A DNA stretch of 64,000 nucleotides, taken from positions 2,264,501 to 2,328,500 of the forward strand of contig NC_018485.1 of assembly GCF_000304315.1 (NCBI RefSeq). The letters run 5' to 3'. This document shows positions 1 to 64,000 of this stretch, piece by piece. A model generated the notes under the pieces. It was not told the origin of the DNA and searched no databases. It saw only the letters and a list, made by a program, of their open reading frames with translations. The DNA is from Methylocystis sp. SC2. GTDB taxonomy: Bacteria; Pseudomonadota; Alphaproteobacteria; Rhizobiales; Beijerinckiaceae. Position numbers and translations under genes: made by a program. Each line of letters opens with the position of its first letter. Positions within the stretch are counted from its first letter, which is position 1.

Positions 1-14
1 ATAATGCGAGGGCC

Positions 15-39
15 GGAACACGCGGCCGCTCCGGGCGTT
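15..39 (+). promoter_or_regulatory. EcfG-type general stress promoter
   Basis: GGAAC at 15-19 and CGTT at 36-39 are separated by exactly 16 bases, the consensus recognised by the alphaproteobacterial general stress sigma factor EcfG. The start codon of the DUF2243 gene lies 34 bases beyond the -10 element, so the motif is correctly placed to drive it. Seen directly; use by EcfG is inferred. The same motif with the same spacer recurs at 7127 and 28044. Confidence 0.75.
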
Positions 40-73
40 TGCAAAGGTCTACGGACGTGGAGCAGGAAACGCC

Positions 74-589
74 ATGACGCAGTCCGCCAGCATTCGTCCC
101 GTCCGCGCCCGGGCTGCTTTTCCGACCGCCGCCGCGATCATTCTTGGCGTCGGGCTTGGCGTTTTCTTTGATGGAATCGTTCTTCATCAGCTGTTGCAAT
201 GGCATCATCTGGTCAGCAACTGGAGCCCCGCCGCGACTGTCGAGGGCATGGAATTCAACACCTATTGGGACGGGATGTTGCACAGTTTCGCTTATGTCTG
301 CGTCGGCGTGGGGCTGTTTTCTCTTTGGCGCGCCTCGCGCCGCGCCGGCGGCATGTGGTCCGGCCGGCGGCTGGCGGGCGCGCTGCTGATCGGCTGGGGC
401 GGATTCAACCTCTACGACGGCGTCATCAACCACCTTGTCCTCGGCATTCATCATGTGAATGAACGAGTCGATCGCGCCCAGTGGCCGATCTATGACGCGG
501 GCTTCATCATCTGGGGCGCCGCGATGTTGCTGGCCGGCGTTCTGCTGCTGCGCGGCGCGCGGCGGGAGACGGCGCCGCAGGAGGCTTGA
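74..589 (+). CDS. DUF2243 family membrane protein
   Basis: A 171-residue integral membrane protein of the DUF2243 family, with no assigned biochemical function. About four hydrophobic helices are visible (roughly residues 15-36, 65-83, 97-117 and 138-160). Family-type motifs include GVFFDGIVLHQLLQWHH near residues 30-46, a second YDGVINH segment and HHVNE, so several His and Asp residues line the membrane ends and could bind a metal or heme; that is inference. The ATG follows an AGGAAA ribosome site. A perfect EcfG promoter precedes it, so it is probably a general stress gene. Confidence 0.88.
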   Translation: MTQSASIRPVRARAAFPTAAAIILGVGLGVFFDGIVLHQLLQWHHLVSNWSPAATVEGMEFNTYWDGMLHSFAYVCVGVGLFSLWRASRRAGGMWSGRRLAGALLIGWGGFNLYDGVINHLVLGIHHVNERVDRAQWPIYDAGFIIWGAAMLLAGVLLLRGARRETAPQEA

Positions 590-677
590 GCCGCGCCTAG
601 GTCCGTTTGGCGCTTTGCCCTTGCTGCGGCGATTTGGTAAAGGGCGCTAGACTTCCTCGCGCCACACCGAAAGAAAC

Positions 678-1283
678 ATGGACAAATTCACCACGCTGAC
701 GGGCGTCGCGGCGCCGTTGCCGATCATGAACGTCGATACGGACATGATCATCCCGAAGCAGTATCTCAAAACCATCCAGCGCACCGGCCTCGGCAAGGGC
801 CTGTTTTCGGAGATGCGCTATCGCGACGACGGTTCCGAGAATCCCGATTTTGTCCTGAATCAGCCGGCCTACCGCAACGCCCGCATCCTCGTCGCCGGCG
901 ACAATTTCGGCTGCGGCTCGTCGCGCGAACACGCGCCCTGGGCGCTGCTCGACTTCGGAATCCGCTGCATCATTTCGACGAGCTTCGCCGATATTTTCTA
1001 TAATAATTGCTTCAAGAACGGGATCTTGCCGATCGCGGTCGGCGAGGCCGAGCTCGACAGGCTGATGGACGACGCCAAGCGCGGCGCGAACGCCACCCTG
1101 ACCGTCGACCTGACGGCGCAGGAGATTCGCGGGCCGGACGGCGGCGTGATCACATTCGACATCGATCCCTTTCGCAAGCACTGCCTGCTGAACGGTCTCG
1201 ACGACATTGGGCTGACTCTGCAGAAAGCCGACAAGATCGACGAGTATGAAAAGCAGGCTGCGGCGCAGCGCCCTTGGGCTTGA
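678..1283 (+). CDS. leuD: 3-isopropylmalate dehydratase small subunit
   Basis: LeuD, 201 residues, the usual length. With LeuC it forms isopropylmalate isomerase, converting 2-isopropylmalate to 3-isopropylmalate in leucine synthesis in the cytoplasm. The aconitase swivel-domain signature is present, including [12 protein letters not shown] near residue 20 and [13 protein letters not shown] near residues 80-92. leuC is not adjacent. The ATG at 678 follows GAAAGAA. A single gene on its own transcript is likely: it lies about 90 bases after the DUF2243 gene and 130 before lptB. Confidence 0.97.
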
Positions 1284-1415
1284 CCGCGACCCAGCGCCGC
1301 AGCGCGGCGCCGGGTTCATGTTTCCGAAGCGGCGCTTATGGGATAGAGCACCCCTGACGGGGCGGCGAGCGTCGCTTCCAACCGCTGAACGCCCAGAGCG
1401 ACGGACAAGGCGCGC

Positions 1416-2405
1416 TTGAGTTATCTTTCCGCCCTTTCCCTGCGTTTTCGCGCCGCCGGCCAGTCGCTGGCGCGGCTCGCCCAGGGCGTGAGCCGCTCGC
1501 GGAAGCCCGACGACATCGCCGAAGGCCAATGGCGTGACGCCGGCGCCCAAAGCTTAGGCGCCGATTCCGAGGAGGCGGCGCGCGACGCAAGCTTCTGGGG
1601 ACCCGCGCCGACGAACGAACAGGCCGAGCCGCCGGCCTTCGCGCCGGGCTCCGCCTATCGGGAACCCGCCGGATTCGACGGCCAGGGCCTGCTTTCGATC
1701 CACAATCTGGCGAAGTCCTATAAAGCGCGTCGCGTCGTCGAAGACGTGAGCCTGCATGTGGCGCGCGGCGAGGCGGTCGGGCTGCTGGGCCCCAACGGCG
1801 CCGGCAAGACCACGGTTTTTTATATGATCACCGGGCTGGTGAAGCCCGACAAGGGCGTCATCTCGCTCGACGGCTATGATGTGACGCCGCTGCCGATGTA
1901 TCGCCGCGCGCGGCTCGGAATCGGCTATCTGCCGCAGGAGGCGTCGGTGTTCCGGGGCCTCTCGGTCGAGGACAATATCCGCGCCGTGCTCGAGATCACG
2001 CAGCCCGACGCCAAAAAGCGCGAGGAGGAGCTGGAGGCGCTTCTCGAAGAGTTCCGCCTCACCCGCATGCGCCACACGCCCGCCGTGGCGCTTTCCGGCG
2101 GCGAACGGCGCCGCTGCGAGATCGCCCGCGCGCTCGCCGGCCATCCGTCCTTCATGCTGCTCGACGAGCCTTTCGCCGGCATTGACCCGATCGCCGTGGG
2201 CGGCATTCAGGACCTCGTGCGGCATTTGAAAGCGCGCGGCATTGGCGTGCTCATCACCGACCACAGCGTTCGCGAGACTTTGGGCCTCACCGACCGCGCC
2301 TACATCATCTACAACGGCCATGTGCTGACCGAAGGAACGCCTGACGAAATCGTCGCCAATCCGGACGTTCGGCGCATTTATCTTGGCGAAGATTTCCGCA
2401 TGTAG
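1416..2405 (+). CDS. lptB: LPS export ABC transporter ATP-binding protein
   Basis: LptB, the cytoplasmic ATPase that powers lipopolysaccharide extraction from the inner membrane with LptF/G and delivery to LptC/A. Numbered from TTG 1416: Walker [10 protein letters not shown] at 125-133, Q-loop around 173, signature LSGGE at 227-231, Walker B FMLLDE at 247-252, and switch His 284. The ABC domain starts near residue 91; the first 90 residues are an unstructured-looking Ala/Glu/Pro extension, and the start could be a later in-frame GTG such as 1488. lptC and lptA, usually directly upstream in this order, are absent here; leuD takes their place. The rpoN-hpf-ptsN genes downstream keep the normal arrangement. 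Confidence 0.95.
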
Positions 2406-2411
2406 CGCTGC

Positions 2412-2439
2412 AGGCGCCGTTCCTTCAGAGACGGCGCCT
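2412..2439 (+). terminator. Hairpin after lptB
   Basis: Perfect inverted repeat AGGCGCCGT/ACGGCGCCT (2412-2420 and 2431-2439) with a 10-base loop, starting 7 bases after the lptB stop and followed by TCGCG rather than a T-run. A transcript-stabilising or weak terminator hairpin is likely, which would partly uncouple rpoN from lptB. Confidence 0.5.
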
Positions 2440-2727
2440 TCGCGCTGGCGCGTTCAAGCTTGTTTCGCGCGGCGGCGAAGCCGCGTCCCGCAGCGCCAGG
2501 GTTGCGCTCTCCGCGCCCGACGGGCGTTCTCCCAGAAGGGTCGCCTGTCGCCCGTTCGGGAGCGGGGGCAAGTCGTCGCATGCGACAGATTGGTGATTAA
2601 GGCTTGGGCGGTTTGCTCGGCGGCGCGCTGCTTTTTTGGCCCTGTGCGCGCGGGCCCGAAGTGATATAAGCAAGAACCGCGCCGCGAAGTGGCGGCCGAA
2701 ATAGCGTTTCGAGTGGGCCGAGCGAAG
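2440..2727. other. Intergenic region before rpoN
   Basis: About 290 bases between the lptB hairpin and rpoN. I see no convincing coding frame. It presumably holds the rpoN promoter, but no clear -35/-10 pair stands out. A GTG at 2689 is in frame with rpoN but lies before the conserved N-terminus. Confidence 0.4.
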
Positions 2728-4293
2728 ATGGCGATTTCCACCAAGTTGATGATGCGTCAGGGCCAAGCCCTGGTGATGACGCCGCAGCTGCTCCAGGCGA
2801 TCAAGCTGTTGCAGTTTTCCAATTTGGAGCTTGCCGCCTTTTTGCATGATGAGCTTGAGCGCAATCCGCTGCTCGAAGCGCAGGAAGGCGATGGCGGCGA
2901 TGCGGCCGATCATCCCTCGCAGGGCGCCGAGCCGAGCGGCGCCGAGGCCGTCGACGGGCCGCAGGAGGGCGATTGGGCGCAGCAGGATCTCGCCGTCGAC
3001 TCCGCGACGCTCTCCGCCGATCTTGGCGCCGACATGAGCAACGCCTTTGAGCCCGAGGGCCCGGCGATCGGAGAGCGGGCGCGCGATGACGCCCCCGACG
3101 GCGCCGGACTTTCGGCGACTTCCTGGACCGGCGCCGCCGGCGGCGGGTCGGCCGACGGCGAAGCGCCCAATCTCGAAGCCTATATCGCCGACCGGCAGAA
3201 TCTCCACGAATATCTCGCCGAACAGCTGGCGCTCGCCTGTCCGGATCCGCGCCACAGAATCATCGGCCAGGCGATCATCGACGCGATCGATGACAGCGGC
3301 TATCTGCGGGAGGAGCTTGGCGAGATCGCCGCCCGTCTCGAGGCGGACAGGGCGGAGGCCGAGCGCATTTTGGCGACGATCCAGACCTTCGATCCTTCCG
3401 GCGTCGGCGCGCGCGATCTGGCGGAATGCCTCGCGATCCAGCTTAAGGAGCGCGACCGTTATGATCCGGCGATGCAAGCGTTCGTCGCCAATCTTCCGCT
3501 CGTCGCGCGCCGCGATTTTGCGCAACTCGCCAAGCTGTGCGGCGTCGACGACGAAGACATCGCCGACATGGCGGCGGAGCTGCGGCGGCTGGAGCCGAAG
3601 CCCGGCCGAGCGTTCGGCGGCGCCCCGATTCAGCCGCTCGTCGCCGACGTCATTGTTCGCGCCGCCGCGGACGGCGCCTGGCATGTGGAGCTCAACGCCG
3701 ACGCGCTGCCGCGCGTATTGGTCAATCACAGTTACGCGGCGCAAATCAGCGGCGTCGCCGCCGGCCCTGCGGACAAGAGCTTCATTTCGAGCTGCCTGCA
3801 GAACGCCAACTGGCTGACCAAGAGTCTCGAGCAGAGAGCCCGCACCATTCTACGCGTCGCTTCTGAAATCGTGCGACTGCAGGACGCGTTCCTCACGCAT
3901 GGCGTCGAACATCTGCGTCCGCTGAACCTGCGCACGGTCGCCGATGCGATCGGCATGCATGAGTCGACGGTCTCGCGGGTGACGTCGAACAAATACATGA
4001 TGACGCCGCGCGGCGTCTTCGAGCTGAAATATTTCTTCTCCGCGTCGATCGCCACGACGAGCGGCGCCGCCGCGCATTCGGCCGAAGCGGTGCGCTTTCG
4101 CATCAAGCAGATGATCGATCGGGAAACGCCCGACGGCATCCTGTCGGACGACGCGATCGTCGAACGGCTGAAGGCGAGCGACATTGAAATCGCGCGGCGC
4201 ACGGTTGCGAAATACCGCGACAGTTTGCGCATTCCGTCCTCGGTCGATCGCCGCCGCGCCAAGCTTGCGCAGGCGCGCATGACAACCAATTAA
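2728..4293 (+). CDS. rpoN: RNA polymerase sigma-54 factor
   Basis: RpoN directs core polymerase to -24/-12 promoters that need enhancer-binding activators (nitrogen, C4-dicarboxylate and other regulons). The start at ATG 2728 gives 521 residues beginning with the typical region I (MAISTKLMMRQGQALVMTPQ), which contacts activators. A long acidic Ala/Gly-rich region II follows (about 55-140), then the core-binding region, a helix-turn-helix near 401-424 and the RpoN box ARRTVAKYRD at 489-498, which reads the -24 element. It lies in the conserved lptB-rpoN-hpf-ptsN neighbourhood, linking sigma-54 with the nitrogen phosphotransferase system. Confidence 0.97.
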   Translation: MAISTKLMMRQGQALVMTPQLLQAIKLLQFSNLELAAFLHDELERNPLLEAQEGDGGDAADHPSQGAEPSGAEAVDGPQEGDWAQQDLAVDSATLSADLGADMSNAFEPEGPAIGERARDDAPDGAGLSATSWTGAAGGGSADGEAPNLEAYIADRQNLHEYLAEQLALACPDPRHRIIGQAIIDAIDDSGYLREELGEIAARLEADRAEAERILATIQTFDPSGVGARDLAECLAIQLKERDRYDPAMQAFVANLPLVARRDFAQLAKLCGVDDEDIADMAAELRRLEPKPGRAFGGAPIQPLVADVIVRAAADGAWHVELNADALPRVLVNHSYAAQISGVAAGPADKSFISSCLQNANWLTKSLEQRARTILRVASEIVRLQDAFLTHGVEHLRPLNLRTVADAIGMHESTVSRVTSNKYMMTPRGVFELKYFFSASIATTSGAAAHSAEAVRFRIKQMIDRETPDGILSDDAIVERLKASDIEIARRTVAKYRDSLRIPSSVDRRRAKLAQARMTTN

Positions 4294-4543
4294 TTGTCCT
4301 ATGTCGTCTTCAGGCGCGAAGCTTCGCCGCGGGACGACTCCATTGACTTCGCACGCCGAGGCTTCTAACGCTGCGCGGAATTTCCGCTCTTTGGTTAGAT
4401 GGCGGGCGATTCGCTGACCCCTCAGGCGGAGTTCCAGGGCGGATGGGGGCGCGTTGGCGGTTGGTCTGACGGCGGCGCGGCAGGCGCGCGGCTGGCCCTT
4501 TCCGCGCCGAAACTTCGCTCGCAACGAAAGTTCGGATTGCAAA

Positions 4544-5131
4544 ATGTCTCTCAGGGTTTCCGGCAAGAACATCAACATCGGCGAAGCGCTTCGGGCTCAT
4601 GTGACGCAGAGGCTTGAGACGGCGGCGTCGAAATATTTCGACGGCCGAGTCAGCGGCCACGTCACCATCTCGCCGGAGGGCTCGGGCTTTCGCGCCGACT
4701 GCAACCTGCACCTCGCCTCCGGAATCGTGCTGCAAGCCGACGGCCGCGCACAGGAGCCCTACGCCTCCTTCGATCAGGCGGCGGAACGCATCGAAAAGCG
4801 CCTGCGCCGCTACAAGAGCCGGCTTAAGAGCCATCACGAGCATGGCCATGGCGATGGCGCTCAGGCCGAGGTCGTCGCCTATCACGTGCTTGAGGCCCCC
4901 GATCCGGAAAATGAGGCGTCGGCGGAGTTCAGCCCCGCGATCATCGCCGAATCCACCACGCAGTTGCGCCGGCTGTCGGTTTCGGCGGCGGTGCTCGACC
5001 TCGATCTCACCGGCGCGCCGGTCGTGGTGTTCCGGCACGCCAACACCGGCCGGGTGAATGTCGTCTACCGGCGCGGCGACGAAAATATCGGCTGGATCGA
5101 CACCCCCGAGTCGGAAGGCGATGCGCGCTGA
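4544..5131 (+). CDS. hpf: Long-form ribosome hibernation promoting factor
   Basis: HPF, 195 residues, binds the 30S A/P sites and, in the long form, dimerises ribosomes to 100S particles during stasis. Residues 1-100 are the S30AE fold (MSLRVSGKNINIGEALRAHV, then a basic helix with KRLRRYKSRLKSHH). Residues about 135-195 form the C-terminal dimerisation domain (PVVVFRHANTGRVNVVYRR, then GWID). ATG 4544 was chosen because the family N-terminus begins there; an upstream in-frame ATG at 4454 adds 30 unrelated residues. A His/Gly linker (HHEHGHGDG) joins the domains. Confidence 0.95.
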   Translation: MSLRVSGKNINIGEALRAHVTQRLETAASKYFDGRVSGHVTISPEGSGFRADCNLHLASGIVLQADGRAQEPYASFDQAAERIEKRLRRYKSRLKSHHEHGHGDGAQAEVVAYHVLEAPDPENEASAEFSPAIIAESTTQLRRLSVSAAVLDLDLTGAPVVVFRHANTGRVNVVYRRGDENIGWIDTPESEGDAR

Positions 5132-5298
5132 AGCAAAAACGTCGTGGGACGGCCATAATAACGGCCTCCTCGGCACGTATCTTGCCATTTTCCCACGTCC
5201 CTTCGGGTTTGGCGAAAATAGCGAGACGTTGAAATTTCAAGGATGGTCTGGGCCTTCGGCGGCCCTAGACCTCCCATGAGAAGCAGGATGATCGTCGC

Positions 5299-5763
5299 AT
5301 GCGGCCAACGGACTTGGTTTCGCCGGATTCGGTTTGCGCCTCGCTGAAGGCCACGACGAAGAAGCACCTTCTCCAGGAGCTCAGCGAGAAGGCCGCGAAG
5401 ATTTGCGGGCTTCCGGCGCGCGAGATCTTCGATGCGCTGCTTCATCGCGAGCGGCTGGGTTCCACGGGAATTGGCGAAGGCATCGCCATTCCACATGGAA
5501 AGCTCGCGAAATTGAAGGGGATTTACGGGGTGTTCGGCCGTCTTGACCGGCCTGTCGACTTCGGGTCCCTTGACGGCGCGCCGGTCGATCTTGTGTTCAT
5601 GATCCTAACGCCCGAGAGTTCGGGCGCTGATCATCTCAAGGCGCTTGCCTGCGCGGCCCGGATGCTGAGGGAGCAAGGCCTCGTGGCGACGCTCCGCGGA
5701 ACGCGCGACGACGATGCGCTCTATTCGCTGATCGCACAGCGCTCGAAGCCGTTTGCGGCATAG
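5299..5763 (+). CDS. ptsN: PTS IIA-like nitrogen-regulatory protein PtsN
   Basis: EIIA-Ntr, 154 residues, the terminal phospho-acceptor of the regulatory PTS-Ntr (PtsP-NPr-PtsN) that links nitrogen and potassium status to other processes. The phosphorylatable His sits in GIAIPHGKL (about residue 73). The C-terminal half carries the expected LVFMILTPES strand. The fourth gene of the lptB-rpoN-hpf-ptsN neighbourhood, same strand, with a 167-base gap after hpf that may contain its own promoter. Confidence 0.96.
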   Translation: MRPTDLVSPDSVCASLKATTKKHLLQELSEKAAKICGLPAREIFDALLHRERLGSTGIGEGIAIPHGKLAKLKGIYGVFGRLDRPVDFGSLDGAPVDLVFMILTPESSGADHLKALACAARMLREQGLVATLRGTRDDDALYSLIAQRSKPFAA

Positions 5764-5775
5764 TAGCGCCGCACC

Positions 5776-6054
5776 TTAGAGCGGCGCGCTGCGTTTTTGG
5801 GCGCCGCCTCCATGCGAGGCGTGTCCGCCTTTGCGGCCGGCTTCCGAAGCGAGCGCATGATCGCGCGAGAAGCTCCGCTTGGCCGGATTCACGCTTTGAC
5901 CGCCCTTGCGCCCTGCCCGGGCGGCAAGATCGGGGTTCTGCGAGAAACTTCGTTTCTCGTCAGGAACGCTCTGGCCGCCTTTGCGCGCAATGGCCCGCTG
6001 CTTTTCGGGATCCATAGACGCAAAGCCACGACTGGATTTTTTATTCTCCTCCAT
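5776..6054 (-). CDS. KGG-repeat general stress protein
   Basis: A 92-residue, hydrophilic, Gly/Lys/Arg-rich protein of the KGG (Con-10/GsiB-like) family, which accumulates under starvation or desiccation and is thought to be an intrinsically disordered protectant. Three imperfect repeats of about 22 residues each contain (A/G)RKGG followed by a KRSFS spacer. ATG 6054 (MEENKKSSRGF) follows GAGAGG at good spacing; a longer frame begins at 6111. It sits next to the phyR gene, consistent with a stress role, although I find no perfect EcfG motif ahead of it. Confidence 0.88.
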   Translation of the reverse strand: MEENKKSSRGFASMDPEKQRAIARKGGQSVPDEKRSFSQNPDLAARAGRKGGQSVNPAKRSFSRDHALASEAGRKGGHASHGGGAQKRSAPL

Positions 6055-6210
6055 GGGCCGCCTCTCAAAGTTCCCCCAGCGCCTTCGGCTATAACTCGCC
6101 GGCTCGGCCAATGTTTCTGGTAGGCGGCGATTTATCTTCGCAGTCTCGAAGGAGCCTCCGCCGGGAAGGCGAGGGCGAAAAAATTTAATGTTTGCAATGA
6201 GATCAGAGAC

Positions 6211-7026
6211 TCACATGCCGACCCGCGGCGCGCTTTGTTCGCGGCGTCCGGCGCGTCGCTCAAAAAACAGCGCCTGGCTGATGACGGCCTTGAGGCTTTC
6301 GACATTGAAGGGTTTGGCGATAAGAAAGGCCGGCTCGGGCGGCTCGCCGGTCAAAAACCGCTCAGGGTAGGCGGTGACGAAGATCACCGGGATGGAGAGA
6401 GAGACGAGGATCTCGTTTACGGCGTCGAGCCCGGAACTGCCGTCCGCGAGTTGAATATCGGCGAGAATCAGTCCCGGGTTGCCGTCTTGGATGGCCGCCA
6501 CCGCCTCGCCGTGCGTGCGCGGCATGCCGACCACTCGATGTCCCAGCTCCTCGACGATGCTCCTCAGGTCATGGGCGATCAGGGGCTCGTCCTCGATAAT
6601 CAGCACGTCGGTCGCGATCTGGTCGGCGATCTCGCCGTTCGCCGCCTCGATCAGGGCGCCAGCCTCGACCTCCGAAACCTTTAGAGTCTGACCGATCTGG
6701 TCGAGATCGAAGCCTTCGAGCGCCTGCAGCAAAAAGGCTATTCGCGGCTTCAGCGAAATCGCGTCGAGATTGCGTCGACCGTTTTCCGCCAGCGCCCCGG
6801 AGCGATCGGTGTGGGCGTTGATCGGCGACGCCGCCCAGACGTCCAGGAACAGACGGTATACAGCGATGCGCAGGTCATCGGAATCTGCGATGCGGTTGGG
6901 TTCGGCGACCACCGTTTCGAGAGTGGCCAGCACATAGGCGTCGCCGCCTTCCCGATCGCCGACCAATGCGCGCGCAAAGCGTCTCAAATAGGGAATATGC
7001 GCTGAAATTTCCTTTGACGCCGACAT
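6211..7026 (-). CDS. phyR: General stress response regulator PhyR
   Basis: PhyR, 271 residues, is the anti-anti-sigma switch of the alphaproteobacterial general stress response. Residues 1-135 are a sigma-factor-like (EcfG-mimicking) domain; residues 138-258 are a receiver domain with acidic pair E145/D146, phospho-acceptor D190 (LADIQL), T218 and K238. Phosphorylation exposes the sigma-like domain, which sequesters NepR and frees EcfG. It is divergent from nepR-ecfG across a 320-base gap, the classical arrangement. No PhyK-type kinase gene is adjacent. Confidence 0.97.
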   Translation of the reverse strand: MSASKEISAHIPYLRRFARALVGDREGGDAYVLATLETVVAEPNRIADSDDLRIAVYRLFLDVWAASPINAHTDRSGALAENGRRNLDAISLKPRIAFLLQALEGFDLDQIGQTLKVSEVEAGALIEAANGEIADQIATDVLIIEDEPLIAHDLRSIVEELGHRVVGMPRTHGEAVAAIQDGNPGLILADIQLADGSSGLDAVNEILVSLSIPVIFVTAYPERFLTGEPPEPAFLIAKPFNVESLKAVISQALFFERRAGRREQSAPRVGM

Positions 7027-7126
7027 GTCTTACAACTCCAGCAGCATCGAGCCTCGCAGAGGAGAGGAGTGCGGGCTAAGCGGATTCAAAACCTGGACAA
7101 TACGTCAAAACTGCTCGGCATTTTAG

Positions 7127-7151
7127 GGAACCAATCCTTCAGCGGTGCGTT
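7127..7151 (+). promoter_or_regulatory. EcfG promoter of nepR-ecfG
   Basis: GGAAC at 7127-7131 and CGTT at 7148-7151 with a 16-base spacer, oriented toward nepR-ecfG, matching the autoregulatory promoter known for this operon in other Hyphomicrobiales. It lies in the 323-base gap (7027-7349) between phyR and nepR, which otherwise shows no gene; the codon composition before about 7350 is AT-richer than the coding genes around it. Confidence 0.85.
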
Positions 7152-7349
7152 TTGCCTATCGTCCTTGCGGCGCAGTATAACGCGGCGGCTCCAGAAATCA
7201 TGCATATTAAAATAGAGGGCTCCATGGGGAATAAGAATCCGGAGAATATAGTTGCGCGCGCGAAAGCAGACGACGACGCTTTCGCAGGCGACGGGCGGTA
7301 TTCTTCGAGACCGGGCCCTCGCAGGGTGGAGACGTTTGCAGGGTGGGTG

Positions 7350-7592
7350 ATGACACGTGACGAATTCGGCGAGCGTCGCCGAGGAGTAGGGGAGGCGCAC
7401 TGCGGCGCACAGCCGGCCCAGCGACCGCGGCCGGTGGAATTTCAGGACTCGATCGGAAAGGAACTCCGCAATCTCTATGATGATGTCGTGGCCCAACCGG
7501 TTCCCGATCGGTTTCTGAAACTTTTGAACCAACTCGAAACGAATGTGCTATCCTCCCCGGCGACGTTAAGCGCGCCGAGGAAGAGTGAGTGA
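7350..7592 (+). CDS. nepR: Anti-sigma factor NepR
   Basis: NepR binds and inhibits EcfG until phosphorylated PhyR titrates it. The diagnostic core, IGKELRNLYDDVV and then PVPDRFLKLLNQLE, is in the C-terminal half. Start uncertain: ATG 7350 gives 80 residues, nearest the family length of about 60; ATG 7224, with a GAGGG site, would give 122 residues, and the extra segment has non-host-like codon use. The stop overlaps the GTG of ecfG by four bases (GTGA), so the two are translationally coupled, which keeps sigma and anti-sigma stoichiometric. Confidence 0.9.
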   Translation: MTRDEFGERRRGVGEAHCGAQPAQRPRPVEFQDSIGKELRNLYDDVVAQPVPDRFLKLLNQLETNVLSSPATLSAPRKSE

Positions 7593-8158
7593 AGGCAGGC
7601 GAAGAAGCGCATTCGGCAGGACAGGGATTGAAGGCTGATCTGATCTCAGCCATCCCGAGCTTGCGCGCGTTCGCTGTGTCGATTTGCGGAAACTCCGATC
7701 GCGCCGACGACCTCGTTCAGGAAACGCTGGTCAAGGCCTGGGGCAGCCTCGCGACCTTTTCGGAAGGCACCAATCTCACCGCCTGGCTGTTCACGATCCT
7801 GCGCAACATCTACTACAGCGAATTTCGCAAGCGCCGACGCGAGGCCCCCGATCCGGACGGGGTGATCGCCGGACGATTGGTCGCGCCGGAATCGCAGCAC
7901 GCGCATATGGATTTTCTCGACTTCCGCGACGCGATGCAAAAATTGCCGCTCGATCAGCGCGAGGCGCTGATCCTCGTCGGCGCCTCCGGCATGTCATATG
8001 AGGAAGCGGCTCAAATCTGCGGCTGCGCGCCCGGCACGATGAAGAGCCGGGTGAATCGCGCCCGCAATCGGCTCTCAGACCTGATGGCGGCGCCGCCAAG
8101 CGCCGAGCCGCGCGAATGGTCCTCGGCCGAGCAGCTCTCCGCAGCCACGCGCGATTGA
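7589..8158 (+). CDS. ecfG: General stress ECF sigma factor EcfG
   Basis: ECF15-group sigma factor, 189 residues. Region 2 (about 28-95) contains DDLVQETLVKAW and the -10 recognition helix FTILRNIYYSEFRKRRR; region 4 (about 120-172) contains LPLDQREALILVG and the HTH YEEAAQICGCAPGTMKSRVNRAR. It directs transcription from GGAAC-N16/17-CGTT promoters, three of which occur in this window. Starts with GTG inside the nepR stop codon. Controlled by NepR/PhyR and by its own promoter at 7127. Confidence 0.96.
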   Translation: MKAGEEAHSAGQGLKADLISAIPSLRAFAVSICGNSDRADDLVQETLVKAWGSLATFSEGTNLTAWLFTILRNIYYSEFRKRRREAPDPDGVIAGRLVAPESQHAHMDFLDFRDAMQKLPLDQREALILVGASGMSYEEAAQICGCAPGTMKSRVNRARNRLSDLMAAPPSAEPREWSSAEQLSAATRD

Positions 8159-8221
8159 ACGCTGCTCGGAAATGCCGCATAGGGAGGCGCGCGAAACGCC
8201 CCTTCCGATGCGAGCGAGCCG

Positions 8222-9619
8222 ATGACCGACGATCACAGAATTGAACGCGACTCCTTCGGCGACATCGCCGTGCCGTCCTGGGCCTATTGGGGCGCCCAGA
8301 CCGAACGCTCGCGCGAAAATTTTCCGATCGGCGGCGATCGCATGCCGATCGAGATCGTGCATGCGCTGGCGCGAATCAAGCTCGCGGCCGCCAAGGTCAA
8401 CGCCAGGAAAGGCCTGCTCGAGCCTGAAATCGCCGACGCGATCGTCGCCGCCGCGCGCGAGGTGATCGACGGCAAGCTCGACGAGCATTTTCCGCTCGTC
8501 GTCTGGCAGACCGGCTCCGGCACCCAGACCAACATGAACGTCAATGAGGTCATCGCCAATCGCGCCAATGAAACGCTCGGCGCGCCGCGCGGCTCGAAAT
8601 CGCCCGTTCATCCCAACGACCACGTCAATCTCGGGCAGTCGTCGAACGACAGTTTCCCCACCGCCATTCATATCGCCGGCGCCACGACGATCTCCGGTCG
8701 GCTGATTCCCGCCGTCGAGCGGCTGCATATTGCGCTGAACGCCAAGGCGGTGAAATTCGCCGACATCATCAAGATCGGCCGCACCCATCTGCAGGACGCG
8801 ACGCCGGTGACGCTCGGCCAGGAGTTTTCCGGCTATGCGGCGCAGGCCGAATACGCGGAAAGGCGCATCAGAACGACCCTCGCCGACCTCCTGCAGCTCG
8901 CCCAGGGCGGCACGGCGGTCGGCACCGGCGTCAACACGTTCAAGGGCTTTGGCGAAGAGGTCGCGGCCGACATCGCGGAGCAGACCGGACTGCCTTTCGT
9001 CTCGGCGCCCAACAAATTCGAGGCGCTCGCCACTCACGACGCCATCGTCTTCGCGCATGGCGCGCTCAACGCGCTGGCGTCGGGCCTCTACAAGATCGCG
9101 AGCGACATTCGCCTGCTCGGCTCGGGGCCGCGCGCCGGCCTCGGGGAACTGAGGCTTCCCGAGAACGAGCCCGGCTCGTCGATCATGCCGGGCAAGGTCA
9201 ATCCGACCCAGGTCGAGTCGCTGACCATGGTGTGCACGCGGGTTTTCGGCAATAATGCGACGATCACCTTCGCCGCCTCGCAGGGCCATCTCGAACTCAA
9301 TGTGCTGAAGCCGGTCGTCGGCTTCGCGCTGCTCGAATCGACGATCCTGCTCGCCGACGGAATCAATAGTTTCGTCGCGCGCTGCGTCGACGGCATCGAA
9401 GCGGATGAGGCCAATATCAAGCGCTTCCTCGATCGCTCGCTGATGCTCGTCACCGCGCTGGCGCCGAAGATCGGCTATGACGCAGCCTCGAAGATCGCCC
9501 GCGCCGCGCATAAAAACGGCACGAGTCTCAAGGAAGAGGCGCTCGCGTCCGGCAAGGTGACGGAAGCCGAGTTCGACGCAATCGTGCGGCCGGAGAAGAT
9601 GCTCGCGCCGAACGCGTGA
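8222..9619 (+). CDS. fumC: Class II fumarate hydratase
   Basis: FumC, 465 residues, the iron-free, oxygen-stable fumarase that interconverts fumarate and L-malate in the TCA cycle. The fumarase/aspartase signature [11 protein letters not shown] is at about 318-328 and the substrate-loop [12 protein letters not shown] near 99-110. Full family length. The ATG follows the ecfG stop by about 60 bases on the same strand. Stable monocistronic expression is likely; a palindromic element with terminator-like hairpins follows it. Confidence 0.97.
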
Positions 9620-9639
9620 GCAACCAAAGCAGCTTGCGC

Positions 9640-9838
9640 AAACACCCTCCCCTTGATGGGGGGTGGCTTGCGCAGCAAGCCGGGTGGGGTGATCGTCTTT
9701 TCTATCTCTCGTCTCTTAATGTCACCCCCACCCGCGCTGCTGCGCAGCGCGACCTCCCCCCAATGCAAGTCGGATGTTTCCGACTTGCGTTTTTAGGAAG
9801 ACCGAAATCGGCTACGCCGATTTTGGTTGGGGGGTGAA
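9640..9838. repeat. Palindromic intergenic repeat element
   Basis: A roughly 200-base element between fumC and the dipeptidase gene. The left arm (about 9642-9692) and right arm (about 9720-9772) are imperfect inverted copies; each carries a short GC-rich hairpin (for example GGCTTGCGCAGCAAGCC) and G/C tracts. It continues with two small hairpins, GCAAGTCGGA-TGTT-TCCGACTTGC at 9765-9788 and CCGAAATCGG/CCGATTTTGG at about 9802-9826. REP/MITE-like; no transposase is encoded. Confidence 0.7.
9765..9794 (+). terminator. Terminator-like hairpin downstream of fumC
   Basis: A perfect 10-bp stem (GCAAGTCGGA/TCCGACTTGC) with a TGTT loop, followed directly by GTTTTTA. This is intrinsic-terminator geometry embedded in the repeat element, so the element may supply the transcription stop after fumC. 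Confidence 0.55.
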
Positions 9839-9907
9839 ACACACGCCGCGTCTTCCCCTCGCCATGCATCCGCACTAGTTTCGGCTCCTCATTGAGGAGC
9901 TCAATTC

Positions 9908-11305
9908 ATGGCCGCGATCGAAGCCGTCCTCCAAACGATAGACGCCAATCTCGACGCGTCGAGAGAACGCCTGTTCGATCTCTTGCGCATCCCCTCGGTT
10001 TCCACCGATCCGGCCTATCAGGCGCAATGTTTGCGGGCGGCGCACTGGCTCAGGGATCAGCTCAACGGCCTTGGTTACGACGCGCAGGTGCGCGAGACGC
10101 CCGGCCATCCGATCGTCGTCGGCCACGCCAAGGCGAAGCGCAAGGATGCGCCGCATGTGCTGTTCTACGGCCATTATGACGTGCAGCCGCCGGATCCCTT
10201 GGATCTGTGGGAAACGGAGCCCTTCGCGCCGCGGCTGACCGAGGGCAAGGACGGCCAGGAGAGAAAGGATATCGTCGCCCGCGGCGCCTCGGACGACAAA
10301 GGCCAGCTGATGACCTTTCTCGAAGCCTGCCGCGCCTTCGAGGCGAATGGCGGACTGCCCTGCAACGTCACTTTTCTGTTCGAGGGCGAAGAGGAGACAG
10401 GGTCGCCCTCGCTGCCGGGCTTTCTCGCGGCGCATAAGGACGAACTCTCGGCGCCCGATCTCGCGCTCGTCTGCGACACCAGCATGTGGAACGCCTCGAC
10501 GCCGGCGATCACGGTGATGCTGCGCGGGCTCGCGCTCGAAGAGGTGATCATCAAAGGGCCGAGCCATGATCTGCATTCCGGCATGTTCGGCGGGCCGGTG
10601 CTGAACCCGATTCATGTGCTGGCGAAAATCATCGCCGATCTGCACGACTCCGAGGGGAAGGTGACGCTGCCGGGCTTCTACGCCGGCGTGCCGGAGATTC
10701 CCGAAGACATCGCCGAGCAATGGCGCGCCATCGACTTCGACGAGGCCAAATGGCTCTCGGACATCGGCCTCACGCGCGTCGGCGGCGAAACGGGCCGCGG
10801 AATTATCGAGCAGATCTGGGCGCGCCCGACCTGCGACGTCAATGGAATCATCGGCGGCTACACCGGCGCGGGATCGAAGACGGTGCTGCCGGCGCAGGCG
10901 TCGGCGAAATTTTCCTTTCGCCTCGTCGGCAAGCAGGACGCGAAAGCGATCCTCGAAAGCTTTCGCGGCTTCGTGCGCGAGCGTCTGCCGGCGGACGCCA
11001 AGGCCGAATTTATTTCGCATGGCGCCTCGAACGCGCTGCAGCTTCCCTTCGGTTCGGAAGCGCTCAACCGCGCGCGGCGCGCGCTGGCGGAAGAATGGGG
11101 GAAGGAAGCGGTGCTCGCCGGCTGCGGCGGCTCGATCCCGATCGTGGGCAGTTTCAAGCGCGACCTTAATATGGATTCGCTGATGATCGGCTTCGCGCAT
11201 GACGACGACCGCATTCATTCGCCGAATGAGAAATATTCCTACACGTCCTTCCATAAGGGCGCGCGCTCCTGGGCGCGCGTGCTGCACGCGCTCGCGGCGG
11301 CGTGA
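9908..11305 (+). CDS. M20 family dipeptidase
   Basis: Zinc-dependent M20/M28-fold peptidase of 465 residues, related to cytosolic nonspecific dipeptidases and succinyl-diaminopimelate desuccinylase-like enzymes. Metal ligands are visible in FYGHYDVQPP (about residues 85-94), GASDDKGQ (about 126-133) and FEGEEETGSPS (about 157-167, catalytic Glu pair). The central dimerisation insert contains GPSHDLHSG, usual for this subgroup. Substrate is presumably small cytoplasmic peptides. Preceded by a GAGGAG-type ribosome site. It ends about 60 bases before the B12 riboswitch and is not part of that operon. Confidence 0.93.
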   Translation: MAAIEAVLQTIDANLDASRERLFDLLRIPSVSTDPAYQAQCLRAAHWLRDQLNGLGYDAQVRETPGHPIVVGHAKAKRKDAPHVLFYGHYDVQPPDPLDLWETEPFAPRLTEGKDGQERKDIVARGASDDKGQLMTFLEACRAFEANGGLPCNVTFLFEGEEETGSPSLPGFLAAHKDELSAPDLALVCDTSMWNASTPAITVMLRGLALEEVIIKGPSHDLHSGMFGGPVLNPIHVLAKIIADLHDSEGKVTLPGFYAGVPEIPEDIAEQWRAIDFDEAKWLSDIGLTRVGGETGRGIIEQIWARPTCDVNGIIGGYTGAGSKTVLPAQASAKFSFRLVGKQDAKAILESFRGFVRERLPADAKAEFISHGASNALQLPFGSEALNRARRALAEEWGKEAVLAGCGGSIPIVGSFKRDLNMDSLMIGFAHDDDRIHSPNEKYSYTSFHKGARSWARVLHALAAA

Positions 11306-11363
11306 AGCGATCAGCTACAGCGACGCTCTTGACCTGCGGCGCGATCCGCTTCTATTTTGCGGC

Positions 11364-11538
11364 AGACGGTTCCCAACGGGATCAAAATGGGAATGCGGTG
11401 AGCGCGCTCTTCGCGCGCGATTCCGCGGCTGCCCCCGCAACTGTAAGCGGCGAGCCGACGACCACTAAGCCACTGGAGCCATAAGGCTCTGGGAAGGCGG
11501 TCCAAGGCGACAACCCGCGAGCCAGGAGACCTGCCGTC
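11364..11538 (+). promoter_or_regulatory. Cobalamin riboswitch
   Basis: An adenosylcobalamin-type riboswitch: GGTTCCC near 11369, GGGAATGCGGTG at 11389-11400, the conserved core GCCCCCGCAACTGTAAGC at 11431-11448, GCCACTG at 11469-11475, GGGAAGGCG at 11491-11499 and the B12 box GCCAGGAGACCTGCCG at 11521-11536. It ends about 126 bases before the receptor start codon, leaving room for an expression platform. High B12 should repress the downstream operon. This fills most of the 359-base gap before the receptor gene. Confidence 0.95.
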
Positions 11539-11664
11539 GCTTCGTGGTCACGCGCGAAAGCGTCGGGCGGGGTGCACCGATGCGGCCGAAGCCCTTCGCC
11601 TTTATTCGGCGTATGGGCGGAGACCTTTCGCAGTGACGGCCCACGTCTGCTGCGAGTCCAGCTT

Positions 11665-14169
11665 ATGAAATCCCAATTCCTGAAAGGCGGCGTTTGCGTC
11701 GCCGTGCGGCGCAATTCGTCCGTCCTGGTCCTTTCTACAGCCCTCTCGTCCTCCGCTTTCGCCCAAAACGCGCTTCCGGTGATTGAAATCGGCAGGCCGG
11801 GGCCAAGCGTCATCCATGGCTTGGAAGGCCCGGTCGCTGCGCCCGTCGGCGACAACGGGACCGAAATCGGACCCGGGGACAACGGCCAGCTTTGCGCCGA
11901 AGGCGTCTGCAACGATCCGACGTCCTACGCCGCGCCGATCCAGTCGGTCGGCACCAAGGTCAATACGCCGATCATGGAGACGCCGGTCACGACGCGGACC
12001 GTCACGCGTCAAATGCTCGAAGACCAGCAGGCCATCACGATCGACCAGGCGTTGAAGAACGTCAGCGGCGTCGCCTTGTCGGGCGGCGGCGACGCGGCTC
12101 TGGGCAATTCCTTCAGACAGATCATTCTTCGGGGATTTCCGACCCAGAATTATTTTCGCGACGGTTTCAGAGTCGACAGCTTCGGCCTCAACTTCACCGG
12201 CGCCAGCAATCTCGAAATGGCCAATGTCGAGAGCGTCGAAGTTCTGAAAGGCCCCGCGGCCATTCTATACGGCGCGGTGGAGCCCGGCGGCATCGTCAAC
12301 ATCAACACGAAGCAGCCCCTGGAGAAGCGCGTCTTTTCCCTGCAGCAGCAGATCGGCAGTTACGCCTCCTACCGCACGACGCTCGACGCCACGGGGCCCG
12401 TGACCGAGAACAAGGACCTGCTCTATCGCTTCATCATGTCCTATGAGAACGACGGGTCGTTCCGCGCCTTCGGCTACAATCGAAATTTGATGATCAACCC
12501 GGTCGTGAAATGGCGTATCGACGGCGACACCTGGGTTCGAGCGTCCACGCAATTCCAGCAGAACAGTCTCAATCAGGACTGGTATTTCGTGCCTTATTTC
12601 GGGATGTTCAACCCGCTTTGGCTCGGACGCAGCTTCAACTGGGGACCGAATTCACCGTACAATCAGCAGCAAAATTTTACCGAGTTCACCTGGCATCACG
12701 ACTTCAATAAGGACTGGTCGATCCAGCAAACCGCCTTCATGCAATTGTTGCGTAGCGACTGGCAAAACGCCGGCGGCTTCGGCTCTATCAGCGACTGCAT
12801 AACGCCCGGAAGCACGTCTTGCTTCTCCTTCCCATCGCCTAGCAATGTCACGCTGAACTGGGGCGCGTTTCCGTCGGACAACAGGCAGGCGGAATATGCG
12901 ACGACGGTCAATCTCGTCGGGCATTTCGACACCGGCGAGCGTCTCAATCATACGCTGCTCGCCGGCGCGGACTATTACCGCTACAATTTCAGAGGCCGGA
13001 ACCTGAATGCGGCGAATTACAGTTCGACGCTCCTTCTCGGCGCGCCGCAGCCGCCGACGCCGATCTCCGGTCTTTATGCCTTCGCCGCGACCGAGCAATA
13101 CGCCGACAATCTGGGCATTTATCTGCAGGATCAGATCAAGCTGCCCTATGGCTTCACCGTGCTCGGCGGCGCGCGCTTTCAATATATCGACAGCAGAACC
13201 GGCGCCACGGAGAATTCGAAATTCTGCGGGCCGTATTCCGAGAATGCGTTTGCGGGACTGGTGATCCCCTGCAACTTCGATACGATCACGGCGCGAGCGC
13301 AATTCGTCAATCAGAGAGTGACGCCGCGCGTCGGGCTCTTGTGGCGGCCGCTCGACTGGATGAGCTTCTACGGCAATTACGCCGAATCCTACAGCCCGAA
13401 TTACAACGGCAAGCTGGTCTTGAACACGAACGACCCGACGCCCCCGAGCGCCGGCGCGCAGGTAGAAGGCGGCGTCAAGCTTTCCGTGTTCGACGGGAAG
13501 CTTCAGGCGACCGCGGCCTATTATCATCTGGTCAAGACCAATATTCCGATCGGCATTCCGAACGACTTCAACCATGTGATGCTGATCGGCGAAGGGCGCT
13601 CGCAGGGTCCTGAACTCGACATCCAGGGCGAGCTCTCGCCCGGCTGGAGCGTCAACCTCGCCTACGCCAACACCGACGCGCTCACCACCAAGTCAAATCC
13701 GCTTTATCTCGGGGTTCCGACCGCCGGATCGCCGATCCCCTTCGTTCCGCGCAATGTCGGATCGCTGTCATCGGGGTATGAATTCAAGGACGGCCAGATG
13801 AAGGGTCTGAGAGTCGGCGCGCGCTACGATTACACCGGCTATATTCCCTTCTCCCATTGGGCGAATGACGGAAGCTATATCTATGGCCAGTCGACGCCGA
13901 GCTATGGAATCGTCGGCCTGTTCGGAGCCTATGAGCTCAATCTCGCCGACTACAAGCTCGTCGCGCAGCTCAATGTGAGCAATCTCTTCGACAAGACCTA
14001 TTTCACCAGCGGCGGCCTGGGGCCGCAGGCCTTCGACGCCGCGCATCCGTTCGGTTACGCGGTGCCCTACACCAACCCGATTCAGGTGGGCTGGAACCTG
14101 CCCGGGTACAATTACAACGTGATCGGGGCCCCGCGGACGTTCCGCGGATCGATCAAACTGTCGTTCTAA
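11665..14169 (+). CDS. TonB-dependent outer membrane receptor (siderophore-receptor type, B12-riboswitch controlled)
   Basis: Outer membrane active transporter, 834 residues from ATG 11665. The signal peptide ends at SSAFA-QN (about residue 34). A likely TonB box LPVIEI follows the cleavage site. The plug domain contains TVTRQMLEDQQAITIDQALKN, VSGV, then VESVEVLKGPAAILYGAVEPGG; a 22-strand barrel ends in Phe (SIKLSF). By family it is closest to ferrisiderophore receptors rather than BtuB, yet it is led by a cobalamin riboswitch, so the ligand is more probably a corrinoid. It heads an operon with the next two genes. Confidence 0.93.
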   Translation: MKSQFLKGGVCVAVRRNSSVLVLSTALSSSAFAQNALPVIEIGRPGPSVIHGLEGPVAAPVGDNGTEIGPGDNGQLCAEGVCNDPTSYAAPIQSVGTKVNTPIMETPVTTRTVTRQMLEDQQAITIDQALKNVSGVALSGGGDAALGNSFRQIILRGFPTQNYFRDGFRVDSFGLNFTGASNLEMANVESVEVLKGPAAILYGAVEPGGIVNINTKQPLEKRVFSLQQQIGSYASYRTTLDATGPVTENKDLLYRFIMSYENDGSFRAFGYNRNLMINPVVKWRIDGDTWVRASTQFQQNSLNQDWYFVPYFGMFNPLWLGRSFNWGPNSPYNQQQNFTEFTWHHDFNKDWSIQQTAFMQLLRSDWQNAGGFGSISDCITPGSTSCFSFPSPSNVTLNWGAFPSDNRQAEYATTVNLVGHFDTGERLNHTLLAGADYYRYNFRGRNLNAANYSSTLLLGAPQPPTPISGLYAFAATEQYADNLGIYLQDQIKLPYGFTVLGGARFQYIDSRTGATENSKFCGPYSENAFAGLVIPCNFDTITARAQFVNQRVTPRVGLLWRPLDWMSFYGNYAESYSPNYNGKLVLNTNDPTPPSAGAQVEGGVKLSVFDGKLQATAAYYHLVKTNIPIGIPNDFNHVMLIGEGRSQGPELDIQGELSPGWSVNLAYANTDALTTKSNPLYLGVPTAGSPIPFVPRNVGSLSSGYEFKDGQMKGLRVGARYDYTGYIPFSHWANDGSYIYGQSTPSYGIVGLFGAYELNLADYKLVAQLNVSNLFDKTYFTSGGLGPQAFDAAHPFGYAVPYTNPIQVGWNLPGYNYNVIGAPRTFRGSIKLSF

Positions 14170-14248
14170 ACGCGCGCAGCGACATCTTCGCGCGCATAGG
14201 AGCGCGCGAAGATCGCTTCCGCCTCGGTTCGCTACAAACAGAAAGCGC

Positions 14249-14842
14249 ATGGCCATGACAGCAATCGCCGACTTAGCGCCTAAACGAATCGTCGAGCCCG
14301 ATGGCGCATCGCTCGATGTCTTCTCCCTGCCGACGGACACGGCGAGTCTCGAAGAATTGTTTCGCGATCTTTTCGAAAATCACTGGCGCGACATCGTCTT
14401 CGGGCCGATCATTCAGGGCGCGGCGTGGGAGATCCACGCCGACCGTCCGCCGACGCGCATCAGGCTGCTCGACGGCTATCTGACGGTCGCTTTCGGCGTC
14501 ACGCATTTTCACGTCTGCATCGGCGAGAACAAGGGATCGCGCGCGCGGCCGACGTCGCCGGAACTCGCGAAGCTCAGGCGAACGTCACGCGCCGAACTCT
14601 ATCGCCGGCGCAACACGAGCTGCGTGCCGATGTCCTGGGGACTGCAGCTGTTCAACGGCGCCGGCGAGCAGCAGATCACCGTGCTGCTGCCCAATCCCTT
14701 CCTCGACGCGGTGACGGATAAAGTCCTGAAAGAACCCGATTGGTCGCGCCTCGCGCTGTGGGACAAATTGCGCGCGCGCTGGTTCGGTCTGCACGAACCC
14801 GATCCCATCGATCGCTCGGCAGGCCGGTCGCGCGGCGACTGA
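14249..14842 (+). CDS. Unknown protein in B12-riboswitch operon
   Basis: I do not recognise this 197-residue protein. It has no signal peptide or membrane helix, so it is probably cytoplasmic. Features seen: an acidic N-terminal helix (LEELFRDLFENHW), a central GPIIQGAAWEIHADRP and FGVTHFHVCIGENKG stretch with His and Cys that could ligate a metal or corrin cobalt, and a basic RRTSRAELYRRR segment. Co-transcription with the receptor 79 bases upstream and a membrane protein 54 bases downstream suggests a role in handling imported corrinoid. ATG 14249 follows AGAAAG; ATG 14255 is an alternative. Confidence 0.8.
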   Translation: MAMTAIADLAPKRIVEPDGASLDVFSLPTDTASLEELFRDLFENHWRDIVFGPIIQGAAWEIHADRPPTRIRLLDGYLTVAFGVTHFHVCIGENKGSRARPTSPELAKLRRTSRAELYRRRNTSCVPMSWGLQLFNGAGEQQITVLLPNPFLDAVTDKVLKEPDWSRLALWDKLRARWFGLHEPDPIDRSAGRSRGD

Positions 14843-14896
14843 CGCGCCGCGCTTTCGAATTCGACTTCCCTTGTCTTCACTTGAAAGGAGAACCTC

Positions 14897-15451
14897 ATGT
14901 CGCTTACGCTTTCCACTCTTCCGACGACAAACCGCCGCGCGCTCTGGGCCGCGACCTTCATCGCCGCGAGCGTCATTTTCAGCTTCAGTTGGGCCTGCGC
15001 CGTTCCGCTCGCGGGCTTCGCCGCCGTCGCGGCGCTCACCAGCGCGCGTCGCGAGGCCCTGCTGCTGACGGGCGCAGTCTGGTTCATCAATCAGGCTGTC
15101 GGCTTTCTCTTCCTGCATTATCCGACGGACGCCATGACGCTGTTTTGGGGCGGCGCGCTCGGCGTCATCGCTTTGCTGTCTTGTGAGAGCGCCGGCCTGC
15201 TCGCGCGCCGCTTTTCTGGTTTCGCCGGCGGTCTCGCCGCTTTCCTCGCGGCCTTCGTCGTCTATGAGAGTCTGATTCTGGCGGTCACGGCGGCGACGGG
15301 CCCCGGCGTCGATCATTTCACTGCGCCGGTCGTGACGCGGATCTTTTTGATCAATCTCGGCGCCTTTGTCGCGCTGTTGATGTTGAAGGCCGCAGGCGCC
15401 GCAATGGCGAATCGCGATGTGACGAAGGCATTCGCCTCGCGCCCGATCTAG
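14897..15451 (+). CDS. Small polytopic membrane protein, candidate corrinoid transporter
   Basis: A 184-residue protein of about six transmembrane helices (roughly 14-35, 36-52, 55-71, 77-97, 102-124, 143-165), preceded by a strong AAAGGAG site. Size, topology and position behind a B12 riboswitch and TonB receptor resemble BtuM-type or ECF S-component-like vitamin transporters, which import cobalamin without BtuCD. Cys residues at about 34 (SWACAVP) and 94 (LLSCESA) are candidates for the cobalt-binding Cys used by BtuM. Assignment to BtuM is inference; I could not align it. Confidence 0.75.
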   Translation: MSLTLSTLPTTNRRALWAATFIAASVIFSFSWACAVPLAGFAAVAALTSARREALLLTGAVWFINQAVGFLFLHYPTDAMTLFWGGALGVIALLSCESAGLLARRFSGFAGGLAAFLAAFVVYESLILAVTAATGPGVDHFTAPVVTRIFLINLGAFVALLMLKAAGAAMANRDVTKAFASRPI

Positions 15452-15546
15452 GCGCGAAGGAGCCATGGACGAAGGTGGTCGCGACCCTTAGCGGACGTTT
15501 AATGCGGCTTTGGTTGAGTCGCTGACCGGTGAGGTCCGGGAAGAAG

Positions 15547-15586
15547 GAAAGAACAAGGACCAACTCGCGATGGCCTTGTTCTTTTC
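15547..15586 (+). terminator. Terminator hairpin after the B12 operon
   Basis: Inverted repeat AAAGAACAAGG/CCTTGTTCTTT with a 15-base loop, its right arm ending in TTTTC. It lies about 95 bases after the last gene of the riboswitch operon. The rest of the 296-base gap before the histidine kinase gene (15452-15747) shows no gene; it turns AT-rich near 15660-15745. Confidence 0.6.
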
Positions 15587-15747
15587 GCCGAACACGGAAT
15601 CGTCGCCAGCGCGTTCACGTCGCCTCTGACCCTCTGCACAACGCGACCTACACGTCTGAGTTTGCTTCGAAAATTATCTGAACATAAAACAGCCAAGATA
15701 AATATGCTTGATACCAAAACAACTTACGGGATTGAGGCATAATCCTT

Positions 15748-16434
15748 TTGAATGTTGCATCAGACGGACCGCCGGAATTGAGGCGGGAAATAGCCTCGCT
15801 GAGAGCGCAGCTGGCCGCGTCGCAGCAGCGCTACGAAGAGATTTGCCATCGGATCAGAAACGAATTGCAGGTCTTATCGGCTCTCTTCGCCGCGCAGCGG
15901 AGACAGTGTGGCCATCCGGTACAATGCGACATCTGCGTTTCACGCATCTGCGCGACCGCGGCGCTCCACGGCGCGCTCGATACGAATGAGCATGAGATTT
16001 GCAGCCTCGGCTCTTTCGTCAGGCTTCTCGCCGAAACTCTGCATTCGGCATTTGACAGTCGTTATGAGAGCAGCGTGACCATAGACGGGGACTTCGAAAT
16101 TGACTGCGCGCGCGCCAAAAGCGTCGGGCTTGTGGTCGTCGAAGCGACGGTAAATGCTCTTAAATACGCCTTCGTCGGTCTCGAGAAGGGCAGGATCGAA
16201 ACGCGCGTCCGGTGTTTCCGGGGAGAGGTCGAGCTTGTCGTTGAAAACAACGGAGCGCCCTTTCGTTTGCAAGCATTGTCTCAGTCGACCAAAATTTCAG
16301 GAAAGGGCCTCACGCTCATGCGTGATATTGCGGCGCAACTCGACGGAGCCTTGGAGATCACGCCGAGTCCCATGGGAACTGCCCTGCGGCTCACTTTTCG
16401 GGTCGCTCCCGCAGCGATGCTAGGGGTTCGATAA
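15748..16434 (+). CDS. Soluble HisKA_2-type sensor histidine kinase with Cys cluster
   Basis: A 228-residue kinase core without membrane segments or a recognised sensor domain. An N-terminal coiled coil (10-30) leads to the H-box EICHRIRNELQVLSAL (His34); the ATPase domain has the N-box VVEATVNALKYAF (about 130-142), VVENNGAPF and GKGLTLMRDIA. This HisKA_2/HWE-like type often feeds single-domain or PhyR-like regulators. Unusually, Cys33 abuts the phospho-His and Cys54, Cys60, Cys63 and Cys68 form a cluster between the two domains, suggesting redox or metal sensing. TTG is the only plausible start. No response regulator is adjacent. Confidence 0.85.
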   Translation: MNVASDGPPELRREIASLRAQLAASQQRYEEICHRIRNELQVLSALFAAQRRQCGHPVQCDICVSRICATAALHGALDTNEHEICSLGSFVRLLAETLHSAFDSRYESSVTIDGDFEIDCARAKSVGLVVVEATVNALKYAFVGLEKGRIETRVRCFRGEVELVVENNGAPFRLQALSQSTKISGKGLTLMRDIAAQLDGALEITPSPMGTALRLTFRVAPAAMLGVR

Positions 16435-16619
16435 GCCACGGCGATTTGCTCAAGCGCGCATTGCGGACGAACGCGCCAGCGCCAACAGGAGATTGCTCAG
16501 TCGATTGAGTCAGGCCGCGACCCGACGCGAGGGCGGGCCGCGTTCCCGCAGCGTGTCAATACAGCGCCTTCCAAGGCGACTGAGATCGCGCTGACTTGGC
16601 GCCTCGCAGAAATTCGGCC

Positions 16620-17585
16620 TTAGTGAATATGCGCCTTGGCGCCGCCGCCGGCGCTCGCATCGGCGTCGCTGTCGCGGCGGCAGGCCATCCGCACGCGTTC
16701 CCGCAACCACATATGCGCGTGATCTTTTTCGTGGCGCGGATGCCAAAGCATCATCAAGGCGTAGCGAGGCAGGTCGATCGGGATCGGCAGGATTTTGAGC
16801 GGAGCCAGTTTTACGAACTGCTCGGCCATCCGCTGGGGCAGACAGAGCATGAGGTCGGTCTTTTCGAGAATCCAGGGCGTCGTCAAGAAGTTCGGCAGGA
16901 CAAGAAATATATTTCGACGGAGCCCCAACTTCGCGAGGCTGTCGTCGATGAGGCCGGTCCCAGCTTCCCGCCAGCTGATCAGCACATGCTTGCATTCCAG
17001 AAATTGCGCCAGACTGATCTCATCGCCCGGGACTGCCGCGTTGGATTTTCTTGTAAGGCAAACGATGCTCTCGCCCATCAATGGCTGCGAACAGACATGC
17101 GGCGCGCTGCCGAAGATTGCGTCGAAGCCGATCGCCAGATCGATATTGTCTTTCTCGAGCACGATGTGGAGCGGCCCGGTTATCGGCTGTCGAATTTGCA
17201 CCTCGATATGCGGGGCGGTGCGGATTATCGACTCGGCGAGCGTCGGCAAGAGGGCGAAGCCGACGTAGTCGCTTGTGGAGATCACGAAGCGTCGCCGGCT
17301 GGTCGCGGGATCAAATTCTGGCGGCGGTTCGACGATCCTTTCGATCTCCCGAAGCACGGCCGCCGTCGGCTCCAGCAACGCAAGCGCGCGCGCCGTAGGG
17401 ACCAGACCCGATGCGGACTTCACCAGTATCGGATCGTCGAGCTGGTCGCGCAGCCTGCGCAAAATATGGCTCATGGCCGGCTGGCTTAGACATAGCTTTT
17501 CTGCGGCGCGCGACACGTTCTTCTCTTCGAGAAGCGCCTTCAGCGCCAGCAACAGATTGAGGTCGAAAGACTTGAGATTGACCAT
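16620..17585 (-). CDS. LysR family transcriptional regulator
   Basis: LTTR of 321 residues from ATG 17585 (MVNLKSFDLNLLLALKALLE). The winged HTH occupies about 4-62 (VSRAAEKLCLSQPAMSHILRRLR), and a periplasmic-binding-protein-like effector domain about 92-300 (ISTSDYVGFALLPTLAESI onward). The effector pocket resembles NodD/SyrM/aromatic-type LTTRs, but no ligand can be named. It is divergent from the DUF938 methyltransferase gene across 247 bases, the usual arrangement in which an LTTR controls its neighbour. A longer frame extends upstream to 17843 but lacks family-like sequence. Confidence 0.92.
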   Translation of the reverse strand: MVNLKSFDLNLLLALKALLEEKNVSRAAEKLCLSQPAMSHILRRLRDQLDDPILVKSASGLVPTARALALLEPTAAVLREIERIVEPPPEFDPATSRRRFVISTSDYVGFALLPTLAESIIRTAPHIEVQIRQPITGPLHIVLEKDNIDLAIGFDAIFGSAPHVCSQPLMGESIVCLTRKSNAAVPGDEISLAQFLECKHVLISWREAGTGLIDDSLAKLGLRRNIFLVLPNFLTTPWILEKTDLMLCLPQRMAEQFVKLAPLKILPIPIDLPRYALMMLWHPRHEKDHAHMWLRERVRMACRRDSDADASAGGGAKAHIH

Positions 17586-17832
17586 CCTGTTGCCGCCTCT
17601 AGCGAATTGCGTCTGCTGTTCCGAACTCGTCGACGGCAGCTCGTCTAGGGGTTTCATTCCCCGAATGAGTTCATAAGATTTTTGAATTTTACCGCGTCGG
17701 CGCCGATCGATAAAGCTTTTGCCTGCTAGCCTGGAACAACACCCAAGAATGAAGGGCCGCGAAGCGTTGGAACCGCGCTTCCAGGCCGCGAGGCGAGCGG
17801 CGCAAAGCGTCGCGGTAAGCCGAGGAGGACCC

Positions 17833-18492
17833 ATGTCCGTCAATGTGCCTGCAGACCGTCCGCCGATCGATCCGCATCCGCTCAGCGCCTATGTTGCATG
17901 GGCGGGGAATCGAAACCGTGATCCCATTCTCAACATGTTCAGAGTGATCTTTCCGAAAAGCGGCAATGTGCTGGAACTTGCGAGCGGCGCCGGCAACCAC
18001 ATCAGCTATTTCGCGCCGCATTTCCCGAATCTGTCGTTTCAGCCTTCCGACTATGACGTCCAAGTGTTCGATTCGATTAAGAAGAAGCGTGACGAAGCAG
18101 GCAGCAAGAACATCTTCGATCCGATCAAAATCGATCTGACGGAACCCCAGACCTGGCCCAGCGCGAGCGATCGGCTCTACGACGGCATTTTCGTGGTGAA
18201 CCTTTTCCAGGTCGCGCCGGTCTCGATCTGCGACGGCATCGCTCAAGTCGCAGACCGCGTGTTGACCAAGGATGGCTTTCTCGCGATCTACGGACCCTTC
18301 AAGGTTGACGGCAATTATACGACAGAATCAAACGCCGCTTTCGATCAGGAGATTCTCGCGCCCAAGATCGCCGAATGGGGCCTTAAGGACGTGCGTGACC
18401 TCGAACGCGCCGCCAACGCACACAAAATCGCGCTCAAGAAAATCATGGACATGCCGGCGAACAACTTCATTCTTCTCTTTGGGCGCGCATGA
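17833..18492 (+). CDS. DUF938 SAM-dependent methyltransferase-like protein
   Basis: A 219-residue DUF938 protein with a class I methyltransferase fold: motif I VLELASGAGNHISYF (about 48-62), then FQPSDYD and the motif IV-like region YDGIFVVNLFQVAP. Substrate unknown. ATG 17833 has an excellent GAGGAGGA ribosome site at 17822. Divergent from the LysR gene, which is its likely regulator, and 25 bases ahead of the SDR gene, so probably the first gene of an operon continuing through the SDR, DUF1326 and DUF2182 genes. Confidence 0.9.
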   Translation: MSVNVPADRPPIDPHPLSAYVAWAGNRNRDPILNMFRVIFPKSGNVLELASGAGNHISYFAPHFPNLSFQPSDYDVQVFDSIKKKRDEAGSKNIFDPIKIDLTEPQTWPSASDRLYDGIFVVNLFQVAPVSICDGIAQVADRVLTKDGFLAIYGPFKVDGNYTTESNAAFDQEILAPKIAEWGLKDVRDLERAANAHKIALKKIMDMPANNFILLFGRA

Positions 18493-18517
18493 GGGCGACC
18501 AAGAGAGTTGAGGCGCT

Positions 18518-19264
18518 ATGACGCAAGGGGCGACGGCGAATAGAGGCGCCGCAATCGTGATTGGCGTCGGCGCCGCGTCGGGCCTCGGCGCGGCGCTGGC
18601 GCGACGTTTCGCGCGCGAAGGGCTCCGCGTCACGATCGCGGGCCGAACGCCGGAGCGGCTGCGGATCGTCGCCGAACAAATCGCCGCGACGGGCGGCGCG
18701 GTCGCGATCAAAGCCGCCGACGCTGCGCGCGACGCCGACGTCGCCGCGCTCTTCGACGAAGCGGACCGCGACGGCGACCTCACGCTCGTCGCCTACAATG
18801 TTGGGAATAATGTCGCCGCATCCGCTCAGGACACGACGCCCGAACTCTTCGAGCGCCTTTGGCGACAAAACGCTCTCGGCGGCTTCGTCGTCGGGCGGGA
18901 GGCCGCGAGGCGCTTCTCCCAGCGCGGGCAGGGCACGATCCTGTTCACCGGCGCGACGGCGTCCTTGCGCGCGCGTCCGCCCTTTCTTGCCTTCGCCGCC
19001 GCCAAGGCCGCCTTGCGAGCCGTCGCCCAAGGCCTTGCCCGCGAGTTCGGCGCCAAGGGCGTTCATGTCGCCCATATCGTCGTCGACGGCGTGATCGCGG
19101 GCGAATATGCGGCGACGACTTTCGCCGACTACGCGCGCTCGAAAGGCGCGGACGGCGTCCTTGCCGTTGACGACATCGCCGACGCCTATTGGGCGCTGCA
19201 CTGTCAGAAGCGCAGCGCCTGGACTCACGAAATGGATCTTCGGCCCTTCAAGGAGCCTTTCTAG
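18518..19264 (+). CDS. SDR family protein with Phe at the catalytic Tyr position
   Basis: A 248-residue short-chain dehydrogenase/reductase-fold protein. The nucleotide-binding glycine motif is GVGAASGLG (16-24), with AGRTPERL favouring NADP. The NNVG-type motif appears as YNVGNN (about 93-98). The active-site motif, normally YxxxK, reads F159-A-A-A-K163, so the catalytic Tyr is Phe; the following ALRAVAQGLAREFGAKGVHV helix is normal. Some SDR subgroups share this change; function may be binding or an altered chemistry. It lies in a same-strand run with DUF938 and DUF1326. Confidence 0.88.
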   Translation: MTQGATANRGAAIVIGVGAASGLGAALARRFAREGLRVTIAGRTPERLRIVAEQIAATGGAVAIKAADAARDADVAALFDEADRDGDLTLVAYNVGNNVAASAQDTTPELFERLWRQNALGGFVVGREAARRFSQRGQGTILFTGATASLRARPPFLAFAAAKAALRAVAQGLAREFGAKGVHVAHIVVDGVIAGEYAATTFADYARSKGADGVLAVDDIADAYWALHCQKRSAWTHEMDLRPFKEPF

Positions 19265-19297
19265 GTCCACACGTTACCGCGGCGGAGAAAGCAGAAA

Positions 19298-19921
19298 ATG
19301 GCGACGCGAACAAAGTGGCGCTTTGTCGGCGACTATCTCGAGAACTGCAATTGCGACATCGTCTGTCCCTGCCTGGTCTCGACCAAGGCGATGATGGCGA
19401 CGCCGACGCAAGGGTGCTGCGACAATATTTTGGCGTTCCACATCGATAAAGGCCATTATGGCGACGTGGCGCTGGATGGGCTGAACGTCGTGCTTGCGGC
19501 GCATGCGCCGGGCCCGATGGCGGAAGGCGACTGGACGCTCGCCGCCTATATCGACGAGCGCGCAACCGACGAACAGACCGCCGCTCTGGGCGCAATTTTC
19601 GGCGGCGAGGAAGGCGGACCGATGGCGGCCTTCGCGCCTTTGGTCGGAACCCATCTCGGCGTCAGGAAGACCTCGATCCATTACACGATCGAGGGCAAAT
19701 CGCGTGCGGTCGAAATTCCGGGCGTTCTCGCCGTCGCCGTCGATCCGCTGGCGAGCATGCATCCGAGCGGCGAAATCTGGGGCATGACCGGGCATCCGCT
19801 CGCGCCGGAGAAAATCGCTTTCGGCGTCGGCCGCACGGGCAACCATTTCAGCGACCACGGCATGGACTGGAATAATTCAGGCCGGAACGGGCATTACGCG
19901 CCGATCGAGTGGTCGAATTGA
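19298..19921 (+). CDS. DUF1326 domain-containing protein
   Basis: A 207-residue DUF1326 protein. The N-terminal cysteine-rich segment YLENCNCDIVCPCLVS followed by GCC (residues about 13-42) is typical and looks like a soft-metal site. No signal peptide or membrane helix. Genes of this family are very often paired with DUF2182 membrane proteins, as here, where the next gene begins within a few bases. A joint role in copper or other metal handling has been suggested from context; the biochemical function is unknown. Confidence 0.92.
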   Translation: MATRTKWRFVGDYLENCNCDIVCPCLVSTKAMMATPTQGCCDNILAFHIDKGHYGDVALDGLNVVLAAHAPGPMAEGDWTLAAYIDERATDEQTAALGAIFGGEEGGPMAAFAPLVGTHLGVRKTSIHYTIEGKSRAVEIPGVLAVAVDPLASMHPSGEIWGMTGHPLAPEKIAFGVGRTGNHFSDHGMDWNNSGRNGHYAPIEWSN

Positions 19922-19938
19922 CGGATGGCGTCCCCCGC

Positions 19939-20718
19939 ATGGAACAGACGCGCGTGGACCTGATCGCGCTTCAGCGCAACGCGATCCTGGCCATGCTGAT
20001 CGCCTTGTCGGTCGCGGCCTGGGCGCTTCTGATCTGGCAAGGCGCAGGTCCTGACGCCCATGGCGGCATGGCCTCGCCGTCCATGGGACTCGGCGCGCCG
20101 CTCTTCATCGCTGTCTGGCTGGCGATGACGATCGCGATGATGTTTCCGACGGTGGCGCCGATGGCGCTGACCTTCCACAAGACGCAGGCCGCGCGCCGCA
20201 AAAGGGGACAGGCTTTTGTCGGCACATGGGCCTTCCTCGCCGGCTATTCTCTCGTCTGGATGGCGTCCGGCCTCCTCGCGTATATTGGCGCGCTCGCCGC
20301 GGAGGCTGGCGCCGCGCGTCTGGATCTTTCGGCGCCGGCGCAGGGGCGCATCGGCGGGTTGATCCTCATCGCCGCCGGGCTCTATCAGCTCACGCCGTTG
20401 AAAGAGCTCTGCCTGACCAAATGCCGCACGCCGATCGGCTTCATCATGACCTCCTGGCGCGAAGGGACGCTGGGCGCATTGCAGATGGGCGCGCATCACG
20501 GCGCCTGGTGCCTTGGCTGCTGCTGGCTGCTTTGCGCGATCATGTTTCCTCTCGGCATGATGAACGTCGCCGCGCTTGCGAGCGTGACGGCGATCGTTTT
20601 CGCCGAGAAGACCCTGCCATGGGGCCCCGCCGTGGCGCAGGCTATGGGCGTTATCATCTTCGTCTATGGTCTCTTGATGATGATCCAGCCTCAGGCGCTT
20701 CCGATTTTTCATGGATGA
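19939..20718 (+). CDS. DUF2182 predicted metal-binding membrane protein
   Basis: A 259-residue integral membrane protein of the DUF2182 (COG5486) family with about six or seven helices. Diagnostic pieces are WLAMTIAMMFPTVAPM, YQLTPLKELCLTKCRTP and GAHHGAWCLGCCWLLCAIMF, whose His, Cys and Met residues probably bind a metal within the membrane. ATG 19939 is used here; a GTG at 19909 would overlap the DUF1326 stop. It forms the usual pair with DUF1326 and probably the last gene of the DUF938-SDR-DUF1326-DUF2182 run. Confidence 0.92.
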   Translation: MEQTRVDLIALQRNAILAMLIALSVAAWALLIWQGAGPDAHGGMASPSMGLGAPLFIAVWLAMTIAMMFPTVAPMALTFHKTQAARRKRGQAFVGTWAFLAGYSLVWMASGLLAYIGALAAEAGAARLDLSAPAQGRIGGLILIAAGLYQLTPLKELCLTKCRTPIGFIMTSWREGTLGALQMGAHHGAWCLGCCWLLCAIMFPLGMMNVAALASVTAIVFAEKTLPWGPAVAQAMGVIIFVYGLLMMIQPQALPIFHG

Positions 20719-20925
20719 TGGGGATCGCTGGGCCGCGCATGTCCGCTTTGCTGATCGGCAAGCCGCGCCAGCACGAACAATAAATCGCTCAGGCGATTGA
20801 GATGGCGAGCGCGCTCTCGGGCGCGGGCGACCGCTTCGAGCGCCGCGGTTTCGGCGCCGCCAGATGCCGGATCGAGCCGCCGCGCTTTGGCGTCGACGAG
20901 GCGCTGATTTGTAAAATCACCGCCA
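20719..20925 (-). pseudogene. Decayed partial copy of the cobalamin adenosyltransferase gene
   Basis: On the minus strand this region encodes LNRLSDLLFVLARLADQQSG and, further upstream, AETAALEA, the same elements found in the intact adenosyltransferase at 21874-22398 (LNRLSDLLFALARLADLHSG and AETAALEA). At DNA level 20775-20806 is nearly identical to 21931-21962. About 140 bases that separate the two blocks in the intact gene are missing, and the N-terminal third including the KKGDRGQT ATP-binding loop is absent. The remnant overlaps the end of the DUF2182 frame and has no proper start. Confidence 0.8.
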
Positions 20926-20930
20926 CAGAA

Positions 20931-20949
20931 TGACCGGAATTTCCGGTCA
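20931..20949. promoter_or_regulatory. Perfect palindrome, possible operator
   Basis: TGACCGGAA-T-TTCCGGTCA is a perfect 9-bp inverted repeat around one central base, 124 bases upstream of the L,D-transpeptidase homolog. No T-run follows, so it is more likely a protein-binding site than a terminator. The regulator is unknown. Confidence 0.35.
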
Positions 20950-21072
20950 AAGCCGAGGTTCTTCACATTCCGAAAAGCAAGTGATGGCAAGGTCTCGGCT
21001 CAGCAAAGTCGTTCAGCGAGTTCGGGCCGGAGTATTCTTTGGTCGGCAACTGGACATGGGAACTCCAAAATC

Positions 21073-21795
21073 ATGATCACGGACAATGGGATCGCCGACG
21101 CCGGCGAAGGAAACGTCGACGCGCCGCGCGGGCTCGCCCCGGCGCGTCTCAACCGCCGATCGTTTCTGGTCGGCTCCACCGCCGGGCTTGGCGCGGCGGG
21201 TCTTGGCGCGGCAGGCCTCGCCGGCTGCGCGTCCGACGACTTGGGCCGCGCCGAGGCGGCAAGGTTTTACGCCGCCGTGCCCAACGACAAATACCCGATC
21301 CCGGCGGTCGACATCGGCAAGCTTCATCCCAAATATTTTCGCAAGACCGTGCGCTACGAAACCAAGGAAGCGCCCGGCACGATTATCGTCGATCCCGCGA
21401 ATTATTATGTTTACCGCGTCGAGGGCGACGGCAACGCCACCCGCTACGGCGCTAATGTCAGCCGTCCGGGGTTCCTGTGGAGCGGCGAGGTTTATGTCGG
21501 GCGCAAGGCCGAATGGCCCACCTGGACGCCGCCCAAGGAAATGATCGCGCGCCAGCCGGAGGCGCGCAAATATGCCGGCGGCATGCCGGGAGGTCTGGAG
21601 AATCCGCTCGGCGCCCGCGTGCTGTATCTATACAAGAACGGCGTCTACACAGTCTACACGATCTACAGCACCAGCGACCCCGAGACGATCGGGCAAGGCA
21701 TAACGAGCGGCTGCACCGGCCTCCTCAGCCAGGACATGATCGACCTCTATTCGCGAACGCCGATCAAGACCAAGGTGGTCATGCTGCCGGCGTAG
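21073..21795 (+). CDS. L,D-transpeptidase-family lipoprotein with degenerate active site
   Basis: A 240-residue YkuD/ErfK-type protein. The export signal has a twin-arginine-like RRSFL (R28-R29) and a lipobox LAGC (Cys52), implying a membrane-anchored periplasmic lipoprotein. The catalytic domain (about 100-239) follows the family closely (TIIVDPANYYVYRVEGDG, then TIGQGITSGCTGLL). However, the conserved H-G-T preceding the catalytic loop reads Y198-S-T, and S-G-C-I-R reads S-G-C214-T-G: the nucleophile Cys is kept while the partner His and the Arg are lost. Peptidoglycan cross-linking activity is therefore doubtful. Confidence 0.85.
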   Translation: MITDNGIADAGEGNVDAPRGLAPARLNRRSFLVGSTAGLGAAGLGAAGLAGCASDDLGRAEAARFYAAVPNDKYPIPAVDIGKLHPKYFRKTVRYETKEAPGTIIVDPANYYVYRVEGDGNATRYGANVSRPGFLWSGEVYVGRKAEWPTWTPPKEMIARQPEARKYAGGMPGGLENPLGARVLYLYKNGVYTVYTIYSTSDPETIGQGITSGCTGLLSQDMIDLYSRTPIKTKVVMLPA

Positions 21796-21873
21796 CCAAC
21801 GGCGGCAATCCCCGGTCCAGGCGCCGGCGCCGGCCGCGCAAAGCGCTGCCCCGGCGCTGCGGCCCAAAGATCC

Positions 21874-22398
21874 TCATCCGCCGAGCATCCGGTCCGCGTG
21901 TCCACTGTGCAGATCCGCGAGCCGCGCCAGCGCGAACAATAAATCGCTCAGGCGATTGAGATAGGCGAGGGCGTTCTCCGGCGCCCGCGGTTCATCGAGC
22001 GCGGCGAGGCTGCGCTCGGCCCGCCGCGCGACGGCGCGGGCCATGTGGAGTCGCGCGCTCGCCTCGGCCTCTCCCGGATAGATGAAATCGCGCAAGGGCG
22101 GCAGCGCGTCGGTGGCGCGATCGATCTCGGCTTCGAGCGCCGCGGTCTCGGCGTCGTCGAAGACAAGATTAATCTGCCGCGCTTCGGCGCTGACGATGGC
22201 GCTGATCGTGTAGAGCGCCTTTTGCGCGCCGCTCAAAAGATCGTTCCCCTCGGGGAAGACGACGCGCGCGAGACCCAGGCTCGCGGACAATTCATCGAGA
22301 TCGCCGACCGCCGCCACGCGCGGATCGAACTTCGCCGCCCGCCGGCCTGAGAAGAGACTCGTCTGGCCTCTGTCGCCTTTTTTCGTATAGAGCTTCAT
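21874..22398 (-). CDS. Cob(I)alamin adenosyltransferase, PduO type
   Basis: ATP:corrinoid adenosyltransferase of the PduO/MMAB family, making adenosylcobalamin from cob(I)alamin and ATP. From ATG 22398 it has 174 residues: the N-terminal ATP loop MKLYTKKGDRGQTSLFSG, then VGDLDELSASLGLAR, and the C-terminal RRAERSL and LNRLSDLLFALARLAD helices. GTG 22407 has a better GGAGG spacing and may be the true start. It provides the coenzyme B12 sensed by the riboswitch at 11364 and needed by mutase enzymes. A broken second copy lies 1 kb away on the same strand. Confidence 0.95.
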   Translation of the reverse strand: MKLYTKKGDRGQTSLFSGRRAAKFDPRVAAVGDLDELSASLGLARVVFPEGNDLLSGAQKALYTISAIVSAEARQINLVFDDAETAALEAEIDRATDALPPLRDFIYPGEAEASARLHMARAVARRAERSLAALDEPRAPENALAYLNRLSDLLFALARLADLHSGHADRMLGG

Positions 22399-22722
22399 CG
22401 CCGTCACGCGCACCTCCGTCGCTTCGTCACCTCACGCGAGGCCGGATGGTCATCCCATAAACGCTTCCCGCGAAAAAGCCTCGGCGACGGCGGGGCGGGC
22501 GCCGCTTTGACGCCGCTGGGCGACGGCGCCATTGCGTGGCGCCATTGTTTTCATTGGCGGTGGCCCGGCGTTGCGCAAGAAAAGGGGCGTGGGCGCGTCA
22601 TTCGGCCACTCGCCTTTCAGCTGCGGATCGGCTATGTAAGAAAACGTCCAAACTAGACGGCGGGCAGGACGGGGGCCCGTCGTCGGTTTCAGAGGCAAAG
22701 AGAAAAATCAAAGGGTTGGAGC
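22399..22722. other. Intergenic region between divergent adenosyltransferase gene and hemA
   Basis: About 320 bases that must hold the divergent promoters of the adenosyltransferase gene and hemA. I see no convincing gene and no clear operator; a short minus-strand frame at 22450-22698 has no recognisable sequence. Confidence 0.4.
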
Positions 22723-24009
22723 ATGGTCTATCGGCGTTACTTCGAGGCCGCCGTCTCCCGTCTAAAGGACGAGCGCCGCTACCGCGTCTTTGCGCATCTG
22801 GAGCGCGACGTCGAAGCTTTTCCACTCGCCAATTGGCATCGCGACGACGGCTCGGTCGAGCCCGTGACCATATGGTGCTCGAACGACTATCTCGGCATGG
22901 GTCAGCACCCTGACGTGATCGCCGCGATGGTCGACACGGCCGGCAGGGTCGGCGCGGGCGCCGGCGGCACCCGCAACATTTCCGGCACCAGCCACGCCAT
23001 TGTCGAGCTTGAGCGCGAACTCGCCGATCTTCACGGCAAGGAAGCCGCGCTCGTCTTCACCTCGGGCTGGATCTCCAATCTCGCGGCGATCTCGACCATC
23101 GCCGACCTGCTTCCCAACTGCGTCATTCTGTCCGACGCCTCGAATCATAATTCGATGATCGAAGGCGTGAAGCGCTCGCGCGCCGAGAAGAAGATCTTTC
23201 GCCATAACGATCTCGCGCATCTCGAAGAGCTGCTGATCGAGGCGGGCGATCGGCCCAAGCTCGTCGTCTTCGAAAGCCTCTATTCGATGAACGGCAATAT
23301 CGCGCCGGTCGGCGACATCGTCGCGCTCGCCGAGCGCTATGGCGCGATGACCTATGTCGATGAGGTGCATGCGGTCGGCATGTATGGCGCGCGCGGCGGC
23401 GGCGTCTGCGAACGCGAAGGCGTGATGGCGCGCGTCCATGTGATCGAAGGCACGCTCGCCAAGGGCTTCGGCACCATGGGCGGCTATATCGCCGGCGACG
23501 CCGTGATCATTGACGCGATCCGGTCCTACGCGGCCTCCTTCATCTTCACGACGGCGTTGCCGCCGGCGGTCGCCGCCGCGGCCTGCGCTGCGGTGCGCCT
23601 GCTCAAGCGCCGGCCGGATCTGCGCGCGGCGCATCAGCGCGCCTCGCATATCACCAAGCACGCCCTCGCCGCCGCCGGCCTGCCCGTATTGGAAAACGGC
23701 TCGCATATCGTGCCGGTGATGGTGCGCGACGCCGAGCTCTGCAAGGCGGCGAGCGACATGCTGCTGGATCGCCACTCGATCTACATCCAGCCGATCAACT
23801 ATCCGACGGTGGCCAAGGGAAGCGAGCGGCTGCGCGTCACGCCGACGCCCTGCCACACGCCCGCGCATATCGCGAACCTCGTCGAGTCGCTCGTCGACGT
23901 CTGGCGCACGCTCGGCATTCCCTTCGTCGAGCCGCCGGCGCATCTCCATGTCGAGGAGAAGAGCGACGGGAAGTGCACCTATCCCGAGATCAAACTCGCG
24001 GCGCAGTAG
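22723..24009 (+). CDS. hemA: 5-aminolevulinate synthase
   Basis: ALA synthase of the C4 (Shemin) pathway, 428 residues: condenses glycine with succinyl-CoA, the first step of heme, chlorophyll and corrin synthesis in Alphaproteobacteria. PLP-dependent alpha-oxoamine synthase fold: [13 protein letters not shown] (about 51-63), [15 protein letters not shown] (77-91), [12 protein letters not shown] (about 211-222) and the PLP lysine in [14 protein letters not shown] (about 245-258). Full family length. Own transcription unit. Confidence 0.97.
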
Positions 24010-24170
24010 GCGTCGCTCACAGACGCAAAAAAGCGCTGGCCCATGGCCGGCGCTTTGTTCTTTGTGAGGTCGCCGCGAGAGGTCGCCCGCCTTGCGGGAG
24101 ACCATCCACGCATCGAGCAGCTCGCGAACGGCTCTCGTCCGTCATTCCGCAAGCCTCCGCGCGATTCCTC

Positions 24171-25475
24171 TCACGTCCGCCCCACGCTCACATAGGTGAA
24201 GCCGCGCTTGCGCACGTCGCCCGGGCGATAGACATTGCGCAGATCGACGATGATCGGCTGCTTCAGGAGGCTCTTCACCCGGTCGAGATCGAGCGCGCGG
24301 AAGGCGTCCCACTCGGTGACGATCGCAAGCGCGTCGGCGCCTTCCAGCGCCGAATAGGCGTTGTCGTGGAAGGTCACCTCCGGCATCAGCGGACGCGCCT
24401 GCGCCATGCTCTCGGGATCGTAGGCGTGCACCTGCGCGCCGTCGCCGGCCAGCGAGGCGACGATGGCGAGCGACGGCGCGTCGCGCATGTCGTCGGTGTT
24501 GGGCTTGAAGGCCAATCCCAGGAGCGCGATCTTTTTGCCGCGGACCGAGCCGCCGAGCGCATGAATCACCTTGCGCGCCATCGCCCGCTTGCGCGCGTCG
24601 TTGACCGCGACCACCGTCTCGACGATGCGCAGCGCCGCGCCTTCGTCCTGTCCGGTCTTGATCAGCGCCAGCGTGTCCTTCGGAAAGCAGGAGCCGCCAT
24701 AGCCCGGGCCGGCGTGCAGGAATTTCGCGCCGATGCGCTTGTCGAGGCCGATGCCGCGCGCGACCTCCTGCACGTCGGCGCCGACCTTTTCGCATAGATC
24801 GGCGATCTCGTTGATGAAGGTGATCTTGGTCGCAAGAAACGCGTTGGCGGCGTATTTGGTGAGCTCCGACGTGCGGCGCCCGACGAAGACCAGCGGCGGC
24901 GCGTTCAGCGACAGCGGACGATAGATTTCCTCCATCACCTCACGGGCGCGCGGATCCTCGACGCCGATGACGACGCGGTCGGGGCGTTTAAAATCCTCGA
25001 TCGCCGCGCCTTCGCGCAGGAATTCAGGATTGGAGACGACGGTGAAATCGGCGTCCGGATTGACTTCGCGCATGATGCGCTCGACCTCGTCGCCGGTGCC
25101 GACCGGAACGGTCGATTTGTTGACGACGACCGTGAATCCTTCAAGCGCCTTGGCGATGGTCTGTGCGGCGGCGTAGACGAAGGACAGATCCGCATGGCCG
25201 TCGCCGCGCCGCGACGGCGTGCCGACCGCGATGAACACCGCGTCGGCGCCTTTGACCGCCGGTTCGAGTTCGGTGGTGAAGGACAGGCGGTTCTGTTCGA
25301 CGTTATTGGCGACGAGTTCGTCGAGGCCGGGCTCAAAGATCGGAATCTCGCCGCACTTCAGGCGCTCGATCTTGCTCGCATCGGCGTCGACGCAAATGAC
25401 GTTATGGCCGAAGTCGGCGAAACAGGCGCCCGAGACCAGACCCACGTAACCAGAGCCAATCATCGTAATGTTCAT
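24171..25475 (-). CDS. ugd: UDP-glucose 6-dehydrogenase
   Basis: NAD-dependent UDP-glucose dehydrogenase, 434 residues from ATG 25475 (AGAGG site 6 bases upstream). Two-step oxidation of UDP-glucose to UDP-glucuronate, a precursor for exopolysaccharide and lipid A sugars. Rossmann motif GSGYVGLVSG at 7-16, catalytic Cys in GPGYGGSCFPKDT (about 258), GLAFKPNTDDMRDAPS in the UDP-binding domain. No polysaccharide cluster is adjacent. Confidence 0.96.
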   Translation of the reverse strand: MNITMIGSGYVGLVSGACFADFGHNVICVDADASKIERLKCGEIPIFEPGLDELVANNVEQNRLSFTTELEPAVKGADAVFIAVGTPSRRGDGHADLSFVYAAAQTIAKALEGFTVVVNKSTVPVGTGDEVERIMREVNPDADFTVVSNPEFLREGAAIEDFKRPDRVVIGVEDPRAREVMEEIYRPLSLNAPPLVFVGRRTSELTKYAANAFLATKITFINEIADLCEKVGADVQEVARGIGLDKRIGAKFLHAGPGYGGSCFPKDTLALIKTGQDEGAALRIVETVVAVNDARKRAMARKVIHALGGSVRGKKIALLGLAFKPNTDDMRDAPSLAIVASLAGDGAQVHAYDPESMAQARPLMPEVTFHDNAYSALEGADALAIVTEWDAFRALDLDRVKSLLKQPIIVDLRNVYRPGDVRKRGFTYVSVGRT

Positions 25476-25648
25476 CAATCGCCTCTTTGCTGACCGCCGC
25501 ATGACGCGCCGGTCTTCCCATGCTCAGGATACAGTGGCGCCGCCGGGAGCAAAATGATCGCCGCGTCGCGGATAGCCAGCTTACAGTCCGAAGGAGGAAA
25601 TCCATTCCGTCCGCTGACGCGAGCGATTCATTCTCTTGCGCAAACGAA

Positions 25649-27943
25649 TCACCCGCCGACGCCGAAGGCGGCGAGCGCCGCCATATTGACGATCTCCGTG
25701 TCCGTCGCGCCGAGTTGGACGATTTGAACCGGTTTGTCGAGTCCGACGATCAGCGGACCGAGCACGGTCGCGCCGCCCAGTTCCTGTAACATTTTTGTCG
25801 AAATAGCCGCCGAATGAAACGCTGGCATGACAAGGACGTTCGCCGTATCGGTGAGTCGCGAAAACGGATAGGCGCTCATGAGATCCTTGTTGAGCGCGAT
25901 GTCCGCGCCCATCTCGCCCTCATATTCGAAGTCGACGCGCCGCTGGTCGAGAACGTTGACCGCCTGATGCACGCGCGCCGTGCGCTCGCCCGGCGGATAG
26001 CCGAATGTCGAAAAGGCCAGCATGGCGACTCGCGGCTCGAGTCCGATGCGGCGCGCAACGCCGGCCGCCTCGATGGCGATTTCGGCAAGTTCGTGGGCGT
26101 CGGGCATTTCGGTGATCGCCGTATCCGCGACGACGACGACGCGGCCGTTGGCGAGAATGATCGACGCGCCGATGACGCGATGGCCAGGCTTGTGGTCGAT
26201 GACGCGGCGCACGTCTTCAAGCGCATGGGAGAAATTGCGCGTCACGCCCGTCACCATGGCGTCGGCGTCGCCCTGCGCCACCATCGCGGCGGCAAAATGA
26301 TTGCGGTCCTGATTGATCAGCCGTTGGCAGTCGCGCATCAGAAAGCCCTTGCGCTGCAGGCGCTCGAACAGGAACTGCGCATAGACGGCGTTGCGGTTCG
26401 AGAGTTTGGCGTTGTGGATTTCGATCTCTGCGGGAAGTTCAAGGCCGGCGTTTTCCGCCGCCTCCACGACCCGATCCTCCCGGCCGACAAGCACGGCGCG
26501 TCCAAAGCCCTGATTGACGAAGGCGAGCGCGGCGCGGATCACCTGCTCCTCTTCGCCCTCGGCGAAGACGACGCGCTTGGGATCACGCCGCACGCGTTCG
26601 TGAATCGTCTGCATCAGCCCGGCGATCGGATCGCGGCGCGCCGATAGCTCGGCGCGATAGGCCTTCATGTCGACGATGGGGCGGCGTGCGACGCCGCTGT
26701 CCATCGCCGCCAGCGCCACCGCGGGCGGAATGATGGAGATCAGGCGCGGGTCGAAGGGCGCCGGGATGAGATAGTCGCGGCCGAAACGCGGCCGGGCCCC
26801 ACGGTAGGCGTTGGCGACTTCGTCCGGCACGTCCTCGCGCGCGAGATCGGCGAGCGCCTTCGTCGCAGCGATCTTCATCTCCATGTTGATCGTCTTGGCG
26901 CGCACGTCGAGCGCGCCCCGGAAAATGTAGGGAAAGCCGAGGACGTTATTGATCTGGTTGGGGTAGTCGGAACGGCCGGTGGCGATGATTACGTCGGCGC
27001 GCGTGGCGCGCGCTTCTTCCGGCGTGATCTCGGGGTCGGGGTTGGCCATGGCGAAGACGATCGGATTATCCGCCATGCTGCGAAGCATGTGCGGCGTCAG
27101 GGCGCCCTTGACGGAGAGTCCGTAGAAGACGTCGGCGCCTTCCAGCGCCTCGGCGAGCGTGCGCGCTTTGGTGTCGACGGCGTGCGCGCTCTTCCACTGG
27201 TTCATCCCCTCCTGGCGGCCGCGATAGACGACGCCCTTGGTGTCGCACAGGATGACATTGCGCGGATCGAAACCCATGGCCTTGGCGAGATCGAGACAGG
27301 CGATGCCGGCGGCGCCAGCGCCATTGCAGACGAGTCTCGCCGATCCGATATCGCGGCCCGTCAGCAGCAGCGCGTTGAGCATGCCGGCGGCGGAGATGAT
27401 CGCCGTGCCGTGCTGATCGTCATGAAACACCGGGATGTCCATGAGGTCGCGTAGCCGCTCCTCGATGACGAAACATTCCGGGGCCTTGATGTCTTCGAGA
27501 TTGACGCCGCCGAATGAGGGGCCGAGATACCGCACGGCGTTGACGAAGGCGTCGACCTCCTTGGCATCGATCTCGAGATCAATGGAGTCGATGTCGGCGA
27601 ACCGCTTGAACAGCGCGGCCTTGCCTTCCATCACCGGCTTCGCCGCCAGCGCGCCGAGATCGCCGAGCCCGAGGATCGCGGTGCCGTTGGTGATGACGGC
27701 GACCATATTGCCGCGGGTCGTGTAATCGAACGCCGCGGAAGGATCCTTGGCGATGGCCAGCACCGGCGCGGCGACGCCCGGCGAATAGGCGAGCGACAGG
27801 TCGCGCTGAGTCGCCATCGGCTTCGAGGCGACGACGGCGAGCTTGCCGGGCCGGCCGCGCGAATGAAACAGCAGCGCCTCCTTATCCGATATCGTCGCGC
27901 GCTGTTCCCCTTCCGCACGATTACCCGCCATGTCGTCGGCCAT
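25649..27943 (-). CDS. maeB: NADP-dependent malic enzyme with phosphotransacetylase-like domain
   Basis: MaeB, 764 residues from ATG 27943. The N-terminal malic enzyme (about 1-430) decarboxylates malate to pyruvate with NADP; seen motifs include [25 protein letters not shown], the metal site [10 protein letters not shown] and the nucleotide loop GAGAAGIAC. The C-terminal phosphate-acetyltransferase-like domain (about 440-760) includes [12 protein letters not shown] and ends with [20 protein letters not shown]; in this family it is regulatory (acetyl-CoA responsive), not usually catalytic. Upstream GTG at 27982 is possible. Confidence 0.96.
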
Positions 27944-28043
27944 CTCCGCCCCTTTGCTGTTGCGACGCAACACGGCGACCATAACCGGAGCGTGGCGGCG
28001 TCCACAAGCGCTCGCCGATCAGGGCGGCCGCGCAAAGCGGCAC

Positions 28044-28068
28044 GGAACAATGACGAAGCGTCAGCGTT
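28044..28068 (+). promoter_or_regulatory. EcfG-type general stress promoter
   Basis: GGAAC at 28044-28048 and CGTT at 28065-28068 with a 16-base spacer, the same geometry as the nepR-ecfG promoter. The predicted start near 28076 gives a leader of about 70 bases to the 24-residue peptide gene at 28146. This makes the small-peptide/membrane-protein operon a likely general stress target. Confidence 0.8.
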
Positions 28069-28145
28069 TTAGGGCATGCGCGGCTGTCCATGCGGCGGCC
28101 GAGGTCAGGATTCCGAAAAGCAGCGGTCGAAGCGGAGGTTTCAAA

Positions 28146-28220
28146 ATGAATGGCATCATTTATCTCGTCGGACTCATCGTCGTCGTCCTGGCGATTTTAT
28201 CCTTTCTTGGTCTGCGCTGA
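28146..28220 (+). CDS. 24-residue single-helix membrane peptide
   Basis: A short gene, ATG 28146 to TGA 28218-28220, with a GGAGG site 7 bases upstream (28134-28138). The product begins MNGIIYLVGLIVVVLAILSF and is almost entirely one transmembrane helix ending in Arg. Strong ribosome site, an EcfG promoter 78 bases upstream and an 11-base gap to the next membrane protein argue that it is real. Very similar short hydrophobic proteins are familiar in Hyphomicrobiales annotations, but I know of no function. Confidence 0.75.
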   Translation: MNGIIYLVGLIVVVLAILSFLGLR

Positions 28221-28231
28221 GGAGACATCAG

Positions 28232-29155
28232 ATGACTGACTTCGCGCAAACCGGATTCGGCGTCAGGCCCCGCGGCGAAACGGCGGCCGTGACGGCCGCC
28301 CAAGAGATGTCGGGCCGCTCGACCAACACGGATTGGGCGGCCATCATCGCCGGCGCCGTGATCGCCGGCGCGATTTCCTTCATCATGGGGGCGTTCGGTT
28401 CGGCGATCGGCCTGTCGATGACGTCGCCTTATGGCGGCGCGTCCTTGATTGTCCATCTGATCGCGCTGACGCTCTGGGTGCTCTGGGTCACCGTTTCGAG
28501 CTTTGCGGTCGGCGGCTACGTCACGGGACGGCTGCGCCGGCGCGCCGGAGACGCTTCGCAAGAAGAGGTGGAAGTGCGCGACGGCGTCCATGGCCTGGTG
28601 CTCTGGGCCGCGGCGATCGTGGTGTTCGCGCTGATCGCTGGCGCCTCGATATTCCAGCTTGCGAAGAGCGGCGTTTCCGCCGCGGCGTCTGCGGAAGGCG
28701 CAAGAAGCGAAACGTCAGCGCTTGCGCCCACGGTGACTCCGGTCGAGGAGCGTGTCGATTTCTTGTTGCGCGGCGATGGCGACGTGAACGCGCGGGGCGT
28801 GACGATGCCGGCCGAATATCCGCGCGCGATCGTCAAGCGCATCGTCGAGCGCGGCTTGGCGACAGGCGAAATCTCCGGTGAAGATCGCGCCTATCTCGTC
28901 AATGTTCTCGCTTCTCGCTCCGGCCTCGCGCCGCTGGAAGCGGAAAGGCGCGTGGATCTGAGCGCCGAACGCCTGCGCGAAGATCAGGCGAAGGCGAAGG
29001 AGGCCGCCGAGACCGCGCGCAAAACCGGCATCCTGCTCGCCTTCCTTTCCGCGGCGACAATGCTCATCGGCGCGGTGGCGGCTTGGTACGGCGCGACGCT
29101 CGGCGGGCGCCATCGCGATGAAAACGTCGGCGTCGCGGCGTTCTCCCGCTTCTAA
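28232..29155 (+). CDS. Stress-operon membrane protein of unknown function
   Basis: A 307-residue protein from ATG 28232 (GAGGAGA site). An N-terminal cytoplasmic tail leads to helices at about 36-58, 70-92 and 124-146, resembling the TM-repeat proteins of Hyphomicrobiales with GAVIAGAISFIMGAFGSAIG. A large soluble domain (about 150-270) follows, rich in charged helices (AERRVDLSAERLREDQAKAKEA coiled coil region), and a final helix (about 273-294). Most of that soluble domain is likely periplasmic or cytoplasmic depending on topology, which I cannot fix. Flanked by two 24-residue membrane peptides in one EcfG-driven operon. Confidence 0.82.
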   Translation: MTDFAQTGFGVRPRGETAAVTAAQEMSGRSTNTDWAAIIAGAVIAGAISFIMGAFGSAIGLSMTSPYGGASLIVHLIALTLWVLWVTVSSFAVGGYVTGRLRRRAGDASQEEVEVRDGVHGLVLWAAAIVVFALIAGASIFQLAKSGVSAAASAEGARSETSALAPTVTPVEERVDFLLRGDGDVNARGVTMPAEYPRAIVKRIVERGLATGEISGEDRAYLVNVLASRSGLAPLEAERRVDLSAERLREDQAKAKEAAETARKTGILLAFLSAATMLIGAVAAWYGATLGGRHRDENVGVAAFSRF

Positions 29156-29168
29156 CTGGAGGTGTGAA

Positions 29169-29243
29169 ATGTTCCGCTCAATCTTGCTGTGGATGCTCGG
29201 GATTCCGATACCGATCATCATCCTGCTGGCGCTCTGGCGCTAA
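29169..29243 (+). CDS. 24-residue membrane peptide, last gene of the EcfG operon
   Basis: ATG 29169 to TAA 29241-29243 behind a GGAGG site (TGGAGGTGTGAA), 13 bases after the preceding gene. The product begins MFRSILLWMLGIPIPIIILL and is one hydrophobic helix with an IPIP kink and a terminal WR. It is the same length as the peptide at 28146 but not homologous to it. A strong terminator starts 16 bases after the stop. Function unknown; probably a small subunit or modulator of the 307-residue membrane protein. Confidence 0.75.
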   Translation: MFRSILLWMLGIPIPIIILLALWR

Positions 29244-29258
29244 CATATGATGCGAGAA

Positions 29259-29286
29259 AGCCCCGGAAGCGCGTTCTTCCGGGGCT
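29259..29286. terminator. Intrinsic terminator between convergent genes
   Basis: Perfect 10-bp stem AGCCCCGGAA/TTCCGGGGCT with an 8-base loop, followed by TCTCTT on the plus strand and preceded by a short A-rich stretch that would serve the minus-strand DUF3616 gene. It probably ends transcription of both the small-peptide operon and its convergent neighbour. Confidence 0.8.
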
Positions 29287-29290
29287 TCTC

Positions 29291-30331
29291 TTATGGCTTG
29301 CGGGGAATGTCGAAGACCAGCGGCGCGCCGTCTTCGCCGCCATCCGAGAGCACGAGAAGGCGGAAACGCTCGGGCGTTGCGTCGAGCGCCGTGACGGCTT
29401 CAGGCTTGATGAGGTAGTTCTTCTTATCTCGGGGCGCACCGTCCAAATCCAGGATCGCAAGTTCGCTTGCTTGCGCGACGCCTTGACGAGGCTGCTCAAT
29501 TCTGAAAATCGAATAGCTCGAGGCCTGCTCGTCGTCGTCCGGGCCCACAAGCGCGAGGAGCGCGTCGCCGGCGAATGTCAGATCGCGAATGGCGCGTTTT
29601 TTTCCGACGCGTATGCGGCCAACGCTCGGCGCGGCGTCGCCGCCTTCAAACAGGGCTTTCGCGTCAACGCCGACGATCAACGCCTCGCCGTTGATCGCCG
29701 GGCCGCGGAAGCCAAAATAGAGTCGTCCGTCCTTGGCCGCGACCCCTTCTATGTTGACGCCCTGTTTGCCTTTCAGATGTTTCGCATCTTTAGGCGGGTC
29801 GTCGCCGAGGCAGGCCTGCGGACCGGCGTGACCGGCGAATTCCGGCAGCCGTTCAATGATGTTCCAGAGCTCGTGTCTGGGCTCGATCGGTCCCGGCAGT
29901 CGCTTTGCGCTATCGGCGCGAAAACGTAGCACGGTCCTGTTCGCGAGATGGTCCTCGCAGGTCTTTCGCTTCACCGAGTGGGATCCGACAATATAGAAAA
30001 AATTGCCGTCGGCTGCGGCGCCCTCGGCGTCGAATTCCTCTGAAGCGATCGGCAGTGAAAAAGGCGAGCCGGGCGTCAATCGCCCCTCCGTCAAGCGCGC
30101 GAAAGCGGCCTCATGTCCTTCGTCTGTGACGATGAGGCAAAAATCCGGCGCGTTCGGCGCGCAGACAAGGCCGCTGACGTTCGCCCGCTCCTTGCCCTCT
30201 GGAAAGACAGGCGGTGAAACGCGCCACGGTTTGGGGGATTCCGGCGCGATGCGCTCCGCGGCGAAAGCGGCCGAAGACAGCCAAGCGGCGGCCATCACAA
30301 TTACGAGAAGACGAGAGACGACGCAAATCAT
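29291..30331 (-). CDS. Secreted DUF3616 domain protein
   Basis: A 346-residue protein from ATG 30331, starting with a Sec signal peptide (hydrophobic core VSRLLVIVMAAAWLSSAAFA, cleavage near residue 23). The DUF3616 signature IEGVAAKDGRLYFGFRGP is present at about residues 200-217, suggesting a beta-propeller fold related to phytase/SMP-30-like proteins. No catalytic assignment is possible. Periplasmic; single gene, divergent from mutS. Confidence 0.87.
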   Translation of the reverse strand: MICVVSRLLVIVMAAAWLSSAAFAAERIAPESPKPWRVSPPVFPEGKERANVSGLVCAPNAPDFCLIVTDEGHEAAFARLTEGRLTPGSPFSLPIASEEFDAEGAAADGNFFYIVGSHSVKRKTCEDHLANRTVLRFRADSAKRLPGPIEPRHELWNIIERLPEFAGHAGPQACLGDDPPKDAKHLKGKQGVNIEGVAAKDGRLYFGFRGPAINGEALIVGVDAKALFEGGDAAPSVGRIRVGKKRAIRDLTFAGDALLALVGPDDDEQASSYSIFRIEQPRQGVAQASELAILDLDGAPRDKKNYLIKPEAVTALDATPERFRLLVLSDGGEDGAPLVFDIPRKP

Positions 30332-30454
30332 CGTTGTCTCCAATAATAAAATGACAAAGCAATACGCCAGTCTAAGCGGAAATGGACCCGTCGTCCACAT
30401 GCAAGCGCATGCCTCGCGTGGCGCTCGCGCGGCGAGGACGTTACACTGGCGGAG

Positions 30455-33136
30455 ATGAAGCACGCCGCGCCCGCCTCAGCCGAAAAGCCCCAGGACAGAA
30501 CGCCGACGCAGGCGACGCCGATGATCGCCCAATATATCGAGATCAAGGCGGCGAACGCCGATTGCCTGCTCTTCTATCGCATGGGCGATTTCTACGAACT
30601 GTTCTTTGAAGACGCACAGACGGCGTCGCGGGCGCTCGGCATCATGCTGACGAAGCGCGGCAAGCATCTGGGCGAAGACATTCCGATGTGCGGCGTGCCG
30701 GTGGAGCGCGCCAACGACTATCTGCAAAAACTCATTGCGCTCGGACATCGCGTCGCCGTCTGCGAGCAGATCGAAGATCCGGCGGAAGCTAAAAAACGCG
30801 GGGCGAAATCGGTGGTGCGGCGCGACGTCGTGCGGCTTGTCACGCCCGGCACGATCACCGAAGACGCGCTGCTCGATCCGGCGCGACCGAACGCGTTTTT
30901 GGCGATGGCGCGCTTGCGCGGGGAGGACGGGCGCTGGCGATACGGACTTGCAAGCGTCGACATCTCGACAGGCGCCTTTACGGTCTGCGAGCGCGAAGAG
31001 AATGCCCTTGGCGCCGAGATCGCGCGTCTGGAGCCGCGCGAAATCATCGCCGCCGACGCGCTGTGCAGGGATCCGTCGCTTGCGGCGGTCTTCGAAGCGA
31101 CAGGCGCGCCCATCGCGCCGATCGGCCGCGACGTCGGCGACGGCGCCGACGCGGCGCGACGCCTCATGAATTTCTATGCCGTCGCGACGCTCGAAGGTTT
31201 TGGCGCCTTCAGCGACTGTGAACTCGCCGCCGCCGCGACGGCGATTCTCTATGTCGAGCGCACGCAAAAGGGACAGCGCCCGGCGCTTTCGCGTCCGGCA
31301 AGTCTGCGCGCGCTGACGGCCCTTGAAATCGACGCGGCGACGCGCTCCAATCTCGAACTGACGCGCACGCTGTCCGGCGCGCGCGAGGGCTCGCTGCTCT
31401 CTGTCGTCGACCTCACCGTCACGCCCGGCGGCGCGAGACTCTTGGCCGAGCGGATCGCGGCGCCCTTGACCGACGCGCGATCGATCGCGGCGCGTCTCGA
31501 CGCCGTCGCCTGGCTTTTCGAAAAGTCGGATCTGCGCGCCGCGCTTCGCGCCAAGCTCGCGCGCGCGCCGGATCTTTCTCGCGCCGTGTCGCGTCTTTCG
31601 CTGGAGCGCGGCGGCCCGCGCGATCTTGCAAGCGTCGGCGTCGCGCTGGACGCTGCGCAGGACATTGCGGGCCTTTTCGCGCAGCTCGATCCCCCAATGG
31701 AGATCGCTGCGGCGGCCCAAACGCTGTCTCACGCGGACATCGCGCTCGCCGGCGAAATCGCCGCGGCCTTGAAAGACAGCCTGCCGCTCGACAGGCGCAA
31801 CGGCGATTTCATTCGCGAGGGGCGCGACTCCGAGTTGGATGAAGCGAGACGGCTACGCGACGCAAGCCGTAAGGTGATCGCCGAGCTGCAGGGGCGATAT
31901 GCCGAACTCACCGAGACGAAGCTCAAAATCAAGCACAATAATTTTCTCGGCTTCTTCCTAGAAGTGTCGCTGGCGCAAGGCGAAAGGCTGCTGCGACCGC
32001 CTTTCGACGCGACCTTCACGCATCGTCAGACCATGGCCGACGCGATGCGGTTCTCGACGCGCGAACTCGTCGAACTCGAAGCGAAGATCGCTTCGGCGGC
32101 CGATCGCGCCCTGGCGCGCGAATTGGCGATCTTCGACGCGCTGGTCGCGGGCGTTTGCGCGCGCGCAGAGGACTTGCGGCGTCTCGCCGAGGCGTTCGCG
32201 CGGCTCGATCTCTACGGCGCGCTCGCCGAAGTCGCAGAAAAACGCGGCTGGACCCGGCCAATGATCGACGCGTCGCTCGATTTCGAGATTGTTGGCGGCC
32301 GACATCCTGTCGTTGAAGCTTCGCTGCAGTCGCAAGGCAAGGCATTCGCCGCGAACGACTGTGATCTTTGCGGAACCGAGGGCGGCCGAATCGCCGTCGT
32401 CACCGGGCCGAACATGGCCGGCAAGTCGACCTATCTGCGTCAGAACGCGCTCATCGCGCTCCTCGCGCAGACGGGCTCCTACGTTCCCGCGCAGTCGGCC
32501 CGCATTGGCGTCATCGACAGGCTGTTCTCGCGCGTCGGCGCCTCGGATGATCTCGCGCGCGGGCGCTCGACCTTCATGGTCGAGATGGTCGAAACCGCGG
32601 CGATCCTGAACTGTGCGACGCCGCGCTCGCTAGTCATTCTCGACGAGATCGGACGCGGCACGGCGACGTTCGACGGACTGTCGATCGCCTGGGCGACGAT
32701 TGAACATCTGCATGAAGTCAATCGCTCGCGTGCGATCTTCGCCACGCATTTTCATGAGCTGACGCAGCTTGCGAAGCGGCTGCCGCGGCTCGTCAATCTG
32801 ACGATGAAGGTGACCGATCACGCCGGCGATGTGGTGTTTCTGCATGAGGTGATCAGAGGCGCGGCCGACCGCTCCTATGGCGTGCATGTCGCGCAGCTCG
32901 CCGGCCTGCCGGCGAGCGTCGTCGCGCGTGCGCATGCGATCCTCGCCGAGCTGGAAGCGGCCGACCGACGTGCGCCGGTCGAGACCTTGATCGACGATCT
33001 GCCGCTCTTCGCCCGCCTCGCTGAGGCGTCGGCGCCGAAGGACGCGCTGCGCGACGCGCTTCAAGAGATTGATCCGGACCTGATGAGCCCGCGCGAAGCG
33101 CTCGCCGCGCTCTATGAATTGAAGAAAAAACTCTGA
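30455..33136 (+). CDS. mutS: DNA mismatch repair protein MutS
   Basis: MutS, 893 residues, recognises mismatches and small loops and recruits MutL. The mismatch-wedge motif is [14 protein letters not shown] (about 41-54, Phe-x-Glu), the Walker [10 protein letters not shown] at about 651-659, Walker B and signature [14 protein letters not shown] and [16 protein letters not shown], and the [11 protein letters not shown] switch. The C-terminal region ends [16 protein letters not shown], which is normal. ATG 30455 follows GGCGGAG. Single transcription unit. Confidence 0.98.
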
Positions 33137-33175
33137 AAGCTTTTTTGTGGTTTTAAGCCAAGCTTAAGGGCTCGT

Positions 33176-33184
33176 GACTAAGTC
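33176..33184. promoter_or_regulatory. GACTAAGTC palindrome, copy 1
   Basis: GACTAAGTC is palindromic around its central base. Three copies occur in the window: here, 190 bases ahead of the unknown gene at 33378; at 46280, 95 bases ahead of the SQR gene; and at 50768, 65 bases ahead of a DUF2892 gene. The flanks of copies 1 and 2 also agree (GTGACTAAGTCGC). Role unknown. The rest of the 241-base gap after mutS has a small TTAAGC/GCTTAA hairpin near 33152-33166 and no gene. Confidence 0.35.
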
Positions 33185-33377
33185 GCAGACCGCGCTGCGT
33201 TCGAAGCACACACTCAAATCCATCGAGCCCCGTTGCGTTCTTCCATCGACGCCAGGACGCGTCGAATGAAGGCGCAAGGATTGGGCCTATACGCCGGCGC
33301 CGCCTGCGGCCTTCGCTACGCATGTCCGTCTCTCATTCGACGGCGCCACAAAATACTCTGACATCGGAGAACGAGTC

Positions 33378-33800
33378 ATGATTCTCGTGTTGATCTTCGT
33401 CGGCGTCGCTTTGGCGACAGGCGGCGTGCTCTCATTGTTCGACGGACAGTTTAGGGTCAGCAGGGTGACGGCGGTCATGGCCTTCGTCGGCGGATTGATC
33501 ATGGTCGTTGGCGCTGAAGCGGGGCTGATCGGCTCCAGTTCGTCCTTCTTCAAAGCGCAGCAGATTAGGACGTCGGCCTGCGAATTGGACGGCGAGTCCG
33601 CATATCCTGAAAATCGCCGCTTGGATCCAGATCATCTGATCCGCAAATATATTTTGGGTTGCATGGCGCAGTCCGGCTATGCCTGGACAAGCGATCATGA
33701 ACACTGCAAGGAAGCGCCGCTCGCCACCAATCCGCTGTGCTATTTGCCGACAGGCCTTTTCGATCGCGCGGTGACGAGAGTCCAAGTCGCTTTTGAATAG
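33378..33800 (+). CDS. Unknown small membrane protein
   Basis: I do not recognise this 140-residue protein. Two hydrophobic helices (about 2-18 and 28-52) form a helical hairpin; the remaining 85 residues are hydrophilic with four Cys (in TSACELD, LGCMAQ, EHCKEA and LCYLPTG) that could form disulfides if periplasmic, or bind a metal. The ATG has a weak upstream GAGAACGAG site. It stands alone between mutS and the convergent rsmD gene. Confidence 0.7.
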   Translation: MILVLIFVGVALATGGVLSLFDGQFRVSRVTAVMAFVGGLIMVVGAEAGLIGSSSSFFKAQQIRTSACELDGESAYPENRRLDPDHLIRKYILGCMAQSGYAWTSDHEHCKEAPLATNPLCYLPTGLFDRAVTRVQVAFE

Positions 33801-33826
33801 GGCGCGCTACGCGGTAGCCGCCAACG

Positions 33827-34384
33827 CTAATGAGAATAGCGCGCGAAGACGAATTGCGTGTCGCCGTAGCGGCGTTCGTCTTCGCGCAGCAATTTCGGCG
33901 GCAGGTCGATTTGCGCCTTTGCGCTCTCCTCGATGACGACGAAAGCGCCCGGCGCCAGCCAGCCGCCGTCGAGGAGCGCCGCGAGCGCCGGCGTCGCGAG
34001 ATCCTTGCCATAGGGCGGATCGAGAAAGGCGAGCGAAAATTGCTCGCCCGGCGGCGCGGCGCCGAGCTTGGTGGCGTCCCGGCGAAAAATGCGCGTCACG
34101 CCGCCAAGTCCCAGCGCTTCGATATTGGCGCGCAGCAGCGCGCGCGCCTCGGCGCCGTCATCGACGAAAAGCGCCCGCGCCGCGCCGCGCGACACGGCCT
34201 CAAGCCCCAGCGCGCCGGCGCCGGCGAAGAGATCGACGACATGCGCGCCCGTTACCGGATCGCCGAAGCGATGCGCGAGAATGTCGAAAACCGATTCGCG
34301 CAGCCGTTCGGAGGTCGGTCGAATCGCCTGCGAACGTGGTCCCGAAAGCGCGCGACCGCGCAGGGCGCCGCCAACGATGCGCAT
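33827..34384 (-). CDS. rsmD: 16S rRNA (guanine(966)-N(2))-methyltransferase
   Basis: RsmD, 185 residues, methylates G966 (E. coli numbering) in helix 31 of 16S rRNA using SAM. Motifs: MRIVGGALRGRAL at the start, TSERLRESVFDIL, the SAM loop VVDLFAGAGALGLEA (about 49-63) and the catalytic FLDPPYGK (about 119-126). It follows the pseudouridine synthase gene by 3 bases on the same strand, a conserved Hyphomicrobiales pairing, so both rRNA modification genes are probably co-transcribed. Confidence 0.96.
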   Translation of the reverse strand: MRIVGGALRGRALSGPRSQAIRPTSERLRESVFDILAHRFGDPVTGAHVVDLFAGAGALGLEAVSRGAARALFVDDGAEARALLRANIEALGLGGVTRIFRRDATKLGAAPPGEQFSLAFLDPPYGKDLATPALAALLDGGWLAPGAFVVIEESAKAQIDLPPKLLREDERRYGDTQFVFARYSH

Positions 34385-34387
34385 GGC

Positions 34388-36376
34388 CTATGCGCCGCGC
34401 GGCTTGCGTGGTCCCTTGAAGGGTCCCTTGGGTGGTCCTTTGCGCGGTCCCTTAGGGGGCCCCCCTTTGGGCGGTCCGTTGCGCGGCGCGCCCCGACCGC
34501 CCGCGGGACCTTTGTCTGGCCCGCTGCGTGGACCTTTGTGCGGAGCACGAGACGGTCCGCCGCTGCGCGAGGGCCGCGCGTCTCCGCCCGAGCGGGGCTG
34601 ATCGAATTTGCGCTCGCGGGGCGCGCGGTCGCCAGCCGAAAAGTCGCGCTCGCCGCCGCGGGCCGGGCGCTTGTCGAATGTCCGCGGCCGCTCCTGGCGC
34701 GTCGCGCCGGCTCCGCGCGCATCCCGTCGCGCCTCGTCGCCGTCGCGTCGCGGCGGACGCCTGTCGAAACCCGCGTCATCGCGATTGGCCGTGCGGTAAT
34801 TTCTCTGACCGCTCGCGCGGCCGTCGTGCCGCTTCTCGAATCTCTGCGTGTTGCGCGGGTGTTCGTCGCGTCCCTCGGCTCCCCGCTCGCGCGTCGCTCG
34901 CGTCGCTGGACGCGCCCCGCGCTGTTCGTCGAAGCGCGGCGCAGGGCGCCGCTCGGGCGCGGCGCGCTCGTCGCGGCGGCGTCCGTCCTCGCGCGGGAAA
35001 CGCTCGCCGCGCGGCGCGCTGTCGCGCGAGGGACGTTCCGATCGCGCCTTCGGCGGACGCGGCCCGGCGTCGGCGCGCATCGCGTCGAAGCGCCGGGCGT
35101 TGCGCGAAGGCGCCGCCGCCTCGTCGCGCCGCCGCGTCGGAGTCACCCGTTCGACGGCGACGGCGCGGCCCTTGCGATCGGCGACCGCGCCGCGCGTCAC
35201 GCGCGCCCGGGGTCCCGCGTCGCGTCGCTCGTCCTGCTCTTTGCGCAGCGTGGAGACATGTTTGCGCGGCCGCTTCTCGGCGCGCGCACGAATCTCCTGC
35301 TGCTCCGCCGGCGCCTTCTCGCGCAGCGGCGCGGCGAAATCGACGCCGGCGAGTTCGGCAAGCGATTTGCCCAATTGCTCGCGCAGCGTTTTCAATCGCA
35401 CTTCTTCGACGGCGCCTTCCGCGAGATCGCCCAGCTGGAAAGGTCCGTATGACACGCGAATGAGCCGCGTCACGTCGAGCCCGAGATGCGCCATGACGCG
35501 CTTGATCTCGCGGTTCTTGCCTTCGGTGAGATTCATCGCGATCCAGACGTTGGCGCCTTGTTCGCGTTCGAGCCGCGCCTCGATCGGCGCATAGTGGACG
35601 CCGTCGATCGTCACGCCGTCGCTCAATGAATCGAGCTGCGCCTGATCGATCGCGCCATGCGCCCGCACGCGATAGCGCCGCGTCCAACCGGTCGCGGGCA
35701 GTTCGAGCGTGCGCGCGAGCCCGCCGTCATTGGTGAGCAGCAGCAGCCCTTCGGTATTGATGTCGAGCCGGCCGACGCTGACGAGCCGCGGCAGGTCCGG
35801 ATGGCGTTCCTCTAGAAATGAGAACACCGTGGCGCGGCCTTCCTCGTCGCGCGCGGTGGTGACATAGCCGGCCGGCTTGTGGAACAGAAAGAGTCGCGTG
35901 CGCTCGCGCGCCTGCATCGGCGCGCCGTCGATCGTGAGCTTGTCGCTGTCGCGCACATTGAAGGCGGGACTCGTTTGCACGCGGCCGTTGACGGCGACGC
36001 GGCCTTCCGCGATCCAGCGCTCCGCGTCGCGACGCGAACAGACTCCGGCGCGCGCCATAACCTTGGCGATGCGATCGCCTTCGAAGGCGCCTTCGCGGGG
36101 CGCGGGCGCAGGCGCGGCGACGCGCTGCTTGGCGGGGGACTTGTCGAGGGACTTGGCGGGGGATTTGACAGGGCGCTTGCCGCGCGCGCTTTCGGAGTCG
36201 CGCGCGGCGGGTTTGTCGAAGCGAGGTTTCTCAAGGCGCGGTTTGTCGAAGCGCGGCTTTGCAGGCCTCGCATCTTCGCGCGCGGCATGCGCGGCCGGCG
36301 TCTTCTTGGCGGGCCGGCGCAAGGGCCGATCGCCGCCGGCGGAGCCGGCGCGGGTATTTCGGTTCTTTTCGGTCAT
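34388..36376 (-). CDS. RluB-family pseudouridine synthase with long basic disordered tail
   Basis: Core residues about 98-350: an S4 RNA-binding domain (DRIAKVMARAGVCSRRDAER) followed by a RsuA/RluB/RluF-type catalytic domain with the catalytic Asp205 in GRLDINTEG, and EGKNREIKRVMAHLGL. It should isomerise a uridine in 23S rRNA. The protein is 662 residues, more than twice the enzyme core: a 95-residue Lys/Pro-rich N-terminal extension carries (K/R)PRFDKP repeats, and a roughly 300-residue Arg/Asp/Gly/Pro-rich C-terminal tail ends in KGP-type repeats (KGPPKGPFKGPRKPRGA). The tail looks intrinsically disordered and RNA-binding. Confidence 0.92.
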   Translation of the reverse strand: MTEKNRNTRAGSAGGDRPLRRPAKKTPAAHAAREDARPAKPRFDKPRLEKPRFDKPAARDSESARGKRPVKSPAKSLDKSPAKQRVAAPAPAPREGAFEGDRIAKVMARAGVCSRRDAERWIAEGRVAVNGRVQTSPAFNVRDSDKLTIDGAPMQARERTRLFLFHKPAGYVTTARDEEGRATVFSFLEERHPDLPRLVSVGRLDINTEGLLLLTNDGGLARTLELPATGWTRRYRVRAHGAIDQAQLDSLSDGVTIDGVHYAPIEARLEREQGANVWIAMNLTEGKNREIKRVMAHLGLDVTRLIRVSYGPFQLGDLAEGAVEEVRLKTLREQLGKSLAELAGVDFAAPLREKAPAEQQEIRARAEKRPRKHVSTLRKEQDERRDAGPRARVTRGAVADRKGRAVAVERVTPTRRRDEAAAPSRNARRFDAMRADAGPRPPKARSERPSRDSAPRGERFPREDGRRRDERAAPERRPAPRFDEQRGARPATRATRERGAEGRDEHPRNTQRFEKRHDGRASGQRNYRTANRDDAGFDRRPPRRDGDEARRDARGAGATRQERPRTFDKRPARGGERDFSAGDRAPRERKFDQPRSGGDARPSRSGGPSRAPHKGPRSGPDKGPAGGRGAPRNGPPKGGPPKGPRKGPPKGPFKGPRKPRGA

Positions 36377-36434
36377 GGGTTCTGATAGCAGGCGTCACGC
36401 GGGCTTTGAAGCGGGGTTCGCTTAAGAGATGCAA

Positions 36435-36881
36435 ATGAATGGCACCGACCTTTTCGCCGCCGCCTTCGAGCAGGCGCGGGCTGCGGCGGCGGCGGGCGAA
36501 GTTCCGGTCGGCGCGGCGCTTGTGCGCAATGGCGAAATCATCGCCGCCGCCGGCAACCGCACGCTGCGCGATCGCGATCCGACGGCGCATGCCGAAATGC
36601 TTGCGATTCGCCAGGCCTGCGCCGCGATCGGCTCGGAGCGCCTCGTTGACTGCGACCTCTATGTGACGCTCGAGCCCTGCGCCATGTGCGCGGCGGCGAT
36701 TTCCTTCGCGCGCATCCGGCGGCTCTATTATGCGGCAAGCGATCCGAAGGGCGGCGCCGTCGAGCACGGGCCGCGGTTTTTCGCGCAGCCGACCTGCCAT
36801 CATCGGCCTGAAGTCTATGGCGGCATTCGCGAAAGCGAGGCGGCGCAGCTGCTTCGCGACTTCTTTCAGGCGCGGCGGTGA
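36435..36881 (+). CDS. tadA: tRNA adenosine(34) deaminase
   Basis: TadA, 148 residues from ATG 36435, deaminates A34 of tRNA-Arg(ACG) to inosine. Zinc and catalytic residues are all present: His52 and Glu54 in TAHAEM, Cys82 and Cys85 in EPCAMC. AAGAG at 36424-36428 is well spaced for 36435 and too close for the alternative ATG 36429. The 3' end overlaps the convergent patatin gene by 16 bases. Confidence 0.95.
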   Translation: MNGTDLFAAAFEQARAAAAAGEVPVGAALVRNGEIIAAAGNRTLRDRDPTAHAEMLAIRQACAAIGSERLVDCDLYVTLEPCAMCAAAISFARIRRLYYAASDPKGGAVEHGPRFFAQPTCHHRPEVYGGIRESEAAQLLRDFFQARR

Positions 36882-37726
36882 GCTTCTAAGCGCAGCGCCG
36901 CCTGCGCCAGTCCCTGGCGCAGCGTGTCGCGGCAGGCGTCGCCGGCGGCGAAAATGCGCGACGCCTTGAAGAGGTCGAGCGCGAGATATTGATGCACTTC
37001 AGGCCGTATCAGGACGTCGGGCGGCCGCTCGGCGATCATGCGCGAGCTGATCGCGTTCATCATGATTTGGCTGGCGACGATCATCGTCTCGAAGGCGGAC
37101 GGCGGGCCCTTGCCGGTCTCGACGCCGAAATTGCCGGAGACGTCGACGGCGATGACGATATCCGCGAGCCCCCACAGATGATCATAGGGGAGCGGATTGA
37201 CCAAGCCGCCGTCGACGAAATAGCCGTGATCGCTTGCGGCGGCGCGCACCACGCCCGGTATCGCCATCGACCCAGCGACGGCGGGACGCAGTGGTCCCGT
37301 CGCGAAAACCGCCTCGATGCGACGGCGAAAATCGGTGGCGACGACCTGCAGCGGAATGCCCAGCTCTTCGAAACGCTCCGGCATGCCATGCGGCCAAAAG
37401 GCCTGAAGAAAGCGCTCGCCGTCAAACAGCAGCGGATGCGCCACGCGCGACAGCAGCCGCTTTCGCCCGCGCGCCCGCGCATGAAGCAGCCGGCGCGCGA
37501 GTCCGATGCGGTTCTTGAGGATGGCCTGAGTGTGGGCGCGCAGCTCCGCGCCCGAGAAGCCCGCGGCATAGGCGGCGCCAACGATGGCCCCGATCGAGGC
37601 GCCGGCGATGGCCACCGGCCGCACGCCCAGCTCATCCAGCGCTTCAAGCACGCAGATATGCGCAAGTCCGCGCGCGCCCCCGCCCCCAAGGGCGAGCGCG
37701 ACGGTCTTGCCGCGATAGAGGCTCAT
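36866..37726 (-). CDS. Patatin-like phospholipase
   Basis: A 286-residue patatin/RssA-type serine hydrolase. Oxyanion motif GGGGARGLAH (14-23), nucleophile elbow GASIG with Ser44, and the dyad Asp in VDGGLVNPLP (about 176). No signal peptide, so probably a cytoplasmic or membrane-associated lipid acyl hydrolase. ATG 37726 overlaps the TGA of the upstream alpha/beta hydrolase gene (ATGA), with GGAG upstream, so both are co-translated. Confidence 0.92.
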   Translation of the reverse strand: MSLYRGKTVALALGGGGARGLAHICVLEALDELGVRPVAIAGASIGAIVGAAYAAGFSGAELRAHTQAILKNRIGLARRLLHARARGRKRLLSRVAHPLLFDGERFLQAFWPHGMPERFEELGIPLQVVATDFRRRIEAVFATGPLRPAVAGSMAIPGVVRAAASDHGYFVDGGLVNPLPYDHLWGLADIVIAVDVSGNFGVETGKGPPSAFETMIVASQIMMNAISSRMIAERPPDVLIRPEVHQYLALDLFKASRIFAAGDACRDTLRQGLAQAALRLEAHRRA

Positions 37727-38607
37727 AGGAATTTCTCCAGCGCGGCAAGCGTCTCCGCCGGCGCCTCCTCCGCCGGATAAAGGCCGGACTCGATGCGCGC
37801 CTCGGCGATATCGTCGCCCCATTCACGCCATGCCGCGACCAGCGAAGGGCCGTTCGCCGGGAATGTCGCCTCGCCTGAGATGATCAGCGTCGGCGTCACG
37901 AGTTTCTTGCCCTCGGCCTTGTCGGCCGCAAGCTGCTCGCGATCGATGGCGGCGCCGGCGCGAAAATCCTCGCAAAAGGCGTGAATGCGCGCCGGGTCGT
38001 TGAAGGCCTGGCGATAGGCGGCGAGCGCATCCGCTCCAAACACGTCAAGCGACTTCGCCTTCGTTCCGTTTATCAGCGCATCATCGAGAAAGCCGATCGG
38101 ATCGAGGCCGATCAGCTCCTCGGGCTTCGGCGCCTCGGCGGCGAGGAAGCGCGCGCGTCCGACGCGCTGCAGATCTCCGGCGCCGAAATCATCGTCGATC
38201 GGCGCAATGTTGACGAGCGCAAGTCGATCCACTCGGCCAGGCTGATCGAGCGCGAGGCGCTGGCCGACGCGCGCGCCTCTATCGTGCCCGACGAGGGCGA
38301 AGCGCACATGGCCGAGCGACTCCATGACCGCCACGACGTCGGCGGCCATTTCCCGCTTGCTATAATTCTCACCCTTCTCGCCCGCCGGAACCGCCGACCA
38401 GCCATAGCCGCGAAGGTCCATCGCGACGACGCTGAAGCGTTTGGCGAGCGCCGGCGCGATCTTGCGCCAGGCGACATGCGTCTCGCCGAACCCGTGCAAC
38501 AGAACCACGGGCGGGCCCTCGCCGTGGACGCGGGCGAATATCTTTCCTGCCGGCGCATCGATCCAATGCGAAGCGAATCCAGGAAAAAAATCTGCGGAAT
38601 CGGACAT
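37723..38607 (-). CDS. Haloacetate dehalogenase-like alpha/beta hydrolase lacking the catalytic His
   Basis: A 294-residue alpha/beta hydrolase resembling fluoroacetate dehalogenases and epoxide hydrolases: oxyanion HGFGETHVAW (39-48), DLRGYGWS (64-71), and nucleophile Asp109 in GHDRGARVG. The region that normally carries the catalytic base, (S/C)GHY.AEEAPEE near the C-terminus, reads SGLYPAEEAPAE: residue 276 is Leu, encoded CTT at 37782-37780, one base from CAT. The enzyme should therefore be unable to complete the usual hydrolysis cycle unless another His substitutes. ATG 38607 is preferred over an upstream TTG. Operon with the patatin gene. Confidence 0.88.
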   Translation of the reverse strand: MSDSADFFPGFASHWIDAPAGKIFARVHGEGPPVVLLHGFGETHVAWRKIAPALAKRFSVVAMDLRGYGWSAVPAGEKGENYSKREMAADVVAVMESLGHVRFALVGHDRGARVGQRLALDQPGRVDRLALVNIAPIDDDFGAGDLQRVGRARFLAAEAPKPEELIGLDPIGFLDDALINGTKAKSLDVFGADALAAYRQAFNDPARIHAFCEDFRAGAAIDREQLAADKAEGKKLVTPTLIISGEATFPANGPSLVAAWREWGDDIAEARIESGLYPAEEAPAETLAALEKFL

Positions 38608-38813
38608 TCGGTACAACCATCTCCCTTACACCTGCGCGCCTGCACGAACGTTATACAGTATCAGCGCCGACGCTCCCGAAATATATATCGCGGATCGTCA
38701 AGCGACTATGTCACGAAGATCGCCTCCCTTGTCTGCTTGAAAAGGAAGCTGAAGCGCTTCTATGTTGAGGAAGGTCAAAAACTTCGAAGCAACACGGGCA
38801 AAGGGAGAGACAC

Positions 38814-39398
38814 ATGGCAAGCCAGATCGTCAACGAGGTCGTAACGGCGAACAATGCTTACGCCGCCAATTTCGGAAGCAAGAGCGAACTGGCGCTGCCG
38901 CCGGCGCGCGGTTTCGCGATCCTGACCTGCATGGACGCGCGTCTCGATCCCGCGAAATACGCCGGCCTGTCGGAAGGCGACGCGCATGTGATCCGCAACG
39001 CCGGCGGCCGCGCCTCGGACGATGCGATTCGCTCGCTCGTCATTTCTCACAAGCTGCTCGGCACCAAGGAGTGGTTCGTCATTCACCACACCAATTGCGG
39101 CATGGAGCTCTTCTGCGACGAGATCATGAGCGACTTGCTGGATGACAATCTCGCGACGGCGAGTTTCGATGGCGAGAACTGGTCGAATCCGCAACATGGC
39201 GGCGGCTGCGCGGCCGGCCATTTCATCAAATGGCACACGATCGAGAATCAGGAGGAAAGCGTCGCGCAGGACGTCGCGCGCATCCGTTCGCATCCGCTGG
39301 TGCCGAAAAACATCCCGATCTACGGCTACATCTATGATGTGAAGACCGGCAAGATCAACGAGGTCTCGGAAGCGACCAAGCTCGGCAAGGCGGCGTAA
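38814..39398 (+). CDS. Beta-carbonic anhydrase
   Basis: A 194-residue beta-class carbonic anhydrase interconverting CO2 and bicarbonate. Zinc ligands and active-site dyad are visible: Cys39, Asp41 and Arg43 in LTCMDARLD, His92 and Cys95 in [10 protein letters not shown], and [16 protein letters not shown] between them. Relevant to bicarbonate supply for carboxylases. No signal peptide, cytoplasmic. It has its own 200-base AT-richer upstream region and is convergent with the rhodanese operon. Confidence 0.93.
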
Positions 39399-39441
39399 CA
39401 GGTCGCTCCGAAGAAGCGAACGCGGGTTTTGCTTGTTCTGG

Positions 39442-39471
39442 ATCCCCGATCGCGCTTCGCGCGTCGGGGAT
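39442..39471. terminator. Palindromic hairpin between convergent genes
   Basis: Imperfect inverted repeat ATCCCCGATCGCGC/CGCGCGTCGGGGAT between the carbonic anhydrase and rhodanese genes, which converge here. It resembles the short GC-rich palindromes that recur in intergenic DNA of these bacteria; likely a bidirectional stop or REP-type element. Confidence 0.5.
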
Positions 39472-39497
39472 GACAGAACGCCATGGTGGCTCGGCGC

Positions 39498-39839
39498 CTA
39501 CTCCACCGCGCCGCCGCGCGCGCGCCAGCCGCCGGTGCCCGGCGCGTAATGGCGAAGATCCGTCCGTCCCAGGCTTTGCGCCTGCGCCAGCGCCTTGGCC
39601 GAACGCCCGCCCGCCTGGCAAATCAGGACGACGTCGCCCTTCGGCAGCTTGGTCGGATCGAAGCTCGAGAGCGGCATGTTCTTGGCGCCCGGCACATGGC
39701 CGGCGCCATATTCATGCGGCTCGCGCACATCGACGATGGCGCAGGATTTATCCGCGACGATGCGGCAGAAATCATCATGCTCGATCGTCGGCGCCGCGCC
39801 GCCGCCCGCGAGTTTCGACAAGAGAGAGCCAAAAGCCAT
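39498..39839 (-). CDS. Single-domain rhodanese sulfurtransferase
   Basis: A 113-residue rhodanese domain with active-site loop ICQAGGRSA (Cys74) and structural motif DVREPHEYGAGHVPGA. It transfers sulfane sulfur from thiosulfate or persulfides to acceptors. Last gene of the membrane-fusion/RND/AhpD-like/rhodanese operon (17-base gap to the previous gene). The context and the operator upstream of the operon point to persulfide or sulfane-sulfur handling. Confidence 0.94.
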   Translation of the reverse strand: MAFGSLLSKLAGGGAAPTIEHDDFCRIVADKSCAIVDVREPHEYGAGHVPGAKNMPLSSFDPTKLPKGDVVLICQAGGRSAKALAQAQSLGRTDLRHYAPGTGGWRARGGAVE

Positions 39840-39856
39840 TCTTCGTTCCTTTCTTC

Positions 39857-40210
39857 TCAGGCTTGCTTTTCGGCGTTGAACTGGGTGAAGGCCGCGAGCG
39901 CATGGCTCGCATACATCACCGATGGTCCGGCGCCCATGTAGATGCTCATCGCGAGCGTCTCCATCACCTCCTCGCGCGTCGCGCCGCGCTGTGATGCGGC
40001 CTTGGCGTGGAAGGCGATGCAATCGTCGCACCGCACCGCGACGCTGACCGCAAGCGCGATCAGTTCCTTTGTCTTGGGCTCGAGCGCGCCTTGCGCGCCC
40101 GCCGAGATCGCCATCGCCGAAAAGGCTTTCATCGTTTCCGGCGAGCCGACGCGCAATTCTCTGATGTCGGCGGAGAGCTTCTTGGCGAGCGCCGCCCAGT
40201 CTTCGATCAT
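39857..40210 (-). CDS. AhpD/carboxymuconolactone decarboxylase-family protein
   Basis: A 117-residue CMD-fold protein with the redox motif Cys61-x2-Cys64-x3-His68 (RCDDCIAFH), the AhpD-type peroxidase or thiol-relay signature rather than a true decarboxylase. Its ATG overlaps the RND gene's TGA (ATGA at 40207-40210). Placed between an RND pump and a rhodanese, it may reduce or relay sulfane sulfur or peroxide; that is inference. Confidence 0.92.
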   Translation of the reverse strand: MIEDWAALAKKLSADIRELRVGSPETMKAFSAMAISAGAQGALEPKTKELIALAVSVAVRCDDCIAFHAKAASQRGATREEVMETLAMSIYMGAGPSVMYASHALAAFTQFNAEKQA

Positions 40211-43200
40211 GACGCACTCCTTGGAACTTCGTCGTCCCGCAAGACGACATAGATCGCGGGGATCACAAGCAAGGTCAGCGCCGTCGACGAGGCGAGGCCG
40301 AAGACCAGCGAAATGGCGAGGCCCTGAAAGATCGGATCGGTGAGGATAAAGGCCGCGCCGATGATCGCCGCCGCGGCGGTGAGAAAGATCGGCTTGAAGC
40401 GCACCGCCCCCGCCTCGATCAGCGCCGCGCGCAAATTCATGCCGCGCGCCCGCAAATGCCGGATGAAGTCGACGAGCAGGATCGAATTGCGCACGACGAT
40501 TCCGGCGAGCGCGATGAAGCCGATCATCGAGGTGGCGGTGAAGGCGGCGTTGAACAGAATATGGCCGATGACGATGCCGACGAGCGTCAGCGGCACCGGC
40601 GCGAGGATAACGAGCGGCAGCTTGAACGAGCCGAACTGCGCGACGACGAGCAGATAGATGCCGAGCAGCGCCACCATGAAGGCCGCGCCCATGTCGCGGA
40701 AGGTGACATAGGTCACCTCCCACTCGCCGTCCCAGAGCAGCGTCGGCTTGGAATCATCGATCGGCTGGCCGTGATATTTGATCGTCGGGGCGCCCGAAGC
40801 GCCCCAATCGATCTTGTCGATCGCGTCTTCGACCGCGAGCATGCCGTAGATCGGCGCTTCGAAACGACCGGCGACTTCGGCGCTGACCATTTCGGCGAAG
40901 CGGCCATTGTGCCGGAAAATCGGATAGGAGCCGAGCTCGCGCGTCGCCTTGACGACGTCGCCGAGTTCGACATTGGCGCCCTGACGCGCCGTGCCGCCGG
41001 CAGGCAGCGGCGTCGACAGGATGCGTTCGCTCGGCGTCATGGCGCCGCGCGGCAGCGCCACCGAAATATCGATGGGCTTGGCGCCGCCGCCCTTTTGCGA
41101 AAAGCCGATTTTCACGCCCCCGACCAGGGCGCCGATCGTGTCATAGACGGCGCGCTCTTCGACGCCGTGATATTCGAGCGCTTCCTGATCGATCTCGAAG
41201 CGCAGGCGCTCGGCGCGCTGGCCGAAGCTGTCGTCTGTATCGACGACGAAATCGACCGCGTCAAACGCCTTGCGCACTTTCGCCGCAAGATCGCGCCGCG
41301 ACTGCGCGTCGGGTCCGTAGATTTCGGCGAGCAGGGTCGACAGCACGGGCGGGCCCGGCGGCACTTCGACGACCTTGATCGCGGTGTGTTCGGGCGCGGG
41401 CAGGCCTTCGAGCCGCTTGCGAATGTCGAGCGCGATCGCATGGCTCGCGCGGCTGCGCTCGCCCTTCGGCTGCAGATTGATGGCGAGATCGCCCATCTCT
41501 GGCGCCTTGCGCATATAATAATGCCGCACGAGACCGTTGAAGTTGAACGGCGCGGCCGCGCCGGCATAGGACTGAACCGAGGTCAGCTCCGGAATATCCT
41601 TCAGACGCTCGGCCGCCGCCGTCAACACCCGATCCGTTTCTTCGAGCGACGCGCCGCGCGGCAGATCGACGACGACCGCGATCTCCGACTTATTGTCGAA
41701 GGGCAGCAGCTTCACGCGCACGGTTTTCGTCACGAAAAGTCCCATGGAGAGCAGCGTCGCGACCCCGACGGCCGCAAGAAACCATTGCGAGCGTTTGCGG
41801 CCCCGCAGCAAGGGCGTCGCGACGCGCACATAGAAATTGCCCATGGGCCCGCGTTCATGCCCATGATCGACGCCGTCGCCGCGCTCCTGTTCGAAACGCT
41901 TGCCGGCGACTTTAAGCAGAAGCCAGGGCGTGATGGTCATGGCGACAAAAAAGGAAAAGATCATCGCGAGCGAAGCGTTTGCGGGGATGGGGCTCATATA
42001 GGGCCCCATTAGACCCGAGACGAACATCATCGGCAGCAGCGCGGCGACGATGGTGAGCGTCGCGACGATCGTCGGATTGCCGACTTCCGCCACGGCTTCG
42101 ACAGCCGTGTCGATCAGGCTGCGGGAGCCGCGCATTTGCCAGTGGCGCACGATGTTCTCGACGACGACGATGGCGTCGTCGACGAGAATGCCGATCGAGA
42201 AGATGAGCGCGAACAGGCTGACGCGATTGATCGTGTAGCCCATCAGCCATGAGGCGAAGAGCGTGAGCAGAATCGTCGTCGGGATGATGACGAAGACGAC
42301 GACGCCCTCGCGCCAGCCGACCATCACCACGATGAGCGCGACGATCGAGACGGTCGCGAGCGCGAGATGGAAAAGCAGCTCATTGGCCTTTTCGGTCGCC
42401 GTCTCGCCATAGTCGCGCGTCACCGCGATCTCGATATCGCCGGGAACGATGCGGCCCTTAACGGCCTCCAGCCGATGCATGATCTCGTCGGCGACGATCA
42501 CGGCGTTGGCGCCCTTGCGCTTGGCGATGGCGATGCTGACGGCGGGGCGTTTGTCGAGACCGCCCGCCGCGTTCCGGGTCATGGTCCAGCTGCGGCGGTC
42601 GGGCTCGGCGGCGCCGACGCGCACATCGGCGACGTCTTTCACATAGACCGGCCGGCCGTCTCTTGTCGTCAGCAGCAGCAGGCCGACATCGGGAACGCCC
42701 TGCAGGGTTTGGCCGGCGACGACCGGCACGGCGCGATTGGCCTCGCGAAACGCGCCGACGAGAAAGGAGCGGTTGGCGTTGGTCAGCTTGTCGATGAGCT
42801 GATTCAGCGTCACCCCATATTGCGACAGGCGCTCCGGATCGGGTTCGACGCGAATCTGATTGGGGCTGCCGCCGACGATGTAGCTCAAGCCGACGTCGTT
42901 GACCTTGGTGAGGTCGTGCTGCAATTCCTCGGCGACCTGATAGAGGCCATTGTCGGTCCATCGGTCGGCGCGCTCCGGCTTCGCCGAGAGCGTCAGCACG
43001 ACGATCGCCACGTCATCGATGCCGCGGCCGACGATCAGCGGCTCGGGAATGCCCTTCGGCAATTCGCCGATATTGGCGCGTATCTTGTCGTGAATGCGCA
43101 GCACGGCGTTGTCCTGCGGCGTGCCGACGTAGAAGCGCGCGGTGACGACCACATTGTCGTCGCGCGTCTGCGAATAGACATGTTCGACGCCGTTGACCCC

Positions 43201-43443
43201 CTTGATGATGTCCTCGAGCGGGCGGGTGATGAGTTCGATCGCGTCTTCAGCCTTATAGCCGTTGGCCGACACCATAATGTCGACCATCGGCACCGAGATC
43301 TGCGGCTCCTCCTCGCGCGGCAGCGAGCGCAGCGCGATCAGCCCGACGAGAATCGAGGCGAGCAGCAGCAGCGGCGTCAGCGGCGAATTGATGAAGGCGC
43401 GCGTCAGCGTTCCCGAAATGCCCGGGCGAAACTCCGCGCTCAT
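40207..43443 (-). CDS. RND efflux transporter permease
   Basis: A 1078-residue inner-membrane RND pump with twelve helices and two large periplasmic loops. N-terminus has the usual first helix (PLTPLLLLASILVGLIALRS), then PREEEPQISVPMVDI; a mid helix carries SIGILVDDAIVVVENIVRHW with the proton-relay Asp pair. By its PREEEPQI and GVEHVYSQT motifs it belongs to the AcrB/HAE-1-like group rather than to metal-type CusA. Substrate unknown. Four-base overlaps with the adaptor gene upstream and the AhpD-like gene downstream show tight co-translation. No outer membrane channel gene is in the operon. Confidence 0.96.
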   Translation of the reverse strand: MSAEFRPGISGTLTRAFINSPLTPLLLLASILVGLIALRSLPREEEPQISVPMVDIMVSANGYKAEDAIELITRPLEDIIKGVNGVEHVYSQTRDDNVVVTARFYVGTPQDNAVLRIHDKIRANIGELPKGIPEPLIVGRGIDDVAIVVLTLSAKPERADRWTDNGLYQVAEELQHDLTKVNDVGLSYIVGGSPNQIRVEPDPERLSQYGVTLNQLIDKLTNANRSFLVGAFREANRAVPVVAGQTLQGVPDVGLLLLTTRDGRPVYVKDVADVRVGAAEPDRRSWTMTRNAAGGLDKRPAVSIAIAKRKGANAVIVADEIMHRLEAVKGRIVPGDIEIAVTRDYGETATEKANELLFHLALATVSIVALIVVMVGWREGVVVFVIIPTTILLTLFASWLMGYTINRVSLFALIFSIGILVDDAIVVVENIVRHWQMRGSRSLIDTAVEAVAEVGNPTIVATLTIVAALLPMMFVSGLMGPYMSPIPANASLAMIFSFFVAMTITPWLLLKVAGKRFEQERGDGVDHGHERGPMGNFYVRVATPLLRGRKRSQWFLAAVGVATLLSMGLFVTKTVRVKLLPFDNKSEIAVVVDLPRGASLEETDRVLTAAAERLKDIPELTSVQSYAGAAAPFNFNGLVRHYYMRKAPEMGDLAINLQPKGERSRASHAIALDIRKRLEGLPAPEHTAIKVVEVPPGPPVLSTLLAEIYGPDAQSRRDLAAKVRKAFDAVDFVVDTDDSFGQRAERLRFEIDQEALEYHGVEERAVYDTIGALVGGVKIGFSQKGGGAKPIDISVALPRGAMTPSERILSTPLPAGGTARQGANVELGDVVKATRELGSYPIFRHNGRFAEMVSAEVAGRFEAPIYGMLAVEDAIDKIDWGASGAPTIKYHGQPIDDSKPTLLWDGEWEVTYVTFRDMGAAFMVALLGIYLLVVAQFGSFKLPLVILAPVPLTLVGIVIGHILFNAAFTATSMIGFIALAGIVVRNSILLVDFIRHLRARGMNLRAALIEAGAVRFKPIFLTAAAAIIGAAFILTDPIFQGLAISLVFGLASSTALTLLVIPAIYVVLRDDEVPRSAS

Positions 43444-44426
43444 GGCGTCGACACCACGTCGCCGTCATGCAGGCCGGAAAGAATCTCGACCCGGTCGCCA
43501 TGCGCGTCGCCAAGCTGAATGACGACTTCCTCGCCGGAGGCGAGTCGGACGAAATCCACGCCGGCGCGTCGATAGACCGCGTTGCGCGGGATGATGATCG
43601 TGTCGCGCTTGCCGGTCGTGACGTAAACCCGCGCCCGTTCGCCGACGAAATAATCGCCGAGCCCCTCCACGTCGACGTCGGCGATGACGCGGCCGCCCTG
43701 AATTTCGGGATAGACGATGCGCACGCGACCCTGTTTGCGCCCGCCGCCCGCTTCCGCATGCAGGCCGCGCGCGCCGATCTCGACCTTGTCGCCGGCGCGC
43801 ATGAAACGCGCATGGCGCTCGGGCAATTGCAGACGCAGGATATATTTGTCTTCGGCGATCGTCGCGATGGTTTCGCCCGGCATGACGACGCGGCCGACGG
43901 AGGCCGGAATGGTGAGGATGCGGCCAGGGCCCGGCGCGCGCACCGAGCCTTCCGCCGCCTGCTGCTCGATCACGCTGCGGTCGGACCGCAAGGCCGAAAG
44001 GTTGCGGTCGGCGACGTCGAGCGCCGTCTTCGCCTGATCAAACAACGCCTTGGTATAGACGCCGCGCCGAAACAATTCCTGCGCGCGGTCGAAATCGCCC
44101 TGCGCCTTGTCGCGCTGCGCCTGCTGAGAGCGGATGCGCTGATCGAGCGCCTGCATCTGCAGAAAAAGCTTCTGATCGACGACCGACGCGATCTCCGCGC
44201 CGCCGGCGACGTCATCGCCCTCTTTGATCTTGAGCGCGCTCACGGTGCCGCCGATGCGGGCCCGCGCCGTCAATTGATGCGCCGGCTCCACCGAAGCGAC
44301 GACCGCCTTGAGGTCATCCACCGGGGCGACCCGGATCGTGATTTCTCCGGCGTTCGCGCCCAACGAATGCGTCAGCGCTGCGAGGAGCGCCGTCGGCGCG
44401 AGATAAGAGCGGCCCATCTGTCTCAT
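43440..44426 (-). CDS. RND periplasmic adaptor (membrane fusion protein)
   Basis: A 328-residue HlyD/AcrA-type adaptor with a signal peptide (about 1-26, ending GANA). Lipoyl half-motifs flank an alpha-hairpin with coiled coil (about 90-150, LQMQALDQRIRSQQAQRDKA), followed by beta-barrel and membrane-proximal domains. It links the RND pump to an outer membrane channel. First gene of the four-gene operon; an AT-rich candidate ArsR operator lies 29 bases upstream of its start. Confidence 0.94.
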   Translation of the reverse strand: MRQMGRSYLAPTALLAALTHSLGANAGEITIRVAPVDDLKAVVASVEPAHQLTARARIGGTVSALKIKEGDDVAGGAEIASVVDQKLFLQMQALDQRIRSQQAQRDKAQGDFDRAQELFRRGVYTKALFDQAKTALDVADRNLSALRSDRSVIEQQAAEGSVRAPGPGRILTIPASVGRVVMPGETIATIAEDKYILRLQLPERHARFMRAGDKVEIGARGLHAEAGGGRKQGRVRIVYPEIQGGRVIADVDVEGLGDYFVGERARVYVTTGKRDTIIIPRNAVYRRAGVDFVRLASGEEVVIQLGDAHGDRVEILSGLHDGDVVSTP

Positions 44427-44454
44427 ACGCTCAGTTATATGCGGAAAACATAAA

Positions 44455-44468
44455 TTAGCAATAGCGAA
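44455..44468 (-). promoter_or_regulatory. Candidate BigR/SqrR-type operator at the RND operon
   Basis: Read on the minus strand, TTCGCTATTGCTAA matches TTAGCTATTGCTTA at 55117 in 12 of 14 positions. It sits just upstream of the adaptor gene in an AT-rich promoter region that contrasts sharply with the surrounding GC-rich DNA. Proposed binding site for the ArsR-family regulator encoded at 44973. Confidence 0.5.
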
Positions 44469-44539
44469 TTTAATGACATGCGCGCCTGTTCAAACAAAAG
44501 CGGAAAGGGCGGCGCGCCGCGCTCCCGTGCGAGGCTTTG

Positions 44540-44779
44540 TCATCCCCAGAGGTTGCACCAGCCGCGCGCGCTGACGGCGCCGCTCACCACGCCGCATCCC
44601 GATGGTGGGTTGAAGTAGGAACAATTGGCGCAGCTTTGCCGGCCGTTGGGCGCGCCGCGATAGGCGGCGGCGGCTTTGCTCGTCCTGGCTCGCGCCGGCG
44701 TCGCCGCGCCGATCCCTGCGATCGCGGCGCCCAAGAGCGCAAGCAATGAGCGACGCGTCCGCGCGCGAAATCCGACCAT
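44540..44779 (-). CDS. HiPIP-like high-potential iron-sulfur protein
   Basis: A 79-residue exported protein. The signal peptide is twin-arginine-like (RRSLLALLGAAIAG, about 9-22). Four Cys, C50, C53, C62 and C75, in SCANCSYFNPP, SGCGVV and ARGWCNLWG match the HiPIP cluster-binding pattern, giving a periplasmic [4Fe-4S] electron carrier. GGGGAGG lies 6 bases before ATG 44779. Divergent from the arsR gene; could carry electrons in the sulfur-oxidation context next to SQR. Confidence 0.88.
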   Translation of the reverse strand: MVGFRARTRRSLLALLGAAIAGIGAATPARARTSKAAAAYRGAPNGRQSCANCSYFNPPSGCGVVSGAVSARGWCNLWG

Positions 44780-44936
44780 CTTCGCCTCCCCGGCCAATTC
44801 GCCCGCTCTTGGACGATTCAATAAATTAGGTTTAAGTAATATACCGCGCGGGCCTGCCGAATGAATGCGACATATCGCTCTCGATGACTCTTGCGGCGCT
44901 TTCGGCGTCTCGCCTTGGCGTCCGCGTCCGGCTGGC

Positions 44937-44977
44937 TTGACAATTATATTCAATAATCGTAATTTAGCTAGTATGAA
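44937..44977 (+). promoter_or_regulatory. Promoter and candidate operator of arsR
   Basis: A perfect -35 TTGACA at 44937-44942 and TAATTT at 44960-44965 with a 17-base spacer place the transcription start at about 44972, essentially at the ATG (44973), so the message may be leaderless. TTAGCTAGTATGAA at 44964-44977 overlaps the -10 and start and shares the TTAGCTA core with the sites at 44455 and 55117, a position suited to autorepression. The 193-base gap to the divergent HiPIP gene also has an AATAAATTAG stretch at 44819. Confidence 0.55.
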
Positions 44978-45332
44978 TGTAAATCTGCTTGCGCTCGCGC
45001 CGAAAGCTGCGGAAGCTGAGAGCTTTCTCAAGGCGCTGGCTAACCGCCATCGGCTGATGGTGCTTTGTCAGCTGCACGGGGGCGAGTTGTCGGTGACGAA
45101 GCTGCAGGAGGCGATCGGGCTCAGCCAATCGTCGCTGTCCCAGCATCTTGCCCGGCTGCGCGAGGACAAGCTCGTCAAGACCCGCCGCGAATCGCAGACG
45201 ATTTACTATTCCTTGGCCGACGGCAATGTCTCTCGGATCATCGGACTGCTCTATGAAATGTTCTGCGCCGAGCAGTGCGGCAAGTCGACCAAACCGCGCG
45301 CACGCGCCAAATCGAAGGAACTCACGCGATGA
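44973..45332 (+). CDS. ArsR-family persulfide-responsive repressor, BigR/SqrR type
   Basis: A 119-residue winged-helix ArsR protein. The DNA-recognition helix lies in LQEAIGLSQSSLSQHLARLRED. Cys32 (LMVLCQLHG) and Cys98 (LYEMFCAEQC) are 66 residues apart, the same separation as the paired persulfide-sensing cysteines of SqrR (41/107) and BigR (42/108), where a tetrasulfide bridge releases DNA. Metal-site residues of classical ArsR/SmtB are not evident. Its ATGA overlap with a DUF2892 gene mirrors known bigR operons. Confidence 0.9.
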   Translation: MNVNLLALAPKAAEAESFLKALANRHRLMVLCQLHGGELSVTKLQEAIGLSQSSLSQHLARLREDKLVKTRRESQTIYYSLADGNVSRIIGLLYEMFCAEQCGKSTKPRARAKSKELTR

Positions 45333-45529
45333 GCATTGATCGCATCGTTATGGCTTTCGCCGGGACCATGGTGCTCCTGAGCCTGCTCTTGGCGCAGGTG
45401 TTCAGTCCGTGGTGGCTGTTGCTGACCGCTTTCGTCGGCGTCAATCTGCTGCAGGCGGCCTTCACCGGCCTTTGCCCGCTGGCGATGGCGTTGAAGCGCT
45501 ACGGCGCCAAGTCAGGCGCCGCCTTCTAA
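45329..45529 (+). CDS. DUF2892 (YgaP-type) membrane protein
   Basis: A 66-residue two-helix membrane protein of the DUF2892 family, the membrane segment that in YgaP is fused to a rhodanese. Helices at about 7-25 and 28-48, with GLCPLAMALKRYG after the second; the Cys in this motif is typical. It starts inside the stop codon of the arsR gene (ATGA), so both are translated together. In bigR-type operons this family accompanies sulfide and persulfide detoxification. Confidence 0.92.
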   Translation: MSIDRIVMAFAGTMVLLSLLLAQVFSPWWLLLTAFVGVNLLQAAFTGLCPLAMALKRYGAKSGAAF

Positions 45530-45613
45530 ACGTCATCGACGTTCAGCATGGGCGCGCTAATCGTTTGCGGCGCGTTCAAGTGAAGACTTTGGATCGTGAG
45601 CGACGAAGGGCAG

Positions 45614-46285
45614 ATGATGGCGTCCGATTGGGTCGACGAAACGCCTTCCTTGCGCAGCCTTGACGCTGCGACGAAGACTCTTCTGCGCGACTCGGTCGTG
45701 CGCAAGCACATCCCGCGCGGCGCGGTGCTGTTTCGGCCGGGAGATCAATGCGTCCATTTTCCGCTGATCGTCTCGGGCTCCGTGCGCGTGCAGCGGGTGA
45801 CCGAATCGGGCCGGGAAATCGTGCTCTACCGGGTCGGCGCGAACGAAACCTGCATTCTGACGACAGCCTCGCTGCTCTCCGACGACGCCTACGCGGCCGA
45901 GGGGGTCGCCGAAACTGACGTCATCGCCTATGTCGTGCCGGCCGATCGCTTCAACGCGCTGATGAACACGTCCGAAGCTTTTCGTGGGCTGGTGTTCGAA
46001 GGCTACGGCAAGCGTCTCGCCACGCTGATGTCGCGCATCGAGGAAATCGTCTGCACCCGCATCAATGTTCGCCTGGCCGAACGTCTTCTGGCGCTGCGCG
46101 GCGCAGGCGACAAGATCGCCGCCACGCAGCAGGCGCTCGCCGCCGATCTCGGCACCGCGCGCGAAGTCGTCGGCCGCACGCTGAAGGCGTTTGAGCGCTG
46201 CGGCTGGATAAAATTGTCGCGGGGCGGCGCCGAGATCGTCAATCTGGCGGCGTTGCGTTCGCTCTGCGACGCACAGCGTGACTAA
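45614..46285 (+). CDS. Crp/Fnr family transcriptional regulator
   Basis: A cyclic-nucleotide-binding-fold regulator of 223 residues with an N-terminal jelly roll (LFRPGDQCVHFPLIVSGSVRVQ) and a C-terminal winged HTH (ALAADLGTAREVVGRTLKAFERCGWIKL split across about 170-195). It lacks the four-Cys FNR iron-sulfur signature near the N-terminus, although isolated Cys occur (DQCVHF, NETCIL). GTG 45596 is a possible earlier start; ATG 45614 follows AAGGGC. Directly upstream of SQR and the bd oxidase genes, it is a plausible regulator of them. Confidence 0.9.
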   Translation: MMASDWVDETPSLRSLDAATKTLLRDSVVRKHIPRGAVLFRPGDQCVHFPLIVSGSVRVQRVTESGREIVLYRVGANETCILTTASLLSDDAYAAEGVAETDVIAYVVPADRFNALMNTSEAFRGLVFEGYGKRLATLMSRIEEIVCTRINVRLAERLLALRGAGDKIAATQQALAADLGTAREVVGRTLKAFERCGWIKLSRGGAEIVNLAALRSLCDAQRD

Positions 46286-46288
46286 GTC
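46280..46288. promoter_or_regulatory. GACTAAGTC palindrome, copy 2
   Basis: The GACTAAGTC palindrome coincides with the stop codon of the Crp/Fnr gene and lies 95 bases upstream of the SQR start. See copies at 33176 and 50768. Whether it is an operator or chance cannot be decided from this window. Confidence 0.35.
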
Positions 46289-46382
46289 GCGGACATGGAC
46301 TCGATAAGCGTGCATGTCGTCGCCAACGCGCGCAACCGTCAGCGCGAAACGTGATGCGCGCAACGCGCAAGGGGGGACTTAC

Positions 46383-47666
46383 ATGGCTCATATCGTCGTC
46401 ATGGGCGCGGGGATCGGCGGCGTCGCCGCGGCGCTCGAAGTCCGCGAGGGACTTGCAAAGCAACATCAGGTTACGGTCGTTTCGGAGCTTGAGAATTTCC
46501 AGTTCACGCCGTCCAATCCCTGGCTCGCCGTGCAATGGCGCAAGCCGGAAGAACTCAAGGTGCCGCTCGCGCCGGTCTTCAAGAAGAAGAAGATCAATTT
46601 CATTCCCGTCGGCGCGAAGCGCGTTCTGCCTGACGAAAACCGTCTCGAACTGCAGAATGGCGAGAGCGTCGCCTACGATTATCTCGTTATTGCGACCGGT
46701 CCGAAACTCGCCTTTGAGGAATTGCCGGGACTTGGACCGCACGGCGGACACACGCATTCGATCTGCACCCTGCAACATGCCGAGATCGCATCGAAAGCCT
46801 ATGAGGAGTTCTGCAAGAATCCCGGCCCGATCATCATCGGCGCGGCGCCCGGCGTCTCCTGCTTTGGTCCGGCGTATGAATACGCCATGATCCTTTCCAC
46901 CGACCTGCGTCGGCGCGGCATCCGCGACAAGGTGCCGATGACGTACATCACGTCCGAGCCCTATGTCGGCCATCTGGGTTTGGGCGGCGTCGGCGATACG
47001 AAAGGGATGCTCGAATCGGCGTTCCGCGATCGCGACATCAAATGGATCGTCAACGCCAAGACGACCGCCATCGAACCCGGCCTTCTCAAATGCGTCGAGC
47101 TCGATGATCTGGGACAGGTCAAGAAAGAACACGAAGTGCCGTTCAAATTCGCCATGGTGATGCCGGCCTTCAAAGGCGTCGACGCGCTGATGGGCGTCGA
47201 GGGACTGGTCAATCCGCGCGGCTTCGTCATCATCGACAAGAATCAGCGCAATCCGAAATATCGAAATGTTTTCGGCGTCGGCGTCTGCGTCGCCATCCCG
47301 CCCGTCGAGGCGACGCCGGTGCCCACTGGCACGCCGAAGACCGGCTATATGATCGAGTCGATGGTGACGGCGACGGCGCATAATATCGCCGCGCTGATCG
47401 CCGGTCGCGAAGCAAAGGAAGAAGGCACGTGGAATGCGGTTTGCTTGGCGGATTTCGGCGACAAGGGCGTCGCCTTCGTCGCGAAGCCGCAAATTCCGCC
47501 GCGTAACGTCAACTGGTCGAGCGAGGGGCGGTGGGTGCATCTCGCCAAGATCGCCTATGAGAAATACTTCCTGCGCAAGGTCCGCAAGGGACAGAGCGAG
47601 CCTGTTTACGAGCGTTACATCATGAAACTGCTCGGCATCGAACGGCTGCGCCGCGCGCTGTCATAA
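46383..47666 (+). CDS. sqr: Sulfide:quinone oxidoreductase
   Basis: FAD flavoprotein of 427 residues that oxidises sulfide to polysulfide or persulfide and passes electrons to quinone at the membrane. FAD-binding GAGIGGVAAALEV (9-21), and ATGPKL at 105-110. The three redox cysteines are Cys128, Cys160 (GAAPGVSCFGPAYEYA) and Cys354 (NAVCLADFGDKG), matching the C128/C160/C356 arrangement of Acidithiobacillus SQR. The C-terminal amphipathic region (HLAKIAYEKYFLRK) suits membrane attachment. ATG 46383 follows AAGGGGGGA. Directly upstream of the cytochrome bd genes. Confidence 0.93.
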   Translation: MAHIVVMGAGIGGVAAALEVREGLAKQHQVTVVSELENFQFTPSNPWLAVQWRKPEELKVPLAPVFKKKKINFIPVGAKRVLPDENRLELQNGESVAYDYLVIATGPKLAFEELPGLGPHGGHTHSICTLQHAEIASKAYEEFCKNPGPIIIGAAPGVSCFGPAYEYAMILSTDLRRRGIRDKVPMTYITSEPYVGHLGLGGVGDTKGMLESAFRDRDIKWIVNAKTTAIEPGLLKCVELDDLGQVKKEHEVPFKFAMVMPAFKGVDALMGVEGLVNPRGFVIIDKNQRNPKYRNVFGVGVCVAIPPVEATPVPTGTPKTGYMIESMVTATAHNIAALIAGREAKEEGTWNAVCLADFGDKGVAFVAKPQIPPRNVNWSSEGRWVHLAKIAYEKYFLRKVRKGQSEPVYERYIMKLLGIERLRRALS

Positions 47667-47719
47667 GACGGCGCCGCAGCCATGCAACGCTAGGGCGTGC
47701 AACGCGAGGGGATGAGTCG

Positions 47720-47878
47720 ATGCGCACAAGGCCTTTGGGACGCGAGATCGCCATCGCGCTTGGGTTCAAGCTGCTGGCGCTCATTGCGCTCTACATCGCG
47801 TTCTTCGGTCCCGCGCATCGCATTAGAGTGACGCCGGCGCAGATGGCGGAAGCGCTGTCCGCCACCGCGCCGCGCTGA
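47720..47878 (+). CDS. cydP: Cytochrome bd accessory small subunit CydP
   Basis: A 52-residue single-helix protein, ATG 47720 to TGA 47876-47878. The sequence has the CydP pattern: basic start (RPLGREIAIALGFKLLAL), helix, then LYIAFFGPAHRIRVT. It sits 19 bases ahead of cydA, the family's usual position. Small bd-oxidase subunits of this kind assist assembly or stability of CydAB. Confidence 0.88.
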   Translation: MRTRPLGREIAIALGFKLLALIALYIAFFGPAHRIRVTPAQMAEALSATAPR

Positions 47879-47897
47879 CATCGATCAGGAGCTCAAA

Positions 47898-49472
47898 ATG
47901 TTCGAACTCGACGTCGTCACGCTCTCGCGCCTGCAGTTTGCGCTAACGGCGATGTATCACTTCCTGTTCGTGCCGCTGACGCTCGGCCTCGCCCTGCTGC
48001 TCGCCATCATGGAGAGCGTCTATGTGATGACGGGGCGAAAGGTCTGGAAAGAGGCGACGCAGTTCTGGGGCACGCTGTTTGGCATCAATTTCGCCATGGG
48101 CGTCGCCACCGGCGTCACCATGGAATTTCAGTTTGGCACCAACTGGGCCTATTACTCGCATTATGTCGGCGACATTTTCGGCGCGCCGCTCGCCATCGAA
48201 GGGCTGATGGCGTTCTTCCTCGAAGCGACCTTCGTCGGGCTGTTCTTCTTCGGCTGGAATCGCTTGGGCAAGGTGCAGCATCTCATCGTCACCTGGCTCG
48301 TCGCGCTCGGCGCCAATTTCTCGGCGCTGTGGATTCTCGTCGCCAACGCCTGGATGCAGAACCCGGTCGGCGCCGCGTTCAACCCGCAGACGATGCGCAT
48401 GGAGCTGACCTCCTTCACGGAGGTGCTGTTCAATCCCGTGGCGCAGTCGAAATTCGTGCACACGGTCAGCGCCGGCTATGTCACGGGCGCGATGTTTGTC
48501 ATGTCGATCGCCGCCTATTTCATTTTGAACCGACGTCACGTCGATATCGCGCGCCGCTCGCTGACGGTGGCGGCGAGCTTCGGCCTCGCTTCCGCGCTTT
48601 CGGTCGTCGTGCTCGGCGATGAGAGCGGCTATACGGCGGGCGAGAACCAGAAGATGAAGATCGCCGCGATCGAGGCGATGTGGGAGACGGAGCCGCCGCC
48701 GGCGTCCTTTACGGTCTTCGGCTTTCCCGATCTCAAGAGTGAAACGACGAAAGACGAAATTCGCATACCCTACCTTCTGGGCCTGATCGCGACGCGCTCG
48801 CTCGATAAGCCGGTGGAAGGCGTGAAAGCGTTGGTCGAGCGCGCGGAGACGCGCATCCGCAACGGCATGGCGGGGTATCAGTGGCTCGCGAAAGAAGGCG
48901 GCCATCCCAACGCCGTGGTTCCGCCGGAACTCGAAGCGTCGATGCGCGACGTCGGCCATTCGCTGCTCGTCAAGCGCATTCGCCCCGACATCGAAAATGC
49001 GACCGACGCGCAGATCCATGAAGCGGCGATGTCGACGATCCCCGACGTGCCGGTGCTGTTCTGGTCGTTCCGACTCATGGTGGCGCTCGGCTTCTATTTC
49101 ATCGCGCTCTTCGCCGTGGCGTTTTACCTCTCGAGCCGGCGACGCTGCGGGAAGCCCTGGTTCCTACGCATGACCATGTATAGCCTGCCGTTGCCCTGGG
49201 TCGCCGCCGAACTGGGCTGGATCGTCGCGGAATATGGCCGGCAGCCGTGGATCATCGACGGCACGATGCCGACCTTCCTCGGCGTCTCCAACATCCCTGC
49301 GTCGAATGTGGCGGCGAGCCTCGCGGCCTTCGTGCTGTTCTACAGCGCTCTCGCCGTCATCGACGTCGCGCTCATCGTCAAATATGTCCGCATCGGCCCG
49401 CGCTCGGAGGTCGAGCCCCAAACCAGCGGCGCGCCGGTGCTACCCGCGCCGGCGCCGGCGCAAACCCGATAG
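47898..49472 (+). CDS. cydA: Cytochrome bd ubiquinol oxidase subunit I
   Basis: CydA, 524 residues, carries hemes b558, b595 and d and the quinol site. SRLQFALTAMYHFLFVPLTLG at the N-terminus includes the heme b595 His. The Q-loop is the long E. coli-like type (KDEIRIPYLLGLIATRSL, then RAETRIRNGMAGY), not the short CIO type. GRQPW motif at about 445. Bd oxidases have high oxygen affinity and resist sulfide, which fits the SQR gene just upstream. Operon cydP-cydA-cydB-cydX. Confidence 0.98.
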   Translation: MFELDVVTLSRLQFALTAMYHFLFVPLTLGLALLLAIMESVYVMTGRKVWKEATQFWGTLFGINFAMGVATGVTMEFQFGTNWAYYSHYVGDIFGAPLAIEGLMAFFLEATFVGLFFFGWNRLGKVQHLIVTWLVALGANFSALWILVANAWMQNPVGAAFNPQTMRMELTSFTEVLFNPVAQSKFVHTVSAGYVTGAMFVMSIAAYFILNRRHVDIARRSLTVAASFGLASALSVVVLGDESGYTAGENQKMKIAAIEAMWETEPPPASFTVFGFPDLKSETTKDEIRIPYLLGLIATRSLDKPVEGVKALVERAETRIRNGMAGYQWLAKEGGHPNAVVPPELEASMRDVGHSLLVKRIRPDIENATDAQIHEAAMSTIPDVPVLFWSFRLMVALGFYFIALFAVAFYLSSRRRCGKPWFLRMTMYSLPLPWVAAELGWIVAEYGRQPWIIDGTMPTFLGVSNIPASNVAASLAAFVLFYSALAVIDVALIVKYVRIGPRSEVEPQTSGAPVLPAPAPAQTR

Positions 49473-49486
49473 GAAAGGCGAAAGCG

Positions 49487-50626
49487 ATGTTCGACTATAT
49501 GACGCTTCGCTTCATTTGGTGGGCGATTCTCGGCGTCCTGCTCGTGGGCTTCGCGGTCATGGACGGCTTCGACATTGGCGTCGCCATGCTGCATCCTTTC
49601 GTTGCGCGTAATGACGCGCAGCGGCGCGTGAGCCTGAACACGATCGGTCCTGTCTGGGAGGGCAATCAGGTCTGGTTCATTCTCGGGGGCGGCGCGGCCT
49701 TCGCGGCGTGGCCGCCGCTTTATGCGGTGTCCTTCTCCGGCTTCTATCTTGCGATGCTGCTGGTGCTGATCGGTCTCATTCTACGGCCGGTGGCGATCAC
49801 CTTCCGCGACAAAAGACCCGAGAGCGGCTGGCGCGAAACCTGGGACTGGCTGTTCTTCGCGTCCGGCTTTGTCCCCGCGCTGATTTTCGGCGTCGCCTTC
49901 GGCAATCTTCTGCAGGGCGTTCCCTTTCATTTCGATCAGCAGCTGCGCGCGACCTATGAGGGCGGTCTCCTGGGTCTGCTCAATCCCTTCGCCTTGCTCT
50001 GCGGCCTCGTGAGCGTGGCGATGCTCGTGATGCAGGGCGCCGCCTGGCTGAGCGTCAAAAGCGAGGGCGAGGTTTCCGTCCGCGCCCGGCGGTATGGCGC
50101 GCTCGCGGCGATCCTGCTTGTTCTGCTCATTTCCGCTGCGGGACTGTGGACGATGCTTGGCGTCGAAGGATTTCGCATCGACAGCGTCATCGAACATGCG
50201 GGGCCCTCGAATCCGCTGGCGAAAACTGTGACGCGCGAAGCCGGCGCCTGGTTCGACAATTATCGCGCCTACCCCTGGATGATCGCGGCCCCCGCGCTGG
50301 CCTATGCAGGCGCGCTGGTTGCGGCGCTGGCCTTCGTCTTCTCGGCGCGATGGATCGCGTTTCTCGCCAGCAGCCTTTCGGTTGCGGGCGTCGCGACCAT
50401 GGCGGGCTTCAGCATGTTCCCCTTCCTGCTGCCGTCGTCGACCCATCCGAGCCAAAGCCTGACGGTCTGGGACGCATCGTCGAGCAAAGCGACGCTCTCG
50501 CTCATGCTCATTGCGGTGATCGTCTTTCTGCCGATCGTCCTTGCCTACACCAGTTGGGTCTACTACGTGCTGCGCGGCGCAGTGAGCGAGGCGGCGATCC
50601 GTCGCGGCGACGATTACTATTATTGA
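49487..50626 (+). CDS. cydB: Cytochrome bd ubiquinol oxidase subunit II
   Basis: CydB, 379 residues, nine-helix partner of CydA. Recognised from FAVMDGFDIGVAMLHPF near residues 22-38, IGPVWEGNQVWFI (about 52-64) and FPFLLPSSTHPSQSLTVWDASSSKATL near the C-terminus. ATG 49487 is preceded by AGGAAAGG; it begins 14 bases after cydA. Confidence 0.98.
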   Translation: MFDYMTLRFIWWAILGVLLVGFAVMDGFDIGVAMLHPFVARNDAQRRVSLNTIGPVWEGNQVWFILGGGAAFAAWPPLYAVSFSGFYLAMLLVLIGLILRPVAITFRDKRPESGWRETWDWLFFASGFVPALIFGVAFGNLLQGVPFHFDQQLRATYEGGLLGLLNPFALLCGLVSVAMLVMQGAAWLSVKSEGEVSVRARRYGALAAILLVLLISAAGLWTMLGVEGFRIDSVIEHAGPSNPLAKTVTREAGAWFDNYRAYPWMIAAPALAYAGALVAALAFVFSARWIAFLASSLSVAGVATMAGFSMFPFLLPSSTHPSQSLTVWDASSSKATLSLMLIAVIVFLPIVLAYTSWVYYVLRGAVSEAAIRRGDDYYY

Positions 50627-50643
50627 GCGGGAGAAAGCGTGCG

Positions 50644-50748
50644 ATGTGGTATTTTTCCTGGATATTGGGACTTGGGCTCGCCTGCGCCTTCGCCATTCTC
50701 AACGCCATGTGGCTCGAACTCGACGACGACGACGACAGGCGGAAATAA
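50644..50748 (+). CDS. cydX: Cytochrome bd small subunit CydX
   Basis: A 34-residue single-helix subunit, ATG 50644 to TAA 50746-50748, beginning MWYFSWILGLGLACAFAILN and ending in an Asp-rich cytoplasmic tail. MWYFSWILG and the acidic end are the CydX/CbdX hallmark. It stabilises heme d in the bd complex. Starts 17 bases after cydB behind a GAGAAAG site. Confidence 0.95.
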   Translation: MWYFSWILGLGLACAFAILNAMWLELDDDDDRRK

Positions 50749-50767
50749 GCGGCGCCGCCTCCAGCGA

Positions 50768-50776
50768 GACTTAGTC
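50768..50776. promoter_or_regulatory. GACTTAGTC palindrome, copy 3
   Basis: The reverse-complement reading of GACTAAGTC, 65 bases ahead of the DUF2892 gene at 50841. Third copy of the motif noted at 33176 and 46280. Confidence 0.35.
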
Positions 50777-50840
50777 GCTGTGCGATCTCACGCGAGGCGA
50801 TAGCCTGACATTACGATCGCCGCAGAGAAGGGAGACAGTC

Positions 50841-51026
50841 ATGGTCGCTAATATCGGAAGGACCGATCGGATCATCCGCATCGTCGCCGGACTCTTCTTG
50901 CTCAGCCTCGTCTTCATCGGTCCGCAGACATTGTGGGGACTGCTCGGGCTCATCCCGCTGACCACGGCCTTCTTCAATTTCTGCCCGGCGTATAAAGTTC
51001 TGGGCATGGATACGCTCGGCAAGTAG
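50841..51026 (+). CDS. DUF2892 (YgaP-type) membrane protein
   Basis: A second DUF2892 protein, 61 residues, with the typical N-terminus VANIGRTDRIIRIVAG, two helices (about 11-27 and 30-46) and the LTTAFFNFCPAYKVLG ending with its conserved Cys. GAGAAGGGAGAC provides the ribosome site. Its paralog lies at 45329 beside the ArsR gene. It may take part in sulfide or sulfane-sulfur transfer at the membrane. Confidence 0.93.
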   Translation: MVANIGRTDRIIRIVAGLFLLSLVFIGPQTLWGLLGLIPLTTAFFNFCPAYKVLGMDTLGK

Positions 51027-51157
51027 TCGGGCAAGTAATCGGGCAAATAGATCCATCTCGCGCGCAGGTCACGGCGCGAAAATGGAACGAGCAGTGCGGC
51101 CGACGCTCGCGACGCCAGCCGCAATCAGACGCCGCGCGGCGAGGCGTTGAAACTTAA

Positions 51158-52765
51158 ATGAACGAAACGGCGATCACGTTTCACGCCCGCGGCATGCATT
51201 GCCACGGCTGCGAGCATGTCATCGAGGGGGCGGTCAAAAAGCTCGCCGGCGTGCGCAGCGTTTCGGCCAGCTATCCGACCGAGACGGTCGTCGTCGACTA
51301 TGACGCCGATGCGACCAATTTCAGCGCGATTCGCAACAGCGTCGAGCAGAACGGCTACCGCGTCGTTCTGACGGAAGAGGCGCGGCGCCGGCGTTCGCCT
51401 TTCATCAGACTGGCGATCATCGTCGCGGCGCTCGCCGGACTCGCCGCCTTGATTCTGTTCGATACGCGCTGGATCAGCGCCGAGGGCGCGCCCGACGTCG
51501 CGCAGCATATGAGTCTCGGCCTGCTGTTTCTCTTGGGGCTGCTGACAGGCTTCCACTGCGTGGGCATGTGCGGCGCTTTTGTCGTGAGTTACGCGGCGGC
51601 CGATGCGCGGGCGGGACGCTCGTCCTTCGTCTCACATCTCTCCTATGGCGCGGGAAAGACGCTGTCCTACACCTTGATCGGCGCCGCGTTCGGCTGGCTC
51701 GGGGCCTTCATCGCCTTTACGCCGATGCTGCGCGGGGTCGCGGGAGTCGCGGCGGGCGCGTTCCTCCTCATCTTCGGCCTCAATATGCTTGGCCTGTTCG
51801 CGCCGCTGCGCCGCTTCCGGCTCGGACTGCCGGGCCCGCTGCAGAATTGGGTGAATCGCGAGGCGGGCGGCGCGCGACATCGACCCTTCGTGATCGGTCT
51901 TCTCAACGGTCTAATGATCGCCTGCGGGCCGTTGCAGGCGATGTATGTGATGGCGGCCGGGACCGGCAGCCCGGTGGAAGGCGCGAAGACGCTCTTCGTC
52001 TTCGGCATTGGAACCTTGCCGGTGATGCTCGCCTTCGGCGCGCTGACGACGGTGCTCTCGGGCGCCGTGACGCATCGCCTGCTGACCGCGTCGGGCGTGA
52101 TCGTCGTCGCGCTCGGCGCGGTGATGATCAATCGCGGATTGATCCTCACAGGCTCGGGCGCCGATCTCGCGTCGCTGATGACGAGCTGGCGAAGCCCGGC
52201 GCCCGTTGAACGCGCCCAGCCGCAGCAGGATTCCGCCGTGCCGAAGACGCAGACGATCGAGATGGAGGCCAATGGCCTTGGCTTTACGCCCAGCCGCTTC
52301 ACGCTGCTGCGCGGCGTTCCGGTCAAATGGGTGATCAACGCGACGCAAGTGACGACCTGCAATAATCGTATCCTGGTTCCCTCCTTGAAGCTCGAATTCG
52401 ACGTCAAGCCGGGACGGCAGACGATTGAATTCACGCCGGAAAAGACGGGCGTCATTCCTTGGAGCTGCTGGATGGGCATGTTGCGCGGGGAGTTCGTCGT
52501 CGTCGACGCAAAGCCGGACGCGCTATCCGCCCCTGTCGCCTCCGCCGATCAGGGCGCGCCTCAGGCGACGCAAAGCCCGCCAGCGGCGGCCGCCGTGCAG
52601 AAGACCTATAGGGCGCGACGCGGCGACACGCTGCGTTCGATCGCGAAGCGACTCTATGGCGATGAAAAACGCTGGCGCGACATCGCCGCCGCCAATCCGG
52701 CGCTCAATCGTAAAAAGTTGCGGCAGGGCCAAATCATCGCTCTGCCCGCCGACGCGCGGCCGTGA
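51158..52765 (+). CDS. HMA-SafE-cupredoxin-LysM fusion protein
   Basis: A 535-residue four-part protein. Residues 5-70: heavy-metal-associated domain with metal-binding Cys15-x2-Cys18 (MHCHGCEH). Residues about 80-345: polytopic UreH/SafE-type (DsbD-like) membrane domain with GLLTGFHCVGMCGAF and a second repeat GLLNGLMIACGPLQAMY. Residues about 365-455: cupredoxin-like domain (GFTPSRFTLLRGVPVKWVIN, WSCWMGMLRGEFVV) with Cys at about 400 and 437 and nearby Met. Residues about 485-531: LysM (YRARRGDTLRSIAKRLYG, PALNRKKLRQGQIIALP). The first three occur together in known copper-related proteins; a peptidoglycan-binding LysM tail is unusual. Confidence 0.9.
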   Translation: MNETAITFHARGMHCHGCEHVIEGAVKKLAGVRSVSASYPTETVVVDYDADATNFSAIRNSVEQNGYRVVLTEEARRRRSPFIRLAIIVAALAGLAALILFDTRWISAEGAPDVAQHMSLGLLFLLGLLTGFHCVGMCGAFVVSYAAADARAGRSSFVSHLSYGAGKTLSYTLIGAAFGWLGAFIAFTPMLRGVAGVAAGAFLLIFGLNMLGLFAPLRRFRLGLPGPLQNWVNREAGGARHRPFVIGLLNGLMIACGPLQAMYVMAAGTGSPVEGAKTLFVFGIGTLPVMLAFGALTTVLSGAVTHRLLTASGVIVVALGAVMINRGLILTGSGADLASLMTSWRSPAPVERAQPQQDSAVPKTQTIEMEANGLGFTPSRFTLLRGVPVKWVINATQVTTCNNRILVPSLKLEFDVKPGRQTIEFTPEKTGVIPWSCWMGMLRGEFVVVDAKPDALSAPVASADQGAPQATQSPPAAAAVQKTYRARRGDTLRSIAKRLYGDEKRWRDIAAANPALNRKKLRQGQIIALPADARP

Positions 52766-52835
52766 CGATTCGTCCCGCGCGCGGCGGCGCCTGGCGCGCT
52801 ACGCTCGTCGTCGTCACATGAAGGGGGAGGCCAGA

Positions 52836-53387
52836 ATGGGAAGATTTTTCTTCGCCGCGGCATGCGGGCTCTCGTTGTTCGCCGCCGCCGCCGCGATTGC
52901 GGGCGACGATACCGACGATCACAGCGCGCATATGAAGCAGATGAACATGGAGCATATGAAAATGTCGCCGAAGATGAGCGACACGCGCCAGGAGGTCGAC
53001 CTTCCGGCGCCGATGCGGGCGCATATGCTCGCCAATATGCGCGGACATGCGGAGGCGGTCGCCGCGATTCTCGCGGCCCTGGGCAAGGGCGACGGCGCGG
53101 CCGCCGCGAAAATCGCCGACGCGCGTCTCGGCATGGCGTCTCCCGGCGCTGCGGCGTGCAAGCCGAACGCCAAGAGCGGCGAACTCGGCGATATGCCGGC
53201 GATGATGGCGCATCACATGCCCGACGAGATGCGCGCCCTCGGTCTGACGATGCATGAGCAGGCGAGCAAATTCGCGCAGGAGGCCGCCAAGTTCGGGCCC
53301 GGCGGCGACATGCGTCCTGCGCTTGCCGAAATGTCCCAAGTCGTGCAAGCCTGCAACGCCTGCCACGCCGCCTATCGCCTCGATTAG
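52836..53387 (+). CDS. Exported cytochrome c'-like protein with Met/His-rich N-terminus
   Basis: A 183-residue protein from ATG 52836, behind AGGGGGAGG, with a signal peptide (about 1-22, ending AIAG). After the signal comes a Met/His-rich stretch (HSAHMKQMNMEHMKMSPKMS) of the sort used for periplasmic copper. A four-helix-bundle domain ends with the class II heme-binding motif CNACH (Cys173, Cys176, His177). Adjacent to the HMA-SafE-cupredoxin-LysM gene, with which it may form a copper-handling pair. Confidence 0.85.
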   Translation: MGRFFFAAACGLSLFAAAAAIAGDDTDDHSAHMKQMNMEHMKMSPKMSDTRQEVDLPAPMRAHMLANMRGHAEAVAAILAALGKGDGAAAAKIADARLGMASPGAAACKPNAKSGELGDMPAMMAHHMPDEMRALGLTMHEQASKFAQEAAKFGPGGDMRPALAEMSQVVQACNACHAAYRLD

Positions 53388-53401
53388 GGCGCGCGGCGCT
53401 G

Positions 53402-53500
53402 GAGCGCGCTCGCGAAAAAGTGGACGCCGGTTTTCGCGCAAAGCGCGCTCTACATTTATGTGAACGATCACGTCATCTGGATTTGGGCGATCCAGCGTGA
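53402..53500. repeat. Dispersed intergenic repeat, copy 1
   Basis: Contains GCGCGCTCGCGAAAAAGTGGACGCCGGTTTTCGCGCAAAGCGCGCTC-like inverted halves (described at 53401-53451) followed by the hairpin ATCACG...CTGGAT-TTGGGCG-ATCCAG-CGTGAT (53467-53501). Related elements are at 57820-57940 and, in the other orientation, at 61085-61205. This architecture is common in intergenic DNA of Hyphomicrobiales. Confidence 0.65.
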
Positions 53501-53514
53501 TGCAGGAGCCGACG

Positions 53515-54300
53515 GTGCGCATCGCGACTTGGAACGTCAATTCCGTCAGGCAGCGCCTTGCGCCGCTTCTCGCCTTTCTACGCGAGGCCGCGCCGGACGC
53601 GCTCTGCCTGCAGGAAACGAAGTGCGAGGATCACGTTTTTCCGCGCCTCGAAATCGAAGACGTAGGATATAACGTCGCTGTCCACGGGCAGAAGGGATTC
53701 AACGGCGTCGCGATCCTTTCCAAATCGCCGCTTCAGGACGTCACGCCCGGTCTGCCGGGCTTCGACGGCGAGGCACAGTCGCGCTACATCGAAGCGGTCG
53801 TCGAAGACGGCGCCGGCGGCGTCATGCGAATCGCCTCGATCTATGCGCCGAACGGCAATCCGCCGCACACGCAGAAATATCTCTACAAACTCGCCTTCAT
53901 GGAGACGCTGACGCGCCACGCGGAGGCGCTGCTTGGGCTCGAAGAGCCGACGGTTCTCGCCGGCGACTACAATGTCATTCCGGAGGCGCGCGACGTCTAT
54001 GAGGCGTCGGCCTGGATTGGCGACGCATTATTCCTGCCGCAGACGCGGGCCGCCTATCAGCGCCTGATCAATCTCGGCTATGCGGACGCTCTTCGAGCCA
54101 CGTCGGATGAAGGCGGGCTCTATACGTTCTGGGACTATCAGGCTGGCGCCTGGCAGAAGAACAAGGGGCTTCGCATCGACCATCTTCTGCTCTCGCCGCA
54201 AGCGTCTGATCGGCTGGCGCGGGTGGAGATCGTCAAATCGATGCGGGCCGGCGAAAAACCTTCCGATCACGTCGCGATCTACGCCGATTTCGCCGCGTGA
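53515..54300 (+). CDS. xthA: Exodeoxyribonuclease III
   Basis: Exo III/AP endonuclease of 261 residues for base excision repair. GTG 53515 was chosen since the family begins VRIATWNVNSVRQRL and CAGGAG lies 6 bases upstream; ATG 53500 is further out. Catalytic residues seen: Asn in TWNVNS, Glu in LCLQETKC, Tyr in SIYAPNG, Asp/Asn in LAGDYNV and the C-terminal DH in GEKPSDHVAIYADF. The last 22 bases overlap the convergent TSUP gene. Confidence 0.96.
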   Translation: MRIATWNVNSVRQRLAPLLAFLREAAPDALCLQETKCEDHVFPRLEIEDVGYNVAVHGQKGFNGVAILSKSPLQDVTPGLPGFDGEAQSRYIEAVVEDGAGGVMRIASIYAPNGNPPHTQKYLYKLAFMETLTRHAEALLGLEEPTVLAGDYNVIPEARDVYEASAWIGDALFLPQTRAAYQRLINLGYADALRATSDEGGLYTFWDYQAGAWQKNKGLRIDHLLLSPQASDRLARVEIVKSMRAGEKPSDHVAIYADFAA

Positions 54301-55094
54301 TCGAGTAGCCCGAGCGCGCCGCCGCTGCGCCAGAGCACATAAAGCGCCACAGCGAAGATCACCGTCGCAAAGACGGCGCTCAGCGCCCCGCGCATCTTCG
54401 ACAGATGTCGCGCCGCCGCGGCGCCGATCAGCCCGCCAAACGCGCCGCCGAGCACGAGCGTCGCGGCAAGCTCCCAGTCGACGAGGTCCGAAAAGGCGTA
54501 GTTGGCCGCCGTCGTCACCGCGAAGGCGGCGACGGCGACGAGCGACGAACCGATGGCGTTCAGGATCGGCATGTCGGACGCAAACATCAGCCCCGGCACG
54601 ATAAGGAAGCCGCCGCCGATGCCGAAGAAGCCCGAAAGCGCGCCGGCCGTAAGGCCGGCGCCGACGAGCCGCGGGAAATTCTCGCGGTTGAGCCTGACGC
54701 CTGGATAGCCCAGCGCACCCCGGCGCCGGAGCATCAGATAGGATACGACGACCATCAGCAGCGCGAACAGCGCCAGCAGCTTCTCGCCGTCGATGATCTT
54801 GCCGAGCGTCGATCCGCCGAATGCGCCAGCGACCCCGAACACCGCGAAGACGGAGGCGCAGCGCCATTTGATGGTCCGTGCGCGCGCATGATTGGCGAGA
54901 CTCATCAGCGCATTGACCGCGACCGCCGCGGCGCTTGAGCCGATCGCGACATGCGGATTGGGCACGCCGACGAGATAGACGAGAAGCGGCACGGCCAGCA
55001 CCGAGCCGCCGCCGCCGACGAGACTCAAGGTGAAGCCGACGAGTCCGCCGGAAATCAGACCCAGCACGGCGTCCAGAGGAAGAGCCGTCAGCAT
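54279..55094 (-). CDS. TSUP (TauE/SafE) family anion exporter
   Basis: A 271-residue membrane protein with about eight helices of the TauE/SafE family, associated with sulfite, sulfonate or other sulfur-anion export. The two inverted-repeat signatures are GFTLSLVGGGGSVLAVPLLVYL and SGFFGIGGGFLIVPGL. Divergent from the persulfide dioxygenase gene; an AT-rich candidate operator sits between them. In bigR operons the same pairing is thought to export the sulfite made by persulfide dioxygenase. Confidence 0.94.
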   Translation of the reverse strand: MLTALPLDAVLGLISGGLVGFTLSLVGGGGSVLAVPLLVYLVGVPNPHVAIGSSAAAVAVNALMSLANHARARTIKWRCASVFAVFGVAGAFGGSTLGKIIDGEKLLALFALLMVVVSYLMLRRRGALGYPGVRLNRENFPRLVGAGLTAGALSGFFGIGGGFLIVPGLMFASDMPILNAIGSSLVAVAAFAVTTAANYAFSDLVDWELAATLVLGGAFGGLIGAAAARHLSKMRGALSAVFATVIFAVALYVLWRSGGALGLLDHAAKSA

Positions 55095-55116
55095 GTCGCT
55101 CCTCGCGCGTATAATA

Positions 55117-55139
55117 TTAGCTATTGCTTATTTAGCTAT
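55117..55139. promoter_or_regulatory. Candidate BigR/SqrR-type operator, TSUP/persulfide dioxygenase
   Basis: TTAGCTATTGCTTA at 55117-55130 followed by a second TTAGCTAT at 55132-55139, within an AT-rich patch (55111-55150) between divergent genes. The first block matches the site at 44455-44468 (12 of 14, reverse orientation). It is positioned to control both the TSUP and the persulfide dioxygenase genes. Confidence 0.55.
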
Positions 55140-55224
55140 AACGCATATATCTGACGGCGCAAGCAGGAAAAGGCGAAAGCACGAAGGAAGAGAAGTGCTT
55201 GAGCGCTGCAAGAAGGAGAGATCG

Positions 55225-56112
55225 ATGCCGCAGGCGCCGTCCGTCAGGGCCTTCTTTGACGAGCCCACCAACACGATCAGCTATATCGTCAGCGACCCCG
55301 TCACGAAGCGGGCGGCGATCGTCGATCCCGTGCTCGATTATGACCCGGCGAGCGGCGTCGCCGATTCGCATTCCATCGACGCCATCCTCGCCGAGGCGGC
55401 GCGGGAAGGATTAACGATCGATTGGGTTCTCGAAACTCATGCGCATGCCGATCATCTCTCCGCGGCCCAGATCGTCAAGGCGGCGACGGGCGCGAAGATC
55501 GGGATCGGCGAACATATCGACAAGGTCCAAGCGATCTTCAAGCCGGTGTTCGGGGCTGAGGACGTCAAGGCTGACGGCGGCTGCTTCGACCACCTGTTCA
55601 AGGACGGCGAGCGGTTCAGAATCGGCGAACTCGATGGCGAAACGATCTACACGCCCGGTCACACGCCGGCCGACGTCGCCTATAAGATCGGCGACGCGGT
55701 GTTTGTCGGCGACACGCTGTTCATGCCCGATTATGGGACGGCGCGCGCGGATTTCCCGGGCGGCGACGCGCATGCGCTTTACCAGTCGATCCGCCGCATT
55801 CTTTCGCTGCCCCCGCAGACGCGGCTCTTCATGTGTCACGACTACAAGGCGCCGGGACGAGAATCCTACGCCTGGGAGACGACGGTCGCCGAGCAGCGCG
55901 CCAAGAACGTGCAGATCAAGGACGGCGTCAGCGAGGAGGACTTCGTGGCCGGGCGACGGAAGCGGGATCAGGAGCTTGCCGCGCCGCGGCTGCTGCTGCC
56001 GTCGATTCAGGTGAACATTCGCGCCGGCAAGTTTCCGCCGCCGCGCGGGGATGGCGCGCGCTTCCTGAGCATTCCGGTGAAGTTCAAAGGCGCTGCGGCC
56101 CAAGCCGGCTGA
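55225..56112 (+). CDS. blh: Blh-type persulfide dioxygenase (metallo-beta-lactamase fold)
   Basis: A 295-residue MBL-fold non-heme iron protein of the ETHE1/Blh group that oxidises glutathione persulfide to sulfite. Metal motif THAHADH (His72, His74, Asp76, His77), TPGHTPADVAY, VGDTLFMPDYGTARADFPGG and CHDY. The long C-terminal section (EDFVAGRRKRDQELAAPRLLLPS) is characteristic of bacterial Blh proteins regulated by BigR. ATG 55225 follows AGAAGGAGAG. Confidence 0.94.
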   Translation: MPQAPSVRAFFDEPTNTISYIVSDPVTKRAAIVDPVLDYDPASGVADSHSIDAILAEAAREGLTIDWVLETHAHADHLSAAQIVKAATGAKIGIGEHIDKVQAIFKPVFGAEDVKADGGCFDHLFKDGERFRIGELDGETIYTPGHTPADVAYKIGDAVFVGDTLFMPDYGTARADFPGGDAHALYQSIRRILSLPPQTRLFMCHDYKAPGRESYAWETTVAEQRAKNVQIKDGVSEEDFVAGRRKRDQELAAPRLLLPSIQVNIRAGKFPPPRGDGARFLSIPVKFKGAAAQAG

Positions 56113-56122
56113 ACGTTGAACG

Positions 56123-57010
56123 TCAGTTGCGTTCGCGCAGATAGCCTTCGAGCATGGTGACGGCCGCGCTACGGTCGGCGTCGCTGGCGGCGTTCAGCGC
56201 TTCGGCGTGCAAATCCGCGATCCATTGGTCGCGGCTCGCGCCGCCGGCTGCGTCGCGCGCCAGCGTCAGAAACATGAGTCCGCGCGCGCGTTCGGGTTCG
56301 CCGCTCGCTTCGCCGGTGAACATCATCCGGCCGAGCATCGCCTGCGCCTGCGGATGGCCCTTGCGCGCCGCGAGCTCCAGCCAATTCGCGGCCTGGCGGA
56401 CGTTCTTCTTCACGCCGGTCCCTTCGAGATACATGCGCGCCAGATTGTACTGCGCGTCGGCGTTGCTGAAATACGTCGCCGCATAACGGAACAGATCAAA
56501 CGCGCGATCGAGATCGGGCTTGATCTTTGCGCCTGGAACGCCGTCACGCAGATAAACGCCCACGGCGACGAAGGCGCTTGCCGCCATCGACCGTTCGCGC
56601 GGGTCCGGCTCGTCGTCGGCGTAGTGGTCGACGATTTGCGCGAAATATTCATAGGCCTTGGCGTCGTCGCGAACGACGCCGTCGCCTTCGGCGTACATGC
56701 GGCCAAGCTTCCATTTGGCTAGCGGCTCGCCGCCCTCGGCGGCGTAGCGCAGCGCGGCGATGGAGGTCGCGGCGTCGCCGGCATGGTAGCTTTCGAGTCC
56801 GGCGCGCAGCGCAGCGCGCGGATCCTTGAACATCGGCAAAGGCTGCGAATCGGCTCTGGCGTCCGTTCGAGGCGCGTCCAGAGCGGGCGCCGGCGCGACA
56901 AAAGCCGTCAGCAGCATGCCAAGGCTCGTCGCGAAAAGGCACAGCGGCAATGCCGCGCGCTTTTTGCGCCTAGAGGCTGAAATCACGCCCGTATGAACGC
57001 TTCCGACCAT
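56123..57010 (-). CDS. exoR: ExoR-like Sel1-repeat periplasmic regulator
   Basis: A 295-residue protein with a signal region (LCLFATSLGMLLTAFVAPAPA) and Sel1-type TPR-like repeats: EPLAKWKLGRMYAEGDGV, DAQYNLARMYLEGTGV, HPQAQAMLGRMMFTGEA. The pattern matches Sinorhizobium ExoR nearly throughout, including RGLMFLTLARD and the C-terminal MLEGYLRE. ExoR binds and inhibits the ExoS/ChvG sensor kinase, controlling exopolysaccharide, motility and acid response; proteolysis relieves the block. The start is uncertain (57010 or upstream). Convergent with blh, 10 bases apart. Confidence 0.87.
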   Translation of the reverse strand: MVGSVHTGVISASRRKKRAALPLCLFATSLGMLLTAFVAPAPALDAPRTDARADSQPLPMFKDPRAALRAGLESYHAGDAATSIAALRYAAEGGEPLAKWKLGRMYAEGDGVVRDDAKAYEYFAQIVDHYADDEPDPRERSMAASAFVAVGVYLRDGVPGAKIKPDLDRAFDLFRYAATYFSNADAQYNLARMYLEGTGVKKNVRQAANWLELAARKGHPQAQAMLGRMMFTGEASGEPERARGLMFLTLARDAAGGASRDQWIADLHAEALNAASDADRSAAVTMLEGYLRERN

Positions 57011-57403
57011 AATGTTCCGACTTTCCTCACCCCAGAAGACGCCCGACGTCTTTAAGGCCATACGCCAGCCGTCACCGCTGATCAGCGAGAAGGAAAGAAG
57101 GAACCTGCGGCCGAAAAGGAAATCTTTCGGCGCCTGTCTCCGCATCTCGAATGAGCTTGTGACCCGATCACCTTAGCTCAGCTTTTGTGTCTGAAAAGGG
57201 GCTGGCGCAGCGACAATCGTGAGCAAAATGCTAATCCGCCATACTGTTGCAATCAGATCACATGACTGTTGCAAAAATGCAGCAGCGCCTCGAGGCGGCG
57301 CGTCGTCCTGACGCAAGCTCGCAGCGGCGGCGCCGATACCCAGCGGGCCGCGCTTGTGCTTTCATATGAAGCGAATCGACGGCTCCCCGCTCAAGGAAAC
57401 CAC
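57011..57403. other. Intergenic region between divergent exoR and cytochrome c genes
   Basis: About 390 bases without a convincing gene; exoR could extend a little into it. The stretch 57170-57270 is AT-richer and probably holds the promoters. No clear operator or RNA element seen. Confidence 0.4.
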
Positions 57404-57781
57404 ATGCAGCTTCGACGCCTTTTGCTCGCTACGGCCCTCGTCGGCGGGAGCGCCGCTTTCGCAACCTTGGCGCTTGCGGCGGGCGACGCCCAGCGCGGCG
57501 CGACCGTCGCGAAGCGCTGGTGCGCGTCCTGCCATGTGGTGACGTCGGATCAGACCAGCGCCTCGGCCGACGCGCCGTCCTTCTTCGATATCGCCCAGCG
57601 CCGAACCGACAGGAAGAAGCTCGGCCATTTCCTGATGGATCCGCATCCGCCGATGCCCGACATGCATCTCTCGCGCAGGGAGATCGATGACATCGTCTCC
57701 TATATCCGCAGCCTCGACCCGCGCCCGCAGCCGCCGTCCGAGCCCGATGGCAAGGACAAGGAGCTTCCCAAGAACGGGTAA
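57404..57781 (+). CDS. Periplasmic c-type cytochrome
   Basis: A 125-residue exported monoheme cytochrome c. Signal peptide about 1-26 (LLLATALVGGSAAFATLALA); heme motif CASCH (Cys40, Cys43, His44); axial Met probably in PHPPMPDMHLS, followed by the C-terminal helix REIDDIVSYIRSL. Class I small cytochrome. ATG 57404 follows CAAGGAAACC. Partner oxidase or dehydrogenase not evident here. Confidence 0.92.
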   Translation: MQLRRLLLATALVGGSAAFATLALAAGDAQRGATVAKRWCASCHVVTSDQTSASADAPSFFDIAQRRTDRKKLGHFLMDPHPPMPDMHLSRREIDDIVSYIRSLDPRPQPPSEPDGKDKELPKNG

Positions 57782-57819
57782 GCGTCTTGCCTCGCTTTAC
57801 GTCGCGCGGCGTCCGCGTT

Positions 57820-57940
57820 AGAGCGGGGCTCGCAAAAAAGAAGCCGGCTCTTCGCGTAAAGCGCGCGCTAGAACTTTGAGATCGATCACGTTACTGCATT
57901 GGGCGATTTCGCCCAAATGCAGCGTGATCTAGAGCGGGCA
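57820..57940. repeat. Dispersed intergenic repeat, copy 2
   Basis: Begins AGAGCGGGGCTCGC, contains CCGGCTCTTCGCGTAAAGCGCGC, and ends with a long hairpin GATCACG..CTGCATTTGGGCG-type: CTGCATTGGGCG at 57895-57906 pairs with CGCCCAAATGCAG at 57911-57923. Related to the elements at 53402 and 61085. The hairpin ends about 15 bases before the queE start, so it may affect queE expression. Confidence 0.65.
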
Positions 57941-58573
57941 ATGGCCTACATCGTCAAGGAAGCCTTCAAGACCCTGCAGGGCGAAGGCGTTAACGCGGGC
58001 CGCGCCGCGGTCTTCTGCCGTTTCGCCGGCTGCAATCTGTGGAGCGGGCGCGAAGCGGATCGCGCCGGCGCGCAATGCCAGTTTTGCGATACCGACTTCG
58101 TCGGCTTCGAGGGCGAGGGCGGGGGAAAGTTCCCGGACGCCGCGGCGCTTGCCGGCCATTTGGCGGGGCTGTGGGGGGAGGGCCGCGAGCGGCGCTTCAC
58201 GGTGCTGACCGGCGGCGAGCCGATGCTGCAGATCGACGAGGCTTTGGTCGCGGCGCTGCATGGGCAGGGTTTTGAGATCGCGATCGAGACGAACGGCACG
58301 CTGCCCGTCCTCCCGGAGATCGACTGGATCTGCGTGTCGCCCAAGGCCGGCGCGTCGCTGGTCCAGACGCGCGGCGCGGAATTGAAGCTGGTCTTCCCGC
58401 AGCAAGGGGTCGACCCCGCCGCCTATGAGCGCCTCGACTTCGAGCATTTTCTGCTGCAGCCCATGGACGGGCCGGACGTTTCGCGCAATACGGATGCCGC
58501 GGTCAGCTACTGCCTTACGCATCCGCGCTGGCGTCTATCCGTGCAAACCCACAAGGCCATCGGGGTGAAGTGA
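57941..58573 (+). CDS. queE: 7-carboxy-7-deazaguanine synthase
   Basis: QueE, a radical-SAM enzyme of 210 residues converting 6-carboxytetrahydropterin to 7-carboxy-7-deazaguanine for queuosine. It has the QueE-specific cluster motif Cys31-x14-Cys46-x2-Cys49 instead of CxxxCxxC. GGEPMLQ (SAM-binding) and LTG precede the ETNGT strand. ATG 57941 (MAYIVKEAFKTLQGEG) is the family start. Co-transcribed with queD, 3 bases downstream. Confidence 0.96.
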   Translation: MAYIVKEAFKTLQGEGVNAGRAAVFCRFAGCNLWSGREADRAGAQCQFCDTDFVGFEGEGGGKFPDAAALAGHLAGLWGEGRERRFTVLTGGEPMLQIDEALVAALHGQGFEIAIETNGTLPVLPEIDWICVSPKAGASLVQTRGAELKLVFPQQGVDPAAYERLDFEHFLLQPMDGPDVSRNTDAAVSYCLTHPRWRLSVQTHKAIGVK

Positions 58574-58576
58574 GAA

Positions 58577-58951
58577 GTGTCGACGTTCGAAGTCTTCCGC
58601 GAATTCTATTTCGAGGCGGCGCACGCGCTTTACGACCCCGAAGCGCCGGAGGGCGGCAAATACCGCAATCTGCACGGCCATTCCTTTCGCGTGCGCGTCA
58701 CCCTGCGGGGCGAGCCCACGCTCGAGGAGCAATGGGTGATGGACCTCGGCAAGCTTGGCCGCAGGCTCGCCGAGCTGCGCGAACGTCTCGATCATTCCTT
58801 TCTCAACGATCTCGAAGGGCTTGGAAAGCCGACGCTGGAAAATCTCTGCGCCTATGTCTGGCGCGACCTCGCGCCCGACCTGCCAGGCCTCGCCGAGGTC
58901 GGAATCTTTCGCGACAGCTGTTTCGAGGGCTGCGTCTATAGAGGGGACTGA
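58577..58951 (+). CDS. queD: 6-carboxytetrahydropterin synthase-like protein
   Basis: A 124-residue QueD/PTPS-fold protein. Zinc histidines His16 (FEAAHALY), His33 and His35 (NLHGHSF) are present, as are DLGKLGRRL and LDHSFLND. At the position of the catalytic Cys in E. coli QueD (KCGRLHGHS) the sequence reads KYRNLHGHS, so Cys is Tyr29. Whether another residue replaces it is not visible. GTG start, 3 bases after queE, supports a shared queuosine function. Confidence 0.93.
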   Translation: MSTFEVFREFYFEAAHALYDPEAPEGGKYRNLHGHSFRVRVTLRGEPTLEEQWVMDLGKLGRRLAELRERLDHSFLNDLEGLGKPTLENLCAYVWRDLAPDLPGLAEVGIFRDSCFEGCVYRGD

Positions 58952-59125
58952 CGGCCAATCTCCCGCCCGCGGGCGAGGTTGCGGCCCGTCTGCGGCGCAT
59001 CGCCGCTATTGCGCGAGGGCGACGCGGTCTCTACGGTTGAGCGCTCGTTTTGAGCAAAACGCCCACCAGAGCGGCGACGTCAACGGTCCGCAACCAAGAG
59101 TGGGGAGCGAGGGAACCCTGAGGAC

Positions 59126-61087
59126 ATGGCGAACAATAAGGTCATTACCGCCGACGAGGCGATTGCGCTCATTCGCGACAATGACGTCGTAACCACCACC
59201 GGCTTCGTCCAGAGCTGCATTCCGGAAGCCCTGCACGCCGCTTTGGAGAAGCGCTTCGTCGAGAGCCAACATCCGCGCGACCTCACGCTGATCATGACGG
59301 CCGGCGCCGGCGACTCCAAGGGTCTCGGCACGGGACGTTTCCATCATGAAGGTCTGCTGCGCCGGGTGATCGCCGCCAATTTCGGCCGCATGCCGAAGGT
59401 CGCCCAGGCGGCGCAGGAGAACAAGATCTGCGGCTATAATCTCCCGCAGGGCGTCATTTCGCAGCTCTACCGCGCCTGCGCCGCCGGCCAGCCGGGCCTC
59501 TTCTCCAAAGTCGGCCTCTACACCTATGTCGATCCGCGCTTTGGCGGCGGCAAGGTGAACGACCGCACCAAAGAGGACATGGTCAAATACCATAACATCC
59601 AAGGCGAAGAGTGGCTGTTCTATATCGCCACCAAGATCGACGTCGCCTTCATTCGCGGCACCTCGGCCGACCCTTCCGGCAATATTTCGATGGAGCGCGA
59701 AGCGCTCGTGCTCGACAATCTCGCGCAGGCGATGGCCGCCCATAACAATGGCGGGCTCGTCATCGCCCAGGTCGAGCGCATCGTCGAACAGGGGTCGATC
59801 AAACCGAAGGACGTGCATGTGCCCGGCATTCTGGTCTCGGCGGTCGTCATCGCCGATCCGCCGGAAATGCACCGGATGAACTATGGCGTGATCCATAATC
59901 CGGCGCTTTCCGGCGAAATCCGCGTGCCGGTCGAGAAATTCGCCAAAATGCCGCTCGACGAGCGCAAGGTCATCGCCCGGCGCGCCAGCTTCGAGCTGCC
60001 GCCGAACGGCGTCGTCAATCTTGGCGTCGGCGCGCCGGAAGGCATCGCCGCCGTCGCCAACGAAGAAAAGATGACGCCCTACATCACGCTGACGACGGAA
60101 GCCGGCGCGATTGGCGGCGTGCTCGCCGCCGGCTCGAGCTTCGGCGCCGCGACCAACGCCGACGCGATCATCCAGCAGAACCAGCAGTTCGACTTCTATG
60201 ACGGCGGCGGTCTCGACATGACCTGCCTCGGCATGGCCGAGTGCGACCTGCAGGGCAATGTCAACACGTCGAAATTCGGCGGACGCCTCAACGGCTGCGG
60301 CGGCTTCATCAACATCAGCCAGAACGCGCGACTCGTCGTTTACGCCGGCACCTTCACCAATGGCGGGCTGCGCGTCGAGATCGCCGACGGCAAGGTGAAC
60401 ATCCTGCAGGAAGGCAGGAACAAGAAGTTCCTCAACGCCGTCGAGCAGATCACCTTCTCCGGCAAATTCGCGCAAAAGCGCAAGCAGCCGGTCTATTACG
60501 TGACCGAGCGCTGCGTGTTCAAACTCGTCGACAAGGGGCTTGAACTGATCGAGGTCGCGCCGGGGATCGATATCGACAAGGACATCCTGGCGCATATGGA
60601 TTTCAAGCCGATCGTCGAACATCCGGAATTGATGGACAAGCGCATCTTCATCGACGAGCCGATGGGGCTGCTCAATGACCTCATCAATCTCAACATGTCG
60701 GATCGCGTCACTTACGACGCCGACCGCAACATCCTCTTCGTCAATCTCGAGGGCTGGCACGCGCGCACCAAGAAGGACATCGACGATCTGCGCAAGACTT
60801 TGATCCAGGCGTCCGAAAAGGTCGGCAAGCGCGTCAACTCCGTCGTCAATCACGACGGCTGGAAGATCAATGAGGCGCTTTACGACGATTACGCCGAAAT
60901 GATCGATGATATGAGCCAGCATTATTATCTGACGACGACCCGCTATGCGACGAGCGCCTTCGCGCGCCTGAAGATGAAGGAGGCGCTGTCCAAGCGCGGT
61001 CTGCAGCCGCATGTGTTCGAGCGGCGCGAGGCTGCCGAGAGCTTCCTCGAAGTCGTCGGCAAGGAAGAAGAAAAGGCGCCGGCCTAG
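59126..61087 (+). CDS. Acyl-CoA:acetate/3-ketoacid CoA-transferase-like protein
   Basis: A 653-residue single-chain family I CoA transferase in which the alpha and beta halves are fused. N-terminal half: DEAIALIRDNDVVTTTGF and TAGAGDSKGLGTGRFHHEG; C-terminal half: NLGVGAPEGIAAVANEE and LTTEAGAIGGVLAAGSSFG, where the catalytic Glu is expected. The protein extends about 100 residues past a typical family member, ending in an acidic tail. Substrates cannot be told; short- or medium-chain acyl-CoA exchange is likely. Stands alone; a terminator follows at 61240. Confidence 0.9.
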   Translation: MANNKVITADEAIALIRDNDVVTTTGFVQSCIPEALHAALEKRFVESQHPRDLTLIMTAGAGDSKGLGTGRFHHEGLLRRVIAANFGRMPKVAQAAQENKICGYNLPQGVISQLYRACAAGQPGLFSKVGLYTYVDPRFGGGKVNDRTKEDMVKYHNIQGEEWLFYIATKIDVAFIRGTSADPSGNISMEREALVLDNLAQAMAAHNNGGLVIAQVERIVEQGSIKPKDVHVPGILVSAVVIADPPEMHRMNYGVIHNPALSGEIRVPVEKFAKMPLDERKVIARRASFELPPNGVVNLGVGAPEGIAAVANEEKMTPYITLTTEAGAIGGVLAAGSSFGAATNADAIIQQNQQFDFYDGGGLDMTCLGMAECDLQGNVNTSKFGGRLNGCGGFINISQNARLVVYAGTFTNGGLRVEIADGKVNILQEGRNKKFLNAVEQITFSGKFAQKRKQPVYYVTERCVFKLVDKGLELIEVAPGIDIDKDILAHMDFKPIVEHPELMDKRIFIDEPMGLLNDLINLNMSDRVTYDADRNILFVNLEGWHARTKKDIDDLRKTLIQASEKVGKRVNSVVNHDGWKINEALYDDYAEMIDDMSQHYYLTTTRYATSAFARLKMKEALSKRGLQPHVFERREAAESFLEVVGKEEEKAPA

Positions 61088-61205
61088 AGCGCTTCCCGAT
61101 CGCCTGGATTCATGTGATCGACAGAGAATCGCTCAAAATCAAAACGTTGGAGCAGGTTCGCATCGAAAAAGTCTGTCAACTTTTTCGGAACCGGCTCTGA
61201 GCCGG
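61085..61205. repeat. Dispersed intergenic repeat, copy 3
   Basis: Starts AGAGCGCTTCCCGATCGCC right at the end of the CoA-transferase gene and contains GGATTCATGTGATC and GAAAAAGT..ACTTTTTC inverted halves followed by GGAACCGGCTCTGAGCCGG. Read in reverse it gives GATCACATGAATCC, related to the hairpin part of copies at 53402 and 57820. Confidence 0.6.
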
Positions 61206-61239
61206 CCAGTTTCTGACTTTAGCTGCTGAAAAATAAACA

Positions 61240-61266
61240 GGCCCCGTGGCGTAAGCTCACGGGGCC
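61240..61266 (+). terminator. Intrinsic terminator of the CoA-transferase gene
   Basis: Perfect 9-bp stem GGCCCCGTG/CACGGGGCC with a 9-base loop, followed by CTTTGCTT; an A-rich run precedes it. Placed 150 bases after the stop, just behind repeat copy 3. Confidence 0.75.
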
Positions 61267-61670
61267 CTTTGCTTCGCTTGGAAGCTAGTCTGGATTGTCC
61301 AGTCCATGATCGGGCGCCCGATGCTTGGCCTTTGCGTGCGGCCGCCCGCAAGATTGTCGATGTGTCTCAGAGGATGGACGGATCAAGCAGCTGCTCCTGA
61401 TCGCCCAGTGACCGGAACCAAACGCCGGTCAATTGGTCTGACCCGGTGGCGTCATGCTCCTCTCGCAACGCTGTTGCTCGGTTCGGCCCATCAACAGGGG
61501 ATTTCTGGGCCTATCCTGGATCGCGTTCGCATCGAGGTCCCGCCCGAGCGAGCCTGCCGATCATGCTGTCGGATCGACAGGTGCGATACAACAAAAGATG
61601 AACCTGGTTTGGGATTCGGTCAAGAACATTCCGTCGTCCAAAACGGCGAGCGTGGTTGCGTCCGACAAAT
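61267..61670. other. Gene-free region
   Basis: About 400 bases between the terminator and the arsR/methyltransferase promoter. Short frames exist (for example 61306-61674) but none resembles a known protein or has a ribosome site; possibly a decayed sequence. I cannot say what it once encoded. Confidence 0.4.
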
Positions 61671-61671
61671 T

Positions 61672-61695
61672 TGACGTATATAGATATCTTTATGT
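61672..61695. promoter_or_regulatory. Palindromic operator at the arsR/methyltransferase gene
   Basis: GACGTATATAGA and TATCTTTATGTC form an imperfect 24-base palindrome overlapping the probable promoter and the first candidate start codon (61692). Position and AT-rich symmetry fit an ArsR-type autorepressor site controlling the metF-metH operon. Confidence 0.5.
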
Positions 61696-62720
61696 CTAAC
61701 GTAGAACTCATGAAGTCCGTCGCCAAATTGGCCCTCGACCCGACGCTCGCGGCGCTGAACGCCGCCGGAGAGGAGACGCGCCTGCGTCTTCTGGCGTTGC
61801 TCGCCCAGTCGGAGCTGACGGTGAGCGAGGTCGTGGCGATCCTGGGCCAGTCCCAGCCGCGCGTCTCGCGCCATCTCAAGCTCCTCGTCGAAGCGGGCCT
61901 CGTCGAGCGTCGCCGCGAAGGCGCCTGGGCCTTTTTCCGTCTGTCGCCGGCCGGCCCGGCGGGCGCCCTCGCGCGCGCCATCGTCGGATGGCTCGAGGCT
62001 GACGACGCGCTTCTTGCCGGCGATCGCGCGAGACTCGCCCAGGTGCGTCAGGCGCGCGCCGAAAACGCCGCGCGCTATTTCGCCGCGCATGCCGAGGAGT
62101 GGGACCGCATTCGCGCGCTGCACGTCCCCGAGGAGAGCGTCGAGGAGGCGATGCGCGAGGTCGTGGGCGAGAGACCGGTGCGCAATCTGCTCGATCTCGG
62201 GGCCGGCGCCGGACGGATGCTGGAGCTTTTCGCGCCCCAGGCGGAGCGCGCCGTCGGCGTCGATCTTTCCTCCGCCATGCTCGGCGTCGCGCGCGGCCGT
62301 CTCGAAGAGACCGGCTTCGATAATGTGCAGCTGCGCCAGGGCGACATCTACGCGCTGCCGATCGAGCGCAACTCCATCGACCTCGCGATCATGCATCAGG
62401 TTCTGCACTTTCTGGACGATCCGGGCCGCGCCCTGCGCGAGGCGGCGCGGGTGCTCGCGCCCGGCGGCCGGCTGCTCGTCGTCGACTTCGCGCCGCATCA
62501 GGAAGAGACGCTGCGCGACACGCACGCGCATCGCCGCCTCGGCTTTTCCGACGCTGAAATCACGGGACTGCTCGCGCAGGCGGGCCTCGACATTGTTCAG
62601 CGCCGGCAACTGGCGCCCGACCCTAGCGAAGGCGCAAAGCTCACCGTCTCCTTGTGGCTGGCGCGCGATCCGCGCGTCATCGCCGATCCCATTCCCACAG
62701 CATCTTATGAGACAGCCTGA
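61692..62720 (+). CDS. ArsR-family regulator fused to SAM-dependent methyltransferase
   Basis: A 342-residue fusion. Residues about 20-95 are an ArsR winged helix (LTVSEVVAILGQSQPRVSRHLKLL); residues about 150-340 are a class I methyltransferase domain with motif I LLDLGAGAGRMLE (about 167-179), VGVDLS, and a motif IV-like DLAIMHQVLHFLDD. The SAM domain likely senses SAM/SAH rather than only catalysing. ATG 61710 is an alternative start, since 61692 lies inside the operator. TGATG overlap with metF shows it is part of the methionine-cycle operon, of which it is the probable regulator. Confidence 0.92.
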   Translation: MSNVELMKSVAKLALDPTLAALNAAGEETRLRLLALLAQSELTVSEVVAILGQSQPRVSRHLKLLVEAGLVERRREGAWAFFRLSPAGPAGALARAIVGWLEADDALLAGDRARLAQVRQARAENAARYFAAHAEEWDRIRALHVPEESVEEAMREVVGERPVRNLLDLGAGAGRMLELFAPQAERAVGVDLSSAMLGVARGRLEETGFDNVQLRQGDIYALPIERNSIDLAIMHQVLHFLDDPGRALREAARVLAPGGRLLVVDFAPHQEETLRDTHAHRRLGFSDAEITGLLAQAGLDIVQRRQLAPDPSEGAKLTVSLWLARDPRVIADPIPTASYETA

Positions 62721-63619
62721 TGTTTAACGCTCTTCATCCCACGGCGTCGCCCAACCAATTTGCGATCTCCTATGAATTCTTTCCGCCCAAGACGCCGGAG
62801 ATGGAGACGCAACTCTGGCAGACGATCAATCGGCTGGCGGCGCTCAAACCGCATTTCGTCTCCGTCACCTATGGCGCCGGCGGCACCACCCGCGAGCGCA
62901 CCCATTCGATCGTCGCGCGCATCGTGCGCGAGACCGAAATGAAGCCCGCCGCGCATCTCACCTGCGTCTCCGCCGCGCGCGAAGACGTCGACGCGATCCT
63001 GCGCGACTATTGGGACGCCGGCGTTCGCCATATCGTGGCGCTGCGCGGCGATCCGCCGACAGGCGTCGGCTCGCATTTTGAGGCGCATCCGAGAGGCTAC
63101 GCCAATTCGACCGATCTCGTGCGCGGCATTCGCCGCATCGGCGATTTTGAGATTTCCGTGTCGACCTATCCCGAAGGCCATCCGGAAAGCGCCTCGATCG
63201 AACAGGATCTCGACGCGCTTCAGGCGAAGGTGGACGCGGGCGCGACGCGCGCCATCACGCAGTTCTTCTTCGACAATGACGTCTACTTCAAATTTCTCGA
63301 CAAGGCGCGCGGGCGCGGAATAACGATTCCAATCGTTCCCGGCATCATGCCGATCCGCAATTTCAAACAGGTCGCGGGTTTTGCGCAAAAGGCCGGAGCG
63401 AGCGTGCCGCGCTGGCTCGCCGAGCGCTTCGACGGACTGGACGAGGACCCGGAGACGCGCGCGCTTATCGCCGCCACGACGGCCGTCGAGCAGGTGATGA
63501 GCCTGGCGCGCGCCGGCGTCAATGAATTCCACTTCTACACCAATAATCGCGCCGACCTGGTCTTCGCCATTTGCCATTTGCTTGGCGTGCGTCCCGTTCG
63601 TGAAAGGGCCATCGCATGA
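62720..63619 (+). CDS. metF: Methylenetetrahydrofolate reductase
   Basis: MetF, 299 residues, FAD enzyme reducing 5,10-methylene-THF to 5-methyl-THF, the methyl donor for MetH. Recognised from [37 protein letters not shown] and [14 protein letters not shown], and [11 protein letters not shown]. Starts in a TGATG overlap with the regulator gene and ends in an ATGA overlap with metH. Confidence 0.97.
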
Positions 63620-64000
63620 TTTTCGACAAAGCTTACGGCCCAAAAATTCTCCAGACTTTGGAAGAGGCCGCGTCGCGCCGCATTCTCATTCTCGACGGCG
63701 CCATGGGCACGATGATCCAGCGCCACAAATTCGAGGAAGCGGATTTCCGCGGCGCGCGCTTCGCGGATCACGCCAAGGACCTGCGCGGCAACAACGACCT
63801 GCTGACGCTGACGCAGCCGGACGCGATCAAGGCGATCCATGTCGCCTATCTCGACGCCGGCGCCGACATCATCGAGACCAACACGTTTTCGTCGACGACC
63901 ATCGCTCAGGCCGATTACGGGCTGGAACATCTCGCTTTCGAGCTCAATTGCGCGGGCGCGCGGCTGGCGCGCGCAGCCGCCGACGAAGTCGCGGCGAAGA
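63616..64000 (+). CDS. metH: Cobalamin-dependent methionine synthase, 5' part
   Basis: The first 128 codons of MetH, running off the window's end. The ATG (63616) overlaps the metF stop. The segment is the start of the homocysteine-binding domain: [20 protein letters not shown], then [17 protein letters not shown] and [22 protein letters not shown], all typical. MetH transfers the methyl group from methyl-THF through methylcobalamin to homocysteine; it depends on B12 supply. Confidence 0.96.

Follow-up and report, generated by a model that had tools for sequence, protein, structure and literature searches.

Why would two hydrophobic peptides of only 24 residues flank a membrane protein behind what looks like a general stress promoter? 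This question is raised by positions 28044-29286 of the window, the 64,000-nucleotide stretch of Methylocystis sp. SC2 DNA analyzed here. An EcfG-type promoter motif, GGAAC-N16-CGTT (28044..28068, forward strand), lies 102 bp before the start of peptide A (MNGIIYLVGLIVVVLAILSFLGLR; 28146..28220, forward strand), whose gene, predicted to encode a microprotein with a single transmembrane (TM) helix, is followed after a gap of 11 bases by the gene for a 307-residue membrane protein, here termed M (28232..29155, forward strand), and this in turn, after 13 bases, by the gene for peptide B (MFRSILLWMLGIPIPIIILLALWR; 29169..29243, forward strand), likewise a predicted 24-residue single-TM microprotein. 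The cassette described in the original prediction is confirmed in each of these elements, including the GGAGG ribosome site ahead of each peptide gene. That prediction also closed the operon with a strong terminator, and the hairpin at 29259..29286, which is assigned to neither strand and has convergent genes on either side, is indeed strong (-27.5 kcal/mol, z -4.55), but its T-run is poor and it is absent from the output of the terminator scan; we regard it as a likely terminator. The neighboring malic enzyme gene is divergent from the cassette, and a DUF3616 gene is convergent with it.

Genome annotation tends to miss genes of 24 residues (0 of the 12 peptide genes are annotated in the nine plasmid loci with gene tables, although the tables are incomplete), and chance short frames are common, with 122 frames of at least 20 amino acids overlapping 9 kb here. 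It is nevertheless extremely unlikely that A and B are spurious open frames. A and B flank M in all 11 of the closest Methylocystis loci (L001-L011), and all 11 keep both frames and the ribosome sites, with gaps of 11-14 bases; loss of the frames, start, or ribosome site in near relatives had been named as the outcome that would speak against the cassette, and this is not what these loci contain. Pooled over non-independent pairs of these loci, pN/pS is 0.126 for A and 0.173 for B; among wider relatives, picked by similarity and length and limited to frames of set length passing an E value of 1e-6, it is 0.26 over 99 distinct A genes and, more weakly, 0.49 over 64 distinct B genes. Because differences are much more frequent at synonymous than at non-synonymous positions, both peptides are judged to be under purifying selection. 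Y6, G9, V12, L18, and G22 are invariant across the 99 distinct A genes while the codons vary (six codons are used for L18), and the conserved positions include G9, S19, and G22 in A and W8, G11, and P13 in B, a pattern of Gly, Ser, Trp, and Pro that would fit packed TM helices, with the fixed small, Gly, Trp, and Pro positions suggesting a binding face. In an order-level sample of 247 genomes, A was found in 71, B in 105, and M in 76, with the peptides recurring at fixed places beside M, and selection together with this recurrence rules out spurious frames as a general explanation. Neither peptide has a Pfam or NCBIfam match over the cut-off, in scans that have low power at 24 residues, and A and B are best read as two unclassified microprotein families. 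Judged from their conservation, their place beside M, and their general stress motifs, they look like real, overlooked components of bacterial membrane protection.

The peptide-protein-peptide order is itself conserved, and the linkage of the short genes with M extends far beyond the genus. One or both peptides adjoin 130 of 135 distinct M proteins, in the orders A-M-B (57), A-M (45), B-M (14), and M-B (6), with both peptides upstream in 7, A on both sides in 1, and neither peptide in 5. A or B is upstream of M in 124 of the 135, and B is downstream in 63 (the 57 A-M-B and 6 M-B loci). This count takes each distinct M once and uses only loci from M searches, and it leans toward nearer relatives, as the best 80 of 414 confirmed stretches with M relatives in named genomes were kept, and the peptide profiles behind it were seeded from some of the same loci. 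An A frame is present in all of these best 80 of the 414 stretches. Of a set of 30 loci, 27 have A upstream of M and 25 have B downstream of it; at L025, B is upstream of M, and L027 has neither peptide. At one locus of the same genus (L012, genome G023), the M gene appears damaged, matching only residues 52-78 and 134-307, and B is kept; A was not found there.

The broader samples agree. In the order-level sample, a peptide gene lies no more than 1 kb from M at 53 of 62 strong M places, with A upstream at 27, B upstream at 27, B downstream at 9 (some places have two), and neither at 9, and genomes with M are enriched for both A (odds 5.6) and B (odds 25); this count uses 90 of 95 A places and 96 of 120 B places, leaving out weaker peptide rows and secondary M fragments, and at least one omitted weaker B place (G235) adjoins an M counted as lacking B. 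In the class-level sample of 241 genomes, with the locus of the window itself excluded, A lies directly upstream at 11 of 20 strong M places and B at 8, 19 in all, and the remaining one has neither. Among the weaker class-level M matches, 13 of the 16 used have neither peptide, 22 having been listed and 6 fragments or weakest rows left out. For these class-level counts, 44 of 49 B rows were used, without the source genome and four weak rows, together with 36 of 43 M rows. The choice of leading peptide follows the lineage of M: on a quick tree of 144 distinct M proteins of at least 230 residues, of which 110 have A upstream (7 of these also B) and 22 have B alone upstream, the leading peptide type switches once versus at least 16 times in 200 shuffles, and the B-downstream state switches 9 times versus at least 38. 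Nine of the 144 tree proteins come from loci that were fetched by a B search.

Plasmids extend the pattern further. Twelve plasmid loci, hand-picked from 72 records with a match, have the order A-M-B in Devosia neptuniae, Mesorhizobium terrae, and Beijerinckia indica; A-M in Bosea; B-M in Rhizobium, Ensifer, and Pandoraea; and M-B in Bradyrhizobium, Methylocapsa, Variovorax, Paraburkholderia, and Pantoea. A tblastn search of the peptides against plasmids returned no match although such plasmids carry them, probably owing to the low-complexity filter. Four of the plasmids with B beside M are beta- or gammaproteobacterial (Pandoraea, Variovorax, Paraburkholderia, and Pantoea), and EcfG is described as exclusive to the Alphaproteobacteria in the available portion of one report (PMC3892343). 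Since B and M are kept together in four plasmids of lineages in which EcfG is not expected, their link appears to be more than shared EcfG control. Neither peptide accompanies M at five loci with an EcfG-like site, namely L124 and, all from one genus, L122, L126, L127, and L137. At L124, the M gene is followed by a small membrane frame (2424-2547 in M-strand coordinates) that by eye resembles DUF3309 and could possibly be a substitute partner of M.

M itself has four TM segments by hydropathy (best windows 37-55, 70-88, 122-140, and 266-284), with a segment of approximately 125 residues between TM3 and TM4. The positive-inside rule would place this segment outside the cytoplasm and both ends of M inside it. 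The most conserved motifs, GRLRRR, RDGxHGL, and GGRHRDE, sit near the helix ends. M has no Pfam or NCBIfam match over the cut-off, and 32 relatives scanned with lax settings gave scattered matches of low significance only; known domains considered for M, such as MNHE (E 0.015), fell under their cut-offs. In the PDB, a search with the profile of the M family found no credible solved relative, its matches being at chance level (best E 0.1); the only PHROGs matches to M (E 0.07 and 0.095) are both of unknown function, and A, M, and B matched no PHROG of known function. The best database relative is 93% identical and comes from M. rosea. M is present in 27 of 61 genomes, and its distribution is patchy even within the genus of the source, where 23 of 37 genomes, the source genome included, have it. 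Fusion of A or B to M was also considered, and none was found among the 120 listed of 543 M homologues.

The proposal that EcfG drives the cassette draws on the conservation of the motif. In the window, the pattern with spacers of 15-18 matches three times versus 2.05 expected by chance, so that the pattern alone means little and its conservation is what counts. Of 91 deduplicated regions ahead of A, 72 contain the looser motif GGAAC-N18,19-TT within 200 bp, compared with 15 on the reverse strand and 3.8% of random windows drawn from these loci. For the strict form GGAAC-N16,17-CGTT, the figures are 27 of 91, 6 on the reverse strand, and 1.0% of random windows; GGAAC peaks 50-80 bp upstream of A. 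The predicted promoter thus stands as a conserved motif, but of the 11 closest loci (L001-L011), the window alone has the exact CGTT, the others having AGTT or GGTT. Ahead of B, 19 of 62 regions have the loose motif, and 14 have it on the reverse strand. Such a result would follow if transcription of B mostly begins further upstream, and it is weak evidence for control of its own. According to the accessible parts of the published regulon studies, the window promoter matches the consensus GGAAC-N16-CGTT of Rhizobium etli EcfG1 (PMC3892343), the consensus in Methylobacterium is GAAC-N16,17-C/GGTT (PMC4814048), and the EcfG regulon shares with the cassette a promoter of the form GGAAC-N16,17-(C/G)GTT (PMC3892343, PMC4814048, PMC6599016).

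The presumed regulator is close at hand, as phyR, a NepR domain, and an ECF sigma factor gene all lie at 6.2-8.2 kb of the 64-kb window. The phyR gene, for an anti-anti-sigma response regulator (6211..7026, reverse strand; NF006623 328.6 bits, cut-off 240; PF22029, PF22233), is taken by inference to regulate the cassette. The NepR anti-sigma domain (7443..7538, forward strand, in the frame 7152-7592) is over the cut-off for PF18557 and under that for NF051865 (33.8 bits, cut-off 100), and the adjoining sigma factor gene (7589..8158, forward strand; PF04542 and PF08281 over cut-off), which we take to be ecfG, is 60% and 54% identical to the nepR-adjacent sigma genes of loci L314 and L313, respectively. 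An EcfG-like site is also present at 7127-7151 within this locus (6211-8158). Across the class-level sample, A was found in 19 of 54 NepR-positive versus 0 of 187 NepR-negative genomes, B in 27 of 54 versus 13 of 187, and M in 23 of 54 versus 9 of 187, counts that come from related, non-independent genomes and from a NepR-positive set that includes weak matches (43 of 54 over the curated cut-off). In four class-level genomes, B lies 0.4-2.2 kb from nepR. At L316, L317, and L318, peptide B is inside or adjoins a phyR-nepR-ecfG locus, and at L316 and L317 it precedes an open reading frame (ORF) that by eye resembles superoxide dismutase. The source genome (G000) has six NepR-domain matches over the curated cut-off, as if the switch had multiplied; Methylobacterium has several EcfG and NepR copies, according to the part of that study available to us (PMC4814048).

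A and B are not confined to the neighborhood of M. In the order-level sample, 62 of 90 A copies and 60 of 96 B copies lie elsewhere, and a strong M is found in only 34 of the 68 A-bearing genomes; co-occurrence of A with B across these genomes is not clear (p 0.08). Twenty regions for each peptide were picked by hand from these solo copies, those for A holding 24 copies, and 17 of 24 A copies and 17 of 20 B copies have their own EcfG motif within 130 bp, compared with 84 of 4000 random windows (2.1%). A conserved motif at a fixed upstream place, as expected within the EcfG regulon, is therefore found both ahead of A in the cassette and ahead of the solo copies. In a neighbor scan limited to ten proteins, solo A precedes holin-III genes (PF07332) at L201, L209, and L210, with DUF3618 following the holin-III gene at L210 (over cut-off) and L201 (just under), and precedes an MscS channel gene at L215, while solo B precedes Ku at L222 and L231. 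Ku and MscS are also EcfG-dependent in Sphingomonas melonis, as given in the accessible part of PMC6599016, a likeness in which regulon targets are compared by gene name and not by peptide sequence. Around the solo copies L201-L240, no sigma factor match and one weak PhyR-like match (L217) were found. Near a solo A at L251, the stretch 1127-1366 is 44% identical over 80 residues to the window sigma gene. Tandem A-type copies approximately 60 to 70 bases apart occur away from M at L219 and in G064, G133, G157, G178, and G198, genomes of one genus (g32).

Given the evidence presented here, we favor, with moderate confidence, the explanation that 28044-29286 is a general-stress membrane operon in which A and B are accessory subunits of M that are also deployed elsewhere. 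Under this model, stress would free the sigma factor EcfG, encoded with phyR and nepR 20 kb away in the window, and EcfG would read one mRNA spanning A, M, and B. Once translated, A and B would be inserted as single-helix inner-membrane microproteins packing against the four-helix M, whose conserved motifs would, by the charge distribution, lie on the cytoplasmic face, and as small accessory subunits they would stabilize or tune M under envelope stress; elsewhere in the regulon they would be deployed alone or near other stress genes. The original prediction of subunits or assembly partners is thus favored by the near-constant presence of A or B beside M, but qualified by their occurrence away from it near holin-III, MscS, and Ku genes: accessory subunits would be found only where their partner is, and A and B, each with its own EcfG motif away from M, are not subunits reserved for M. 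M is almost never without one of the two, yet A and B do without M, and the simplest account is that they are one-helix partners of M with other roles too. On the best reading, A and B belong to the alphaproteobacterial general stress regulon and pair, as single helices, with M and probably also with other membrane proteins of the stress response. We also entertain, as a rather doubtful extension, that A and B are all-purpose, interchangeable one-helix modules, encoded in solo EcfG units around the genome, which dock onto several unrelated stress membrane proteins (MscS-type channels and holin-III assemblies as well as M) and bring these into a stress state, forming a hidden layer of the EcfG regulon, with B older than EcfG control.

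The main rival to partnership with M casts A and B as free-standing stress peptides that act directly on the bilayer, through packing, leak, or curvature, and that share operons with M only as all are needed at once. This is possible, if clearly the less probable account: the predominance of copies away from M in the order-level sample, the EcfG motifs of the solo copies, and the varied neighbors of A and B (holin-III, MscS, Ku, and others) all fit it, but co-regulation alone does not predict that 130 of 135 M proteins have A or B, nor that four plasmids from outside the EcfG lineages keep B next to M, and the fixed small, Gly, Trp, and Pro positions suggest a binding face. It is unlikely that the peptides are instead type I toxin-like molecules that depolarize the membrane and slow growth under stress, a comparison invited by the length and hydrophobicity they share with Ibs and TisB, as no sigma-70 promoter-like site for an antisense RNA was found on either strand of 27900-29500 (other promoter types being possible) and no Rfam match at the locus, while the exact residues are conserved, as are the sense order with M and the EcfG motifs of the solo copies. 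The close placement of A, ending 11 bases ahead of M, and the upstream position of A or B in 124 of 135 loci would also suit a leader or coupling frame whose own translation controls that of M and whose product is irrelevant; this is quite unlikely, since a leader or attenuator would always be ahead of the gene it regulates, with a peptide that is free to vary or bound to particular codons, but A and B occur without M nearby, B is downstream of M in 63 of 135, and the amino acids of A are conserved while its codons vary (pN/pS 0.126; six codons for L18).

Regulon studies of EcfG that count annotated genes only would miss A and B, and two recurrent candidate members would then be absent from arrays, proteomics, and knock-out libraries. 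Papers on EcfG together with a small-protein term were absent, by term counts, from the papers listed, and the nine-residue cores of the two peptides did not occur in the literature searched. The EcfG-dependent 88-nt RNA ReC64 of R. etli, described in the available part of PMC3892343, is unlikely to be a hidden A or B mRNA, as a 75-nt frame within 88 nt would have almost no leader, a judgment made on RNA length and not on R. etli sequence. One parallel is SEP6 of Sinorhizobium meliloti, which, in the portion of PMC10117765 available, is a translated novel protein of <30 amino acids with a predicted TM helix, found in the pellet (membrane) fraction and conserved in the Hyphomicrobiales; it is like A and B in size and TM helix, by description and not by sequence. 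The cassette offers a concrete and cheap test of the share of microproteins in general stress resistance in methanotrophs, rhizobia, and their relatives, and the unclassified, widespread M family gains its first candidate partners.

KdpF, CydX, and AcrZ are proteins of <50 residues with one TM helix that act on a larger membrane protein, and some are encoded beside it. A and B resemble them, by description, in size, in their predicted single helix, and in a gene adjacent to that of the partner, a single TM helix of <50 amino acids beside a membrane protein across lineages being what the 130 M loci and the four plasmids contain; they differ in being two unrelated peptides with one partner, either of which can lead, and in both also occurring solo behind general stress motifs. 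The YqaE/Pmp3, DUF1328, DUF3309, and GlsB/YeaQ proteins are small, hydrophobic, and stress-linked as well, a likeness to A and B drawn by eye and from general knowledge, but they have at least two helices and belong to curated families, whereas no Pfam or NCBIfam model matches either A or B. Some copies of A or B have ORFs nearby that by eye resemble DUF1328 (L315, L317, and L028) or Pmp3 (L216). Paralogues of M of approximately 400 amino acids (P0021, P0024, P0031, and L320 8091-9335) were also encountered; P0021, P0024, and P0031 carry the putative extracytoplasmic segment of M twice, and P0021 and others of this length are named nucleoid DNA-binding protein in one source, a name that is probably wrong.
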